Source of the DNA: Heterotrichella gracilis
Lineage: Eukaryota > Sar > Xanthophyceae > Tribonematales > Xanthonemataceae
DNA: 64,000 nucleotides
Assembly (NCBI GenBank): GCA_032358255.1
Contig: JAULBX010009991.1
Span: forward strand, 186,001-250,000
Direction of reading: 5' to 3'
Position numbers and translations under genes: made by a program. This document shows, piece after piece, positions 1-64,000 of this stretch. Positions within the stretch are counted from its first letter, which is position 1. Every line of letters begins with the position of its first letter. Under the pieces are notes generated by a model. That model worked only from the letters and a program-made list of their open reading frames with translations, had not been told where the DNA came from and searched no databases.

Positions 1-878
1 TAGAGGCAACTGACTTGGACAAGGCTGCCTTTAGACCGTGCATCAAGTTGGTCAAAGCACCCAACTCCTCGTTCAGGGTCTGATTCCTACATTCTGATTG
101 TATCAACTGCTCGTGCTGCTGCTCGGCAATTCGCTGCGCATCCAGGCGAAGGCCCAGGTTCTCTTCAGCCAGACGTGCAACATCCTGCTGTGCTGTGGAC
201 AACTGTTCTTGCAGCTCCCTTGTTGCGCCAGCAGCGGCGTCAGAAAACTTTGCCATCCCTCTCACTCCCAACGCTCCACGATTAACTTCCTCACGACGCT
301 GCAACTGGGTCTCTGTCGTCGGGCATGAGGAAAAACCTGACAATTAAAGTGAGGACTGCCAGGTATGACAAAGCGGCTCTATCAGTCATATGCCCGTTGT
401 AAGCAAGGACCAGGGTTGACGTGCCAAGAGCTAGCAGCACCATAATAAGGGAAACCCGGTACGTGCGAACCCACTGGCCCAGATTCCTCACAGGATTTAC
501 CATCTTGGAATTTCCCCTGTGGGTAGGGTAATTAACTCGAAACTATAGCCGAACAGCAGCCCACAGACATGTTTGTGGGGTATGTTAACCACAACTCGAA
601 GATAAAGAGCTACGAGGGTTGCGGAAAGCTCTTGAGCTTCGAGTTGAGGCTGCCAAAAGAAAGTTTGAAGCAAAAAACAGCGGGAAAACGCTCCACGTGT
701 TCCAAGAGGTACTGTGAGTGCCTGTCCATCCACAAAACAACTCCAATAAGCAAAGCCGCAAACACCTCAACCACGAAGAGACTTTTAAAACAACAATCCT
801 AGTGAAGTAGCTCATTACGCAGAGTTGCAGAGCTTCTGACCTGGGTTGTGTGGCATGCCTTTCCGTGTTTGCATGCAT
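1..878 (-). CDS. Membrane / coiled-coil protein, partial (3' end beyond the window)
   Basis: I do not recognise this protein. A three-exon model on the minus strand keeps frame: 878-841, 781-614 and 516-291. The first intron is only 59 nt, so the first exon is uncertain. The reading has a hydrophobic N-terminal segment (around VVEVFAALLIGVVLW) and two more in the third exon (VSLIMVLLALGTSTLVLAY and a segment ending LIVRFF). That frame stops at 291, but another frame, open from about 310 to the window edge, encodes a typical coiled coil (e.g. ATRELQEQLSTAQQDVARL). Two genes 35 bp apart on one strand are unlikely, so I infer one gene with an unresolved small intron or a frameshift near 290-330. 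Membrane helices followed by a coiled coil resemble ER proteins of the BAP31 type, but only in architecture. Confidence 0.4.
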
Positions 879-1061
879 ATGAAAGTGATTAGGTCCACAC
901 GATCACCTTGTTATCAAGAGTGATACAAACAGAGCCAGTTGGGCTGAAATATTTTGTCTCGATTTCTTTGGTTAATTGCTGCAACTGGGTCACGGCACAG
1001 TGCTGGTGGGTTGCGACATCGTGGCGTGCTCGCTGCCCCTGCCCAGCCCTTCAAGGGTGGC

Positions 1062-1797
1062 ATGTTTTCTCCTGGCCTGGCCAAACGCCTTATGAGCATG
1101 GCAGCAGGTGACTCTGGACCCGTAGCTTCTGCAATCAGCAGGCAAGTGTCATGAGCAGGGCAAGGTCTGCACCTGCAGTGGTTGTCAAGTGAAGCGGGTT
1201 GGTACTGTTCCTCCTTTTTCACCCCTCGACTGACTGTGCCCTGGTGTTGCAATAGGAAAATCCAAGAGAGCTTGAAACCCATCCAGCTAACGGTAGTGAA
1301 TGAGTCTGACAAGCACAAGGGTCATTCAGGCAACCCTTCTGGCCACGCCGATGCAGAGACGCACTTCAGGTACCAGATGCACGCCTCCTTGTGGGAGTTC
1401 AACCGGTTGGCAGTTGCATTGTTATCTGCTTGACACATGCACATGTGCACCATCGCTCCTTGTGCACCTACTCCATGCATAAAAGACCCATGCCGCACCG
1501 CTTCAGCTCCTGCGCTTATGGTTCTGCACGAGGAGCAGCCTTCACCCTGTTCTTGTGTGACAAACCGGTGTCACACAACCTGACACCATTCCAGATGTTG
1601 GCAGTCAGGTCCACATCCAAGTTGTCGCTCCCCTGTGCAGGATTGAAGTAGTGTCAGAGGAGTTTGAGGGCAGCAACATGGTGCAGCGCCACCGGTTGAT
1701 ATACAACCTGCTCAGCGACGAGTTTAAGGAAGGTCTGCACGCCCTTGCGCTGAAGACGAAAACTCCTGGGGAGGTGGGCGTGCAAGGCCCCAAGTGA
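1062..1797 (+). CDS. BolA-family protein
   Basis: A three-exon gene: 1062-1141, 1256-1369 and 1641-1797, giving about 116 residues. The BolA fold is clear: SGPVASAISRKIQESLKP, then QLTVVNESDKHKGH, then AETHFRIEVVSEEFEG and a C-terminal helix with MVQRHRLIYNLLSDE and GLHALALKTKTP. The conserved V-x-N-E-S and the H-R helix-turn-helix-like segment are intact. BolA proteins usually partner monothiol glutaredoxins in iron-sulfur trafficking. The first intron starts with GC rather than GT (AG|GCAAGT); without it the frame breaks. The ATG at 1062 is the first in frame after an upstream stop at 945, so the N-terminus (MFSPGLAKRL...) is short; mitochondrial or plastid targeting is possible but not shown. 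Confidence 0.88.
1142..1255 (+). other. GC-AG intron in the BolA gene
   Basis: The exon ends ...AGCAG and the intron begins GCAAGTGTC, an exact match to the AG|GCAAGT consensus of GC-AG introns. The acceptor is GCAATAG. Joining at these sites gives S-R-K-I in frame, as expected for BolA. Confidence 0.8.
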
Positions 1798-2843
1798 ACC
1801 CCCTGCCGGCCCCTATCGCAGCCCTGCAAGGCTGCGTCTTACCCAGTATTTTTGGCTCTGGGGATTTTCAACGCACTTGCACCCACCCAGTGCTGTAGAA
1901 ACGGCATGCCAGGGACACCCAACAGTATCTACTGCATGCACTGAGAATCACACTGCAGAGTGGGGGGGCCCTGGTGCCTGCCATGGCACTTGACAGCGAC
2001 TTGCAAAGGACAGCTGCATCCTAGGGGAGCAGGGGGGTTGGCCACTCGCCTTAATGCATCCATTTTGCCACTCATGGAGCTGTGGTTTTGCGTTGTTTAG
2101 GTGTCGAACGGCCACTGCCATAACTGCCCATTTGCCCTAAAGGGCGCTGCCGCTGGTGTGAATTGTCTTGACAGATGTTTTCTCCCGTGTTCAACCACTG
2201 CAGCGTGTGATCGACGTCTTCCCATATTACCGCATTATTGTATTGTTCTCAGCTGCTTGTTTAAGCTAGCTGGTTTCTGTAACGCGTCTTGCACCCCCAA
2301 GGCCTGCAAACGACAGTGGCCCCAACATATTGCTATTTTCCATGAAAAACCCAACAAAAAATAAACCCTTTTTTAGGGTCTAGGGTTTAGGGTAAACCTC
2401 CTTCATTTCATCCCTGGGATCATGCCCTCGGGATGACAGTGTGGGTACTCTGGAGGTATTTGAAATATCCTTAAACCGGTCTCGAAGGTCTGCCACGACG
2501 CCAACAACCCTGGTTCAAAAGGCTAAGCAACCAACACGGACGAACAAAGTTCTTCATGCGCTACTCATTGTGGGTCGCCGCTTCGCTCACTGTCGTTTGA
2601 TAGCGCACGCTGAGTAGGAGGGTGTCCCATGCCAATGTGATGCATATATGCTCCGTAGAACCCTCGCTACGATTGAACCAACCGTAAACCAGCGCGGTAC
2701 AAGTTGAAACGCTCCCACTTGCTATACAAAGCCTGTTCTTGTTGTAGGCAGTAGTGTGTACAAGCGGAGCTCAGCATTACTGGGCACCTCATTCCGCCTT
2801 CAAACGTTAATTCAAAATCACTGCCCACCAAACCACCCCAGCC
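1798..2843. other. Intergenic, BolA to the next gene
   Basis: I see no credible coding exon. A short telomere-like tract (agggtctagggtttagggt) lies near 2376-2394. A partly self-complementary stretch lies around 2560-2615 (CTACTCA ... TGAGTAG, TGCGCT ... AGCGCA). Confidence 0.5.
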
Positions 2844-4047
2844 ATGGCAACGAACAGCTTTGTGACGCCAAAGAAGGCAGCAAAGGAGGGTGAAGACATC
2901 AGCTTTCCTTTCGCGTCCCCTGTGGCTGCACCCTTCACTCCCTTCGCCAGCAAGCTCGCCCATCAGGTACAGTAGTGGTACAGTGCATCTCGACTCAAAT
3001 GCACGCCTATGCCGGTTGTAGAGCGCAGGGGCCTCACGGATACCTTGCACACGTACACGGTTTTTTAACGAAAGCCTTCTGTGGGTTCCGTGTAGACATC
3101 GGAGGGCACGGGTGTGCAAGCCACTGACACCCCGGGCAGGTCGGCTTCTGAGCTTGATTCCACTGTGGGCTCAAAGCGCCCACGATTCAGGTAAGCTGGG
3201 TCCCTTCAAAGTTTATGCAACCCTGCAGAGTGACCCAACAACGGCCAGGATTGCACGAGAAGTGGCTCACTACCTTTACCTCCTGTGCTGCAGCTTTGCC
3301 AGCCCTCCACCCAAGAAGCACCATGCTTGCGAGGACACCCTCCCCAGCCTGCCTGCATCCATGGCTGCCCCTGGAAGCCACACCTCCTCAGTCTCGGTGC
3401 AGACCCCAGTTGCCCTCACGCCCATGGTGAAGCCATTCACGGCATCACCAGTCAACTTCCAGCGCGTGCAAAACCTGATTGCAACCCCTAGCTCAGGGTC
3501 AGGCCAGGGCACCAGCCTCATCTTCTGCAACGATGAGCAGAAGGGAGGCCACTCTGAGCATCACAGCGCAAGCCATGCCAAACCTCCTCTCTGCCTATCC
3601 CCTCCGCGGAACCGCAGCAAGGCAAACATCCAGATCACGCCCCCGAACCTGCCAGTGATTGGCTCTGTATTTGACGACTCCCCTGTTACGGTAGGGTTAT
3701 CTTGGCAATGCTTTCCTGAACTTGCTGCAACAGCGGTCGGCGGTAGCTCATTGTCGGGCAGCACATAAAGTGTTAAATTGTTATATGGTGCTGTGCAGGG
3801 TGTGGTTTTGGACGCCGCAGTGATGGCACAGCTGTCTCACAACCTGACATCCAAAACAGAGTTTGAGAAGGAGGAGCTACCGTCAGACGATGAGGATGAC
3901 GAGCCCCGTCCCCTTGTGGTGACGAAGCAGTTCGACTTGCCAACCGCTGCTGCAGTCGCAAGGCTGTACAGCCAACCAAGGGGCGTGAACAGGCAGTCGC
4001 CAGGCGCCATGAAAAGCCCACTGGACATCCTGTTGGGGAAGCTTTGA
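2844..4047 (+). CDS. Unknown disordered protein, 287 aa
   Basis: Four exons keep frame: 2844-2966, 3096-3190, 3294-3690 and 3799-4047. All introns are GT-AG with phases that match. The ATG at 2844 has a favourable context (gccATGG). I do not recognise the family. The protein is mostly low-complexity and rich in Ser, Thr and Pro, with many S/T-P sites (e.g. TPMVKPFTASP, TPPNLPVIG), an acidic patch (PSDDEDDEP) and a short hydrophobic end, SPLDILLGKL. Such composition is common in regulated nuclear or cell-cycle proteins, but no named motif (D-box, KEN) is visible, so no function is assigned. Confidence 0.65.
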
Positions 4048-6022
4048 GCAGTACGGTTAAATGTTGTGTGCGGCAAGCAACTGCAACTTCAGTGACTATC
4101 TTTTCAACTGGTTGCCCACCACCACTAGTGTCTCGGCCATATGTGCAGCTTGCAGGTGGTTTTTAGGGACTGCAGTGTTTGGATGTGCCAAGGCGACCCC
4201 TACTGTCTTTCTTGAGCATACAGTCCAGCGTTTCCTTTCCGCCCAGGGGATATGGAAGCGCTTGTAGGATGGCACAAGTGGGGTAACTGCCGTGCTTGGT
4301 TGTGCTTTACTTGACTGGCATGCGCAGTTAAAATGTTGTGCAGTGTAGCAAAAGCCAATTGGAGTACCACTGACAAGTTGACTTAACCCTTATGGGATTC
4401 AAATTTTTTTTTGCAGTGTTGTAGAACCCATCACCTGTCATATGCTAGATGCAGTGCAAGGTGCTCAAATAGCCAAGGTTGGTTGGGCTCTAGCGTCCTT
4501 TTCAAGTCGCCAAGGTGCCATTCATAGGTGCAGGACTAATCTAATTTAGATGTCGACGAACAGTCACAGGATGCTTGCAGGGTTTTATTATCCTGAAAGA
4601 AATCACAGGTTGAACCTTGTGTGCCAGGGGGCTGCAGAGTGAGCAGATTGGGGGGTAGTGTGGTACAACGTAGTACGAAGTGCCTAGTTAATTACCCGCA
4701 AAGGTGGCAGTTTAGAATTGCATAGAAAGCTTTCTACAATCCGGGACAAGATACATCAGTTCTACAAAATCACTGACTTCGCAAAGCTTGTTCTTAAAAT
4801 CATGATCTTTTGAATCAGACGGTATGGCCTTGACCCCGCAGACACAACCCGTAGATATGTAATCAGCATGTCATGTCATTGATCCATCGATGAACGTTAC
4901 CGCCAAATGCCGCATACACATGTGCAGCACTTGTGTATGCAGTGCCATTGCACAAAGCTTCAAATTCAGCAAGATGTAGCTATCTATAGGCCTTGTGGCT
5001 CAGCAGCTGGCCTTTCAAAGTGGCCTGTCTTAGGCCTGTCTACTATACTAATAACCTAGCAGGCTGCCTAGCCAACCCCACCCTACCAATACAGAAAATT
5101 CATTTTTTTGTTCGCATGCATAGGCAGGCTTGTCTCACCCTACGCTGAACTGTAGTAGACTGCAAACACTTGCAGGCTAAAGGCTAAATCAGAAACGTCC
5201 TGGATCCACCAGGGTTCAACCTGGTCCAGCTGTCAGACACTACGGCCATCAGTGGCCAGAGTCTGATGTCCCTTTCAGACATAGTTGGATTCAAATCACA
5301 TTTGCAGAAAACTTTGCATAAAAACGATACCGCCAGTCTTGACAGAACAATTGCAAGCTTATTGACCAGTTATCTTTTGTGAGAATACTTGGCGCCAGAG
5401 CTGTTGGAGGTCGCCAACACAGTTGGGAAAAAACCCTCCCAAGAAAACTTTGAACTTTGACCTCCTAAAACGATGACAGAAGCAATCAGCCAGCTGCCGC
5501 CAATGCACCACTGCGAGAGGCATCATACCCTCTGCCGCGTGGACGCCAGCCAGCCATTCAAACTGACAAGCTCACAGAGGCAGCTGCCGCCCACCACGCG
5601 CGCGCCAACATTATCGACAGGGACTGTTCCTGTCACGTGTGGCACTTGTCCTGTCCCCACAATCGGTACCCTGCGCAGCCATCCACGGCCGCAATCATGC
5701 AGCGCACCAGGCTGCTCCTAGCGCATGTCCCCTCACAGGTCAGGCACGCCGCACACCCGGTTGGCAGGCACCGACACATCTGCACCAAACACAGACATGC
5801 AGGACAGGGTGAGTCACTGTGCATGTGGCTCATTTGCATCACGACGTGCGCTACATGCATGCGCAGGTATACATTGATGTGCACTGCAGCATGGGATGGT
5901 ACCATCCAAGCGTCATCATGATATAGGCCTACATAAACCCAAGGTATGAACACCAGACAAACACCATGTACTATGGAATTGAAAAAAATAAAAATAAAAT
6001 AAGAACAAGCCCACTTTAAATA
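4048..6022. other. Intergenic, convergent 3' ends
   Basis: This holds the 3' regions of the plus-strand gene ending at 4047 and the minus-strand gene ending at 6023. I see no supported gene. A small inverted repeat with 9-nt arms (gcatacaca / tgtgtatgc) lies at 4912-4940. A possible plus-strand reading starting at the ATG near 5697 looks like a basic transit peptide (MQRTRLLLAHVPSQVR) and ends at a GTGAGT donor, but I could not connect it to a second exon. Confidence 0.4.
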
Positions 6023-9000
6023 TTAACCCTTGACCATGCACGCACCCATCTTCTTGGGGTATGCCAGTCCCAGGTTTGCCATGATCTTTGAGAACTCAGG
6101 CTTAGGCTTGGTGAGGCGTGGGTTGAGGCTGCGCTCCTCTCCAATGGTGCTGCTCAAGCGGCCCTGCAAAAGACATAAAATGATATGAGGAAAAGTAAAA
6201 GCAGATTGAGGTCAAAGTGGAACTCTGTTTCACTACGGCTTCCCAGAATGCAGGTGAGGATTGGCCCGTAGTGGCGATCAGGGATCCGGCATCGTTGGGA
6301 TCGGATTACTATGGGCAGTTTGGGCTGCGCTCCTGGCAAATGGACTGCTCAACCGGCCTCAGAGGTTGAGCAGCAGCGATGACCAACATCAGGTATAGAC
6401 ATGGCCAACCCGTTTTGACATGCCATTTCCGCCATGCCCAGTGCACCGAGAAGCCCACCTTGTTGCGATAACCTTTAACCCTGGGCCTGAACCCTAAACC
6501 CCACCTTGTAGTCATGTGCCGGGTACACGGTGGTGGTGTCCGGCAAGGTGAACAGGCGGCCATGCACGCTGTCATACAGGGTTTCCGCCGACCCCTGCTG
6601 GAAGTCTGTGCGCCCACAGCCGCGTATGAGCAGGGCGTCTCCAGTGAACACCATGCCGCCACCCCTGAGCGTGTAGTAGCTGACACAGCCGTTGGTGTGC
6701 CCTGCATGATAAGGAATCAAGTTAAAAAAGGGAAATAGGTAAACAAATATGTAGTGGTGTGCCCTGAATATGAAGCCGCCACCGTTGAGTGGGTAGGTAG
6801 CTCACGCAGCCGTTGGTGTGCCCTTCATGATAAGGAATTAAATGAAAAGGGGAAATGCTAAACAAATAAGTATTGGTGTGCCATGAACACCATGCTGTCA
6901 TTGATGAGCGTGACATAGCCGATGGTGTGGCCTGCTTAAATAAATGGTGAAATTAAATAAGATATTATATAAATTGGAATCAGGAATACGGTAAATAAAC
7001 ATTCCATGTTATGATGTAAATCTTGATGTGCAAGCAACACCAGGTGCATCGTCAGCCAACTGGAGGCTTTTGCACAGCAGGTTAAGTGCCATTGGATGAT
7101 TGCTTGACTGATCCACTAGCCACGTAACAGGACCATGGCATCGCTGCATAACATCATTTCATGGCGGCAGGACGATGTCACGCCTGGCATGCCATGGCAT
7201 GAGATAGGATGTCCTTAATGCTACCTAATTTCTAAAGGATAGGTGGGTAGCAAACTTGAAGCACTGATAATACCCTTCTGGTAGAACAGTCAATGCATGC
7301 CATGGCATGTCAGGCAATATTTTCACTAGCCAGGGTTGGGGAATCCAGCTATCCTCACCCGGTGTGGCGATAACTTCAATCTCATGGCCGCCAATGATGA
7401 TGGAGTCCCCATCTTCGTACAGCACATCGGCCCTGGCCTCGCTGCTCTTGGAAATACCAGATAGGACGCCGGGCAGGCGTTTCTGTGTGCACAGCCACGG
7501 CATTTTCAGCATGAAACATGGAAGTCAACATGCTGCTGCTCTGGATGACGCCATCACTGGGACCGGGTTTTGTGCTGTGTGGTATCCCCTTCTTCTAGCA
7601 CGAATGCACAGTGCTGGTAGAATGCCTTAAACAGTACCTCGAGGTCTATAGACGCAGCACCTAGAGGCCCATATCCATCAATAGCTACGGTAGTGCCTTA
7701 GATGCGATCTTTATGTATATGAATATTTCGTAAAAAATGCAAGCACTCTACCTTGAGCTCTCCGGTGCCTGTGATGTGATCCGCATGGCAGTGGGTGTTG
7801 ATGGCGTAGGTGAGCTTCAACCCAAGCTCCTCAAGCACCTTGATGTCACGATCAACCTGTGCGCAATGTAGACATGCAAGGTCACTGAATGAATGTGGCA
7901 GGGGCCGATGGCCAAATTGCCGCAGCATGGTGCAGTTGGGTGATTGCAATGTGGTACCACTGACATTGATGGCACCCGATGGGTTCCATGATATTGGACT
8001 GTGGCTTGCATGAAATCAGATTGGACTACCACCATGATCATTTGATGCAGTAACCACAGCTTGCAGGCCATTTGCAGCAAATGCCCCCTCAATATTTCAC
8101 GTCTGCATCCTATTGCCCAGCAAAAATCCTGCCAGCTAAAATGAGCATGACCCTTGGGTCAAAACTGTTGGCAATAATAAGTGGGCTTTCTCTGCGCCTC
8201 GGCAAAATGGCAAACAGCATGAGAGCGGGTGGTCTGCAGACTGGCACCCAGCTCCACACCTGCTCAAGAACCGGGTCGATGATAACGGCCTCCCCAGATG
8301 CACTGTCCCCCAAGATGTAGGTGTAGGTGCTGGATTCAGTGTCAAACAGCTGCTTGAACACAAGGTTCTCAGCCTTGCCCTGGCTGTGGTCCTCCAGGCT
8401 ATCACCTGTGAAAGGTTTGAGGGGCAAGCTGTTGCTGGGTGGCCAGGCCTTGGGAGTTGGCACACAACAGGGTAGCCATGAGCAGCACGGAAACACATGT
8501 ATTTAGAGCAGCTGCTGTGGTTGTGACGCACTTAGCCACTGCATCTCTGGCTGTTTGCCTATGCACGCCAGGCCCAGAGTCGCGCCCAGGCGTATGGCAG
8601 AGGGAGTGTCCAGCTTTGCCTGTAGGGCAAGGTAGAGAAGCAGTACCGCAGTGGACTTGACTTCGTCTTTGCACTCTATCTGCAGTGGGCAGGAAGTGTT
8701 GTGTTTGGACTGTATGAGCTCAGTGTCACTCATGATGGCAGGATCACAGGCAATGTCATTAAGTTCAGCGGTAATCAATGTTGCACGCACCAGGACTGGC
8801 TTGGTTAGCCTGTCCAGTGCACGTAGGACCGTCAGAGTATCTGGCTTTGTGAGGGTAGGGGACTCAGGCGTTTGGAGGCCTGCCTTGTGCAGGTTCAGCA
8901 CGCTGCACACCACAACGCCACATTGTCCAGTGGGGTATTGAAAGAGAGCTAGCTGGTACCCAAAAGAGCAGGACAATGGTTGAAAGGCTCAAAGGGCAAA

Positions 9001-9450
9001 CACATCAGAAGCTTCCTACACTGATAGTAGCTACCTTTTGTAATAGCCCAACTGGAGCACCTCTGTCACCTGCTTAAGCAAGCAGTGAGGGCTTGATCAG
9101 GACCGGTAGAGTTGAGCTATTGAAAAACTGTGGGGGTAAAGGCTTCAAACCCTGTTTTGCGACGGTACTGGAACCTGGAGCTTTACCTTGCCGACAGCTG
9201 TGCCTACAGGACCCACGCAAGTCCCCAAAACCCTGCCAAAGTCGGCCTCAAAGCTTGCGGGGCTGAGGATGGCTTGTGATCTGACGGCTCGGTTGTGTCC
9301 TCGCAGGGCCTGGCTGATCGCTGGGCCTGGCTGATCACGCATGTTGCTGGGTCTGGCTCGGGTTGTGACAGAGTTGAGACTGGAGTGGGGTGGGAAGCTT
9401 GGAGGGGACAAGGCAGGGTTATCTTTGATGGTAAACTTGGTTTGTGACAT
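6023..9450 (-). CDS. ETHE1: ETHE1-type persulfide dioxygenase with N-terminal phosphatase-like domain
   Basis: Eight exons keep frame: 9450-9187, 8952-8791, 8679-8532, 8405-8260, 7856-7752, 7482-7359, 6701-6505 and 6163-6023; about 428 aa. The C-terminal half is a metallo-beta-lactamase-fold persulfide dioxygenase. It shows [31 protein letters not shown] and YPAHDY, which supply the iron ligands, and ends [11 protein letters not shown]...YPKKM as in ETHE1. The family oxidises glutathione persulfide to sulfite in mitochondrial sulfide catabolism. Ahead of it lie about 190 residues: a Ser/Ala/Arg-rich start, then a domain resembling the phosphatase-like (DUF442) domain fused to beta-lactamase-like hydrolases in bacteria ([18 protein letters not shown], then [17 protein letters not shown]). 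Its P-loop reads C-KDEV-K-S, with Lys where an Arg is usual. The first exon joins are less certain than the rest. The gene is divergent from RRP41. Confidence 0.88.
6740..6950 (-). repeat. Two decayed echoes of ETHE1 exon 7 in its upstream intron
   Basis: The exon's 5' edge (acceptor plus [10 protein letters not shown]...GGGMVFTGD, 6640-6720) is repeated in the same orientation at about 6755-6860 and, more degenerate, at 6866-6935. In the first copy the region still reads [10 protein letters not shown] on the minus strand before falling apart. Flanking intron text (gataaggaattaaatgaaaa, aaacaaata) is also repeated, so whole exon-plus-intron units were duplicated. Confidence 0.8.
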
Positions 9451-10082
9451 GGCGCTTCAGGGTTTGCGTTAGAACGCGCGCTGCCCCAAGCTTGCTCACT
9501 GGTGGCCTGGCCTTGATGTTACACGTTCAAACGGCACTCCCCAGCTTTACAGCAGGTACGCAGGTACAGGCCTTCAAGCTTCTGTTGGAGGCTTTCCGAA
9601 ACCCATATAAATATAGATATATTACAACACAAGCCAACATACCAGACTTTATACAGTTACGAGAAGAGTCGAGACACGGAGTCAAGTGACATGCAATGCA
9701 TGGTCCAAATTTTGACCCCCCGCTGCTGGCTGTACCACTTTATAAGGAGTTTATAAGCTTAGAATGCCCCTCGCAAGCTGGCTGATGTTCTTGTGCATAG
9801 GCTTGGCAAAAGGATTTTTTCTTGTTTAGACTGTCCTTTTACAGTAGACGGAGCACTGTACGTAAATCTCTTTCACTGCGTGCATTTGAGCATGCATGCA
9901 CCGAAATTGGTACCAGTAGTTGTGACCTAGCCTACCTACGTGCGTTACACTCTGTCACACTGATGGCCTTAAAAAACAGCTGACGTGTTGGTTCTCATAC
10001 CGCTGGCCTGTACATGCATGGCAAGCATTATCAACAGCCTCCACTTCAGCCGACATATAACTTGTAACTTGGTTGTAACGCA
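9451..10082. promoter_or_regulatory. Shared divergent promoter region (ETHE1-like / RRP41)
   Basis: The two start codons face away from each other across 632 bp. An AT-rich stretch (ccatataaatatagatata, near 9602-9620) is the best TATA-like candidate. No coding exon is seen. Confidence 0.5.
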
Positions 10083-12250
10083 ATGGAATACATATCGCCC
10101 GAGGGCCTCAGGCTCGATGGCAGACGTCCCAAGGAGCTACGACAACTCAGCGCTCAAGTAGGGGTGCTGGATAGTGCAGACGGCTCTGCTATCTTCGAGA
10201 TGGGACACACCAAGGTGAGCAGCTTGGGGACTTGAACGCTTCTTCCTGGTATACTCCTATTGGTGCTGTGCAAAACTTTCTTCCCGGTTGACAACATAGA
10301 TCGAGTCATAAAGGGCAGTGTTTGTCATAGGCCAAGCATATGCATGCATAAGAGGTGGCATATGCATGCATTAGCCCCTTGTGGATGATTGAACCTTCGC
10401 CTGCACGGAAACTGCAGGTACTTGCAGCTGTCTTTGGTCCCAAAGAAGTGGTCAACAGGAGCCAGCTACAGCAAGACCGGGCAATCGTGCGCTGTGAATA
10501 CTCCATGGCCCCTTTCAGCACAGGTGCGGGTTTTGGCACACTACTACATGGCGTCGTTAACTCTGCTTCTTCCATGGTGGCTGCTATTGCATGACCTGTT
10601 GTTCTCTGCTGGTGCATTGGGCCACGGTGTCATACATTGGGTTCTGCTTGTGCTTCAATGGTGCCTGTGTCATGCGCAGGTGAGCGGCGCAAGCGCGGCA
10701 AGTCAGACAGACGGTCCACTGAGCTCACGAAAGTCATCAGGAACACCTTGGAGCAAACAATCATGACGGAGCTCTTGCCTCGCACAGAAATTGACGTGTA
10801 CATACAGGTGGGGTTGAAAAAGGCTGTGTGGTAGTGGCCCTTTGCAGCGGTTGACCGAACGGGAAACGCCATGCCATCACGGACATGAACGTTGATTTAT
10901 TGTTTGGTAAGGTGGATGCGGGTCCTACTGCTTGAGCTCGCATGGTCTAGCCATGACCCCTTTTGTCTACATCACAGCTGAAGCTGTAATTCAGCTTTGG
11001 AGATCTAGGAGGGTTAGAACCCATGTACGCAGCCCCTAAAACCATTTCTGTTGAAACAATTACCACGATGAAGGTGTTATTTTGAAAACACCTAGCAGCA
11101 CAAGAAATCACCTAGGTGCGGCCCATGCCTGCAGGTCCTGCATGCTGATGGCGGGACGCGGAGTGCCGGCATCAACGCTGCATTTCTGGCGCTGGCGGAT
11201 GCAGGTAATGCTAAGATTCCTAAATATCCGGTTAATGCTTGCATTGCTTCATGCAATCCTGCATTGCAGTGGCATTGAGCTACAATGCTTACTTGCACAT
11301 GATGCCATGGCGAACATGTTCTGTCACACTGCTCTTGCAAATTTGAGTGTACTGCTCATCATATGCAATATTGCACACTCCCGACCTTCACGGTCGGTGT
11401 GGTCTTGTGTGGTCTTCATATCTGTCGAGAAACATGGATAAAGCTGGTCCTTGTGGTACCCTGATGCGAGCCAGTGGCCCCATAACTCCGCCTCTGTGTG
11501 TCCCTTTCCCTTTCTTTTCCATGAATTAACAACGCCCTTGCGCATGCCAGGTATTCCTCTGCGGGACATGGTGGCGGCGTGTGCTGCGGGATTCCTGGAT
11601 GGCACCCCGCTTCTGGACTTGAACCAGCAGGAGGACTATGCCAATGGCCCCGATGTGGTGGTTGCCATGCACACCAACCTGGACAAGATCCTGCTGCTGC
11701 AAATGGACAACAAGATCCCCATCGAGACCTTTGAGAGCATTCTGGAGCTGGGCAAAGCGGTGAGTGGTGGCTGGGTTTGCCCACACACCATTTGCTGTGG
11801 TTGCATCTCATGTTGTGAAACCCACTATTTTTTTCTTGGCGATTATTGCCAGCGAGCCACCCGCATGATAGCATTGCTGCTGCTTCGCATGCTTGTGTAT
11901 TGTACCTGGCTGGGCATCAGGTTTGACACCACATGATCGCCATATTGGGAAGCTGAATTATGAGCTCCATGTGGTTTGGTGCGGTAGTGCAAAAGTGGGC
12001 GAGCGGACGAGTGGTTGGCCACCATTTGCCAACCTGGGTACAGTGGTCATGAAGCGTTTGCTCCTGTACTGGGGTGAGGCATGCCAAGCAACAATCGACC
12101 AGGCTACAGGGGCCCTGGGCTCACACACGCTTGCTTGCTTACGTGGGGTTTTGCTTGCAGGGCTGCCATGCAGTAGCGAAGCACATGCGGCAAGTGATGC
12201 TGGACCATGCGCAGCGGCTGGCAGTGTCGAGAGGGATGTTCCAAACGTGA
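10083..12250 (+). CDS. RRP41: Exosome complex core subunit RRP41 (RNase PH-like)
   Basis: Six exons keep frame: 10083-10214, 10418-10523, 10680-10807, 11135-11204, 11551-11759 and 12161-12250; 244 aa, the usual size. It starts MEYISPEGLRLDGRRPKELR and carries the RNase PH landmarks: GSAIFEMGHTKVLAAVFGP, the CEYSMAPFSTGERRKRGKSD segment, then VLHADGGTRSAGINAAFLAL, MVAACAAGF, and the acidic QQEDYANGPDVVVAM. The C-terminal helix contains HAVAKHMRQVMLDH. RRP41 forms the hexameric ring of the RNA exosome with RRP45, RRP42 and others. In plants it may retain phosphorolytic activity; the acidic residues near the active site (DGT...NQQEDY) are present. The first, second, fourth and fifth introns begin right after conserved motifs, typical of eukaryotic RRP41 genes. 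Confidence 0.95.
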
Positions 12251-12387
12251 TGCCCAGGGCACCACCAACTTAACCATGGCGCCCGCTGGTGTGTATGGTG
12301 CGGCACCCAAGTGCTGGAGTGCAAGGCCCCCACCGGCCGGCCACACTGGCCAACCAACGCCAGGGTAGGTATACCTGCAACGCAAAA

Positions 12388-12413
12388 TTTTTAGGGTTTA
12401 GGGTTAGGGTTTT
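12388..12413. repeat. Telomere-like repeat
   Basis: tttttagggtttagggttag followed by more GGTTT, about three TTTAGGG units just downstream of RRP41. Confidence 0.8.
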
Positions 12414-12504
12414 TGTCGCAGAGCGCTAGGGGAATTTAGCCAGTGGTGCCTTTTGCCGCACAGCCCACCTGACAGCCACCACTACCATGAACAGAGATGT
12501 TGCA

Positions 12505-12735
12505 GCTTGGCCAGACATTGCAGCCACCTTTTTGGGTTCAGAACGTCAGCTTGGACTGTGCAGCCATGCTCTTGGGGTTCTAAACCGTCAGCTGGGACAA
12601 TGCAGCCAGGCTGTTGGGGTGGACCGCTGGCTTGGACAATGCAGCCACTGGGCAAGGAACATCAGCTTGGGGAGTGCAGCTGTGGGGTTGGGACTCAGAA
12701 CTCTCTTTTTTGCGTGCAGCCAGGCTGTTGGCTTG
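12505..12735. repeat. Degenerate ~41-bp tandem repeat
   Basis: About five imperfect units. Each has CAGCTTGGAC (or close), then TGCAGCCA, then a run like GGCTGTTGGGGT. Clear unit starts are at 12546, 12588, 12628 and 12662. It lies in the 3' region of RRP41. Confidence 0.65.
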
Positions 12736-14220
12736 TTGGAAGACACGTGATTGCCAGCCAGATGCCAAGCAATTTCTTTGTGGTTCCCAGGCAGTACCAG
12801 CGACACCGCTTGCGGCACATGTGCTAGGAAAGCAGCCGTTAACAGCCGCAGGCTGTGAAAAGAAACCCAGTTGCGATATATACTCTTTGTTGGAGATAAG
12901 AAAGAAAAGAAAAGGAAACAGACGCCGAAGGCGATATTTATGCCCACTTCTGGAATGCCTGTAACCAACCTCATACTATTCGCCCGCTGTGTTCTTTCAC
13001 CGCAGAGTCCAATGGTTAAGTAACTTGCTGCAAGCTGAGTGCAACTTGCTTGCATTGTTTTGGAAAGTCCTTTTTTTACACCCCTGAAAATCTGTGCTTT
13101 GCAAGCCTGTGGCGCAACACTGCTTTGCAATTAGCAGTGTATGATCCCCTGCCCGCCTGACCCACAACCACCTTCGATACTGTAGGATACAGATGCTACC
13201 TTTCTGCGCATTTACTTCACCGGTGTCAAGTGCAAAACGTACCAGAAGTACTGCCCTTTACAAGGTTCTGCCTGCTGCAGACCTGGGCAGGCAATTTCCC
13301 CACTTTTGTATGTTACTTGCCCCTTGATATCACGTCATCCACGCCCCTCAGTTTGCGCACTCGGTGAATGCCGAACGATCACCGAGCCGCTGTGCTGCTT
13401 GCAGGAGCAATAAGGCTCATCCTGGAACTCCATCGCGCGATGTGTTGCATTGTGACGGGTGCAGTCTTCGGTCAGGGGCTCGACAACGCCTGCATGCGCC
13501 TGGCACGGTAGCGATTGGTGGGTTCTGGCCTCTCCAACAGGTGGGGGCATTGCATCGGGCATGCGGTACCCACACAAACCACAATTCTACAAGCGGGTTG
13601 CAACCCCAGCCTTTCAGCTCCTTGGTGCAAATTTTAGGCTGTATGCCTGTTCAAAGCAGCTCTGCATAACGGGGTCATCCGAGTCTGAGATGGCTGAGAC
13701 TCTGCCACATGCCACAGCTCGTTCACAGTCTTGCAGCCAGTCCAACCACAGTGTGAGCCTTATACCTCCTTACACAAGATTATAGGTGGAATAATTTGCA
13801 TGGCACTTGTTGAACAGCCTTAAATGGGGGCGAATGTGTGGCACATGGTTCAAAACGCATGCTCATGGTGCCATGGCCATCGAGCGTTGAACCCATGTAA
13901 CCAACAAGGACATCCCTCGCTTTCACCTCGCATCGCATACTATGCCATGGTGCACAGCCTTCAGCGACTGACGCATGCTGCAAGTCTCTTAACCCATTCC
14001 GTTTCGCCTCCTCCCTTGCAGGCGTCAGCGGACTCGGTTTGGCATGCCACCGCGCTCGCATGACACTTGCCCACTAATCCTGCACACCAGCACCCGAATG
14101 GCGCGCGCCCAAGGCACGTCTCTCTACAAAGAGACATCACACCAGCCTGTGCCCTGGATCTGCGTCCGTTAGCCCTGTGGTTGCCCGTACTACCCGGGTC
14201 GCAGTGGGCAGAGCTCGCCC

Positions 14221-17200
14221 ATGGCAGGCCGACTGGCCGACCTGGCTGCCGGCACCAGCTCAGCTAGCTTCAGCAAGAGCAGCCATGGCGAAGACGCCGC
14301 ACACGAGGAGGATGAAGGCAAGTCGCCCCGGTCGATGCGCCCAATCGCGCCCCGCGCCCGTGCGTTAGGCACCGAGTTGCAGCAAGGTGGTACAGCCCAC
14401 GTGCATGGCAAGAAAGCACCGTTCCGTGTGAGGGTCTGACTGAGGTGGCCTGTTGCTGCAGGGGACGTAGAGCACTCACCGCAGGATGAAGAAGGGAAGC
14501 GCAAGGCCTGCAAAAAGTCGAAAGGGGTACGCACACTCCTAGCCACACCGCCCCATGGATCCTCTAGACACTGCACCCCTTCCATATGCACCACCCACAT
14601 GGCCAGTTGAGGGCCGCAGCTTCAGAATTCCTGTCCTTTCTGGTTTATAATGGTTTGCTCAGTCTCACTGTCCATTGAGCGAGAACTCATTCTCCTGCAG
14701 GGGCGGTTACCTTCGGAAATCACGCGGGAAGAGCTTGCCCAGTACTTTCACATGCCAAGTGAGGAGGCTTGCAAGCAGCTGGGGATTGGACTCACAGTCC
14801 TCAAGCGAACCTGCCGCAAGTTCGGGATCCAGCGATGGCCCTTCCGCAAAATGAAGAGCCTGGAGCGGCTCATCACCAGTGTGGAGGTAGGGTTGCACAC
14901 ACAAAACCCTAGCCAAACCCTAGCGAAACCCTACCTGGCAATTTATGCATGTCAGAAGGCATCCTTAGCAATGAAGCAGCCATACTGAGCGACATATGCA
15001 CTACAAAGATGCACCCCAGTTGAGCACCTGCGCAGGGCATGGCCCCCAATGGGAATCCCTGCACCAACCTCCCTCCACACGCATGCCCCCACCCTCCCCC
15101 CACCACTGCATGGCCGTGCGTGCCCTTACCCCCCACCTCTCCACCCCCCACAGAAGCGCTCGCCAGCCACCCTCCAGAACCTGAAGCTGCAAGAGAGCGT
15201 CTCCCAGCTCAAGCAGCAGCAAGACCTGCTCCGGGAGGGGGTGATCAGCGATCTGGACCCCGAAACCAAGCGCCTGCAGCAGGCCTACTCCAAGGTCCAG
15301 CACAAGTTCAGGCGCACGCGCATCGACTCAGGGGGGTCCTCCAACACCGCCTCCAGGGGGAGCTCCGGCGCGGCCCACACAGGGGAGGGACACACCAGCG
15401 CACCCGCGGGGCTTGACCAAGGGGTGGTAGAACAGTCCGCCCCCAGCCTCACCACCACAGGCACCGAGCACACCGATGACATCATCTACCGCTCGGGGTT
15501 TGGCCACCGGCGGATCAGCAGCTCAGCCAGCGAGCACCACGCGCCCGTCATGGCCTCGCCGCGGCGTGGGCGCTTCCCCAGCTTTGACGAATCCCAGTGG
15601 TCGGGCCCCGGGATTTCGGCGGCGGGGCGCACCTCCCCAGCAAAACGGCGGGGTGCAGGCGGGGGCCACGGCCGGCGGGACAGCCTGGAGGAGAGCCAGA
15701 GCCACCAATCACATCTGCCCAGCCGGCTGCGCCATGGGAGCAGTCAGCTCGAGGACCTCATGCACAGCGCCTCACTCGAGGACCCCAAACCCTCCCCCTT
15801 CGTGCTCCACCTGCAGCAGCAGCAGCGCGCGGGGCGGTCCTCCAGACCCTTGGAAGAGACCCCGTGGTCGGATGATCTGCAGCCCTCCAGCGCCGCGCTG
15901 CTGCACATGCTATCCCCGGGACAGATGGAGGCTGTCACCCTGCTCATGAATAAGCTGCAGCACCAGGCGGGGGGGGGCAGGGCACCGGCGCCCCCGCAGG
16001 ACCATGGGGGTAGCGCACAGCAGCAGCAACAGCCGGCGGTTAACAGCGCCGCGCAGCCCCCTTGGGTCCCCACCATGGCCCGGGAGCGCTCCTTCCGCAT
16101 CGAGAGCCGCGCGCCGCCTCCGACCGCCTCCGGCCATGAGGACAAGCCCGGCACAGGCACAGGCTCTGTCAACAAGACGGGGTCAATCAGCCGGGCGGGA
16201 ACTGGTAGCCTGGGTAAGACCGGGTCTGTGCAGTTTGATAGGCATGCCAGCACAGCAGGGGATGAGCTACCAGAGGCCACCACCAACACCCTCCCGGAGG
16301 CGCCAAGCCTGGGTGGGAGCGACACGCGTCCAATCAAGGTGAAGCCTGTGCGGCCAAGTGCCGTGCAGGGCCTGCCTCCGCACGTCAACCCAGGCGGGGG
16401 TGCGCCGTACTTCTGGCAGGGGGGGGCGTCGCTGGGCGCGTCGGCGTTTCAATCCTACCGCAGGGCGCCGCATATGGATGCACTGGGGCCCCGGGAGGGC
16501 CAAGGGGGGCGCGATAGCACTGGGCAGGTTGCGCGCAATGCCCCCGAGCAGCGGGTGAGTTTGCATGCGCATGTTGGGGTAGCCTTTGCAGCTGATTCGG
16601 CATCGCTACTGTTTGTGGCTTAATTTAAGTGTGCAACATTGGCTGCCCTCCTGGCTGCATTGCTGTAACTAACTAACAGCTTGACTACATGCTGACATGG
16701 GTGCTGCACCCAATGCTAAAGGGTCGTATACACATACTCCACAATGACCAACCACCATGAACCATGCAGATTATCCACGTGTTTCCTCTGCACCCCCATA
16801 ACACTGCTGTCCGTTGTCTATGCAGATGCTTCGCAAGCGGTCAAGTGACATGGTTGCCCCCATGGAGGTGCAATCGGGCAAAGAGGCTGGCGGGAAGGAC
16901 CGGCGAGCAGCCACCACGCCAGGTATGCGTGAACCAGCAGCCACAAAGTTGCGGCACCTGCAATTTATCTGAATATATATGAAATTTTTAATAATACATT
17001 CATATATTACGCTTCTAGTGCTATTTTTGTACCAAAATTTATTTTTTTATGTCCGATCAAATTGGTCAGTATACTCTGATAAAAAAAGCAAATGTGTTTA
17101 TACATGCTGTATGTGTACCATACCGCACAATGAGACACACACAGCAATGAACATGGCTACTGCTGATGTTGCTATGGTCTCTATGCACTGCCTCGAATGT

Positions 17201-18371
17201 CGCCATACCCACCCAGCCATATCCCTGAACCCTAAACCCTAAACATGGGTCGTGGTGCAGGTGAGCCCGCCAGCGAGGCCGAGGCCGCCAAGCCCGCCAG
17301 AAAGGTGGCCAGGTCCAAGCACACAGGCTTCTCAGGCTACTCCTCAGACGTGCACAGGCACCAGCTCCCGCCCGCCGCCTCATCCCGGCTGGGGCCCCCT
17401 CCCAATCCCAAGACGTGGCCCACCCATCCCCAGCCCCCCCTGGAGCCCGCTCCCAATCCCAAGGCGTGGCAGGCCCCTTCCCAGGCGCAGCCCGATCCCC
17501 AGCAACATTTCGAGTCCATCCCAGGGATGGACCACCCCCGCACAGCCCCCGATTGGGCCGCGCCCCTTGCGTGGCTGGGCCGCCAGCCCTCCGAGAGCCA
17601 CTCCACCCATTCCTTGCGGGACTCGGACTCCCTGACCATGACCCAGTCGCACATGAGCCTGGCCACCACCTCCACAGCCACCCCCCCGCACCACCACCAC
17701 CCACCCGCCAGCCAGTCCCCCAGCGCTGAGCTGGATCAGGTGGTCACCCTGCTGCACCAGATGTATGGCCAGGATGTGGCGGACAGGCTCCTGGCGGTGA
17801 TGGGCCAGATGCTGCTGCACTCGTTCCCCACAGCCAGGGTGCTGGCCGCGGCGGCGCAGCCGGCGCCCATGCAGCACGAGGTGGCGCAGGTGGGTGCCCT
17901 TTCTCCTGCTTCTTGTGTTTTGAGTAGGCCCTTTGTTCCATTTTAGGCCCCTTTATTATGCATTGCTTGCTCAGGTGGTACATGGGTTCGATGCAGTGCA
18001 TCCCACTTGACGCACTTTATGCAAGTGCAATAGTGGCCATGAAGGCACCGGTCCTACACATTGGGTAGCATATGCACCATGATGACGGTCTGCCACAGTT
18101 CAACACTGGCACAAAACTCCAGAATGCTACCATTTTAAAGTGTAAATCCCAACTTTTGGACTGTATATGGGCAGCACAAGCCGCTGACCTGCAAGCCATG
18201 TTCATTAACTCTGCATCAACTATATCAACCTGTGGATTGTGTGTGCAGGCATCCAACCCGGGTGGCATCGAGGGAGTGACTGAGGAGCAGCTGAAGCAGG
18301 CCATTGGGGTGCTGCAGCAGTTTCACCTTCCACCCGCACCTGGCCCACCACGGCCCCATGGACCACAATAG
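14221..18371 (+). CDS. RWP-RK domain transcription factor
   Basis: Seven exons keep frame: 14221-14317, 14462-14526, 14701-14886, 15154-16554, 16826-16922, 17261-17889 and 18249-18371; 865 aa. The RWP-RK domain spans residues about 56-116 (ITREELAQYFHMPSEEAC, LGIGLTVLKRTCRKFGI, then the signature RWPFRK at 14833-14850). A basic, acidic start precedes it (CKKSKG). A predicted coiled coil follows (LQNLKLQESVSQLKQQQDLL). The remaining ~700 residues are low-complexity, rich in Ser, Gly, Pro and Gln, with a helical patch LLHMLSPGQMEAVTLLMNKL and a second, LDQVVTLLHQMYGQDVADRL, near the end. RWP-RK proteins bind DNA and control nitrogen responses and gamete/zygote programmes in algae and plants. 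No PB1 domain is seen, so it is RKD-like rather than NLP-like. Intron 1 is GC-AG. The true start may lie upstream. Confidence 0.9.
14318..14461 (+). other. GC-AG intron in the RWP-RK gene
   Basis: Exon ends GATGAAG, intron starts GCAAGTCGC and ends TTGCTGCAG. The join gives D-E-G-D-V-E-H in frame; no GT donor nearby does this. Confidence 0.75.
17226..17244. repeat. Telomere-like repeat next to a splice acceptor
   Basis: tgaaccctaaaccctaaac lies 17 bp upstream of the acceptor of the sixth RWP-RK exon. Confidence 0.75.
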
Positions 18372-19561
18372 CCACTGGAGGGATTGCTGCCACATCGCCT
18401 ACACTGGGCGGGTGGATGTGGGTGGTACTGGTCACATGGGCTGTTGCTGGCACACTGTTGACCCCCGCCTGCACTGGGTGCGTGGACCATTGTTGTGAGG
18501 AGCTGCTGCTCCCTTGCTGGGTGGGGCATGTGCGTGGGGAGATGGTGAGGGAAGCCTCGTGTGGCTGGTGTAGCAGGATGAAGGCTGTGAGGGTTGAGCT
18601 GGGTTCAGTTCGGGTGGGGCCGTGATACATTTAGATATAGCTTTCATGGCCGTACCATTTGCTCTGAAAAGGCCTTTTTCAGGGCATGCTTCTGCGTAAA
18701 ACACAGTCTTTGACTGTGTTGTTGCTTTCCAGGACTGGCCTGCAGTGGCTTCAACGGGTTTTGCTTGCTGCAAATATTTGGTCATAGTTTTCGATGAGAA
18801 TCACTCAGTCTGTCGATATTGGGAACCACACCTTGGGCCTCGGGACAGGGTGACCTTGTCTTGTTACACCGTGCGGCCCATCAGGTGTAGGTTTTCGAAA
18901 CCAAATTATGCGTTTACCAATAATTTCTCTTTTCAGCTAGTTAAAGTAGCTGCCTCAAGCACGGCATACCAAATTCTTCCATCCCAGAATGCCACATCGT
19001 CAGTAGACTATCATTTGCTTTTCTTTTATTGCACTGTGCGGAGCAAATTTAGAACTGTTTCCAAAAAAATGCCATGCAACCTCATACAGTGCCTAGCCTA
19101 GTAGGGGCATCCCGTCTTGCAAGGCGGATCGATCATTGTGATATTGCTTTGCTTAGTATACGATCCTCTAACTCAGGGAAACCTTGAAGGAGTCCTGATG
19201 CGACTAATGCAAATAAATCAATTTTCCTTGCCAAGCTTACTGGGGGAAAAGAAGCTAGGTTTACAGAGTCTGACAGTAATGAACGTCTAAAATTCACTTT
19301 GAAATTCCCCTCAAAGGAAATGTCGTCTTTATCGCAACTCCTTGTAACCAACTCGCCAATTGAATCAACGCCAGGCTGCTCCTATGTATACATGGCCCTC
19401 CCATCCCTCCCTGGGCCATCCCTTTGCTGTATCCCCAAATTCAGCGATCCACAGGCTGCTGCTGTCGAACTTCCAGCTCTGCTGGCATTCAGGCACAATG
19501 CCTGAACATTGCAATGGATTCCATCCCTGCGCCCATTTACTCTCCTGCTCCAACCGCTTCC
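18372..19561. other. Intergenic, convergent 3' ends
   Basis: It holds the 3' regions of the RWP-RK gene and the minus-strand gene ending at 19562. Open frames here (e.g. 18745-19101) have no recognisable features. Confidence 0.4.
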
Positions 19562-21101
19562 TCAGCTGCTGGGGAACTGCGGCGCCACTATGTGCAGCGT
19601 TGCATACACCAGGCCCTGGTACTCATCCACCACGCAAGGGGGCAGCGACCTCCCCGTCATCACTCCCAGCTCCATCTGCAGCTTCTCCACAGGGTACCAG
19701 GCCCAGCGCTTGTCAAAGTAGCCCACCAGGATCATGGTGATGAAGCCCTGCAGCTGGCGGAAGGTGTCCGGAGACACAGGGGCACCTGCAGCACGCACAA
19801 ATTTTGCAGTTGTTTTTGGTATAAACGACTTGACTAGGGTGATCCAATATGACGACAACAACTTCTATTCCAGGTGTAACAATACTGACTGGTCATGGGG
19901 CAAGTCCATTGGACACACATACTGTAGGCAGTCTAGGTGTGTGTGCCCAGTCTAGGTGTGTGTGCCCATGTACTTCTTCATTGGTGTGTGTGCCCAAATG
20001 CAAAATATGGGGCCCCTTACCTGTTGACCATCGCCTGACGCTCTTTGGGGACAGGGTGAGCGTCATCCACACAAGCGCAGCATACTCTGCACATGCATCC
20101 ACCTCCTGCGCGCCACCATGGCAGGTATGGGTGCAGTCATTACATGTCCCAGAAACAGCATAGGGATTTGGGCTTTGCCCATCTGGCCTTTACACTGATG
20201 GCGCGCGGGGTTTAGGGTTTACAGTTTAGGGTGCACCGGGTGGGATGCATGTATCAACTGGCCACACGCACTCCTGCCTTTCACCAAGCGGCTGCCAATT
20301 GCTCACCCCAATGGAAACCCTACCTAGGGTCCCTGATGATGCATCGGACCCTCACAAACCCTTATGGCACACAGCTCACAATCATATTGGCGGTGGTCTA
20401 TGGCTTGGCATATGGCCTGAACCCTGACCAGCCACACACACATGTGCGCTGGTTTGCCATGGGTCTGACATGCTGCCTGTGAAGTTGCCTGCATAATAGC
20501 AGCGCAGCCAATGCGACCGGCCCTTACTGTAAGAATCTTTGAGTTTGCCCTAAACCCTACACAGCTTCACTCTGCATTTGCAGTGGGGCTGTCTGTGAAC
20601 TCTTTGCATTTCAGAAAATTTATGCAAGGAGACCCACCTGTGGTTGGCACTGGCTGTTACGCAGCTGCTCCAGCAGTATCCCCTCCGAGCACCCACACTC
20701 ATATGCCAGGATGGAGCGGTGCGCAAAGTCCTGGCGCAAGGACATTAACGCAGAGTGAGGCCACAGCCTAAACCATGCAATTTAATACGGGGTTGTTGCC
20801 GCTTATTGTTGTACATATGCCCGGCGCAATCAGTGCATACTGTACTGCGCAACTGCCACCGAAAGGCTAGAAGGTCGGCAAGCAAGCAACAACGATGTAG
20901 CTTGCCATGGACATTGGTTACAAGCGCACGGACTGATTAGGGTTTAGGGTTTCCTGTATCAAACCCCAACCACACCTCTCGAGCTACAGAGTACAGGATG
21001 TTGTACTGCGCAGGGTTCTGCAGGTGACGGTAGCCCTCCAACAACTGAAGGTGCAGTGGCGCGCTGGCGGCCTGACTGTTGCTCTGCTGACCTTGGCAAG
21101 C
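19562..21101 (-). CDS. Unknown protein, C-terminal four exons
   Basis: Four exons keep frame: 21101-20976, 20730-20638, 20105-20021 and 19785-19562, giving the last 175 residues. Each join has GT-AG and matching phases. I do not recognise the family. The text looks like a globular, mostly helical protein (HLQLLEGYRHLQ, DFAHRSILAYECG, EYAALVWMTLTLSPKSVRRW) ending in FRQLQGFITMILVGYFDKRW and VVDEYQGLVYATLHIVAP. The acceptor at 21102 shows that more exons lie upstream. A candidate N-terminal piece (residues like QQSLYRRFVAVEEAALREEN, from an ATG at 21935) lies in the right place, but I found no donor that links it. Confidence 0.55.
19929..19990. repeat. 19-bp tandem repeat in an intron
   Basis: cagtctaggtgtgtgtgcc occurs twice head to tail (19929-19947 and 19948-19966), with a third partial copy at about 19982. 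Confidence 0.8.
20209..20233. repeat. Telomere-like repeat in an intron
   Basis: ggtttagggtttacagttta followed by ggg, in the intron between 20105 and 20638 of the minus-strand gene. Another short tract (agggtttagggttt) lies at 20938-20951. Confidence 0.7.
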
Positions 21102-22195
21102 CTGTAACAGCAGTGAAGCAAGCATGACGGGTGATAAAGACTACCTCGCTTGGTGGGTGCTACTGTGTGACCTGCTTCCCTGCACGCTTGACAACCCCCT
21201 TGGACAGTGCTCTGGTGGAAGTGCCGTGCACAGCCGGAAACAGTGGCAGACAGCCTTTAGGGTATGGTATGGCTCTATGTAGGGTTGTCTCAAGGGGGTG
21301 TAGGAACTGTTGGCACTCACCTGGGTGCAATGCTTCGGTGGTCTACTCCGCCTCGTCCTTCTGTGGCTATGGTGAAAGCGGGGTTGAAGCAGGCGCTGTG
21401 GCTGAGCAGCGAGTGACATCGGAGCCTCTTTCAACCCACGGCGGTGTAACAGCACAACCCTCGACTGTTGTGGTCAGGCCTGCGTTCACATATGCATGAA
21501 ACAGTCGTCTCAGGGTAGCAACGCGTAGCGATGTTGCGACACAAAGCGTATCTCGATGCTTAAGCAAGTCTGAGGTTGCTTCCTACGTGGAAGCTGGCGA
21601 TAATTTGTATATCGATAACTTGGACCCTATTTTGAAACTGAATGCATGCATGCCTGCATGCACATGGTTTTGACGAGTTGTGAAGCAATCTGCTAGCAGT
21701 TTTCTCGTCTCAAACCTTGATTTTCAGTGACGGGCTTATCTGGTTGTGCCGGACGTGGAGGTGCACAGTCAGAGAACGTCAGAATGAGGGAGCATGCATG
21801 GGTGTTTATCCAGCTAGGGTTTTCCTCTCTGAGAGCTGCCTCTTCAACCGCGACAAACCTTCTGTAGAGGCTCTGTTGCTTTTGAGAGATCAAAAGTACA
21901 GGTGAATCTGGCCAGTCGACGGTCGCGCGACTCATATATGATACTCAGGACACGTGGCTCGTGTTCACATGATGGCGAAGCTTCGGACAGCCAGTTGGTA
22001 CTCTGGATGGGCCTTGTAAATGGCAACCTTTGCACGCCCAACTATGTTGTTATGGCGGCCACATGACCAGCTCAGCAGTTCTGTGCGACAACCCCAACCA
22101 GGCACCTGTTAACACTTGAATAAATGCCCAGCTAAACTCCGCTGTGTGCATGCATGCCAATACCCCAGGAAACGGCATAGGGTACGCGTAACGCA
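21102..22195. other. Region between two divergent unknown genes
   Basis: It probably contains 5' exons of the minus-strand gene and the promoter of the plus-strand gene starting at 22196. No exon could be fixed. Confidence 0.35.
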
Positions 22196-25100
22196 ATGAG
22201 CAGCAGCGCGTTCAACGAGGCGTACGGCGTTGAGCCCTCCGCGCTCAAGGGCCTGGGACTCGCCACGCGCGTCGCGGCAGCACACAATTTTGGCCCCGTC
22301 CTGAGCACCACCGTCAACCTGCTCAAGCTCCAACACATCACCTCCGACGGCAAGAAGGCGGACATACTCCCTTCCCTCGCTAAAGTGCACGGCAAGGACT
22401 TCTCAAAAGGCCTGCTGTTGGTACTATCAGCAGACTCCTGCGAGCTCTATGCCTCTCAGAGTGCCTCGCTCTCGGTGTCGGAAAGCAGTGGGAGCAGCTT
22501 CAGCTCAGTGGGTGGCCAGTCTACAGACGGTGACGCGGCTGATTCCGTGCTTTCGGTTGGACTAGCGCTCAGCCAGGTGCGTGCAGTAGGTCCCATGGCG
22601 TATCCAGGTCGTGACTGGCCATGTATACCCCTAGCCCTGGGTACACATGGTGCCACTGTATAGCCACATAACCGTCCCTTGTCCCCACTCACTGAGCCCC
22701 TTAGACCCTGCACTTGGTGCCAGTTGTCCCTTCTTCAACAGCGATATTTCCTGGTAGCACCACTTTCTTTACAGTTTCCCTCATTTCCTCGTTGGTGACA
22801 GGTGGCCTGGCTACACCAGCAAGACACTACCCTGCGGGTGTACTACCACCCAAACCACCACCTCTTCAAGCGAACCAGCTTCATCCGCAACAGCATCAGC
22901 AAGCTGGGCAACGTTCTTGATGCAGTCACGCCCACCTCGCTGCTCCAGAACATTCCCTCCCCTTTCAGCGGCCACAGCTTTACCTCCCCTTCCAGCCACT
23001 CGGCAGGCCGCGACAGCGCCACGTCAGCACAGAGGCAGTCTGACTTCGAGGAAGTGTTTTCGGTCATGGACCTGGAATGCAGCTCGCTACAGGTAGCATA
23101 GTCCTCCCCACCCTGAACCCCATACCCTAAACCCTAAACCCACTACCCTGAACCCTAGATACAGGCACATGTAGTGGTCACAAGCTAGTGCGCCACTTTC
23201 ACTACCATGGCCCTATCTCCACCCACGCCCCCCCCACCAAGTGGTCACCACTTTGTGTTCATGCCCACAACCGCATTGCCCATGTTGGCACACAGTGCTG
23301 GCGCAAGTACTGTGACACCTGCCTACCTCTATCCCATCGCACTGCAGGACGCCGACCAACTGACCGAGGCCGTATCCAAAACCCTCATCGGCCTGGCAGA
23401 CGCGGTGGCGTGGCTGTCCCACGGCCTGCCCCTCATCGAGTCCCCATCCATAGCAGCCGTTGCCCTACGCAAGGGTTCCGAAGGCCCCGGTGCCACCATC
23501 GTGCGCCAAAACCTAGCGTGGGGGGAGCAGGTTGTGGTGGAGACAGTGGCAGGCCAGCCAGCCACGATCCAGGTGTACTTGTCTACACCGCTGGGTGCTG
23601 GGCATGCTCTGGTGGACCTCAATGACGGCACCCTAGGGCGCCAGAAGGTACGTGTGATGTGCACGTGGTGGCCCCATTTGGGCTGCATGTGGCAAGCATT
23701 CTGGGCGTATGCTTTTGAGTTGCCATTGCCATAGGAGGAGGTGGAGCAGGTGGTAGCGAGGACATTCCACTCGTCATGTACCGTGGCTGCGTGTGTTGCG
23801 ACTCATTCTTGCATTCACTCGATGCACTGCTCTGCATTCACCGCCTTGACCTTGATTTGCCACACTTGCTATCAAGGTGCCTTGGTGGTTGGTCACCCTA
23901 GGGTTAAGGATCTAGGGTTTGCGTTTTGGGTTTTCAAGCTGTTTCCCACCTGCAGGCCGAGGGGGGGAGCCTCACCATCCCCTGCGACATCTACCCTGTC
24001 ACGCGCCCCGTGCTCCACCGCGGCTCAGAGGATGCCAGCAGCCACTGCAAGCTGTCCGCAGCATCACAGAACGGGGGCGCGGTGCGCGCGGCCTGTGAGA
24101 AGTTCACCATAATGCTGTTCTGTGATGTATCGATGGTGCAGGAGCAGCGGCCTGTGTCAGGGCAGGGCGTGCAAGGGGGTGCGGAGAGGGTTAGTGGTGC
24201 AGCAGGTGGGTTGCATTCCACGCTGTGTGATGCCCTACCCTAAGTCCAGTAAGGTTGTGGCGCAATGGTGTTGCTGTGCTTGTTATGTGAGGTGTTTGGA
24301 TTGGTCTGCACGTCTGGTTTTTGTCAGGTGTGAATATCTGACAAGCCAGGGGGTGGATGTTTGGTAGGTTGCATGCGCCACAGGAACAGGTGGTAAGCTA
24401 CAGACGTGCGCTCTTGCACAGTCATATGGGTCCCGTCAGCAATCTCACTGGGTTCTCCTGTGCCCGCCGCAGCTGGCGTGGCATCAGCATCTTCCGGCCC
24501 TGCACCACAGGCAGCAGCAGCTATGGGCGCTGTGGTAGCAGCCTGTGCAATGGCGATACTACAGGGTCTGATGCGCGCCGGTAAGCTCGGTCATAGCCTA
24601 GGCGCACGCAGCTGTTGCCACACACATATAGGCGGCGGGTTACACTGCTGCATGGATGCACGTAGTGGCATTTGTGCTGGATGGATCCATTCATGGTCCA
24701 TGCAGGATGGAGAATGTGCATGTGCATGGCTGCATCAGTGTCCACGTATGATATGCCCTGGATGCCTGGGCTGCATGTAAGTGTGCATCCTCCATTGCGA
24801 CTGTGGGTTTTTATTCATGTTTGAGTGGGCAAAAGAGGGGCACAGCCGGATTGTAGTTGGGACTGTACAGATTGCCTGGCCATCCCCTGGCGCATATCAG
24901 CATTTACCCACAGGTCATTCCCCCACGGCCTGCTATAACGGTACCCTTGACAGGGTTCAATGAGATGGCATTTGTTTGCATTTCAGGAGCCCTCCAGGCA
25001 GCGCTCCTGCTCATCCTGGGTGTGGTTGGCTTCTATTGGTATGCCAACAGCGGCAAGGCTGAGCCAATCGTGAATCATGAGCAACTGAAGCCGGCGCTGG

Positions 25101-25557
25101 AGCTACGCAAGGTAGGGCGTCGCTGTCAACATCGTGTACGGGTCAACATCCTGTAGGTTGCTCACATATCTGTGTGCAACCCAACCTTTGGCCTTTTCTC
25201 CCCCCTGGTATTATACGTGGTATTGTTTTGCTTGGCTGTATAGTCAACCACTTGGCCAAAGGATAGAATTTATGTTGTACAAATCTGCATTTGCCATTCT
25301 TGACCCATCGGAGATGTCTCGCAGAAATGCAATGTACCGATGATCTGGCTATACAGCTGGAACGCCAATGCGCACGCATGCACCAGTGGCGCCAAAATAT
25401 AATAATAATAATGATAATAAAATATGACACATGAAAGTGAACAAAAAACATGTGTGGCTTGCAGATGGAGACTGCCTGCAAGTGGACCGTGACATTCAGC
25501 AGCGCAGAAACATCGGAGCAGCAAGTCCCAAGCATCACAGAATGTACGATTAGATGA
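22196..25557 (+). CDS. Unknown protein with two C-terminal hydrophobic segments, 515 aa
   Basis: Seven exons keep frame: 22196-22576, 22802-23092, 23348-23647, 23956-24205, 24473-24580, 24987-25111 and 25465-25557. The last join is the least certain. I do not recognise the family. The N-terminal ~300 residues look globular (VNLLKLQHITSDGKKADIL, KGLLLVLSADSCELYAS, VAWLHQQDTTLRVYYHP, LIGLADAVAWLSHGLPLIES, QPATIQVYLSTPLGAGHALV), with Ser-rich linkers. Two hydrophobic stretches follow (AAAAMGAVVAACAMAILQG and AALLLILGVVGFYWYA, around residues 422-464), so the protein is probably anchored in a membrane near its C-terminus, with most of it facing the cytosol. The CRAL-TRIO gene starts only about 290 bp downstream on the same strand; the exon phases do not allow a simple fusion of the two. 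Confidence 0.6.
23110..23158. repeat. Telomere-like repeat tract in an intron
   Basis: Several CCCTAAA and CCCTGAA units directly after the donor of the second exon of the gene starting at 22196. A second, shorter tract (ccctagggttaaggatctag) lies in the next intron, near 23898-23920. Confidence 0.75.
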
Positions 25558-25842
25558 TGGCTTTTGTGTTCAGGACAAGTTGAAGTAACACTTTGCATGG
25601 CAGCAGCATGTGTGGACAAGAGTGTATATCGCATGGTCGGTGTTGGTGCATACAGGAATGCATTTTTGGGGCGTTTGTTTCTACATATTGGTAATTGAGT
25701 TATATCTTACTCCAACTTGCACCACATCAGGATCCACATTGCACCACATCAGGATTTACAACCTAAGGGCATCCAAATGCTTTAATTTAATATCTTGACC
25801 CCTCCCCGCGTTGCAGCTGCTGTGGAAATCGGTGGGTCACTG

Positions 25843-27947
25843 ATGCGAAGGCAAACAACCATGAAGCTCATCACCAAGATCGGATCGGTCAAAGTCAATG
25901 CTGTGGAAAGCGTCAGCCGCCTGAACCTCATCCCAGCCCTCCAGGAGCTCCAGAGCCACTACAAGCTGGCTGACGACTGCATCCAGAGGTTCCTGGCAGG
26001 GAATGCACAGAACCAGGAGCGTGCCGCGGCAAAGCTGCAGCTGGCAATGGTGCGCATCAGGGATATATGGGTTAGGAACAGATAATTCTAGGGGTTGGTA
26101 AATGTGTGCATGCAGCTGTGACAGTGTCATGACAGTCAACGCATCGGTGCTGTGCCACTGAAACAAAGTGCTCTCGATTACTTACAGGATTACCGAGAAG
26201 CAATCGGTGTCTCGACAAGAGAACCATTCAAGCTGCCACACTTCTTTGACATCAAGAAGGGCTACAAGTACAGCGTGTACACAGTCAGCAAGTCTGGCTA
26301 CGTGGTCACCTTTGAGCGCCCCACCGGTTTCATGAAGCTGTATGATGCGCTGGCTGCAAAAGGTACTTGTGTTAGCAAGGGATTGGGTGTGCAGTGTGGA
26401 ATGGGCCATGTCCTATCTGTCGTCTACATACACACAGACCATCAATGGCAATGGTCACTATCTAGTATGCGTGACATAATTATAATAGAATAGCATGTTG
26501 CTCAATTTGCGTAACTTTGGGACTAGCTTGAGCCCATGTGCCATTTTAGTAGTCATCCACACGCTGTTCCAATGGTGCAGCCAGATCAGCAGCCCACCCT
26601 TGCACAGCCTGCGAGTGCCAAAGTACGCCTGTCATGTGCAGGAATTGCAATCAAGGAGGTGAACAGGTGCCTGGCCTTCAACCTTGATTACATCTTCAGC
26701 CACGCCACCACCAAGCAGTGGCCTGAGGGCAGGTTCATGTCTGTGCTGGACATGTCCAACATGGACATGAAGCTGGCGGGGAAGCCATACTTTGAAGCCG
26801 GCAAAGGGGTGGGTGCATGCTTGACATTCAGACTCCTCTCACCAGCCATGGTGTTAAGATCAGTTTGGAGTATTCTGACCTCATTCTGCGACAGAACAAA
26901 CCAGCTGTGTTCAATTGAGACATGCACAACTGCCTGCTTTGTCACTAACTATGTATCAGCTAACCAGGGGCTAGCGGGAGGGATGCTTTAACCCTGTTTA
27001 TCTTGCGTCCCTTCTGAATGAATCACTGAGCTCCCTGGATCCTTGCAGATGTTTGAAATGATTGAGCTGCTCTTCCCTGAGCGCCTGTTCCGCACCTACG
27101 TCATCAACGTGCCCATGTGGTGGAGCGTGGCCTGGAGCCTGGTGGTGCCCTTTCTGACAGCAGAGCTGCGCTCCAAGATCAAGGTGTTCAGGTCACCCAA
27201 GGTAAGATTGCATTTCAAAGATGATTGGCCTGGTCTATAGATCTGTGAGGTCAGGTCAGCTAGTATTTTTTCTTCTGCCACGCACGCATACAGTTATTGA
27301 TTTCTGTCATGGGTTGCAATTTACTCTGAGTTTTGGTTCAACGCTGAATGCAAATACACCATTTGTACTATGTTGGGATATACTGTATGTGCTCCAAGAT
27401 CAAGATTTACAGGTCACCAAGGTAAGGTGCACTTCAGAGGTTTGGCCTGGCCTGCAGAGTATTGTGTGGTGGTGGGCAGGGCAGTTTGTTCTGTTTCTTC
27501 TGCCTCGCTCGTATACAGTTGTTGCGCAACAGCTTGGGTTACTGTTATGAGTTGCAATTTACACTGAGGATTGATTCAAGGCTGAATGAAAATAATTTTG
27601 CTTGTAATGTGTTGGGAATCCAATTTGGGATGATCTTCATGTATGCTGACCAACTGTGCTGCTGAATGTAACTAGTGGGACTGTTTGCTCCCACCACAAG
27701 GGGCAATATATTTGCACTGCATCATGTGCAAGACATGCTTAACCGTTTTAAAGACATCGCAACCCTAAACCCTAAGTTTTAAACCCTGTACCCTATACTC
27801 ATTGTGCAGGACATGCTCAAAGACATTGCCAGCGAGGTGCCTCCATCAGAAATGCCCCAGGAATACGGTGGTGGCGGTGTACCCTTGGCCGACTCGATGT
27901 GGGAGAGGATGATAGCTGCAGAGGTGCGGAGAATTAACAGCCAATAA
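25843..27947 (+). CDS. CRAL-TRIO (SEC14-like) lipid-binding protein
   Basis: Five exons keep frame: 25843-26049, 26188-26362, 26642-26808, 27049-27201 and 27810-27947; 279 aa. The N-terminal helical part has DDCIQRFLAGNAQNQERAA and LQLAMDYREAI, as in CRAL-TRIO-N. The lipid-binding domain shows KGYKYSVYTVSKSGYVVTF, GRFMSVLDMSNMDM, IELLFPERLFRTYVINVP and WSLVVPFLTAELRSKIKVF, the last being the typical gate-helix and K-I region. Such proteins bind or exchange phosphatidylinositol or other lipids between membranes. The start ATG at 25843 is inferred; the frame is open upstream to an acceptor at 25817, so an upstream exon is possible. The intron after the fourth exon holds an exon-edge echo. Confidence 0.87.
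27170..27612 (+). repeat. 221-bp tandem duplication of an exon 3' edge plus intron
   Basis: Unit 1 (27170-27390) holds the last 32 nt of the fourth CRAL-TRIO exon, its donor and the following intron. Unit 2 (27391-27612) repeats it in order: gctccaagatcaag, the donor AAGGTAAG, the tcttctgcc...tatacagttgtt segment, gagttgcaatttac and tgttggga. Unit 2 has lost one C in the exon part (caccaag for cacccaag), so using its donor would change the frame. Confidence 0.9.
27762..27795. repeat. Telomere-like repeat in an intron
   Basis: aaccctaaaccctaagtttt then aaaccctgtaccct, just upstream of the last CRAL-TRIO exon. Confidence 0.7.
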
Positions 27948-29804
27948 CCTGCAGGCCATGGCGCCTTTTGGATCTTCGAATTTGGATTACAGTGCCAGTA
28001 TGGCGCAGCGCTGCGCATGGGCATGTGCGGCAGGAGTTGTGATTTTTTTCCTGACAATTCTGGACCAATCTTACGGGGTTTCTCACGTTGCTTCTGATGC
28101 GCTCCGGCAAGGCAGATACAGTTACAAAGAAATCTAATCCACAGTAGTATGATGACAGGTAATCTCGTTCCCTGTTTATTATGTTTACTGAACTACCTTT
28201 ATTTACCTTTGACCAATGCTTGTTTCAGCAATCTCTGTCCTGGTCATGCCGTATGGGTATGCCACAGGCATGTGCACGTGACCTGTTTCATACTGTATGA
28301 TAATACATCTGATGATTCATGCCAATGTGCGTTCCCGTTCATTTCTTATCTTGCATGGTAATACACTCACTGCAGCGTTTTGATCAGTGATTGCTGCTAT
28401 CCCATTGGACTCGACCCCATCAAATGATTGCAAGTGCATGATGCGTGCAATGGTTTGCAGCCACCACTGAGAGCCTGTTCGCTATGAAAGAAAAGGAAAT
28501 ATTATATTTCCTATAATAGGCATACGGCACACACCCGGCATGGTGGGCATATGGGTTGGAACCATGCAGCGTTGAAATCAAAGTCAGTCATGCAGGAATC
28601 CCTTTCGAAAGTATATATAGGGTGGGTTGGGGACAGCGGTGGTGGAGGGGTAGAAACAGCTGTCAGCGAGGCCCTCGGAGGATCACCATCACAACCATTG
28701 TGATGGCGGTGGTGGGGCGTAGTGTGACTGTGGGGAAGAACCGTTTAGTATCTGTTTGGGACGTCCTGAACAAGGATGTTATTATAATAGGAGTTTGCGG
28801 CATGTGACGAGTAGATGTGGGTGGACAGCGGTGCATGAGGCCTTCGGAGGTGACTCGGGGGATCCTGAGGGGAGGAAGCTGACCTAGGGTTTCAGTCAGG
28901 GCTGTCGAATGGTACATGTAATTACACGTGGTTGCCAATTGTGGATACTGGTGTAATAGAGATACCACCATTGCTGTCCTCGGGGCCCGTCAGAGCTTGG
29001 CCCAAGATGACCAGTCCCCATCACATGATGTTGGATATGGCAGCTGCTAGCTATGCGCACAGCAGAAGCCTTCATATTTTATCCTACAATGGTGTCAGTA
29101 TACTGCCAAGCTTGCGGCACAGAACCTCCAAATTTTAATTGTATCGACAGTCAAGCTCTTAAGCTATACCTCGCAAGTCTTCTTAGAAAACGAAAGAAAT
29201 GCTGACAATGCATGCTGCTTGCAAATTCTTCAATGCCGTTCAATGCCACTTGATGCCAGTCAGACTACCTGAAAGAAACTTGCACCAAACATGCAAACCA
29301 ATTGCCTACTTAGGGATGGCCAGTACAAACACTGCACAGTAACATGCAATGGTTTGCACCCGCACGGACCCTGTAACTTACACCAATAACATCTAGATGC
29401 TGAACACATGCAGGTGGCAGATGAACTGCCTGCACGTAACCTTGGCCCCATCCCACCCAAATCCCCACCCGCGCTGCACATTGTACCACTGCCACACGAT
29501 TTGTTATGCACATTGCCTAGCGGCAGGGAAACCTCACCACCCGCCAACCCCCGGGGGCCCCCCAAAAAACAAACGCAAAGCTAGCCACTGCTGTGACGTA
29601 GGAACCTGAAAATGGCCCCATCACCGCCCCATCTGCGTACCCCATGTGTTTCTGCCGTCTACACCTGTTTCAATGCTGCAGTCATCAGCTTTGAAAGCGG
29701 AATTCAGCCCCGCTGCAACATTGCAATGCTGTGCTTGACCGCATGCTGATTCCTAGGCTGCAACACTGGTACCTGCCCGTGTCACCGCCTGAAGCTAGCC
29801 AGCT
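27948..29804. other. Intergenic, convergent 3' ends
   Basis: No supported gene. Open frames here are short and lack domain signals. There is a perfect 7-nt-arm hairpin (ggaaata tta tatttcc) near 28496-28512. Confidence 0.4.
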
Positions 29805-31129
29805 TCATTTCTGCATCAGTGCATCCACATCCAGCTCGGCCTCCAGCACAGGCGCGTCCTCAGCCAGCGCCTCCTCGCTGTTGTCCACAGCACCGTGGTC
29901 ATTGTCTGCGCGCGCGTAGTACAGGATGCGGCCCATCACATTCTCCATGGGCAGGAAGCCAAAGCTGCGGCTGTCCACCACGTCTGGCGGCTGCAGCGCC
30001 TCGTTGTCTGCCATCACCCAGCAGTGGCCTGCACGTGGTGGTGTGGTGTGGTGAGCCGGTGTTCGGCTTAGAAAACCTCCATGTAATTTGCAGTGGTAAA
30101 TGGTAATGGTTGGGATGGTATGGCGGGCATGGTGGTTCGTTGCTACAGGCCATACATGTGCTCAAAAGCATGTGGATGGCTGTGCACTGTGCTAGCCATG
30201 ATGCCACATGCCAGAAGAAAAGGATTTACTGTGCTCGCTGGCCATGCATATATGGTAGATGGTTGTGTGCGGTGCCGGATAGCGCAGCACTTTCTGGCGC
30301 CCCACTTGCAGTTTGCTGGTGTGACTTTGTCGCAACTAAAGCTCACCCCCTACAATCCACAAACTATCCCCACGCGCACCTTCCGGGATGGTCATTGGCG
30401 ACTCCTCCGCGTCCTCCGACTCCAACTCCTCCCCTTCCATCGCCACTATTCTCCGCACCAGCACGTTCTTGGCCTGTGGCAGGGTGTAGGGCGGCATGGC
30501 GAAGGCCACCACGTCGCCCACGTGGAGCGTCCTGGAGGAGGGCCTGGGGAGGGCGCGCAGCAACAGGTGGTCCACCGCTGGCTTGCTGCCTGCCACTGCT
30601 GTGGGGTTCAGGGTGGGTGCCATGGCACTGCCTGCGCAGTGTGATGCCAAGTTTAGGAAACTAGCCAGGGTAAAGCTGGTGGTGTATGTGCACCAGCCAG
30701 GGTTGTGTGTGCCTTGGCGGGTGGCCTCCTGCTTCTGGTTTGGTGCAGGAATTGCTCTGCTATGGGAGGTTGCCCAGCAATGGCAGGCGCGCTGCTTGAC
30801 AGCGGTAGGGATGCGCGTGGATACCAGGACGCTGCCTGGGGAATCATCCCATGGCATCGTACTGGATGTATCAGTGAAGCACAGCGCCAGACAAGCAGCG
30901 CGTCGTGTACCCCACCTCATAGGGCATGCACCACCGAGTGACACACACCACCTACACGCGCACCTGTCAGGTAGATCACGCTGGTGAGGTTCTTGTTGTA
31001 TGCTTCCACGCCCTTGGCGACAGCGTCATGGAAGGTGGCAGAGGTGGCTGAGGACATATGCGCTGTGACCTCTTCCACAGCCAGGCGGAGCCGGGCAGCA
31101 ACATAGCGCAGGGACCAGGCTTTTGCCAT
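29805..31129 (-). CDS. S26 signal-peptidase-like protein without the catalytic dyad
   Basis: Three exons keep frame: 31129-30964, 30631-30380 and 30028-29805; 213 aa. The fold matches the S26 / mitochondrial inner-membrane-protease group: GSAMAPTLNP, then HVGDVVAFAMPP, VLVRRIVAMEG, EGHCWVMADNEA, VVDSRSFGFLPMENVMGRIL. In active enzymes the first motif has Ser directly before Met and the third has Lys at the general-base position; here they are Ala and Arg. The C-terminal tail, with an acidic ALAEDAPVLEAELDVDAL segment, resembles a plant S26-like family in which the catalytic Ser also appears to be missing. I therefore infer a conserved, non-proteolytic family rather than a decayed gene. The N-terminus (MAKAWSLRYVAARLRLAVEE) could be an organellar targeting helix. 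Confidence 0.82.
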
Positions 31130-32563
31130 GCTGGCTCGTCCTGGCCCTGTTATAGGGTTTGCAATTGGGCACTACCTTGGTAGCCAAGGCCAGCTGGGCG
31201 ACCTGGGTGACAACTGGGCGACCTGCCATGCAAGATGTTTTCAGCAGTGGTGAGTTTTATAAGGGTAGATGCAGGTGGTATGCTGGTCAGGCACAGGTCC
31301 AGCGAATTGGGTTTCCTCCACACCAACAGTCTGGTTGACTCAAGAGGTAGTATTGCGGCAAGGGTGGCTGATGGTGAGGTGAGGTGGCAACCATAGAAGA
31401 CACATGCATGCATACAGTACCCACCTGGCCCAGAAGCCCCTGCAAAACCGTAGCAGTAGCAGCACCGCTTTTCCAAGATATGTTGCGCAACAAGCTTGCT
31501 GCAAACGTCACACGACACGCTACTGGGGTTGCAGCGCCCCCCGTTACACAGGTGGGCTTCACTGGCTACTCGGTACTCGACGCGGCTCTGGCAACGAGTC
31601 TCCAGTCTAGGACTCCCAATAAGAGCGTACCGACGTAGCTGTGGAGGTACTGTGTGGGGAGTTGCTCTGGAAGGTTGTTGCTGGCACCCACCACTTTTGT
31701 GGACCACTCGAAAACAACGAGTTCTAGAAAATGAATTAAATGGATAAATAAAAAATTTATCGGTATTTCTTCAAGAGCCGGTTTAGCCTGGCGCTCAGAT
31801 GTGGTATCTGCAGTACACTCTTCGTTTTAAGCAGGAGCGATTGGGGTGCATAGCGGCCTTGTACACTGCTTCTTAACACGTTGCTACCGCTTATTTGTTA
31901 CGTTGCCTGTTCTGTTCCATTGTCACCACACTGTTTGCGCTGCGTTGGCTGTTGTGCCACAAATCCACAAACCATACCACAAGAACGTTTTTGGCACCAC
32001 AAGAACGTCAGGCGTTACGGGCTTTGCTGGCCGTCCAAGAAGGGTTTGCAGAGCTTCCATACACCGTCCTTTGATGCCCTAACATTCACAAGGCCGCAGA
32101 GGTAAGTTTCGCGTTTGAATGGGCCCCGTTTTGGTCTCTGTATCGCCAAAAGCCCAGTCTGCCAGTGGTCTCGCCCTCTTCCCCCCGAAATGTGCAGAGG
32201 GGGACTTACTTATTTGAGCGGTGGTATGCACAAGCGTTTGGCTGTATGCACCTGTTTCGTGGTGCAAATCCCTGTTTCTTTTGTGGCGGGTGTCGTGTTT
32301 GTCAAACTCTCCGACACCGATGTCGACACCAGGGATGCAGGTAAATCTGCAGAGTTTGAATCGACATTTAAATAGCCAGTTGCGTTCCACCAGCGTCGAA
32401 TGCAGACGACGGCAGCCAAGCAGCGTGTTTGGTTTGCCTGCTGTTTCTCCGGTTGTTGTTTGGCGAAGCGAGGCGGTGTTTCGTATTGACATGTCTCAGC
32501 TGACTGTGCATGCTGCAGCCACCTTCCAACCTTCTTGTCTTTCTTGCAGGGAGCTGGGACGTG
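31130..32563. other. Intergenic, divergent promoters
   Basis: It lies between the S26-like gene (-) and the F-box gene (+). A reading from an ATG at about 32190 to a GTAAAT donor at 32341 (…VVFVKLSDTDVDTRDAG) joins in frame to the acceptor at 32549 and may be a 5' exon of the F-box gene. Otherwise nothing is supported. Confidence 0.35.
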
Positions 32564-35257
32564 ATGGATGACACCAGCCGGTACACCGGTGACCAGGAGT
32601 CGAGCTGGGAGTCGCTGCCCAGCGAGCTGGTTCAGGTGCGCGGCAATGTGCCGCCTTCCACGTGTTGCTGCACGCTGCCTGCTTGCCAAGCTGTCAGCTT
32701 CCATCGCTTCATGTCCCAACATTGCCTCCGCATGTGTTGTAGGTCATCGCCACAGACTTGGACTCGACGGCCCTGCACAGCTTTCGATCTGTGTGCAAGA
32801 GCTGGCACAAGAACTCGGCCTGGCACCTCCGGAACGTGGCATGCCAGCTCCCCATCCACCCAGCCTCTGAGGTGCCCAATTACATCCGAAGGACAGCCAC
32901 TTTGGCAGCCAACGCCCCACACCTCTCGTCCCTCCACCTCACCTTGACGGCTGCACTAGACGCCAGGCCCGCAGTGCCTTCAGACCTGGCACCCCTGCAG
33001 GGCTTCAGGTGGCTACGCCAACTGTCGCTCTCTGACATCCTGTCAGTACCCGTGGCCACGCTGTGTTCAGTGGGCGCCCTCACCAGCCTCCAGCACCTGG
33101 AGCTCTCCTTCACCCCGCTCACCAACGAGCCCTCAGAGGTGCAGCGCCAGCTGCACAGGGACTGGCTGCACGTGGCAGACTACGGGGTCAAGATCCAGCG
33201 CCTGTGGACGGCCATCAGCGGGCTGCACCTGCTGGAGTCCCTCAGCGTGCCCAGCGCGCACCAGGTGATGTGCGTGGCGTGCCACGCCGGCCACTCGGAC
33301 GAGAACAGCCCCCGCGCAGTCAGCGTGGCATCCAAGGCCTGGCATCAGTACCACTGGCTCCTGTCCAACCTGCCCAGCCTGGCGGGGCTCTCCAAGCTGA
33401 CCCGCTTCACCATCCAGGAGTGCGACACCAGGGTGGAGAACCACTCGCAGTGGCTGGACACCGAGTACCGCCACGCTGACCCCTTCATCGCCACGCTGCC
33501 CGACAGCCTCACGCGCCTGGACAACCTGCAGGCTGGCTTCCTTGGCCTGCCGGACATCCTCAGAGTGGCGCAGCTGCACCAGCTGGAGGTGCTGACAGTG
33601 CGCAGCGAGTGGATGCAGGAGGTAGGCTTTGCACTCCAAACTAGTTGTAAGCTGTTGGAGAACCTGCATGTCCTAGCACTAAGGTCTTAGGAGGCAACTT
33701 GTCGTCTACCCCCCTTCATGCATGACAAAATGTTGTTGTCAGGAGTGGCACAATAGCTACTTCCAGAATTCCTATACTATCATTTTCTTGCCATGTTTCA
33801 GACCAAGCTTCTAGCCTATCTTGACACCGCCTGTGGTCTGCGCAGGACCCTCTGCGGCTGGCGGCGCTGTCCAGCCTGAGCCACGTGTCCCGCCTGCGCC
33901 AGATCGAGGTCCAGGGCTCGCTCAACCACTGCACCTTTGCCGGCATACTGCGCGAGCTGGAGCAGCTGGAGAGCCTGGCCCTTGTCGCCTTTGAGAAGGT
34001 CAAGGTGCTTCCTGGCACAGAGCCCGGCGCCTCGGTCAGCGGCGACCTGCTGCCCACCCTGCGGCGCTACGAGGCGCGCGGCTCCACCCGCGTGGTGGTG
34101 CGCAACATGCAGGGCTGCAGTTGGCCGGCCATGGGCATCAGCTGCGCCGCGCTGGAGGTGCAGCAGCTCACCTGCTGGCCAGCGCACCTGTCGACGCTGC
34201 TCGCGCAGCCCGGCCTGGCCAACGGGGTGACGCACCTCCATATCCCGCTGCTGCTGGACGACGCGCACCAGGCCGACACGGCAGCGCAGCTTGTAAAGGA
34301 TATCGCCGCGCTCCCGGGCTCCATCACACACCTGGAGCTGACGTGCCCCGCCCAGTACCCCTTCACCGACGCGGCCAAGCGGGTGGTCAGCGAGCGGCTG
34401 TTTGCGGCGATGGGGGCCGCCATGCCGCAGCTGGAGCACCTGTCCCTGGTGCAGGTGCCGCTGTCGGCGGCCAGCATCGCCGCGCTGTCCCCGCTGCGCA
34501 AGCTGCGGGTGCTGCGGGTCGACACCAGGCACAGCGTCCTGCCCAGCGGCTTCACGCTGGCAGACGCCTTCCAGACGCTGCCGCCCTCGCTGCGAACCCT
34601 GGAGATCGGCAAGGACTGGCCCGAGGTGGACGCTGCGGCGCTTGCCTCCATCACCATGGCTGCCCCGCTGCTTGAGCACCTGCTCCTGGACTTGCCCCAC
34701 ATGGCACCCAGCTTCCTGGTGGTGCTGGCGCGCCTGCGCAGGCTGAGGACCCTCAGTGTGGCGCTGCAGGACAGGTGAGAATAATGAATAAATAAAATTC
34801 TTCAGTGATCACTAAAATAGACCAAAAATTTGAATTATGTCCAACTTTGTAATTGGACTCAGGAAATGGAAAAAATGAGCTACTGGAGATGCCAATGCAG
34901 CATTGAGGGTGCTGTTTTTGTTGAGGAAGAGGTTAGCGAATAAAAAGGCCTTGCCCTCCTGCCAACTACTGGTCCTACTGTTTCAGGTTTGACCCGCTGG
35001 CGTTTAAGGCCGTTGCCGACACGCTGCTGGGCCAGCTGGGGTCGCTGGAGCGCCTGCACCTGGGGAGGGTGTGCCTGGCCACCAGCGCCGCCAAGCAGCA
35101 GTGCAAGCTGGCGCACTGTGGCCAGCGGTGCGCCAAGGGCAGCCCCTGCTATGTGGACAGCGCAACCGCGTGGTGCTTCAGCGCGCTCAAGGCGGCTTGC
35201 CGCAACCACCCAAGGCTCTCGGTGCTGTTTGACGGCCTGTGGGACATCACTGCGTGA
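32564..35257 (+). CDS. F-box / leucine-rich-repeat protein
   Basis: Four exons keep frame: 32564-32635, 32743-33621, 33846-34774 and 34987-35257; 716 aa from the ATG at 32564. Near the N-terminus is an F-box-like segment: WESLPSELVQVIATDLD, then LHSFRSVCKSWHKNS. Most of the rest is irregular leucine-rich repeat (LTSLQHLELSFTPL, LHLLESLSVPS, LRELEQLESLALVAF, MPQLEHLSLVQVPL, LRKLRVLRVDTRH, LRTLEIGKDWP, LGSLERLHLGRV). F-box/LRR proteins act as substrate receptors of SCF ubiquitin ligases; the substrate is unknown. A Cys-rich patch near the end (KLAHCGQRCAKGSPC) is unusual. The acceptor at 32549 and the open frame before the ATG leave room for an upstream coding exon. Confidence 0.8.
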
Positions 35258-38147
35258 TGTGGAAGCAGCAATGTATGCATCGTGACCCCCCTTACTAGGA
35301 TTAACTATTTGACGGGTTTTTTGAACACTGACAAGGCATCTGCTTGCCTGGAACTGCACAATGTATTTACCCATCACAGTACAACTGCGACCGTTCTGTA
35401 GCGTATTGCCCAGGAATTTCATTTCATTGACGTGACCACTGACCCGTGATACCCGTAGATCCCTACCAAGAAATTGACCCAGACTGTGCTCTTCAGTGCC
35501 ATTTCCAGTCGTTAGCTAGGCGTGCGTCGTTCTCCCCTTTGCAGGGCGAATTTTTCCGTAGCAGCAATTCGGCTATTTTATGCAGTTCATGATAGGTATG
35601 GTTCACAATTTCATTACAATACAATAGAGAAATGTCACATTCAATTTTCTAGCGACAGCGTGCAGGAGTGGGGTAGTTTCAGGGTTGCTGATGAGTGTGC
35701 AGTAACCAGTGCGGCACTCGGCACGTGTGGTTTGAGTGTGCAGCGCACCTAGCAGGAGCCAGTGCAGCACCATGGCTAGTGAAAGTGCTGCCAATAGAAC
35801 ACGTGCTGCAACTTATACTACACACACCACACAGATTTAGAAGTTTTCAGACCAATTGTAGCCATGTGAAGACGGCTTCACTATATCACATGCGATATAC
35901 TGAAGTACTCCTCATGTGGTGATTTGGCTATAAATCGCAAGAGTTTCGTTCTTTTTATATGGTCAGGCGGTCTGTGGGACCCAGGTGCTGCTGCATATTT
36001 CTTTACTCGTGATGTACGTCTGAATGTCACAGTGTGTCACATGTTTGTGTCTGCCAAACGTGTCAAGCTAAGTTGATCACAAATTGGTTTAATGTTTGAG
36101 ATAGAGCATGGATACTGAGTGGGCTGCATGCATGCAACGCTTGGGACTGCACAGACTGGTGACCACTGGGTGGTCAGACATGTTATTAACACAGTACCAC
36201 AAACTTTATGAGACTAAGCAAGTAGGCATTGCCAAGCACTGTGCTGTCACTGACGGGTTTCATCGCAAGTCTTAGATCAGATTGTTAGGGTTTCTCATGA
36301 GGCAATTGTTTACAATAATATTGTTCAATTTTATTGCAAAGGTTGAACCATGGAGATTGGTGAATCTGTTGTTTCCAGATTCGCATACTTGTAATTAAGA
36401 GAAGCCTTTGTGGATTGAACCAACTGCGGCCAGGCCCCAAGGCTTGCACAACAGCCGCAGCATCAAATTTTAAATTAGCGAGCCTTGAATGGCATTGCCA
36501 TGGCTGCCTTGAAGTTCAAGTACTTCATACATATTTTCATCAGTCACTGATCATCACCAGTGGCACTGGCGAATGCCTGTGCCGCACACATAAGTTATGC
36601 CCGGGCTGATGACCTTGCTTGGAAGCAAGGTCGGATCCGACAAGCCGTTCTGTCTCAACTTGAGTGACCTTATTGATTTAGCTCGTGCTGTGGTGCCCTG
36701 CCGAGAGCCGCTTGCCGAGAGCCCTCCCGACGGGCCCCATGGGCCTACCCCGCCAATGTGCATTTCCTTTCTAAGAACTTCTCGGGGACTTAAAAAAATT
36801 GGCAATTCCTATTTCAAATTTCAAAGCCTTTCAAGCACTGGCCCAGTGCCCACTGGCCCAGTGCCCGCAATTGGCAATGATATGGTCTGTTGTAGCTGGC
36901 GACGACCCAACAGGTGAAGAGCTGCAGTTTTGTCAACAGAAAACGCAACAATTTAATGATAACGCGACAATATTGAGTCATCCCGAATTGGCATTGGAAG
37001 GGTGGCAGTGGTCACCACCCTTCCAATGCCAATCTGAGAGACCTGGTGTGAATCATGTGCTTGTTCCAACGTGCACACTGTGGATCATCCCACTGGGATG
37101 ATGGGATCAATGATGACATCCCACATGGCATGCATCATTCCAAGTGAGGATTATTCCAACTTGAACCATTCTAACCTGCACACTGTGGATCATCTCCTAG
37201 TGGCCAATCGCATATCCATATGCGCTGCAGCGGCTGACAGAACCAATCCCTTGACAGGCTCAGCCTGTGAGATGGCCACCGCATGGTTTGGCAGCCACTC
37301 ATTGCGCCAAGCCGCCCAAAGCCAAACGAAGCCCACCAGCGCTCCAGCCCACCAAAACCCTAGCATATGCGGCAGTGCTTCTTGCCAACAATCTTCAAGG
37401 CGAGCTATCATGATGTGACAAGCAGTCACCTCCACATTGCGGCTCAGCCCTGCTGTTATTGGCAGCATCCCATCACCTCCGTGTGTCACGATCAATCAGT
37501 GGAAGGGCCAGCACCACCTCCTGCATCCCCGGCGCTTTCCCTGGCAATCTTTGCTGCCCTGCGCTTGCTGCCTGCGCCGCTCAGGGGCTGGCCACCGCTA
37601 TCGCCACCCCCACCCCCTTGCGCATGCACCTGCCGACTGACAGCCTGCATGCAACACCAAACAACTTGCTTGGGCACATGTGACAGTGCCTGCTCTCTAA
37701 AGGAGACAGGTACGGAGGGGACATATGGATATCCACTTGTAAGTCACATATCAGGTGGAACACACAGACTTGCTACATGCTTTATCTGAATGGTGCCCTT
37801 TATCGCCCACAGCTTGCGTGGTCAACAAACATGTGCTCTTCCGTGATCATAGCAAGTGACGGGAGCAGCCACCAGTTGCTGCCGCAGGCAACACAACCAG
37901 GAATTTTGCATTGCACAACTCCTGGATATGCATTCCCTGATTGACTTGTAACTCTTAGTTACCCAGTATCCGGTTAACTTCAGTTTCAAGACATCATGTT
38001 CCTACTGGCAGCAGGACTCACAGCCTCAAAAGTTTCGATGACTCCAAGGCATTGAATTCCAAGGCATAACATCACATCCCCCGGCTCCTGCCTGCCATTT
38101 GTACCTGGCGCCATTGGGTGGGGTCTCGGGTACACCCATCAGCTGCA
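35258..38147. other. 2.9-kb intergenic region with a hairpin
   Basis: No supported gene. It contains the perfect hairpin at 36987-37033, two copies of tggcccagtgccc near 36838-36866, and two copies of gcacactgtggatcat (37074 and 37175). Confidence 0.45.
36987..37033. repeat. Perfect inverted repeat, 19-nt arms
   Basis: Left arm attggcattggaagggtgg (36987-37005), right arm ccacccttccaatgccaat (37015-37033), 9-nt loop. No mismatch in the arms. Confidence 0.95.
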
Positions 38148-38222
38148 TTATAATAACACCCCCCCCAGCTCCTGCATGATTACCTGGCGCCATTGGGTGG
38201 GGTCGTCTGGGATGCCCAGCAT
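38098..38222 (-). repeat. Echo of the last SWIM exon end
   Basis: In plus-strand text, tacctggcgccattgggtgg lies in the exon at 38181-38200 and again at 38102-38121, followed in both by ggtc...ggg(t)a(c)...cccagc/catc. The flanking cagctcctgc also repeats. Confidence 0.85.
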
Positions 38223-40280
38223 CTGCAGCACCAGGCGGATGTGCTTGCAGAGGTGCTGCCTGAAGCGGAAGTCCATACACTGGCAGGTAGGCTTGGCGTC
38301 GTTCAGGCTCACGTTGTAGTGCTTGCGCGTGGAGCCTAGGACAACAAACCTGAGGGAGAAGACACATGTTCATCTCCTATGTACCGTACCATCATGTCCA
38401 TTCAGTTACATCTGGACCAACCTGATACATTTCCAGTCATGTTTTTAATTTGTTATTGTCATCCACTCACTGTGCATGCTCCTGCCTCCACAATGCCACT
38501 AAGCTCCAGCTCATGCAGCTTGCCCAATCACAAGGGCGCTGGATACTGCATGTGTAAGTGTTTCCATGCAGCTGAAGAGCCTTGGATGTGTCACAAGCTC
38601 CTGATTGTTGTTATGCACTGGTTTATCATTGAGTCGATCATGTATCAACTAAATGTGGCAGCCACTCACTGTGCGTGCTCCTGCGTGAAGTCCACCAGGC
38701 CACTGAGCTCCAACTCATGCAGCTTGCCCTGCTGGCGCTCAACAGCGATGGCCTCCTGCAGGAAATTGGATGGAGAAGAACAATATTGGTAATAATGCCC
38801 ACACAAAATACTACTGGTGTGGGCAAACAGCAGAAATAGAACCTGTGGTCATTCCTTGAATTGCTCGAAGGGCTTTCACAGCTCCAAGTTGAGCCAAACA
38901 CGGCCTATGCCGCACCACGAAGTCAACAGATTGAGACGGTCATGCACCAACGCGTCAAGTCCCTGAGCATGATCATCAAGCTACCACGTTACATGAGCGT
39001 GCGCATGCACAGCACATTCGCGCCGCACCTCACCTTGTTGGCAATCTCCTCTGCAGTTGGCTGAGGCCTGCCTTGGCATGAGGCCAGGTGATGCGCATGG
39101 CCCCGGCTGAGAACCTGAAGCACAAGGTATAATCTTTACCGCATAAGTAACATTCTTGTTCCGGAAGTGTATGATTTTTTAGCAGTATTGTACTCACAAT
39201 AGTAAATATGCTCTTATTATTATAGCTATACCGTCCAAGAGGAAGCAGAGGAGATACAATGTTGAAATAATGGTCGCCGGTTGACAATGCAACACCCTAC
39301 ACCCCTACCTTGCCACACCGCGGGCACTCCCCATCAATGATGAACGTAGCAAGCTCGCTGTGCTCCTCTGGCTCTACCTCTGCCTCCTGATCAGCCAGGT
39401 GCTGCAGCCTGCTGGAGCGCCGCGTGGGTTCCTCCCTGGCGTGCGGTTTATGGACCGCCCGTTTTGACCTATCAGGGCGATAACAGAAAATCAATATATA
39501 AGAGAGTGAAAGTGAGATAATAGATTGAGTGCACAGCCTGCCTGTGAACATGCGAGCAGTGAGCAAAGCGAAGGTGTGTGGTTGGCAGTTGTGGGTGGTG
39601 GGTGGTCATGGAGGTGAGTGTGAACTGTGGGCGGGAGTGCAGGTGGGGTGCAGTGAGTTAGGGTTTAGGGTTGGTAATGGAGGTGGGTGGTTGGTGCGCG
39701 GTGGTGATTGGCAGCGACAGAGGCCTTATCGCTTCAAGAGAAACAAACAAGGTAAGTGCGCCATACAGTTTGAAACGAAAAGGAGCTGAAAAAACTTGGG
39801 TTGGGGGTTGCATGTCTTCTGCGGTGATATTGTTCATTGGCTTACTTGGGTTTATGAGCAGCTGGAGGCGCTATTTGTTTCTGTAGTGCTGCCACGGCAG
39901 TGGGTATGCCCAGGGCTACCAACCTGGCACGGTTGCGTGCAATCCTGCGAGAGGAAGGCAAGCTTGAGTGGGATGAACAACCACATTATGCCACGATCAG
40001 CCAGTCAGCAAACTTCGTGAGACACCACTGGGCAGGAAGGGTTCTCTGGATGGTCAAGGCGGGGTGTGCTGTGTTGCCCTTGCTGTAGCGGCGAAAGCGT
40101 TTCTGAAGTGGCATGCACCGTGGCATGTGCATATGCATGCGTTGCGTTTCTGACGCACAGCTGGTCGCGCTGGATCTCGTAGGGTGATTTTTCTTCAGCG
40201 TATTGGTCAGAAGCTCCAGCTGGTTCAAGCGCTTCAGTGGGTTCCATAGTTGCAGAGGGCCGCTTCCTACTTTTCGCCAT
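38148..40280 (-). CDS. SWIM zinc-finger protein
   Basis: Six exons keep frame: 40280-40159, 39944-39846, 39468-39309, 39114-39034, 38755-38670 and 38349-38148; 249 aa. The start MAKSRKRPS is basic. Then come IARNRARLVALGIPTAVAAL and EEPTRRSSRLQHLAD, a basic/coil motif seen in nuclear proteins. A Cys/His cluster follows (CPRCGKVLSRGHAHHLASC). The last exon carries a SWIM finger: C-Q-C-M-D-F-R-F-R-Q-H-L-C-K-H, followed by IRLVLQMLGIP. SWIM fingers bind DNA or protein and occur in recombination and ubiquitin-related factors; the partner here is unknown. The end is uncertain: the frame runs through a possible donor (CAG|GTAATC) into a stop at 38148-38150, and a second copy of the exon end follows just downstream. 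Confidence 0.75.
38461..38545 (-). repeat. Echo of the fifth SWIM exon in the next intron
   Basis: The exon text at 38665-38740 (actcactgtgcgtgctcctg ... gagctccaactcatgcagct) is repeated with changes at 38465-38520 (actcactgtgcatgctcctg ... aagctccagctcatgcagct). The copy keeps the donor region. Confidence 0.85.
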
Positions 40281-41270
40281 GTTGGCAGTACGTCCGAGGC
40301 AAAGCAGTCAGGCACCTATCAAGTACCCACAATAAAAGTGGCTAACAGGTAGTTATAATCTGGGTTACTGTTCAAAGCAACGAGTGCAAAGCCATCGCGC
40401 GACAGAAAGCGATGGGTCGGTACATGCATGCAAGCATTGAAGTGCTGGGCGGGGAGGGACGGATACAAACGCACACCCTATGTTTCGTATGCTCTGCGTG
40501 TACTGTTACTGTACTGTTACACAAGTGAGAAAATAGCTGCCTTTGAGAATAACATACGTTTGCGGGTTTTAAACAGCTGTTGATCAAGAGTTGGCGGGAC
40601 CCTGGCAATCTGTAACCCTACAGGGTTTCCAAGGGTTGAACTTCAGTGATAAGGGTGATCATTGTTGAGTTCCCAGCAGTCTGGCACTCAAGGAGGCTGT
40701 TCCAGCTTCCACACATACGGGCATACATGTCGTTCAACTGAATCAAGTTGCGGTGGAAAATATAGGCTACACGTGTCATCTGCACAATGGGGAGGGGAGG
40801 GGGGGGGAGTATCATACTGGTCTACTGTACACCATAATGGTCTACTGTACAGAAAATCCCAAATACCGCAAGTTTTCAACCATGCCCACTGCCGGCAACT
40901 CGATAACCCTACAATGGCCCCTTACGCGCCCCATGGCGCCGCTGTAGCCTGCTGAACCCCAATCCATACCCCAATACAACCCCCCTCTCACGGTGAGTCC
41001 AAGAATACCAAGATATTGATAGGTCCAAATATAACACTCTATTACTCTTGGTGGGTCACACCACCTCAGACTGGCCCTTGTCCACCCTCCAGAACCTCAT
41101 TCAAAACGTGTACATCGCCACAGGCCGTCCCTGGGACTGAATCAGCCGAAAACCCTACAATAGCATGACGGTTCCCGTGGCGCCGCCATAGCTTGCTGCA
41201 CCCTAATCCCAACTGCCCAGCCCAGACCACTATGACACCCACTATAGGGGTATCCCTATAACACGGTGAG
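40281..41270. other. Intergenic with an echo of the next gene's last exon
   Basis: No gene is seen. At 41044-41156 lies a copy of the last exon of the following minus-strand gene (see its echo entry). Confidence 0.5.
41040..41160 (-). repeat. Echo of the terminal DUF6816-like exon
   Basis: gactggcccttgtccaccct and acaggccgtccctgggactg (41071-41140) repeat the exon text at 41285-41353 (gactgccccttgtccgccct, acaggccgtccctgggactg). The copy lies beyond the stop codon. Confidence 0.85.
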
Positions 41271-44200
41271 TCACACCACTTCTGACTGCCCCTTGTCCGC
41301 CCTCCAGAACGCCATCCGGTAAGTGTACATCACCACAGGCCGTCCCTGGGACTGGATCAGCTTGCCAGCATCATCGAAGGAAGTTAGGAAATCTGACACC
41401 ACCTGCGTGGCGACCACCTCCGGCCCGCCAGCTGCGTCCGCCGCGGTTCGCCACCGGTACTTGGTGAAGCATTGGGAGGCTTTCACCTGGGGGCGGGGGA
41501 GTGGGGGGTGGGTGCGGGAGCGGGGGTGGAGGACGGGGGGGGGGGGGGAATTGAGGCGGCCTATCCCTAGGATTGAGGCCGAGGGGGGAGGGGGAGCAAG
41601 TGAGCAGCCTTGAGATGCGGATAGGAGGGTGGGTGTGGGGGGAAGGAGGGAAGGGGCGAGGGTTCCCCATATGGCTGTTGAGGGTGCAGGTGTTCGGGCA
41701 TTGTTGAATACCCTAGGGCCTACCTTAGGGCTATCCCGCCTTGGATCATCAAACAGCTGCTCAAAAAACTCCGATGTGTCCAGCCGGTTGTCAGCCACTG
41801 GATCGGCGGATCGTCGGGTGACACGCGTCATGATGGTCATCCCACCTGGTGTATAGGACAGGTACAGTGGATCAAAACCTCAACCCCAAGAATCCCAGGA
41901 AGGGTATACGCATTACCTCCAACTGCAATTGCGTAAGGCATTCCACCAAACCGAGCATGACACCAATCCCCCTACATTGTACGCGAGGTGAGGAGGGGCG
42001 CAAGCACATGAATAAACTATACGGATACGGGGGGGGCAGTATTGCGGCGCATGTGCAGGGGTGCTACCTTTAACATCACCCCAGATGAGATCCACCAGCT
42101 ACACATAAAAAACCTTAGGGTTGACTTTTCAAACCAACGCCACATGCACATTCACACCAATAAGGACGTTGCTTGGTCTATTTTCTTTTGTATCCCCCCC
42201 CCCCGACGCCTACCTGGCAGCTTGAGCTGGAGCGTGTTAGGGTCATTAGGGTTCCACTTGATGGCCCCGCTGGCCTGGTAGCCTGGCCCCATGTATGCCT
42301 CAACCAGGCTGCTGGTGTTGAACAGCCTGTCGGTGATGACCTGCAGCAGGCACATTAGGGTTTGGGATTTAGGGTTTAGGGTTTTTGTCTAGGGTTAAAC
42401 AGCCTGTCGGTGATGACCTGCAACAGGCATACTAGGGTCTAGGGTCTAGCGTTTCAGGTTCAGGTATCGGGCTGACTGTGGACGTGCAAATGGTGCTCTT
42501 CTCTCTGCGCCCCAAGCTTTGAACTAGAAAACCCTAAGCAAAGACTAGGCATGCGGGGGGCCATGCAGTACTTGCAATCAATCGTCATCCATGGTGTATG
42601 CCCCTTGACCCAGAATGTGTAATGCAGCAATGGTGGAGTGTCAAGCTCGGTCCCTACCTGGCCCTCCCCGTTGCGTATGAACGCCACCTTGTAGCGGATG
42701 GGCTTGTTGAGGTCGTCCCGCCGTGCCCGCTCAACAACCTGCAGGCACCAGGGGGTGGTAACAATATACAATTTATGACGCCGGAGGAAAACCCTCCACA
42801 ACCTGTGGGCACCACGGGATACAAACCTCCATGATCAGGTAGGGACCCTAATGTCATAAACCCTAACCCTAATCAAGGCCCATGGGGCTCGTGGCCATCC
42901 CACCACGCCGGCTCCACAACCTAAGGGCACCACAGGGTGAACAACCTGTACTTTGCCCCAGAAAACCCTACACGGTTCGGGAGAGAACCCCCTTTGTGTA
43001 AAACGACATGTATGCCCCATGCGACCGATGGTATGGCCACCGATTAAATGGCCGCAAACCCCTAACAGCACCATCAAACCCTTCCAGCATCCACCTGAAT
43101 CTCTGGACCACCTCCTGACCCATGGCCCGGGCAGGTCGACCTTGATCAGCTCTGACTCAACCCTAAAACCCTAAACCTAAGAAAAGTACACCCGCTATGA
43201 ACTGCATTGCACCGTTCACCCACCTGCATGTCTGGCACCACCTCTTGCCCCATGGGCGGCTCCACCTTTATCAGCTCCGGCTCAACCCTAACACCCTAAA
43301 TCTAAGAAAACACACCAGCCTTGAACTGCATTGCAGAAATCGTTGCGCCTTCTGGGGCTGCACAGTGCAAGCTGGGTTACAAGGGACTATTTTTACCACG
43401 AACCGTTCACCCACCTGCATGTCTGGCACGACCCCTTGCCCCATGGGCAGCTCCACCTTGATCAGCTCCGATTCAACCTCCCACACGCCCAGGAACAAGG
43501 GGGGGAAGAACAGGTCAGCGGGCCCGCCTCCCATGGCCTCCCAGGCTCGGTCCACCATGGGGGAGAGTGTGCTGGCCTGGGCGAGGTGGGGAAGCGTTTA
43601 GGGTTCAGGGTTTCAAGGAGGGTTTGCATGCGAGGGTGCTGGCCTGGGAAGGCACAAAAATGGTGAAAATGGAGGGTTTAGGGTTTCTTGGGTTTCAGGC
43701 TCGGTCCACCATGGAGGAGAGGGTGCTGGCCTGGACCGATGTGGGGAAGGGTTTAGGGTTTAGGGTTTTAGCAATTAGAGGTTCAAGGAGGGTTTTTGAG
43801 TCTGAAGGCTGTTGCCTGGGGGCTGCACGGGGGTGGACATGGAGGGCAACAGCAACAACAAAGGTCAGACGCTACCATGGCCACCTACATGTCTAGACAA
43901 TGGGTGAAGATGTATGCACCCTTGCAGCTGTTCTTTCTGGCGAGGTGTGTTGCAGTTGCGAGCGCTTTTGGAGGCTGGGCATGAGGTTGAAGATAGCCAG
44001 TGCATGAAGAGGGGTTGCATGGGTTTGCAGAGTGTGCAAGATGTGTAAAATGCACTATGCTGGCGGCAAGTATACGACAGGCTAGCCCTGGCGAGTGTTT
44101 GTACTGGCGCGCGTGCATAGGGTTTAGGGTTCAGGTTTAGGGGTGTTTACTGGCGCCTGTGTCTGACCTGGCAGGTGTGTTGCTCAGCATGGCGTCTTAT

Positions 44201-44509
44201 TGCATAACCACTAATGGGGTTATGGTAGTGGGAAATGACAATAGCCCATACCGCGTAACATCACCATGCTACCCAGCGCACCTGGGCAGGCGTGGGCGTG
44301 AGCATGGCTGGCAGCAGCCCTGTGCTGCTGACCAATAGTATGGAGCGCCTGCTCCACGGTGCACCAGTGGTTGAAGCCTCTGGCTTATGGGACGAATTGC
44401 AACAGCGTGGCGGGGTGGTTCGGGCAGTACCCTGGTGTAACCTGGGTCGGAGCAAGGCAGCTGCGAGGTTGGCATGGTGCCACGATGACCCTACTGCGCT
44501 GGTGGCCAT
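41271..44509 (-). CDS. Chloroplast DUF6816-like protein, probably thylakoid lumen
   Basis: Six exons keep frame: 44509-44282, 43576-43415, 42738-42658, 42340-42214, 41845-41724 and 41486-41271; 311 aa. The mature part matches what I know of a cyanobacterial/chloroplast family now called DUF6816: FFPPLFLGVWEVESELIKVE, VVERARRDDLNKPIRYKVAF, VITDRLFNTSSLVEAYMGPG, AIKWNPNDPNTLQLKLPGG, TRVTRRSADP, LDTSEFFEQLFD, SQCFTKYRW. The family's biochemical role is not known to me. The first exon is a bipartite transit peptide: a Ser/Thr/Ala/Arg-rich part, then SRRSILLVSSTGLLPAML and a TPAQA-S site, which suggests twin-arginine import into the thylakoid lumen. Introns contain at least seven exon-edge echoes, many capped by TTTAGGG repeats. 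Confidence 0.85.
42341..42450 (-). repeat. Telomere-like tract joined to an exon-edge echo
   Basis: After the acceptor of the fourth exon come TTAGGG-type repeats (42356-42396), then a copy of the exon start (aacagcctgtcggtgatgac at 42397-42416, then ctgcaacaggca) and another short CTAGGG run. Confidence 0.9.
42739..42965 (-). repeat. Echoes of the third exon's acceptor region
   Basis: caacctgcaggcaccagggg at 42734 recurs as caacctgtgggcaccacggg (42798) and caacctaagggcaccacagg (42917). Each is preceded or followed by aaaaccct or ccctaa runs. Confidence 0.7.
43085..43414 (-). repeat. Two echoes of the second exon's 3' edge, each ending in CCCTAAA
   Basis: The exon edge (cacccacctgcatgtctggc, then the cttgatcagctccgattcaa segment, 43408-43471) is repeated at 43217-43286 and, without its left part, at 43105-43156. 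In both copies homology stops at ctcaaccct and continues as (a)accctaaa. So on the coding strand each copy starts with TTTAGGG and ends with an intact donor region. Confidence 0.9.
43576..43770 (-). repeat. Two echoes of the second exon's 5' edge with TTTAGGG runs
   Basis: ggctcggtccaccatgg...gagagtgtgctggcctgg (43544-43580) recurs at 43699-43735 with few changes. A shorter copy (gagggtgctggcctgg) lies at 43632-43647. Between and after them are gggtttagggttcagggttt (43597), ggagggtttagggtttc (43671) and gggtttagggtttagggttt (43749). Confidence 0.9.
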
Positions 44510-45341
44510 TGGTGTCCTTCTCGGTCAAGGACGGTTAATATTGACGAGCTGCAGCTGGTGATGGGGAATTGGTCGTGGAATTCGATTGATGTGATACGGG
44601 TTTGGTGGCGGTTGCCAGGGCGACAGGGTCAACTAGTACAGGTGGTGGCGGTGCATGCATGCATATGGGCGGTGGTTACCAGGAATGTTGAAGACGCTAC
44701 AGCGGGTTGGCAGTCGACTGGAATGTGCAGCCGTGCACAAATAATGACGCACACGATGCGCAGAGACTATGCTAAGTGCAAGCATTAACTTGCCTTAGCA
44801 TAGTTAATTGCTTCTCCGATGCCTGCAGGCATCATGATGCCATTGGCCAATTGGAACTGGCTTTTCGACGACCTCTCATCAAACGAGGTCTTGTAGAGGA
44901 AGATACATTATTACCAATGCTTCAATAGCAGCCATAACCCGCCACTGCCATCCGTTCCAATATTATGCATACACGCATCTGCCCAACACAGTTCCAGGCA
45001 CACTGAGAATCGACAGTCCTGCAATCCAATATATTTTCTCCTACAAAAGAATCGTCTGCAATCAGTGCAATTCATTGCACGTGTTGTCAGCAACCCTCCA
45101 CTCCACTGTTGGTGCCAGGCCTATCTAGGCAATAACCCTACTACCTTGCAACACAAGCACCAGCCCTAAGTCATGAATATGCAACACTGGGGGCGATAAA
45201 AAGGTGGCAATTGTTGCCCTGTGAATTACCACTGCCTTGCCCGCTGCACTGCCCCTGAGTCAGCGCCAATTAGGCCCCCGGTTGGCCCCTGCTGCCCAGC
45301 GCACCACTAGACCCAAGCAACTCAAAAGGCGCGTGCGAGCC
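44510..45341. other. Intergenic; contains duplicated block P
   Basis: No gene is seen. The segment 44818-45175 (from gatgcctgcaggcatcatga) is homologous to 49724-50325 in the same orientation. Confidence 0.6.
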
Positions 45342-47627
45342 TCACCCCAAAGCGGCCATCCTGCGTCCTGCCTCGGTCGGCATGCGCTTCAGAGCCTCAT
45401 AGAGGTCCGGGTAGACAATCTCGGCCACTTGGTTTGTCTCGGTTCCCTCGCAGTAGACCCTGGCCTGGCCGTGCTCGAAGCTCGTCAAGAGCACTGGGAT
45501 TGGCGGAGCGCCAGGCTGCTCTTGCGCGATCAGGTAGTTGACCGCTACATACTGACCCAGGGCCTGCGCCCTATTCTTTGAGGTGTTTCTCAAATATGCT
45601 CTCGACTTCTTGGCCTCAACCATATACTGGATCTGCAAGAACATAAACCATCATATAAGTCAAAAAATAAAAAAAGTCGGTGCTAATCTGGCTGTACCGC
45701 TGAAGTCAGTCAGTCATATTTTTTTTCCATATACATATCAGAAGTATAAAAGTACACTCGAGCAGTGGTGTCACCACATAGTCAGAATGCACTGTATTCC
45801 CTGTGCGTTTCCATGGGAGCAAACACACCTGGTGCACTGAATCGCATGGGTTCTCCTTGGCAGCCGCGGCGTGTCCCGCTCTTACCCCAGTGATGTCCGT
45901 GCAGGTTGCTTTGAGTTGAACGTGCTGGTCTGAAAACTTCTTCAAGGTCACCTCGCTGGTTGAGATGATTTGCTTCTTTGTCACGTCCACAGCCTTGACC
46001 CCAGGCACTGCAAGATGCTGGTCAAGAATTTGTATGCAGCTGGTCATATGCGTACTGTCCTCCTCGCTCAGTCCAAATGCTGAACGCATCTTTGGTGGGC
46101 TGTGCAAGATCCTCCTTCTCGTCTAGCAGTGTGAACCCCAACCTCTCGGCTCCGATTACGGTGTGATCCAAGTTGCAGCTTGAACCTCCAATGCTAACGG
46201 TGTCAGCTGGAGGTGGAAGGGGAGGGGTGCCAGCTGGAGGTGGAAGGGGAGGGGTGCCTGCAAAATAGGAGTAGAGACTGAGGCTTTGAAGACAGTGTGT
46301 GCTGTGCACGCACTGCCCTTCATGCTGACACCAGGTGCCAAGTGACATGTGCACACTGACTGCCAATGCTATGGATGAAGTGACCAGCAGGCAGCAGCAT
46401 ACCACGGCTATGAGACAAGAGTGTGCTCACTGGGTACATCACGTTCACGGCGTGGCCCCAATACGTTCTTGGATATTCACAGGGAGCACTGACAGGGCAG
46501 GCTTGCCAACCTAGCACACCTTGGTGGTGACCCTCACTAGGGGTTGCTACCGCCACGTGTGCTGCCGTGAGCACTGCCATGCACACTGCTTCTCACCTGC
46601 AGGGCCCTCCACGTACAACAGTGCGCCCCTTCGCACCAGGCTCTGTGATGCGGCGGTTTCGTCCACCTCCACCCAACACTGAAGGTCAGCAGCTGCAAGC
46701 CAAGCATACACTTTGCGGCCACCGAACCTTTCCTGAAGTGCTTGAAGGATATTGTCCGTTTCTGGCAGGACTATTGCATTGTTGAACCTCTTGACTTCAT
46801 CTGGTGTCGCTGGCATGCCAGCTGCAAATTCACGTACCAAAACCACCCGTTCATGACCATCCATGACCACCAACGGCACAGATGGTTCCTTCAGCCAATA
46901 CTGAGAAACTATTTGTGTATCCAACTCACGAGCTAGGTTTCTGTGCAGCGGCGCAAGGTTGTTCACCTGCAGTGGACTGGGAAGGTCTGGCTGGCAAGGC
47001 AGTGTGGTATCCAAAGGAGGAGGCGCTGAAGACGATCACACCAGTGCCAGGAATACGTAGTGAACGCTACAGTAGTTGCCGATAATACCCTTTGCAATGA
47101 CTGCAGGCAAGAAGCAAGCTTTATCGATACCCAGCCCATAGCCATGCTGCCAGCCAGGGGGGAAAAGGCGGGATGGAACGACGAGGAAGGTTGGTGGCGC
47201 CCATGCCGCAAACACTTTCCCCTCTTCACGCCCCACCAAACACTATCTGCGGTAGTTTATTCTAAAGGGTATGTGCTACCACTTGAAACGCGCTTTGTCA
47301 GAGCGGGGTTGCCTCCAGTTGGGTTGACATGCCGCGAAATGCCCTGTTAGAAAACATTCAAACGTTTCGATCCCCGACGCCACCCATCCATACCCACCAA
47401 TACGACCCACTTTTGCGCACAGCTTAATCAGTCAAGCGCCACACCCTATACTGCAGCGCTTTCAAACGGTGCCCAGGCAACACGGTGAATGCTACTCACC
47501 AGCAGCAGCATATTTTGGACCCCTTGGTGTTGGTCACCCCTTTCCTGTATCCCAGCCAGCGTCTTGCCATCAAGCCCGCGCCCACCAGCAATGGACCCAG
47601 CACTTAGCCCCACCCTGCCCACAACTG
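45342..47627 (-). pseudogene. Unknown protein with a PD-(D/E)xK-like C-terminus, frame disrupted
   Basis: Exons that keep phase: 47627-47500 (incomplete start), 46966-46597, 46257-45886 and 45632-45342. The second exon reads well (LARELDTQIVSQYWLKEPS, ERVVLVREFAAGMPATPDEV, AWLAAADLQCWVEVDE). The third starts with two copies of the 9-residue repeat TPPLPPPAG. Its first half (HTVIGAERLGFTLLDEKEDL) and second half (VPGVKAVDVTKKQIISTSEV) are in different frames, and no GT-AG pair restores the frame, so a one-base indel, an unseen intron or a sequence error is present. The last exon has IQYMVEAKKS with an E-A-K and a preceding Asp (CTDITG), then PIPVLLTSF, which resembles PD-(D/E)xK nuclease cores such as those in mobile-element-derived effectors. 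That link is weak. The gene has a decayed relative at 48.6-49.6 kb. Confidence 0.5.
46204..46257 (-). repeat. 27-bp coding tandem repeat, two copies
   Basis: cagctggaggtggaaggggagg plus ggtgc occurs at 46204-46230 and 46231-46257. It encodes the TPPLPPPAG repeat. Confidence 0.9.
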
Positions 47628-48594
47628 CTGCAAAGCTACAACGCCAAGCCTCACACAAGCAAGCAGGTTGAGGGGAGCGCTTGCCGGTGCCCTGAGTGCT
47701 AGAGGTCAAGAGGATATCATGCGGTGGTCCTTTACAACTCCCTGGCATCCGTTGGAGTTACAGGGTGAAGCGCTAGCACCCTGTTAGCTGCTAGCAACGT
47801 GGACCATAGTCAGTTTGCACGGCCAGGCAATTTCAGGTTCTGACATCGGATGGGATTCCTGCACCGGTGGGCGCATACACAAACAGCTTGTGCTACAGAG
47901 CTTGCCAGCTGGAGTCAAGTATGCACCTTGATACCTGCTTGACCTGCGCACATAGCGGGCACACTGTCGAGCCATGGGACTCCCATGCAAACAACAAAAA
48001 CACTAGCTTAGGGTAGTACTCTAAACAGGCTACAGCTGAGAGTGTCTCTGGGCACACACCATCTGCACAACAAGCCCTAGTTGCTAGTGAACTTTGCCCA
48101 ATGTGCTATCTGCCAGTAGTGCCACATGCACGTCGAATTTTCGGCTCACAATGTGTTGCGCAGCAGCAGTAAGCTCACTTTGGCAGGGGTGAAAGTTGAC
48201 AGCACTTGACTACAGTGCTGCGGGATCTCCCTTGGTATCACCTTTTCTAGCATACAGTGCTGCGGGACCATGCGCCTTCATCGAACCTACTTTTAACCCG
48301 CCTGCAGTATGGGTGCGGTCTGAGTGCAGTGCACGCACTGCCCTTCATGTTGACACCAGGTGCCAAGGTTCAAAGTGCACGTGTGCTAACTTTCACACTG
48401 TCAGCCCTGGCAAACAAAACTCGAAGCTGGGTGGCGAGCGAAAGGCGTACACCAAATAGTAATGCTGGGCCTTACACATTCATGCTTGCGCACCCCCATG
48501 CCATGCAAGTTGACAACCATACAGTGACTGCAAATACTAAGGGTTGAGTGACCAGCAGTTAGCAGCATACCACGGCAGTGAGAAACAGGGGTGC
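47628..48594. other. Intergenic between two related gene copies
   Basis: No supported exon. The stretch 48325-48365 (cacgcactgcccttcatgtt...) repeats 46307-46345, and 48549-48600 repeats 46380-46430, so parts of the duplicated block lie here as well. Confidence 0.4.
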
Positions 48595-48845
48595 TCACTC
48601 CTCTTCTTTTGGCAAGTACGCCGCCAAGCCCGGGGGCAGACCGCACTGTCCCTTGGACAAGAAACGCATGACGCCCTCCCAATAGGGCAGGTAGTCTGTT
48701 AAGCTGGGGACGTAGTCCACGCCTGGGCAGGCATGCCGTATGAGATCCTGGTGGTCAGCATCAGCCAGGTCAAAGCGCTGGATCATGGCGCGGTCTTCCT
48801 CTGTCAGGTCTATGGCGGGCCCAACTGCGTGGCTTGGCGCCACCT
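48595..48845 (-). CDS. Possible exon of the duplicated gene, unknown
   Basis: An open exon with a clean acceptor (GCGTTTTAG|AG) ends in a stop. It encodes LTEEDRAMIQRFDLADADHQ, LIRHACPGVDYV, LTDYLPYWEGVMRFLSKG and ends AYLPKEEE. It looks like real protein (83 residues) but I do not recognise it. The next upstream exon-like segment is the decayed copy at 49190-49570, so it is unclear whether this exon is still expressed. Confidence 0.4.
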
Positions 48846-48961
48846 CTAAAACGCACGCAGAGGCAGGTGTGTTAGGTGAAAAGTGCAAACAGTAATTGTG
48901 CTACACCTTCCTAGCTAACAGTTTGCACGGTTTTGTTCGCTGCAACTTGCATGTGTACACT

Positions 48962-49600
48962 GACTGCGAATGCTATGGATGAAGCGACCAGCAGGAAGCA
49001 GCATACCACTGCAAAGATACAAGAACGTGCTCACTGAGTAGAGCACGTTCACGGGCGTGGCCCCAATACGGTTTTTGGTTATTCACAGGGAGTACCGACA
49101 GGGCAGGCTTGCCATCCCAGCAAACCTTAGCGGTGGCCCTCACTAAAGGTGGCTACCGCCATGTGTGGTGCCGTGAGCACTGCAATGCACACTTGGTCCC
49201 ACCTGGAGGGTTCTGCACCATCAGCACCGCGCCTCTTCGCACCAGGCTCTATGTTGCAGGGTTCTCGTCCACCTTCACCCACGCAACCGCATCCTCAAAC
49301 CAAACAAAAAAGTTGCGGCCACCGAACTCTTTTTGAAGTTCTAGAAAGGTATTATGCGTTTGTGGCAGGATGTTGCTCTTTTCAACCTCTTGATGTCATC
49401 AGCTGTCACGACCACGCCCTGCGCAACTTCACCATACCAAACCAAATTCATGACCAACAACGGCACAAGTGGTTCCTTCAACCAACAGCGACAAACCATC
49501 TGTATATCCAACTCACAAAGCTGGGTTTCTGGGCACCGGCAAAGTTGTTCAAGTACGGTGGCCAGGTTTGATATTCCAAGGAGGTTGTGTTGAAGACGAC
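48962..49600 (-). pseudogene. Decayed duplicate of the second exon of the 45-47 kb gene
   Basis: The block 48962-49600 matches 46370-46995 in the same orientation, including intron, splice site and exon. In the copy the exon is interrupted by stops and frame changes: it begins like the intact one (CELDIQMV, WLKEPLVPLLVM) and then loses frame. It is a pseudogene fragment. Confidence 0.8.
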
Positions 49601-49723
49601 CAACCAGTGCCTAGAGTACGTAGTGGACGCTGTAGCAGTAGTTGCCGAGGGTACCCTTTTGCAGTGACTGCAGTCAACAAGTACCTTTCGTGAACCTTGG
49701 TGTGGAGAGCAACAGGGCTGTCT

Positions 49724-50325
49724 CCGATGCCTGCAGGCATCATGATTGCCATGGACCAAATGGAACTAAGTTTTCGTCGACTCCTCATCAAAACGAAGTC
49801 TTTTAGACGAGGACATTCTACGGAGGGTTACAACGTTCCCCACAGTACACCCATAACCCACCATATTGCAATATATGCATGCATGCATGCATGCATCTGC
49901 AGGCATCAGCCCAATCAAAGTCCCAGGCACACTGAGCATCGACAAACCCTTGCAACCCACTCATATTTATCACAATCTCATCTGCACTCAATGCAATTGG
50001 TTTCACCAAGTCCCTGCCCTTTGACAACGAGTTGCAGCACCTCGTCGCACCGCAACCATGCAACAGCGCAACCCAGCACTGCACCTAGGCACGCACGCAA
50101 CGCCAGGCACAACAGCCTGCCAGGCTTCTGCACACGCCGAATTCTTTGCTATGCTCAACGAGTGGGTTCAAACGCAAGGTACGGACACGGGTGGACAAGC
50201 TGTACTCCGTTGTGGGTGTACCGGGGTTTTCTACAGCAACATACCCTGTACCCCACTGGGGCCAGGCCTTTACCCTTGACCCCACTGCCTTGCAATAAAA
50301 GCACCAGCCCTGGTCAGTTGCCTTA
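49724..50325. repeat. Duplicated block P' (copy of 44818-45175)
   Basis: Shared landmarks in order: gatgcctgcaggcatcatga, tcatcaaa(a)cgaagtct, cccaggcacactgagcatcga / ttccaggcacactgagaatcga, gcaattg, cttgcaa...aagcaccagccct. P' also holds an ATGC microsatellite at about 49876-49896 (atgcatgcatgcatgcatgc). Confidence 0.75.
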
Positions 50326-50627
50326 TAAGCAACCGCTGGAACTGCGGCGTTGGGGTATACAGTTCCTTCACTTTATGCAAGCTAGAGACACCACCCCTAT
50401 TGCATGTTGTGGCACCAGTGCATTCGCTCAAGAAAACAGCTGCCCAGCCTGCCACTGCACGCTGCATCATGCGCTAGGGCGTGCTCAGACCAATATAACC
50501 CAGTGCTGCCCCACAAGCAGCAAGCCAAGTATCAGCGCCGGTGGTTACGTGTTACAACTGCGGCTTTGCGCATCGCAGTCCCTGCGCCGTGTCCGAGCTA
50601 CAGACATCAACCCATTTCCGCCCTCAG

Positions 50628-52928
50628 CTAGGGCCCAGTGCGTGGCTGGCAGCTGAGTACCAGCATGACACCTCGTCATGGCTGCACATACTGAGCCCCC
50701 AAGAGCAGCAGGAGGTTGTCGATGCGATGCACAGCGTCTGCAGGCGAAACATGCAGTGCGAGGTGCGTTGGGTTATGTTTGATAGCAAATAAGCCTAGAC
50801 AGCTGCTACAGTTATGTGCAGTAATGTGCATCTGGACATGCCATCCGTCCTGGCAGCTGGTGACCCAACTTGTGTTGGATTCGTGTGCATTATGTGAGCA
50901 GCCATGACAAAATTTCTGGGGCAATGCACATCACGATGCCATGGCTTCAAGATCCATAGCGCCTCTTAGACCATGATTTCCATTAGTGCAGTGATGCTAA
51001 TATCAAAGATTGGAAGTGTTGCTAATGCACACCGCTGTGTTCTATTTCAGGACGTCACCCGACAAGACTTTGCCTTGCCTTTCCTTGGTTTAGTGCTGGA
51101 ACAAATGCGCCACGATTTGGTCCATGGGAGGGGATTTGCTCTCATGCGGGGGCTGCCACTGCATTTGCTATCCCCAAGAGAGGCAGCCATTGCGTTCTGG
51201 GGATTGGGGACCCACCTGGGGACAGCTGTTTCTCAAAACAAGCAAGGCCACCTGCTAGGCCATGTGAGGGACTTAGGGAAAGACCCTAATGACCCCTCCA
51301 ATAGGGTGTATGAGACCAATGCTGCCCAGCCATACCACACAGACTCAGCTGACGTTGTGGGTACGTAGCTGTTCAATCATCTGTCGTGTACATCCTGGTT
51401 TGTTTGCGTAAATGTCCCATTGCACCAAATGGGGCAAGGCGGTTTTAATGCCTCAGCCTACTGCAATTACCATGCGCACCATCATAACCTGGAAACCATC
51501 CCAGTCACCGCCCCCGTTCCTCCTTTGAGTATCCCTTTTTCACTGGAATTGTATGCCTGATGCCAGTGCAACAGGGTCCCGGGGCATCGGTTGCTGGTGC
51601 TCCTCCACCTCCCTGCACAATGCAATGCTGGAAACAAACCCCGATCTAAAATCCAATGCTTCAACCTATCGCACACACTAACTTTTCTCTGAACACATTA
51701 TCAGCCCTTGTGATTACTCGTGACAAGTCTGAATGTCCCTTTTGTGCAGGACTCCTATGCCTGACGCCAGCTCAGCAGGGGGGCATCAGCAGCTGGTGCT
51801 CTTCCACCTCCCTGCACAACGCCATGCTGGAGACAGACCCCGATCTGGTCCAAGTCCTGGCAGATCCATTCTACGTGGATCGCAAGGGGGAGATACCAGC
51901 TGGGAAGCTGCCCTACTACCAAATGCCGGTGTTCAATTACTACGAGGTACGTGGACTATAGTGGACTAGTCAGGGTGCATGATGATCATCATTGACGACA
52001 TGCCATCATAATCTTTCAATCATAACCTTTCAATCATAATTAAAGCCATACTAATAGTAAAGTAAGTAATAGTTTACAGGTGCATGATGATCATCAACGG
52101 CAATCTTTGTTGGGTGCAAAAGCTACATCATGCAGTTGAAAACTTGCCACTTGTCTTGTGGCCAGTAGCAACTGTTGCAGCCAGCGCCAATCTGGCATGG
52201 CACACGGGACCACACGAGGCTGAAGAGGGTGGCCATCTCCCACAACCATGCACGTTGCAGGATCATGTTTGTAACGATGATAATAAAGCATGCTTGAAAG
52301 ACCATGTTCGTAGTAATAATAATAATGCATATTGCAGGGCCAACTGAGCACCATCTACGCGCGTGGCTTCATCGCGGCCGCCCAGCGCCACCCTGGCGTG
52401 CCCCCGCTCACCCCCCGCCAGCTGGCAGCACTAGACAGGGTGGACCTGCTGGCCAACAGCCATGAACTGCGCCTGGACTGGAGGCTCCAGCCCGGGGACG
52501 TGCAGTGGCTCCACAACCACCAGATCCTGCACGCACGCACGGCGTTTGTGGACTCACAGGTGGGTGCCAACAGCTTAGAGTTGGAGGAATGGAAAGGTGC
52601 TTATAAATCTAGGTTGCGAGTCCAATAAACCGACCATTGCCAATGCCATACGTACCCAATTAAATAACCATTTCATAAGTATATCCATGTTCGCCTTCAG
52701 ATTTTGTGTTAAAATGGCATAAAAATATGCCATTTTCCACGATTCGCCCAGGTGCCTCATCAGCGCCGACACCTCCTGCGCCTGTGGTTGGCCCCGCCCA
52801 ATGGCAGACCCCTGCCACCTGTGTTTGCTGAGCGCTACGGGAGCACACAAGTGGGGCAGCGGGGGGGGATTGTGTGCCCCGGCGCACACCCACACGTCCC
52901 CCTAGAGCCGCTGGCAGTGCTGAAATGA
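50628..52928 (+). CDS. TauD/TfdA-type 2-oxoglutarate dioxygenase (start not found)
   Basis: Five exons keep frame: 50628-50762, 51051-51360, 51750-51946, 52338-52559 and 52752-52928; 346 residues from the first acceptor. Family signs: LVHGRGFALMRGLPLHLLSP, AIAFWGLGTHLGTAVSQN, the iron-binding H-x-D in AAQPYHTDSADVVGLL, SSWCSSTSLHNAML, the distal His in LHNHQILHARTAF, and the 2-oxoglutarate Arg in QRRHLLRLWLA. These enzymes hydroxylate or cleave small molecules such as sulfonates or amino-acid derivatives; the substrate cannot be read from sequence. The first exon shown starts at an acceptor (CCCTCAG|CTAGGG), so a 5' exon with the start codon must lie upstream; a candidate ATG reading at 50058 ends in the wrong phase. 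Confidence 0.85.
51549..51665 (+). repeat. Echo of the third TauD exon in the preceding intron
   Basis: The exon start (tatgcctgacgccagctcag ... ctggtgctcttccacctccctgcacaacgcc...cccgatct, 51757-51847) is repeated at 51550-51650 with about 15% changes (tatgcctgatgccagtgcaa ... cccgatct). The copy lies about 207 bp upstream of the exon. Confidence 0.92.
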
Positions 52929-54108
52929 AGTTGCGTAAATCTGGACTTTGCCTGGGCAGCGCATGCGTGTTATCCCGCAGTTGTGCCGCGTTTTTAGTCA
53001 CATTGCAATAAATAAACTCATCACATGGTTGCAGCATGGTGCCCCTCGATTGGGCAATAAGCCATTGTCAGCTTGGAACGCCTTACTGTAATTTGCAATT
53101 GTATGGTGCCCCTCTAGTCAAGTCAATCAGAGAGCCCGTCCCTTGGAGAGAAAATGCAGTGGTGGAAGGGGTAGTGGCCGTGGACTCTCTAAGGAGAGGG
53201 TGGAGTGGGGTTATTTGGAAGGGGGAAAAATGTCACAGACTGTGACTGAGGGTACCCACTGTGGCATGGCGAAGGCAGGGTTAAATGAGGCAGGGGTGGG
53301 TGGTAAAGGAACGAAGGCAGGCGCACTAAGAAAAGGATGCAGATCTACGGCTGGTGGGGAATACTGGGGGCTGTGCAGCCGCTGCTGCAGGCTGGGAAAA
53401 GGGTCTGCGCGGGATGTGTCATAATGAGGTAGATAGGATGTTGCCTGCTGCGGGCTTGGAGTTTTGGCTGGGAGTATGAATCATCAGGTGTCTTTCAATT
53501 TGCCATCCCACTGGGCTAAGCCTGTGGATATTCATACAAAATATAATGATTCATACCTTCCACAAGACTAATAGTAACACATTGCAAAACGGAAAAGGGA
53601 AAAAAGTAATTAAAAAACAAAGGCGCAACTGGGATCGTGCACAACAATTTATATCCAACAGAGTCAGCAACTGCGGCATGCAGCGCACGTGTCCGGATTC
53701 TCCTACCAGCCACAGGGGCGGGTAGTGCCATCCCATTCAACTTCATGATGCACCCATTGCAAATGGGCTTGTGCACTGCACACGACTTCTCGTTTATATC
53801 CAATGGCCCCCAGCAAGTCACGCAAACACTCAAAACTCACGGAAAAAACGCACAAACTACTCTACATCACTCAAAGGCGTTACATGACCAACCTCAGTAT
53901 GCCATGTGGGCCATATACCCTACAACTGTACCTTCATCTGGTAGCCCGTATGGGGCCATGCACGTTGTACCTGTACCGTTGATTTGGTACGCCACATGGC
54001 CTTTTGTACCCTTTAAGGATACCGCACGAGCCATGTGCCCTAGAGCACCACCTAAGCGCTGCACCCTCCAGCCGCGCCCCAGAACCCTCCAGCCCTTTGC
54101 CCCATACC
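52929..54108. other. Intergenic, convergent 3' ends
   Basis: No supported gene. An AATAAA-like signal (gcaataaataaac) lies about 75 bp after the TauD stop. The G-rich stretch 53150-53410 has no domain signal. Confidence 0.4.
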
Positions 54109-55848
54109 CTAGAGCTGCACCCAAAGCGTGTAGAGCACCACCCACAGGTACAGGCAGGCCAGGCCGCCCATCACACAGAGCCACACACTCCACAGCAGGG
54201 GCATGAAGGGAGGGGTGCCGGTGGAGTGGCGGGTGAGGGGGGCGTGGTGGGCGAGGAAGGCCTCCCTGGCGTGCCGCTCGATGACGTACAGCAGGATGGT
54301 TGGTAGGAGGAAGTGGGTGGCTGTCAGGCAGGTGACCAGCACTGGCTCGCATGTGGTGCACTGGTGGGGGTTGCCTGCAGGGGAAGTACACATAAAATTC
54401 TTAAAATGATTCATGCATATTAAGTAAAACAGATAGATCTCTAAGTTAAATTCATTATCTATTAGCAGGAAGTGGGTGGCTGCCAGGCAGGTGACCAGCA
54501 CCGGCTCGCATGTGGTGCACTCGTGGGGGTTGCCTGCAGAAATGATACCCATAAAACCACTGTTAATTGGCGTTTTGATTATAATTTGGGTGCGGTTTTG
54601 GGTGGTAGACCCTTCCATGGGGAGGGAAAGGGACGGACATTTACATGTTGCCACTCAGCGCCATCCCTAGGCTTACGTTGGGTCATACTGCAATACCCTG
54701 GTCAAACCGCAAAAGCAGGCACGTCGTTCGGGTTTAGCATTTCACCTTGGTCATACTGCATACCTAATTACAACGAAAATAAATGGGCATGTGATTTCAT
54801 CTGGTAGGGTTGAAGGTTTGGGGTTTAGGGTTTTACCTTGGTCATACTGGAAGAGCAGCGAGGCGACCTTGTGGAGCCATGCCGACAGCCTGGCAATGTC
54901 GGGGATCTCGTGGTGGGGTGGCGAGAAGTTGGCCTCGCTGGCGTGAAGCTGGTACCACTTGCTGCACATGCCCGACCCCGGCAGGGCAATGAACACAAAC
55001 AGGCAGGCGGTGGAGATGCCCTGGAGCACAACGTGGTGGCGCAGCAGCATCTGGAACCCTAGGGTTGACACCACGCCCGACAGGCACAGGTGGCGTATGA
55101 CTGACCGGAAGATGTTTTTGTTGCTGACCGGGAAGCCGCGCAGCCACCAGCAGGCGATGTTGAGCGGCCGCCCTGCCCGCAGGAGGGCGTTTGCCAGGGT
55201 CCTGTTTCGGACATAGGAGGGCATCCCCTTGCTGAAAAAGTACAAGGGGACTAGTCTGGAGGCTAGGCCGGAGCTGAAGACCAGAAGTACATCGAGAGGA
55301 GCCGCCTGCCTGCAGGGTGAAGCGAGCAAGCTTGTGAATATAGGCTGCTTAGTGCTATAATACAAGCTACTTGAGCAAGGTGACATTGCCGAGTTCAACG
55401 CCACATTCAAGGACCGTTGCTGCACCCCAGGGTATTGGGTGGGCATCAAGGTGCTGATATTGGGTTGTATTTCTTCCCCAAGTGTGTGTTGACAACCCTC
55501 ACAACAGTGGGCAGTACAATTTATAGCGACTTGAGCAAAGTTATATATGAGCTACTCAATAGGAGACACACATAGTGCACAATTGAACAGGCGCCAAGCA
55601 GGATAGGGCGTGTGCAGTGCGAGAGAAGTGTTCAACAAGAAAAGGAAGACGGGTGGCAACAATTAAGTGGTCAGCCCAACTTGCCTGTCGATAGCTTTCT
55701 TGGTGAATATCGGCAAGAAGAGCAGGATGACAAGGGTGTGCCATAATACGTCAATCCTGGCGCGACTAGTGGCCCATTCTTTCAGAAACCGCTGTTCATG
55801 CTCCGGGTCCTTGAACCGCAGCGTCAGTGGGTGTAGTACTGGCGCCAT
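54109..55848 (-). CDS. Multi-spanning membrane protein, unknown family
   Basis: Three exons keep frame: 55848-55685, 55309-54837 and 54374-54109; 300 aa. Several hydrophobic segments are visible: VLWHTLVILLFLPIF, LDVLLVFSSGLASRLVPLYF, LNIACWWLRGF, a stretch around GISTACLFVFIALPG, VLVTCLTATHFLLPTILLYV, and near the end LLWSVWLCVMGGLACLYLWV. So about six membrane spans are likely. A basic region (SYVRNRTLANALLRAG) and a C-x2-C (CTTCEPV) lie between spans. I do not recognise the family. The first intron most likely uses a GC donor (GACAG|GCAAGT); a GT donor 4 nt downstream paired with a shifted acceptor would give the same protein. The gene is divergent from SEC6. Confidence 0.65.
54375..54550 (-). 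repeat. Echo of the last exon of the membrane-protein gene
   Basis: aggaagtgggtggctgtcag ... gttgcctgcag (54309-54380, exon edge plus acceptor) recurs at 54467-54538 (aggaagtgggtggctgccag ... gttgcctgcag) with four or five changes. Confidence 0.92.
54680..54845 (-). repeat. Echoes of the second exon's donor edge, with a telomere-like run
   Basis: The exon edge accttggtcatactgg (54835-54850) is preceded by gtttggggtttagggtttt. Copies occur at 54744-54759 (accttggtcatactgc) and, partial, at 54682-54694 (ggtcatactgcaa). Confidence 0.8.
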
Positions 55849-56977
55849 GGTGCTGCTACTCGCGGTTGCAACTCAGAAGAAACATACCAGCCTGGTGCTG
55901 GCCTGGTGCCTAGGTGGGCTGCCCTGGTGAAGTACAGCGAGGTTAGGTGTGGATCTGGCGCCTGGCGTTCCACAACGGTTCAGGGATCCACTGGAAACCG
56001 ACGTTAAAACTTGCCTAAGGTGCGATATGGCGTGACAGGCTTTGGGGCCGTGGTTCAACGTCTAGGCACAACTTGCATGGATGCAAATCCTTGTGCCAAG
56101 CAACCCTGGGCGTTCGCATACGGTAGTGCGAACGGCACCACCGGCAGTACAACGAGCAGAAGAGCAAGTAAACACCCTCGCAGACTAGCAAAGCAAGTTC
56201 CTAGTTGGGCGCCAGCCCCTCTTTGTTGTCTTCGAAAGTGCACACCCCAGGGCGAAGATAATAGTATCAACGAACTACTTCCCCAGCAGCTTCCCAGAGT
56301 TGCAAAGTGGCAAGAGCCTGGGTTGATAGAGCGAACGGAGCATTCCCAAGCAGTTGCAGCCCACTGCAAGTCGCTAGATCAGGTTGGTGGACGCAGTGGT
56401 TGCAACTATTGCAGCTTTCCTTGCACCGCTTTCCACCGAGGCCCGTCGATTCTCAGTGCAGCCTGTAGCTTCGAGCAGGCGTTGTCTCATACCTGCTTCG
56501 GTTGCTGTTGCCAGTAAAGACTGTATCCAGGCCCTTTTGAAACGTCGGGAGGCTTTTATTGGCAGCTGCTTCCCTGTCACCCACAAACTACCGTGGATAT
56601 TCTTGACACTCTAGAGTTGGGTGTGCCCATTCCCACCCACCCAGCCTCGGGCCGCAGGCTCAACCTGTGAGCTAGGGGCGTTGCTTTCGGATATGCGCTT
56701 GGTAAGCACACATTCTGCTCTGGCTGAGGTGGTGACGTCACGTCATGGTCTCACCGAGACCTTCACCGCTATGCATGGGCTTGAACCCGGTTTCACCCAT
56801 TACGCCCCATATCTGCACTTGTTTTTGGTTTCAGCGCCTTAACTGTGGCGTGCTGTCACCTAACCTCGTCTCAAAGTGCTCCTTGAGTGCCTCTCGCGGG
56901 CTTCCAATAAATCCCGGGTGTGTTCCCTCCCGCAGGGAGGCGTTGTTGAGTGGTGAAGCAAACAGCGACCTACAGAC
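55849..56977. other. Region between divergent genes, possible small gene unresolved
   Basis: Both strands show open frames at 56050-56610. The minus frame has a hydrophobic segment with a cleavage-like end (LLALLLVVLPVVPFALPYANA), suggestive of a secreted or lumenal precursor; the plus frame looks like a transit peptide. No complete gene could be built. Confidence 0.35.
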
Positions 56978-57517
56978 ATGGACACGGTACGCCCCTGCCT
57001 TCACCCTACACCCTAGTCCCCTGCTTTCCCCACGGTCAATACATAACTGGGCCTGCAACACGTGGCAAGCAGGCGTTGGAGCGGTTTGAAGAGCTCAAGA
57101 AGCTTGGCAAGTTGAAGAGCCTAGGGGCGCGCACCCAGGTCCCAAAGGACCCACCCAGTACCAGCAGGACACCCGCACGGCAAGACAATGGGCCCTGGCA
57201 ACAGGTACGCTGGCGCACACAACGGATCACCATTGTTGCCCACCGCCCAGCCCACTAATGGCCCCGTACCATTGGTCGTTGCCCATCAACTAGACCCTAA
57301 CAAGGGTGTTGCGGGGACACAGATCCCCCGCACACTCCTGCCTGTTGTGACACACTGGCGAAGGAGGCCACCCTTGGCTGTGGCGCTGCTTTATGTAGTG
57401 TAGTGTTCCCTTTCATTCCCTTGCCACTGTTGGGTGATTGCATCTCACCATGGGCACCCACATTCCTGTCAATGCAGGTCCTAACTGCAAACCTGCTCCG
57501 GCACACACACACACACG

Positions 57518-57554
<37 letters not shown>

Positions 57555-60500
57555 CTATAGCTGCAACTGCAACGCCCAGCTGCAGCCCTCAACTGAACCT
57601 GCCCCCTAAACTCAAACCTTAAACCCTAAACCCTCCTTGGTCCAGTCTGCTAAGGAGGCCGCGCAGGACCTGCAGCGGGTGAAGGACCAAATGGACCTGC
57701 CCCTTAACCAAAACCCTAAAACCCTAAAACCTAAAACCTAAAACCTCCTTGCCCCAGGCTGCAGAGGAGGCCGCACAGAACCTGCAGCTCTCAACTGCAC
57801 CTGCCCCGAATTAGAACCCTAAACCCTAACCCTAACCCGAAAACCTTCGTTGCCCCAGGCCGCAGAGGAGGCCGCTCAGAACCTGCAGCGGGTGAAGGAC
57901 CGCACCCACAGCCGCAGCAGCAGCCGCGCAGAGATGCCCCCACCCAGCCCCACCCCCGCCCCCAAGCCCGCCTTGGCCAAGCCCCGCTCCATGAAGCAGG
58001 CGCCGGTGGCGGAGCGCCAAACCCCCCTGGCAGCCCATCGCAGCAGGTGGGTTCATGGCGTGGGGTTTGGGGTGAAGGGTTTAGGGTTTGTGTTCCAGGA
58101 GGAGCCTTGCACTGCTTGTGAGGGTCACCTCCCAGTCAAGGGTGCCCTATTTCTACCCCGGGGCGCCTGCGAATGACCTTGCACCCCGTGTCCCCTGCCT
58201 GGGGCCAGTTCCCTTCCTGTTAAACAAACATAATGTACTATCATCGTAATATGTACACTAAATGCTTCATTTGGTTAGGTCCATGTCGGCGGACACCACT
58301 CCCAAGGACAACTTCCAGACCATCAAGAACGAGCTGGCTCGCCCGGCAACCCATGCGCGGTCTGCGACCATGGACTTGGGCAGCGGCGCGGCAGCTGCTA
58401 TCCCCAGGCGAGGGGGGTCGGGGGCTCAGACCCAGGAGATGCGCGACGTGAACCTGGACCAGGTACCCTAAACCCTAAATCCGTAACCCCAAAGGGAATA
58501 GGTTTCGCGGCTCAAGACCAAGAAAAGGCGGAGACGCGAACCTGGACAGGAACCCTAAACCCTAAGCAGGTCACTTACTGCAGCTGGACAGGAACCCTAA
58601 ACCCTAAGCAGGTCACTTACTGCACCTGGACGCATGGCACGCGCCTGCGCCGTCGTGTGTGGGGGGTGTAGGTTTCTTGGTGGTGGAATGGCGCAGCCTC
58701 TGTGCACGCCTGCCATTGGGGTTGGGGTGGGGAGGGGGGGGTGGCACGCCCTTGGTTGTGCCTCTGTGGTGTCCAGCCATGTGATGGGGGGTGCATGTTT
58801 TTGAGGCACCACCGCCTGCCCTTGATGGTGGAGGGGGTGCATGGCTCATGGGGGCGCTGCCATCAACCACCACCGTCAAACAGCTCCCAGCAGCAGGTAC
58901 CCCCCCAACCCACCCACCCATCCTCCATTGCACACCACGCAACCCTCACCCCACCCACATACCCACCTCACCCCCACCCCACACACCTTTCCTCCATCGC
59001 CCCCACAACGCACTCCCACCCCACCCACCCGCACCCTACCCACACGCACCCCCACCCCACCCAACCAGGTGATCCACAACTTCCAGCGGCTTCAGAGCCG
59101 CAGCGGCAGCGCCTCGATGGCCAAGGCGCCCCGCTCCGCCCACTCCCGCACCTCCTCGGTCAGCTCCAACCCAGACTCGGTGGGGCACTCTGAGAGCACG
59201 GGCTACGAGGAGCAGGTGGGGAAGGTACAGGGTTTAGGGTTTAGGGTTTAGGAAATCCCAGTACAGCTCCTACCCAGATCCAGTGTGGCACTCGAAAGAG
59301 CGTGGAATGGTACGAGGGCAGTGGCGCACTCCACTCCCGCACCTCCTCGGTCAGCTCCAACCCAGACTCGGTGGGGCACTCTGAGAGCACGGGCTATGAG
59401 GAGCAGCTGAGGGATGGAGATGGGGATAGTGAGGGTGGTAGATATGGTGGTGAGGATGGTGGCGAGAGTAGTGATGATGGGAATGGAGATGAGGAGTGGC
59501 GAGCCCGAACGATGAAAGCGAATATTTCACATACCCCACCCACCCAAATCTCTATTGTCACATAAACCCCCACCATCAAACTAATCCCCCATCGCCACCT
59601 AAATTCCCACCGCCACCTAAACCCCCGCCCTGCCGCCCCACAGCGCCCCACCACCACCACCACCACCGCCGCCAGCTCCTCCCACAGCGAGGGCCCCTCC
59701 TCCCCGGCCAGCACCCGATACGACCCCGCGCACCGCTACGAGTTCGAGGAGGTGATCCAGACCGAAGGGGAGGAAATTATAGTTATCCCCGACAAGGTGG
59801 CGTGGTCCACGCTGCGCAACTTCATCGGGGTCGCGCAGGAGGACCCCACGCTGCTTGTGCATGCGCTGCGCGCGCTGCAGCGGCTGCAGGAGGAGCAGGA
59901 GGAGGAGGAGGCAAAGGCGGCGCGGGACGCAGGTAATGAGGGCATTCACCACTTCCAATTATTGGATGGTAGAAATGATTGTGATTTTAATGATGTTGGA
60001 GGATGGGGTTTCGTAAATGTCTTTGATGATAATGATGGGGTTTCCCAGCAGCGTCTCCAGCCCACAGCAAGGCCATGCTTTTATCCACCCCCCACGCACC
60101 CCCCACCCCCACCGCAGACCGCGGCCGGTCCCGCAAAACCCCCCGCCAAGAGGAGCTGGACGTGCGGCGCAAGTGCGAGGACAATATCTCAAACTGCGTG
60201 CGCCTGCAGTTTGCCAACCTGCTGCAAAAGTGCTCGGTGCTGGCGGCGGATGAGACCGACCAGGCGCAAACAGACCAGCGCTTGCAGGAGATTCTGGATG
60301 TAAGCAAACCCTAAACCCTAAACCAGCTGTGCACGGACCAGCGCCTGCAGGAGATACTGGATGTAACAGCTGCACGGTACCGACATGGTAGGGTTGAAAA
60401 GGGCTTTTGAAAGTGTTCAAAGAGGTTCTATGCATTGTAAAGGGTCACTGCCAATGTAAGAAGACTAAAGATAGTGATAACGAGATCTTGGATGTAAGCA

Positions 60501-63500
60501 GTTGCAGACCATTCAAATGAGGATGATGGCAAAAGGTAATGACCCCCATCCACGTCCCCCTTGCAGGAGGCGCAGTGCTTTGTGCTCCAGCTGAAGGATC
60601 TGCAAGAGCTGCTGTACGACCACCTGGCTGAGCTGCAGCGCTTCTACGACATCATGGTGCATGAGTACCACATGCACATCACAGACATGCTGGACTTTGT
60701 GGGGGTCAACCCAGACAAGCTGTCCAACGAAAACATCCGCACCGTGTTCCTGTGGGTGCACAATTACCAGGATGCGATGCGCGAGATGGGGTACAACGAG
60801 CACAAGCTGCCCCTGTTCTCGATTCCGAAGAATGGGGTGAATTTGCTGCTAGACGCGTTTGACCAGCGCGTGCGGGCCACCTTTGCCACGTGGTTCCAGA
60901 ACCTGGTCAAGGTGGGTGGCGGTTGTGGGTGGGATGGGGGAGAGAGGGTGCATTGGATGAAAGCGTCGGATACAATGAGATTACAGAAGAACACAAGCTT
61001 CATGCGCACTCATCAAACGTTTTACCTCGAACCATACACCCTACATACTCAACCCCCTCCTTTCACACACACACACACACACACACATACAGCTCTGGAG
61101 CCCTAATGCCCCCCCCGCCCCCCCCAATAACAACGCCACCAAATCCCCCCCCATACACACAGGCCGAGGAGAGCTACGAGCCGCGCGCGCGCGACGGCAA
61201 GGCCTGGACCTCCACCGGCATCGAGCTGTTCACCATGATCAACCAGCGCAACAGCGTGGTCAAGCGCACGCACTCCCTCATCATGACGCGCACAGCGCAG
61301 GTGGGGGCGGGGGTTTGGGTAGGGTTTTGGGTAGGGTTAAGTGGGGTCTTGCAGTAAAGCGCACGCACTCGCTCATCATGATGCGCATGGGCAGGGCAGG
61401 GTTTGGGTAGGGTTTGGTAGGCTTTGGGTAGGGTCTTCTAATCGCTCAGTATAACGCGCACGGCGCAGGTGGGGGTGAGGGTTGGAAGGGGGTGGGTAGG
61501 GCCTTGGAGCCAAGAGGGTGCCCTTGAGTTAGTGTAGAGGTCGAAGCCTGGGATGAGAGTTTGGAGTTGGGCGTGGATCTTCCATCATTCCCCCCCTGGC
61601 CCTTCTAAATGAGTACAAGGAGGGTGCATGCAGCTCAATTTTAGGGTGATTATGCAGGGTTTACCGTTAGGGTTTTTACTAACCTCCCTTTGCCCTCCAG
61701 GCCTCCCTTGACCTGCTGAAGGAGTACCAGGAGGTGCAGCTCACCCGCCTGGCGCCGGGCAGCCTCACCCGCGACCACCTGTGCGCCGTCGTGAACAACA
61801 TGCTGCGCTGCTCTCACGCAACCATGGAGTTGTATGACGTGCTGGCTGAGGAGCTGCCGGAGGAGATCGAGGTGGGGTGTGGTGATACAGGCGGTTGGGT
61901 GGGGTTTGGTACTTGCCTGGCACAGGGCCTTTCACGGAATGTGGAGGGGATAATGTATGGTTGATCAAACGTATGGGTATAGACGGGGTTTTGTTACCTC
62001 TTGGCTGAGGAACTGCCGGAGGAGATTGAGGTGAGGGTTTGGAGTCAGGGGGTTGAAGGGTGATGTGCCTGGCCATGGTTGATATTGCCCTGCCGGGGTT
62101 GAAATTGCCCGATCAAAAGAGGCTCGAGACCACTGTCTGTGTCCCTCATCCCAATTGCATTCAAGGCACCCCGATGAACCCTGACCATGCACAGGCACGA
62201 CCCCAATCCAGCACATGCACACTCCCTCCCCCTCCCCTTTCCACTCACCCCTCCACTCCCCCCTACCCAGAACCTCACCGACTTTGGCCCCGTCAAGAAG
62301 GGCTTTGACAACGTGGGCCTCAAGGCAATTGAGTCGCTCATCTCACTCACCTTCAAGGCTCCCGCCCTGGAGGAACAGCTCAAAAAGCTGTATGTGCACG
62401 AGGAGTATTACTCGAGGCGAATCACGGCGGCGGTGCTGCGCACCATCAGGACCGCGGTGCAGGAATTTGATCAGAAGCTGGAGCCAACAGCATTCAGGAG
62501 GTGGGTGGTGGTGGTGGTGAGGGGCGGGGCGGGGCGGGTGGTGGTGGTGGTATGGGGCTGGGGCCTAAAGGCTAAAGGGTGCATGGAGATTGATCAGAAG
62601 CTAGAGCCAACAGCATTCAGGAGGTGGCTGGTGGTTACTTAATTAGGTAGTTACATGCATTCCGGCAATACAGCCAGATTAGCAGTCAGTCTTGCACATG
62701 CGGCGCCACGCAGCTCTTTTCTGGCACTGTTTGAACCACTTATTGATCCCACGCGACTTGAGGTCCTGCTGGAGCAGGTCAGCCCACGTGGCCCTTGGCT
62801 TACCTACCCCCTTTGCCCCCTGGTGGTGGTGCATGCGGAGTAAACCAATTTACTCCGACTGGGCAACTGCAGGCATCACACGATTCACCCCACCTCCACA
62901 CACCATCCTCCGGCATCCCCAGGCTGGTCAACCATGGTTGCCCAATGGATATATATATATCAGCATACCGGCGCAAAGGCCCAATGCATGCATCACCCAA
63001 CTCCCCTCCCCACCCACGCACCCACCCACCCCCCACCCCCTGCAGGCTGGTCAACCGGGTCGCTGACGCCTGCATCACCCAGTTCACCACCCGCCTGCAC
63101 CAGAACGTGAAGTCCTCCAAGCGGGCAATCGATGAGGCGCTGCTGGGGGGCCTGGCTGCGGACTACGAGGATATCCAGCACCTGTTCACATTCTACCTCA
63201 AGCCGCCTGTGGTAAGCCGCCTGCTGCTGAACTGCTTTGTGTGTTTGCCTGTGGAAAGCGGTGTGTGGGGTGTGGAGGGGGGCGGTTTTGAGGGCGGGGG
63301 GGGGGAGGGCATGCAGGGAGTGCCGGGACAGTCTTGTGGTTGTATAAGGTGAATGAGTACCAGCTGTATGTACATGTAATTAAAAAGGAATTTGCCTCGT
63401 TTATTGAGCTCTGAAAACCCCAAAGGGATATGCCTTCTCAATTGTAGAGAATACCTAAACGTGCACATGAATACAAACTTGAAATGGGCCATTTCATGTT

Positions 63501-64000
63501 TGCAGGTTCAAGAGAAGTCCAAGAAGCTGCTGATGCTGATTGAGTTTGTGGGCGCTGCCAGCCTCGAGGACTACACGCTAGCCTACCAGCAGCTGCTCGA
63601 GGCCGACCCAACCATGTCGCCGGATGTGGTGTACCCACTGGTGCGCCAGCGGCAGGACATGACCTTCCAGGACATCAAGGAGGTGAGGGAGGAAACTCTA
63701 GACCCTTGACCCTAAACCCTGGTGTGGGGATGTAGTGTACTGTGTGGTGCGCCAGCGACGGGTGGAAACCCTATACCCTGAACCGTAGGGCAGGGTTGTG
63801 TGCCCCCTGGTGGAGCAGCATCAGGACATGACGTGACAGGACAAGCAGGAGGTGTTGAAAAGGGTGTGTGTACCCCGGCTCAGTGTATCAGTGACAATAG
63901 GAAGTGGCGTTCCCTCAAGCCCACCTCCCAGCCGTCACGCTTACGAAATATTGACACCCTCTTCCCCCCCTCCTCCCCCCTCCAGGTGTTTGACACGTGC
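56978..64000 (+). CDS. SEC6: Exocyst complex subunit SEC6, partial (3' end beyond the window)
   Basis: Fourteen exons, all joins in frame: 56978-56986, 57073-57204, 57859-58046, 58279-58462, 59069-59215, 59644-59932, 60118-60299, 60567-60911, 61163-61300, 61701-61871, 62271-62500, 63046-63211, 63506-63682 and 63986 onward. SEC6 is a core exocyst subunit that tethers secretory vesicles to the plasma membrane. Family signs: QEDPTLLVHALRALQRLQEE, ENIRTVFLWVHNYQDAMREM, FDQRVRATFATWFQNLVK, TSTGIELFTMINQRNSVVKR, ASLDLLKEYQEVQ, VNNMLRCSHATMELYDVL, KKLYVHEEYYSRRI, DEALLGGLAADYEDIQHLF, KSKKLLMLIEFVGAASLEDY. The first ~240 residues (Ser/Pro/Arg-rich, SRSGSASMAKAPRSAHSRTS) are disordered and not typical of SEC6, so they may be an algal extension. 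The first exon codes only for M-D-T. Most introns carry echoes of a neighbouring exon. Confidence 0.88.
57501..57551. repeat. CA microsatellite in a SEC6 intron
   Basis: About 24 CA units with one CG interruption. A shorter one lies at 61067-61088. Confidence 0.95.
57604..57858 (+). repeat. Two echoes of the third SEC6 exon start, alternating with CCCTAAA runs
   Basis: The exon start (gaggaggccgctcagaacct, from 57859) is preceded by copies at 57647-57686 (aaggaggccgcgcaggacct, still followed by gcagcgggtgaaggacc) and 57764-57790 (gaggaggccgcacagaacct). Each copy, like the exon, is preceded by a CCCTAAA run and then a ccttg(g/c)...ccag acceptor: runs at 57604-57634, 57705-57746 and 57814-57838. 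Thus the unit [CCCTAAA run - acceptor - exon start] occurs three times. Confidence 0.95.
58463..58625 (+). repeat. Echoes of the fourth SEC6 exon end with CCCTAAA runs
   Basis: The exon end aacctggaccag|gtaccctaaaccctaaa (58451-58479) is echoed at 58539-58565 (aacctggacaggaaccctaaaccctaa) and 58584-58608 (ctggacaggaaccctaaacc). agcaggtcacttactgca follows both copies. Confidence 0.92.
59216..59406 (+). repeat. Near-identical echo of the fifth SEC6 exon
   Basis: After the donor comes ggtttagggtttagggttta (59230-59249). A diverged copy follows (cagctcctacccagatccag, 59263-59290). Then 59331-59406 repeats the exon end at 59140-59215 with one visible difference (ggctatgag for ggctacgag). In the copy the donor GT is CT, so it is not usable as such. 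Confidence 0.95.
60300..60500 (+). repeat. Two echoes of the seventh SEC6 exon end
   Basis: The exon end (accagcgcttgcaggagattctggat|gtaagc) is followed by aaaccctaaaccctaaacca and then a copy (accagcgcctgcaggagata, ctggat|gtaac, 60338-60368). A shorter copy lies at 60481-60497 (gagatcttggatgtaag). Confidence 0.93.
61301..61480 (+). repeat. Echoes of the ninth SEC6 exon end
   Basis: aagcgcacgcactcgctcat (61357-61376) copies the exon text at 61262-61281 (aagcgcacgcactccctcat). acgcgcacggcgcaggtggg (61454-61473) copies the exon end plus donor at 61286-61305. GGGTAGGGTTT runs lie between. Confidence 0.9.
61872..62050 (+). repeat. Echo of the tenth SEC6 exon end
   Basis: tggctgaggaactgccggag (62002-62021), then gagattgag|gtgagg, repeats 61843-61877 (tggctgaggagctgccggag, gagatcgag|gtgggg). 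The donor is kept. Confidence 0.93.
62501..62950 (+). repeat. Echoes of the eleventh exon end and twelfth exon start of SEC6
   Basis: gatcagaagctagagccaac plus agcattcaggaggtgg (62592-62627) repeats the exon end at 62469-62504. ccccaggctggtcaaccatg (62918-62937) repeats the acceptor and start of the next exon (ctgcaggctggtcaaccggg, 63040). Confidence 0.93.
63683..63860 (+). repeat. Two echoes of the thirteenth SEC6 exon end
   Basis: tgtggtgcgccagcgac (63741-63757) copies ctggtgcgccagcggc (63639-63654). tgtgtgccccctggtggagc plus agcatcaggacatgacgtgacaggacaagcaggaggtg (63796-63853) copies 63628-63685. ccctaaaccctggtgt and ccctataccctgaaccg separate them. Confidence 0.9.

What the first reader, a model, noticed from the sequence alone, without database searches (positions are those of the whole stretch)
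41040..44282. Exon echoes capped by telomere-like TTTAGGG repeats
In the DUF6816-like gene at least seven echoes occur, and in the best cases (43105-43156, 43217-43286, 42397-42427) homology to the exon stops exactly where TTTAGGG/CCCTAAA units begin. The same pairing is seen in SEC6 (57.6-57.85, 58.46-58.6, 59.23 and 60.3 kb) and in the 54-kb gene. A repeat unit of the form [telomere-like run + exon border] suggests that telomerase-type addition at a break, or copying of telomeric repeats as filler, takes part in making the echoes.
Basis: partly seen in the sequence, partly recalled or inferred. Interest (0 to 1): 0.93.

Follow-up and report, generated by a model that had tools for sequence, protein, structure and literature searches.

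The report
Telomere repeats joining exon-border duplications
In this green alga, short copies of exon edges lie inside the neighbouring introns and are often joined to the original by a few telomere repeats, as if broken genes had been patched with chromosome-end sequence.

Summary
The window is from a 68.5-Mb genome, probably a green alga; TTTAGGG caps at least two contigs. I tested 264 kb: the window plus 200 kb of contig C2. Local duplications are direct (93 direct, 4 inverted); 56 of 76 pairs touch an exon border. Telomeric tracts are far above chance, avoid called exons and cluster near exon borders. They lie between two copies of one sequence in 39 of 111 cases, against 9.3% of 3,330 exon-distance-matched controls. 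Copies abutting the tract on both sides: 9/111 against 29/6,660, 18.6-fold. In the pooled sample telomeric words are the most enriched in spacers; on C2 alone the signal is weaker. So the association survives correction. Best reading: staggered-break repair that duplicates 20-96 bp and leaves telomeric filler. Main rival: older telomere-like elements promote the duplications.

The parts
41277..41486 (-). last coding exon of the DUF6816 gene as called (stop codon by eye at 41271)
   Evidence: exon caller; protein homology
41050..41146 (-). echo of 41265-41361 (end of last exon with stop) in the 3' flank, 86% over 97 nt
42214..42340 (-). DUF6816 exon whose 5' border is echoed
42355..42396 (+). 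telomere-like tract between exon head and its echo; G strand on +, C strand in the gene sense
   Evidence: copies 42321-42352 and 42398-42429, 97%, gaps 2 and 1 nt
42398..42429 (-). echo of exon head with acceptor
42658..42738 (-). DUF6816 exon; its acceptor border is echoed at 42794-42818 and 42912-42936 (25 nt each)
43415..43576 (-). DUF6816 exon; tail echoed at 43211-43287 and 43088-43162, head echoed at 43696-43734
43159..43177 (-). telomere-like tract ending the echo 43088-43158; inside a 129-bp tandem unit
43211..43287 (-). echo of exon tail plus donor (43402-43478), 92%
43596..43625 (+). telomere-like tract next to the acceptor; a tract stands at the matching place of the second copy, 43748-43768
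43748..43768 (+). telomere-like tract in the second copy
54821..54833 (+). telomere-like tract 3 nt from the donor of called exon 54837-55309
57815..57835 (-). telomere-like tract of a multi-copy array before SEC6 exon 57859-58046
58593..58607 (-). tract between two 24-bp copies (58566-58589, 58608-58631), 96%, gaps 3 and 0 nt; another tract stands outside
59229..59252 (+). tract 3 nt after the exon tail plus donor copy 59140-59225; second copy 59331-59417, 95%
60306..60324 (-). tract with gaps of 2 and 8 nt between two 34-bp copies (60270-60303, 60333-60366), 91%; no tract outside: cleanest case in the window

Best explanation
These are scars of double-strand-break repair near exon borders. 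A break with staggered ends (two nicks 20-96 nt apart on opposite strands) leaves both ends carrying the same stretch X as overhang. Both overhangs are filled in and the ends are joined, so X appears twice. Before joining, one end receives a short stretch of telomeric DNA, by telomerase or by capture of telomeric fragments, giving X-[TTTAGGG]n-X. If X spans an exon border, the spare copy becomes an exon echo in the intron. Later duplications copy X plus tract as one unit. Shown: the X-tract-X anatomy, direct orientation, enrichment on the inner side, copy sizes, exon-border location. Inferred: the breaks, the overhangs, the fill-in and the source of the telomeric DNA.
For: Tracts between direct copies: 39 of 111 against 9.3% of 3,330 distance-matched controls, inverted 0 of 111; 40 of 114 against 5.9% of 2,280 ORF-matched controls. 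It holds in both halves: score 36 or more in 11 of 32 window tracts and 20 of 82 C2 tracts, pooled shifted control 6.5%. Copies within 12 nt of the tract on both sides: 9/111 against 29/6,660; those without co-duplication 5/111 against 11/6,660. Telomeric coverage on the spacer side of copy ends peaks at 8.6% (10-20 nt), against 0.85% overall and about 1% in the first 20 nt outside. Tract in the spacer 14 of 66, in equal-length outer flanks 4 and 6 of 66; more similar copies carry it more often (5/17, 6/23, 3/26). Spacer words: AAACCCT 31 against 5.3 expected and 9 in outer flanks; spacers telomere-like against shuffles 22 of 64, outer flanks 20 of 127. Copy length median 47, range 21-96, n = 31. 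TTTAGGG caps contigs C70 and C140; TERT and Ku domains are present. In mammals ITS are inserted at breaks, sometimes with duplication (PMC2246262, passages), and CST-Pol alpha fills 3' overhangs to give small tandem duplications (PMC8355091, abstract and passages).
Against: No telomerase polarity (14:16:1). By the tract is co-duplicated in 12 of 31 cases (20 of 31 by the looser test); these need a second round or a pre-existing tract. 65% of tracts have no echo; the echo rate is the same for exact and degraded tracts (33-37%), and short target-site duplications are not enriched instead. Tracts without echo also cluster at borders, which break repair alone does not explain. Single-unit (T)AGGGTTT shows the association in one phase only. 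On C2 alone the spacer signal is weaker: tract in spacer 7 of 47, outer flanks 2 and 5; AAACCCT ranks second, 15 against 3.4 expected and 7.4 in outer flanks. Outer coverage is not flat: 0.1-3.2% in bins out to 200 nt, highest at 150-200. CST Pfam models found nothing here, nor in any control genome, so CST is untested. No empty allele or paralog was found at four loci.
Confidence: 0.48

Rival explanations
1. Tract first. Telomere-like elements, phase-specific AAACCCT(A) like the plant telo-box, already sit at intron edges as binding sites, splicing aids or fragile G-rich spots. They attract breaks, fork stalling or template switching, which duplicates the neighbouring exon border.
For: Tracts without echoes also cluster at borders (0.97 per kb within 20 nt against about 0.2 beyond 200 nt). 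Within 20 nt of acceptors 12 of 12 tracts are in C-strand sense. Phase-specific heptamer: AGGGTTT 278 against GGTTTAG 96 in the sample. Isolated AGGGTTT/TAGGGTT lie between duplicates in 20.3% of 148 against 7.6% of controls, other phases 3.7% of 54 against 5.3%. Co-duplicated cases are 6.4-fold enriched.
Against: In 19 of 31 duplicated cases the tract is not repeated at the matching place outside the copies. Enrichment mainly on the inner side is not expected if tracts merely lie nearby. The longer isolated word TAGGGTTT alone shows only 18.9% of 37 against 12.8%. At acceptors the sense bias can be a filter, since TTTAG would be a cryptic acceptor (inference).
Confidence: 0.3
2. The junction sequence grew later: a short AAACCCT-like microhomology at an ordinary tandem-duplication junction expanded by slippage into a telomere-like tract.
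For: The exon junction at 43.1-43.3 kb shares GGTT/AACC with the unit (read by eye). Single-unit motifs also show the association.
Against: Other 7-nt repeats of equal composition do not form tracts (mean 0.26 against 55 runs of 12 nt or more). Tracts are at least as frequent in the most similar, presumably youngest, pairs.
Confidence: 0.1
3. Mere co-location: tracts and echoes both favour intron edges and meet by chance; nothing joins them.
For: Both do cluster at exon borders.
Against: Controls matched for exon distance and side: 9.3% against 35%; bootstrap maximum 25 against 39 observed in 20,000 draws; both-side abutment 18.6-fold.
Confidence: 0.06
4. A mobile or introner-like element with telomere-like ends.
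For: Insert flanked by direct repeats.
Against: The flanking repeats vary in length (21-96). The words most enriched in spacers are telomeric (poly-C as well on C2). Of four loci searched in the own genome, one gave 10 places matching one C-rich stretch and 1 short match, one gave 1 short match, and two gave only themselves.
Confidence: 0.03

Closest known systems
Short interstitial telomeric sequences (ITS) inserted at repaired double-strand breaks in primates and rodents (PMC2246262, passages read)
   Same: Short runs of the chromosome-end unit inside the genome, inserted with flank changes that include target-site duplication.
   Different: There duplication is a minority outcome (6 of 130 rodent, 4 of 25 primate loci) and telomerase is inferred from in-register microhomology. 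Here 35% of tracts lie between duplicates (21-96 bp at score 36 or more), tracts cluster at exon borders, and in-register evidence is missing.
Small tandem duplications from paired nicks or overhang fill-in (CST-Pol alpha, PMC8355091, abstract and passages; the plant case of Schiml 2016 is known to me from that paper's reference list and by recall, its own text was not held)
   Same: Direct copies of tens of bp, attributed to fill-in and end joining.
   Different: Here telomeric DNA stands between the copies; the passages I read report no telomeric insert.
[quoted passage not shown]
   Same: Duplicated segment crosses an exon-intron boundary.
   Different: Here the echo lies inside a longer intron and no new intron is shown.
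Plant telo-box AAACCCTA (PMC10167121, search listing; motif detail recalled)
   Same: Same phase of the telomeric unit is over-represented as single copies.
   Different: Telo-boxes are described in promoters; here the motif is enriched near intron edges and tied to duplications.

Membership tests
ITS inserted at repaired breaks | internal run of the organism's own telomeric unit | tested here: met
   TTTAGGG caps contigs C70 and C140 (first places listed only); 55 runs of 12 nt or more in 264 kb
ITS inserted at repaired breaks | empty orthologous site in a relative | not testable with these tools
   no relative held for G000; searches of four loci in the own genome gave no empty copy
ITS inserted at repaired breaks | break-site nucleotides in register with the insert (telomerase priming) | tested here: inconclusive
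   polarity neutral 14:16:1; in-register test not run as a count, junctions too few and blurred by divergence
Fill-in small tandem duplication | direct, local, tens of bp | tested here: met
   93 direct, 4 inverted; median copy 47 bp, n = 31
Fill-in small tandem duplication | dependence on CST, Pol alpha and end joining | not testable with these tools
   Ku found; CST Pfam models rang nowhere, controls included
Introner or transposable element | shared element sequence and constant-length target-site duplication | tested here: not met
   copy length 21-96; most enriched spacer words telomeric
Intron gain by tandem duplication | new intron whose ends come from the two copies | tested here: inconclusive
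   23 of 31 rows have a called intron; in 2 of them (window 59229, L021 2298) the caller took the echo for an exon, in the others I saw no echo filling the far end of the intron
Plant telo-box element | phase-specific AAACCCTA | tested here: met
Plant telo-box element | function in transcription through TRB-type binding | not testable with these tools
   needs binding and expression data

The most novel reading that the evidence does not exclude
A eukaryote whose telomere machinery routinely mends breaks at exon-intron borders, leaving a telomeric tag and a second copy of the exon edge, so that telomere maintenance is a main writer of intron sequence and length. The genome-wide number of two-unit matches (5,629 overlapping matches to the 14-mer, reversed control 5) would then be a fossil record of such events.
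Probability: 0.3. Interest if true: 0.9.

Novelty: new variant of a known kind. Interest (0 to 1): 0.76.

Why it matters
If repair with telomeric filler is the cause, each X-tract-X locus is a record of a break, its overhang length and its repair. That would make both intron growth and the use of telomere factors at internal breaks testable in one unicellular alga. If instead telomere-like motifs provoke duplications, they would be a sequence-defined cause of intron instability. No title or abstract start in my search listings mentions this pairing at exon borders (open-licence library only, most listed papers not opened).

Tried and rejected
Gene finders: a first hidden Markov model chained the whole window into one gene and a second was still poor. 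Both were dropped for an exon caller (codon score plus splice matrices taken over; 289 exons). It reproduces the DUF6816 exons but misses weak exons and takes some echoes for exons.

Intron gain as the cause: no support. Unequal crossing-over between flanking tracts: a tract-like score on both outer sides in 2 of 31 cases. Short target-site duplications: not enriched. Telomerase polarity: neutral. Paralogs or second haplotype as empty sites: none at four loci. CST genes: Pfam models found nothing and no control rang. Rfam on the window: nothing at gathering scores.

Dropped rows: 1 of 115 tracts lacked flank; 3 of 114 lay in called exons and were left out. Tracts in one array are not independent; the 31 duplicated cases form about 20-25 separate places by my own grouping.
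Full report
WHAT WAS CHECKED. The window is C101:186001-250000 of a 68.5-Mb genome in 903 contigs. The DUF6816 protein that I spliced by hand has its best match in Myrmecia bisecta (63%), followed among named hits by Chlorella, Micractinium and Coccomyxa relatives, so the organism is probably a trebouxiophycean green alga (inference). TTTAGGG runs cap contigs C70 and C140 in the part of the list shown, and a telomerase RNA-binding domain is encoded on C626.

THE OBSERVATION. Eight echoes of exon borders are seen in the DUF6816 region, three of them only 23-25 nt long. The same holds in SEC6 and at 54.8 kb. Two of the best DUF6816 cases are copies of one 129-bp tandem unit, so they are not independent.

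TELOMERIC TRACTS ARE NOT CHANCE. Runs of at least 12 nt: 55, against a mean of 0.26 and a maximum of 1 for 19 heptamer classes of equal composition. Genome-wide the two-unit 14-mer has 5,629 matches and its reversed control 5. Only 3 of 114 tracts lie in called exons, where 25% of random positions do. Density is 3.1-4.2 per kb in three of the four bins within 20 nt of exon borders (0.38 in the fourth, 0-10 nt before acceptors) and 0.1-0.4 per kb beyond 200 nt. Within 20 nt of acceptors all 12 tracts are in C-strand sense; at donors 9 are G and 8 are C. The G strand contains TTTAG, a possible cryptic acceptor, so a splicing filter can explain the acceptor bias (inference).

LOCAL DUPLICATIONS. 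Self-comparison within 4 kb gives 93 direct and 4 inverted pairs at 40 bits or more. Of 76 pairs with gap up to 400, 56 have a copy crossing a called exon border; per copy the rate is 41%, and a single random segment does so in 16%. Detection favours exon copies because one copy is conserved, so part of this excess is expected.

TRACTS AND DUPLICATIONS BELONG TOGETHER. Three control sets agree. Shifted positions: 40 of 114 tracts (35.1%) lie between direct copies, against 7.8% of 1,140. ORF-matched positions: 5.9% of 2,280. Matched for exon distance and side: 39 of 111 against 9.3% of 3,330, bootstrap mean 10.4 and maximum 25 in 20,000 draws. Inverted copies: 0 of 111. Sorted by anatomy: tract only between the copies 19 of 111 against 337 of 6,660 (3.4-fold); tract also repeated outside 12 of 111 against 112 of 6,660 (6.4-fold); copies within 12 nt of the tract on both sides 9 of 111 against 29 of 6,660 (18.6-fold). 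A single abutting side means less, because it also arises when the tract lies inside the duplicated unit: gap 0 on one side is 26% for tracts and 24% for controls. The clean cases are L027:1248-1266 (74 bp, 96%), L027:9660-9682 (50 bp, 92%), L023:2652-2670 (27 bp, 93%), L024:4077-4085 (42 bp, 88%) and window 60306-60324 (34 bp, 91%). Telomeric coverage is raised on the inner side of the copies, about 1% in the first 20 nt outside, and uneven further out (0.1-3.2%). The most enriched 7-mer in spacers is AAACCCT (31, expected 5.3, outer 9). By region it ranks first in the window and second on C2, where poly-C ranks first. On C2 alone 7 of 47 spacers hold a tract, outer flanks 2 and 5, while 20 of 82 C2 tracts lie between copies at score 36.

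WHAT SPEAKS AGAINST A SIMPLE TELOMERASE STORY. A run primed by telomerase should abut the copy on its 5' side; it does so in 14 cases, the reverse in 16, equal in 1. About 65% of tracts have no echo, and the echo rate does not depend on how exact the tract is. Tracts without echo still favour borders, though less than those with echo (0.97 against 1.49 per kb within 20 nt). There is a phase bias: 45 of 55 runs of 12 nt or more end inside TTT, and isolated AGGGTTT/TAGGGTT units, but not other phases, lie between duplicates more than controls (20.3% of 148 against 7.6%; other phases 3.7% of 54 against 5.3%; the longer TAGGGTTT alone 18.9% of 37 against 12.8%). The Arabidopsis telomerase RNA template is given as CTAAACCCT (PMC12133305, passage), which would end products at TTTAG, not TTT (inference); the template of this alga is unknown.

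MECHANISM. I favour staggered-break repair with fill-in and telomeric filler (0.48), because it most directly gives X-tract-X with the tract inside, copies of overhang size (median 47, 21-96) and direct orientation. Mammalian ITS insertion at breaks shows the same elements, with duplication in 6 of 130 rodent and 4 of 25 primate loci (PMC2246262, passages). CST-Pol alpha links telomere fill-in to small tandem duplications (PMC8355091, abstract and passages). The rival that telomere-like elements come first and provoke duplication (0.30) explains co-duplicated cases and phase-specific single units better. Only relatives or strains can decide the order of events; none is held here, and the own genome gave no empty copy at four loci.

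LIMITS. One contig stretch and one window were sampled. The exon caller was trained on the same sequence. Tracts within an array are not independent, and controls share the sample. The literature searched is an open-licence library only, and most listed papers were not opened.

Noticed in passing
window 46346-47114 and 48950-49681: A direct repeat of 777 aligned nt at 76% identity 2.6 kb apart, with smaller related copies between 48321 and 48599; much larger than the echoes.
   Followed up: no
window 59140-59417: Between two 95% copies of an exon tail lies what looks by eye like a third, strongly degraded copy (sequence); the outer copy is the younger-looking one, which suggests gene conversion or renewed copying.
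   Followed up: no
window 43614-43695, 51648-51729, 54381-54462: Three spacers between direct copies are each exactly 82 nt long; chance not tested.
   Followed up: no
264-kb sample: Telomere-like runs end preferentially inside ...AGGGTTT on the G strand, and AGGGTTT heptamers exceed other phases.
   Followed up: partly
L009-L028: On C2 the most enriched 7-mer in spacers is CCCCCCC/GGGGGGG (11 against 1.4 expected), ahead of the telomeric word.
   Followed up: no
G000:C173:89224-89497: A dense array of four-unit telomeric matches far from the contig start.
   Followed up: no
window 41050-41146: The end of the last coding exon with its stop codon is echoed in the 3' flank, so echoes are not confined to introns.
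   Followed up: partly
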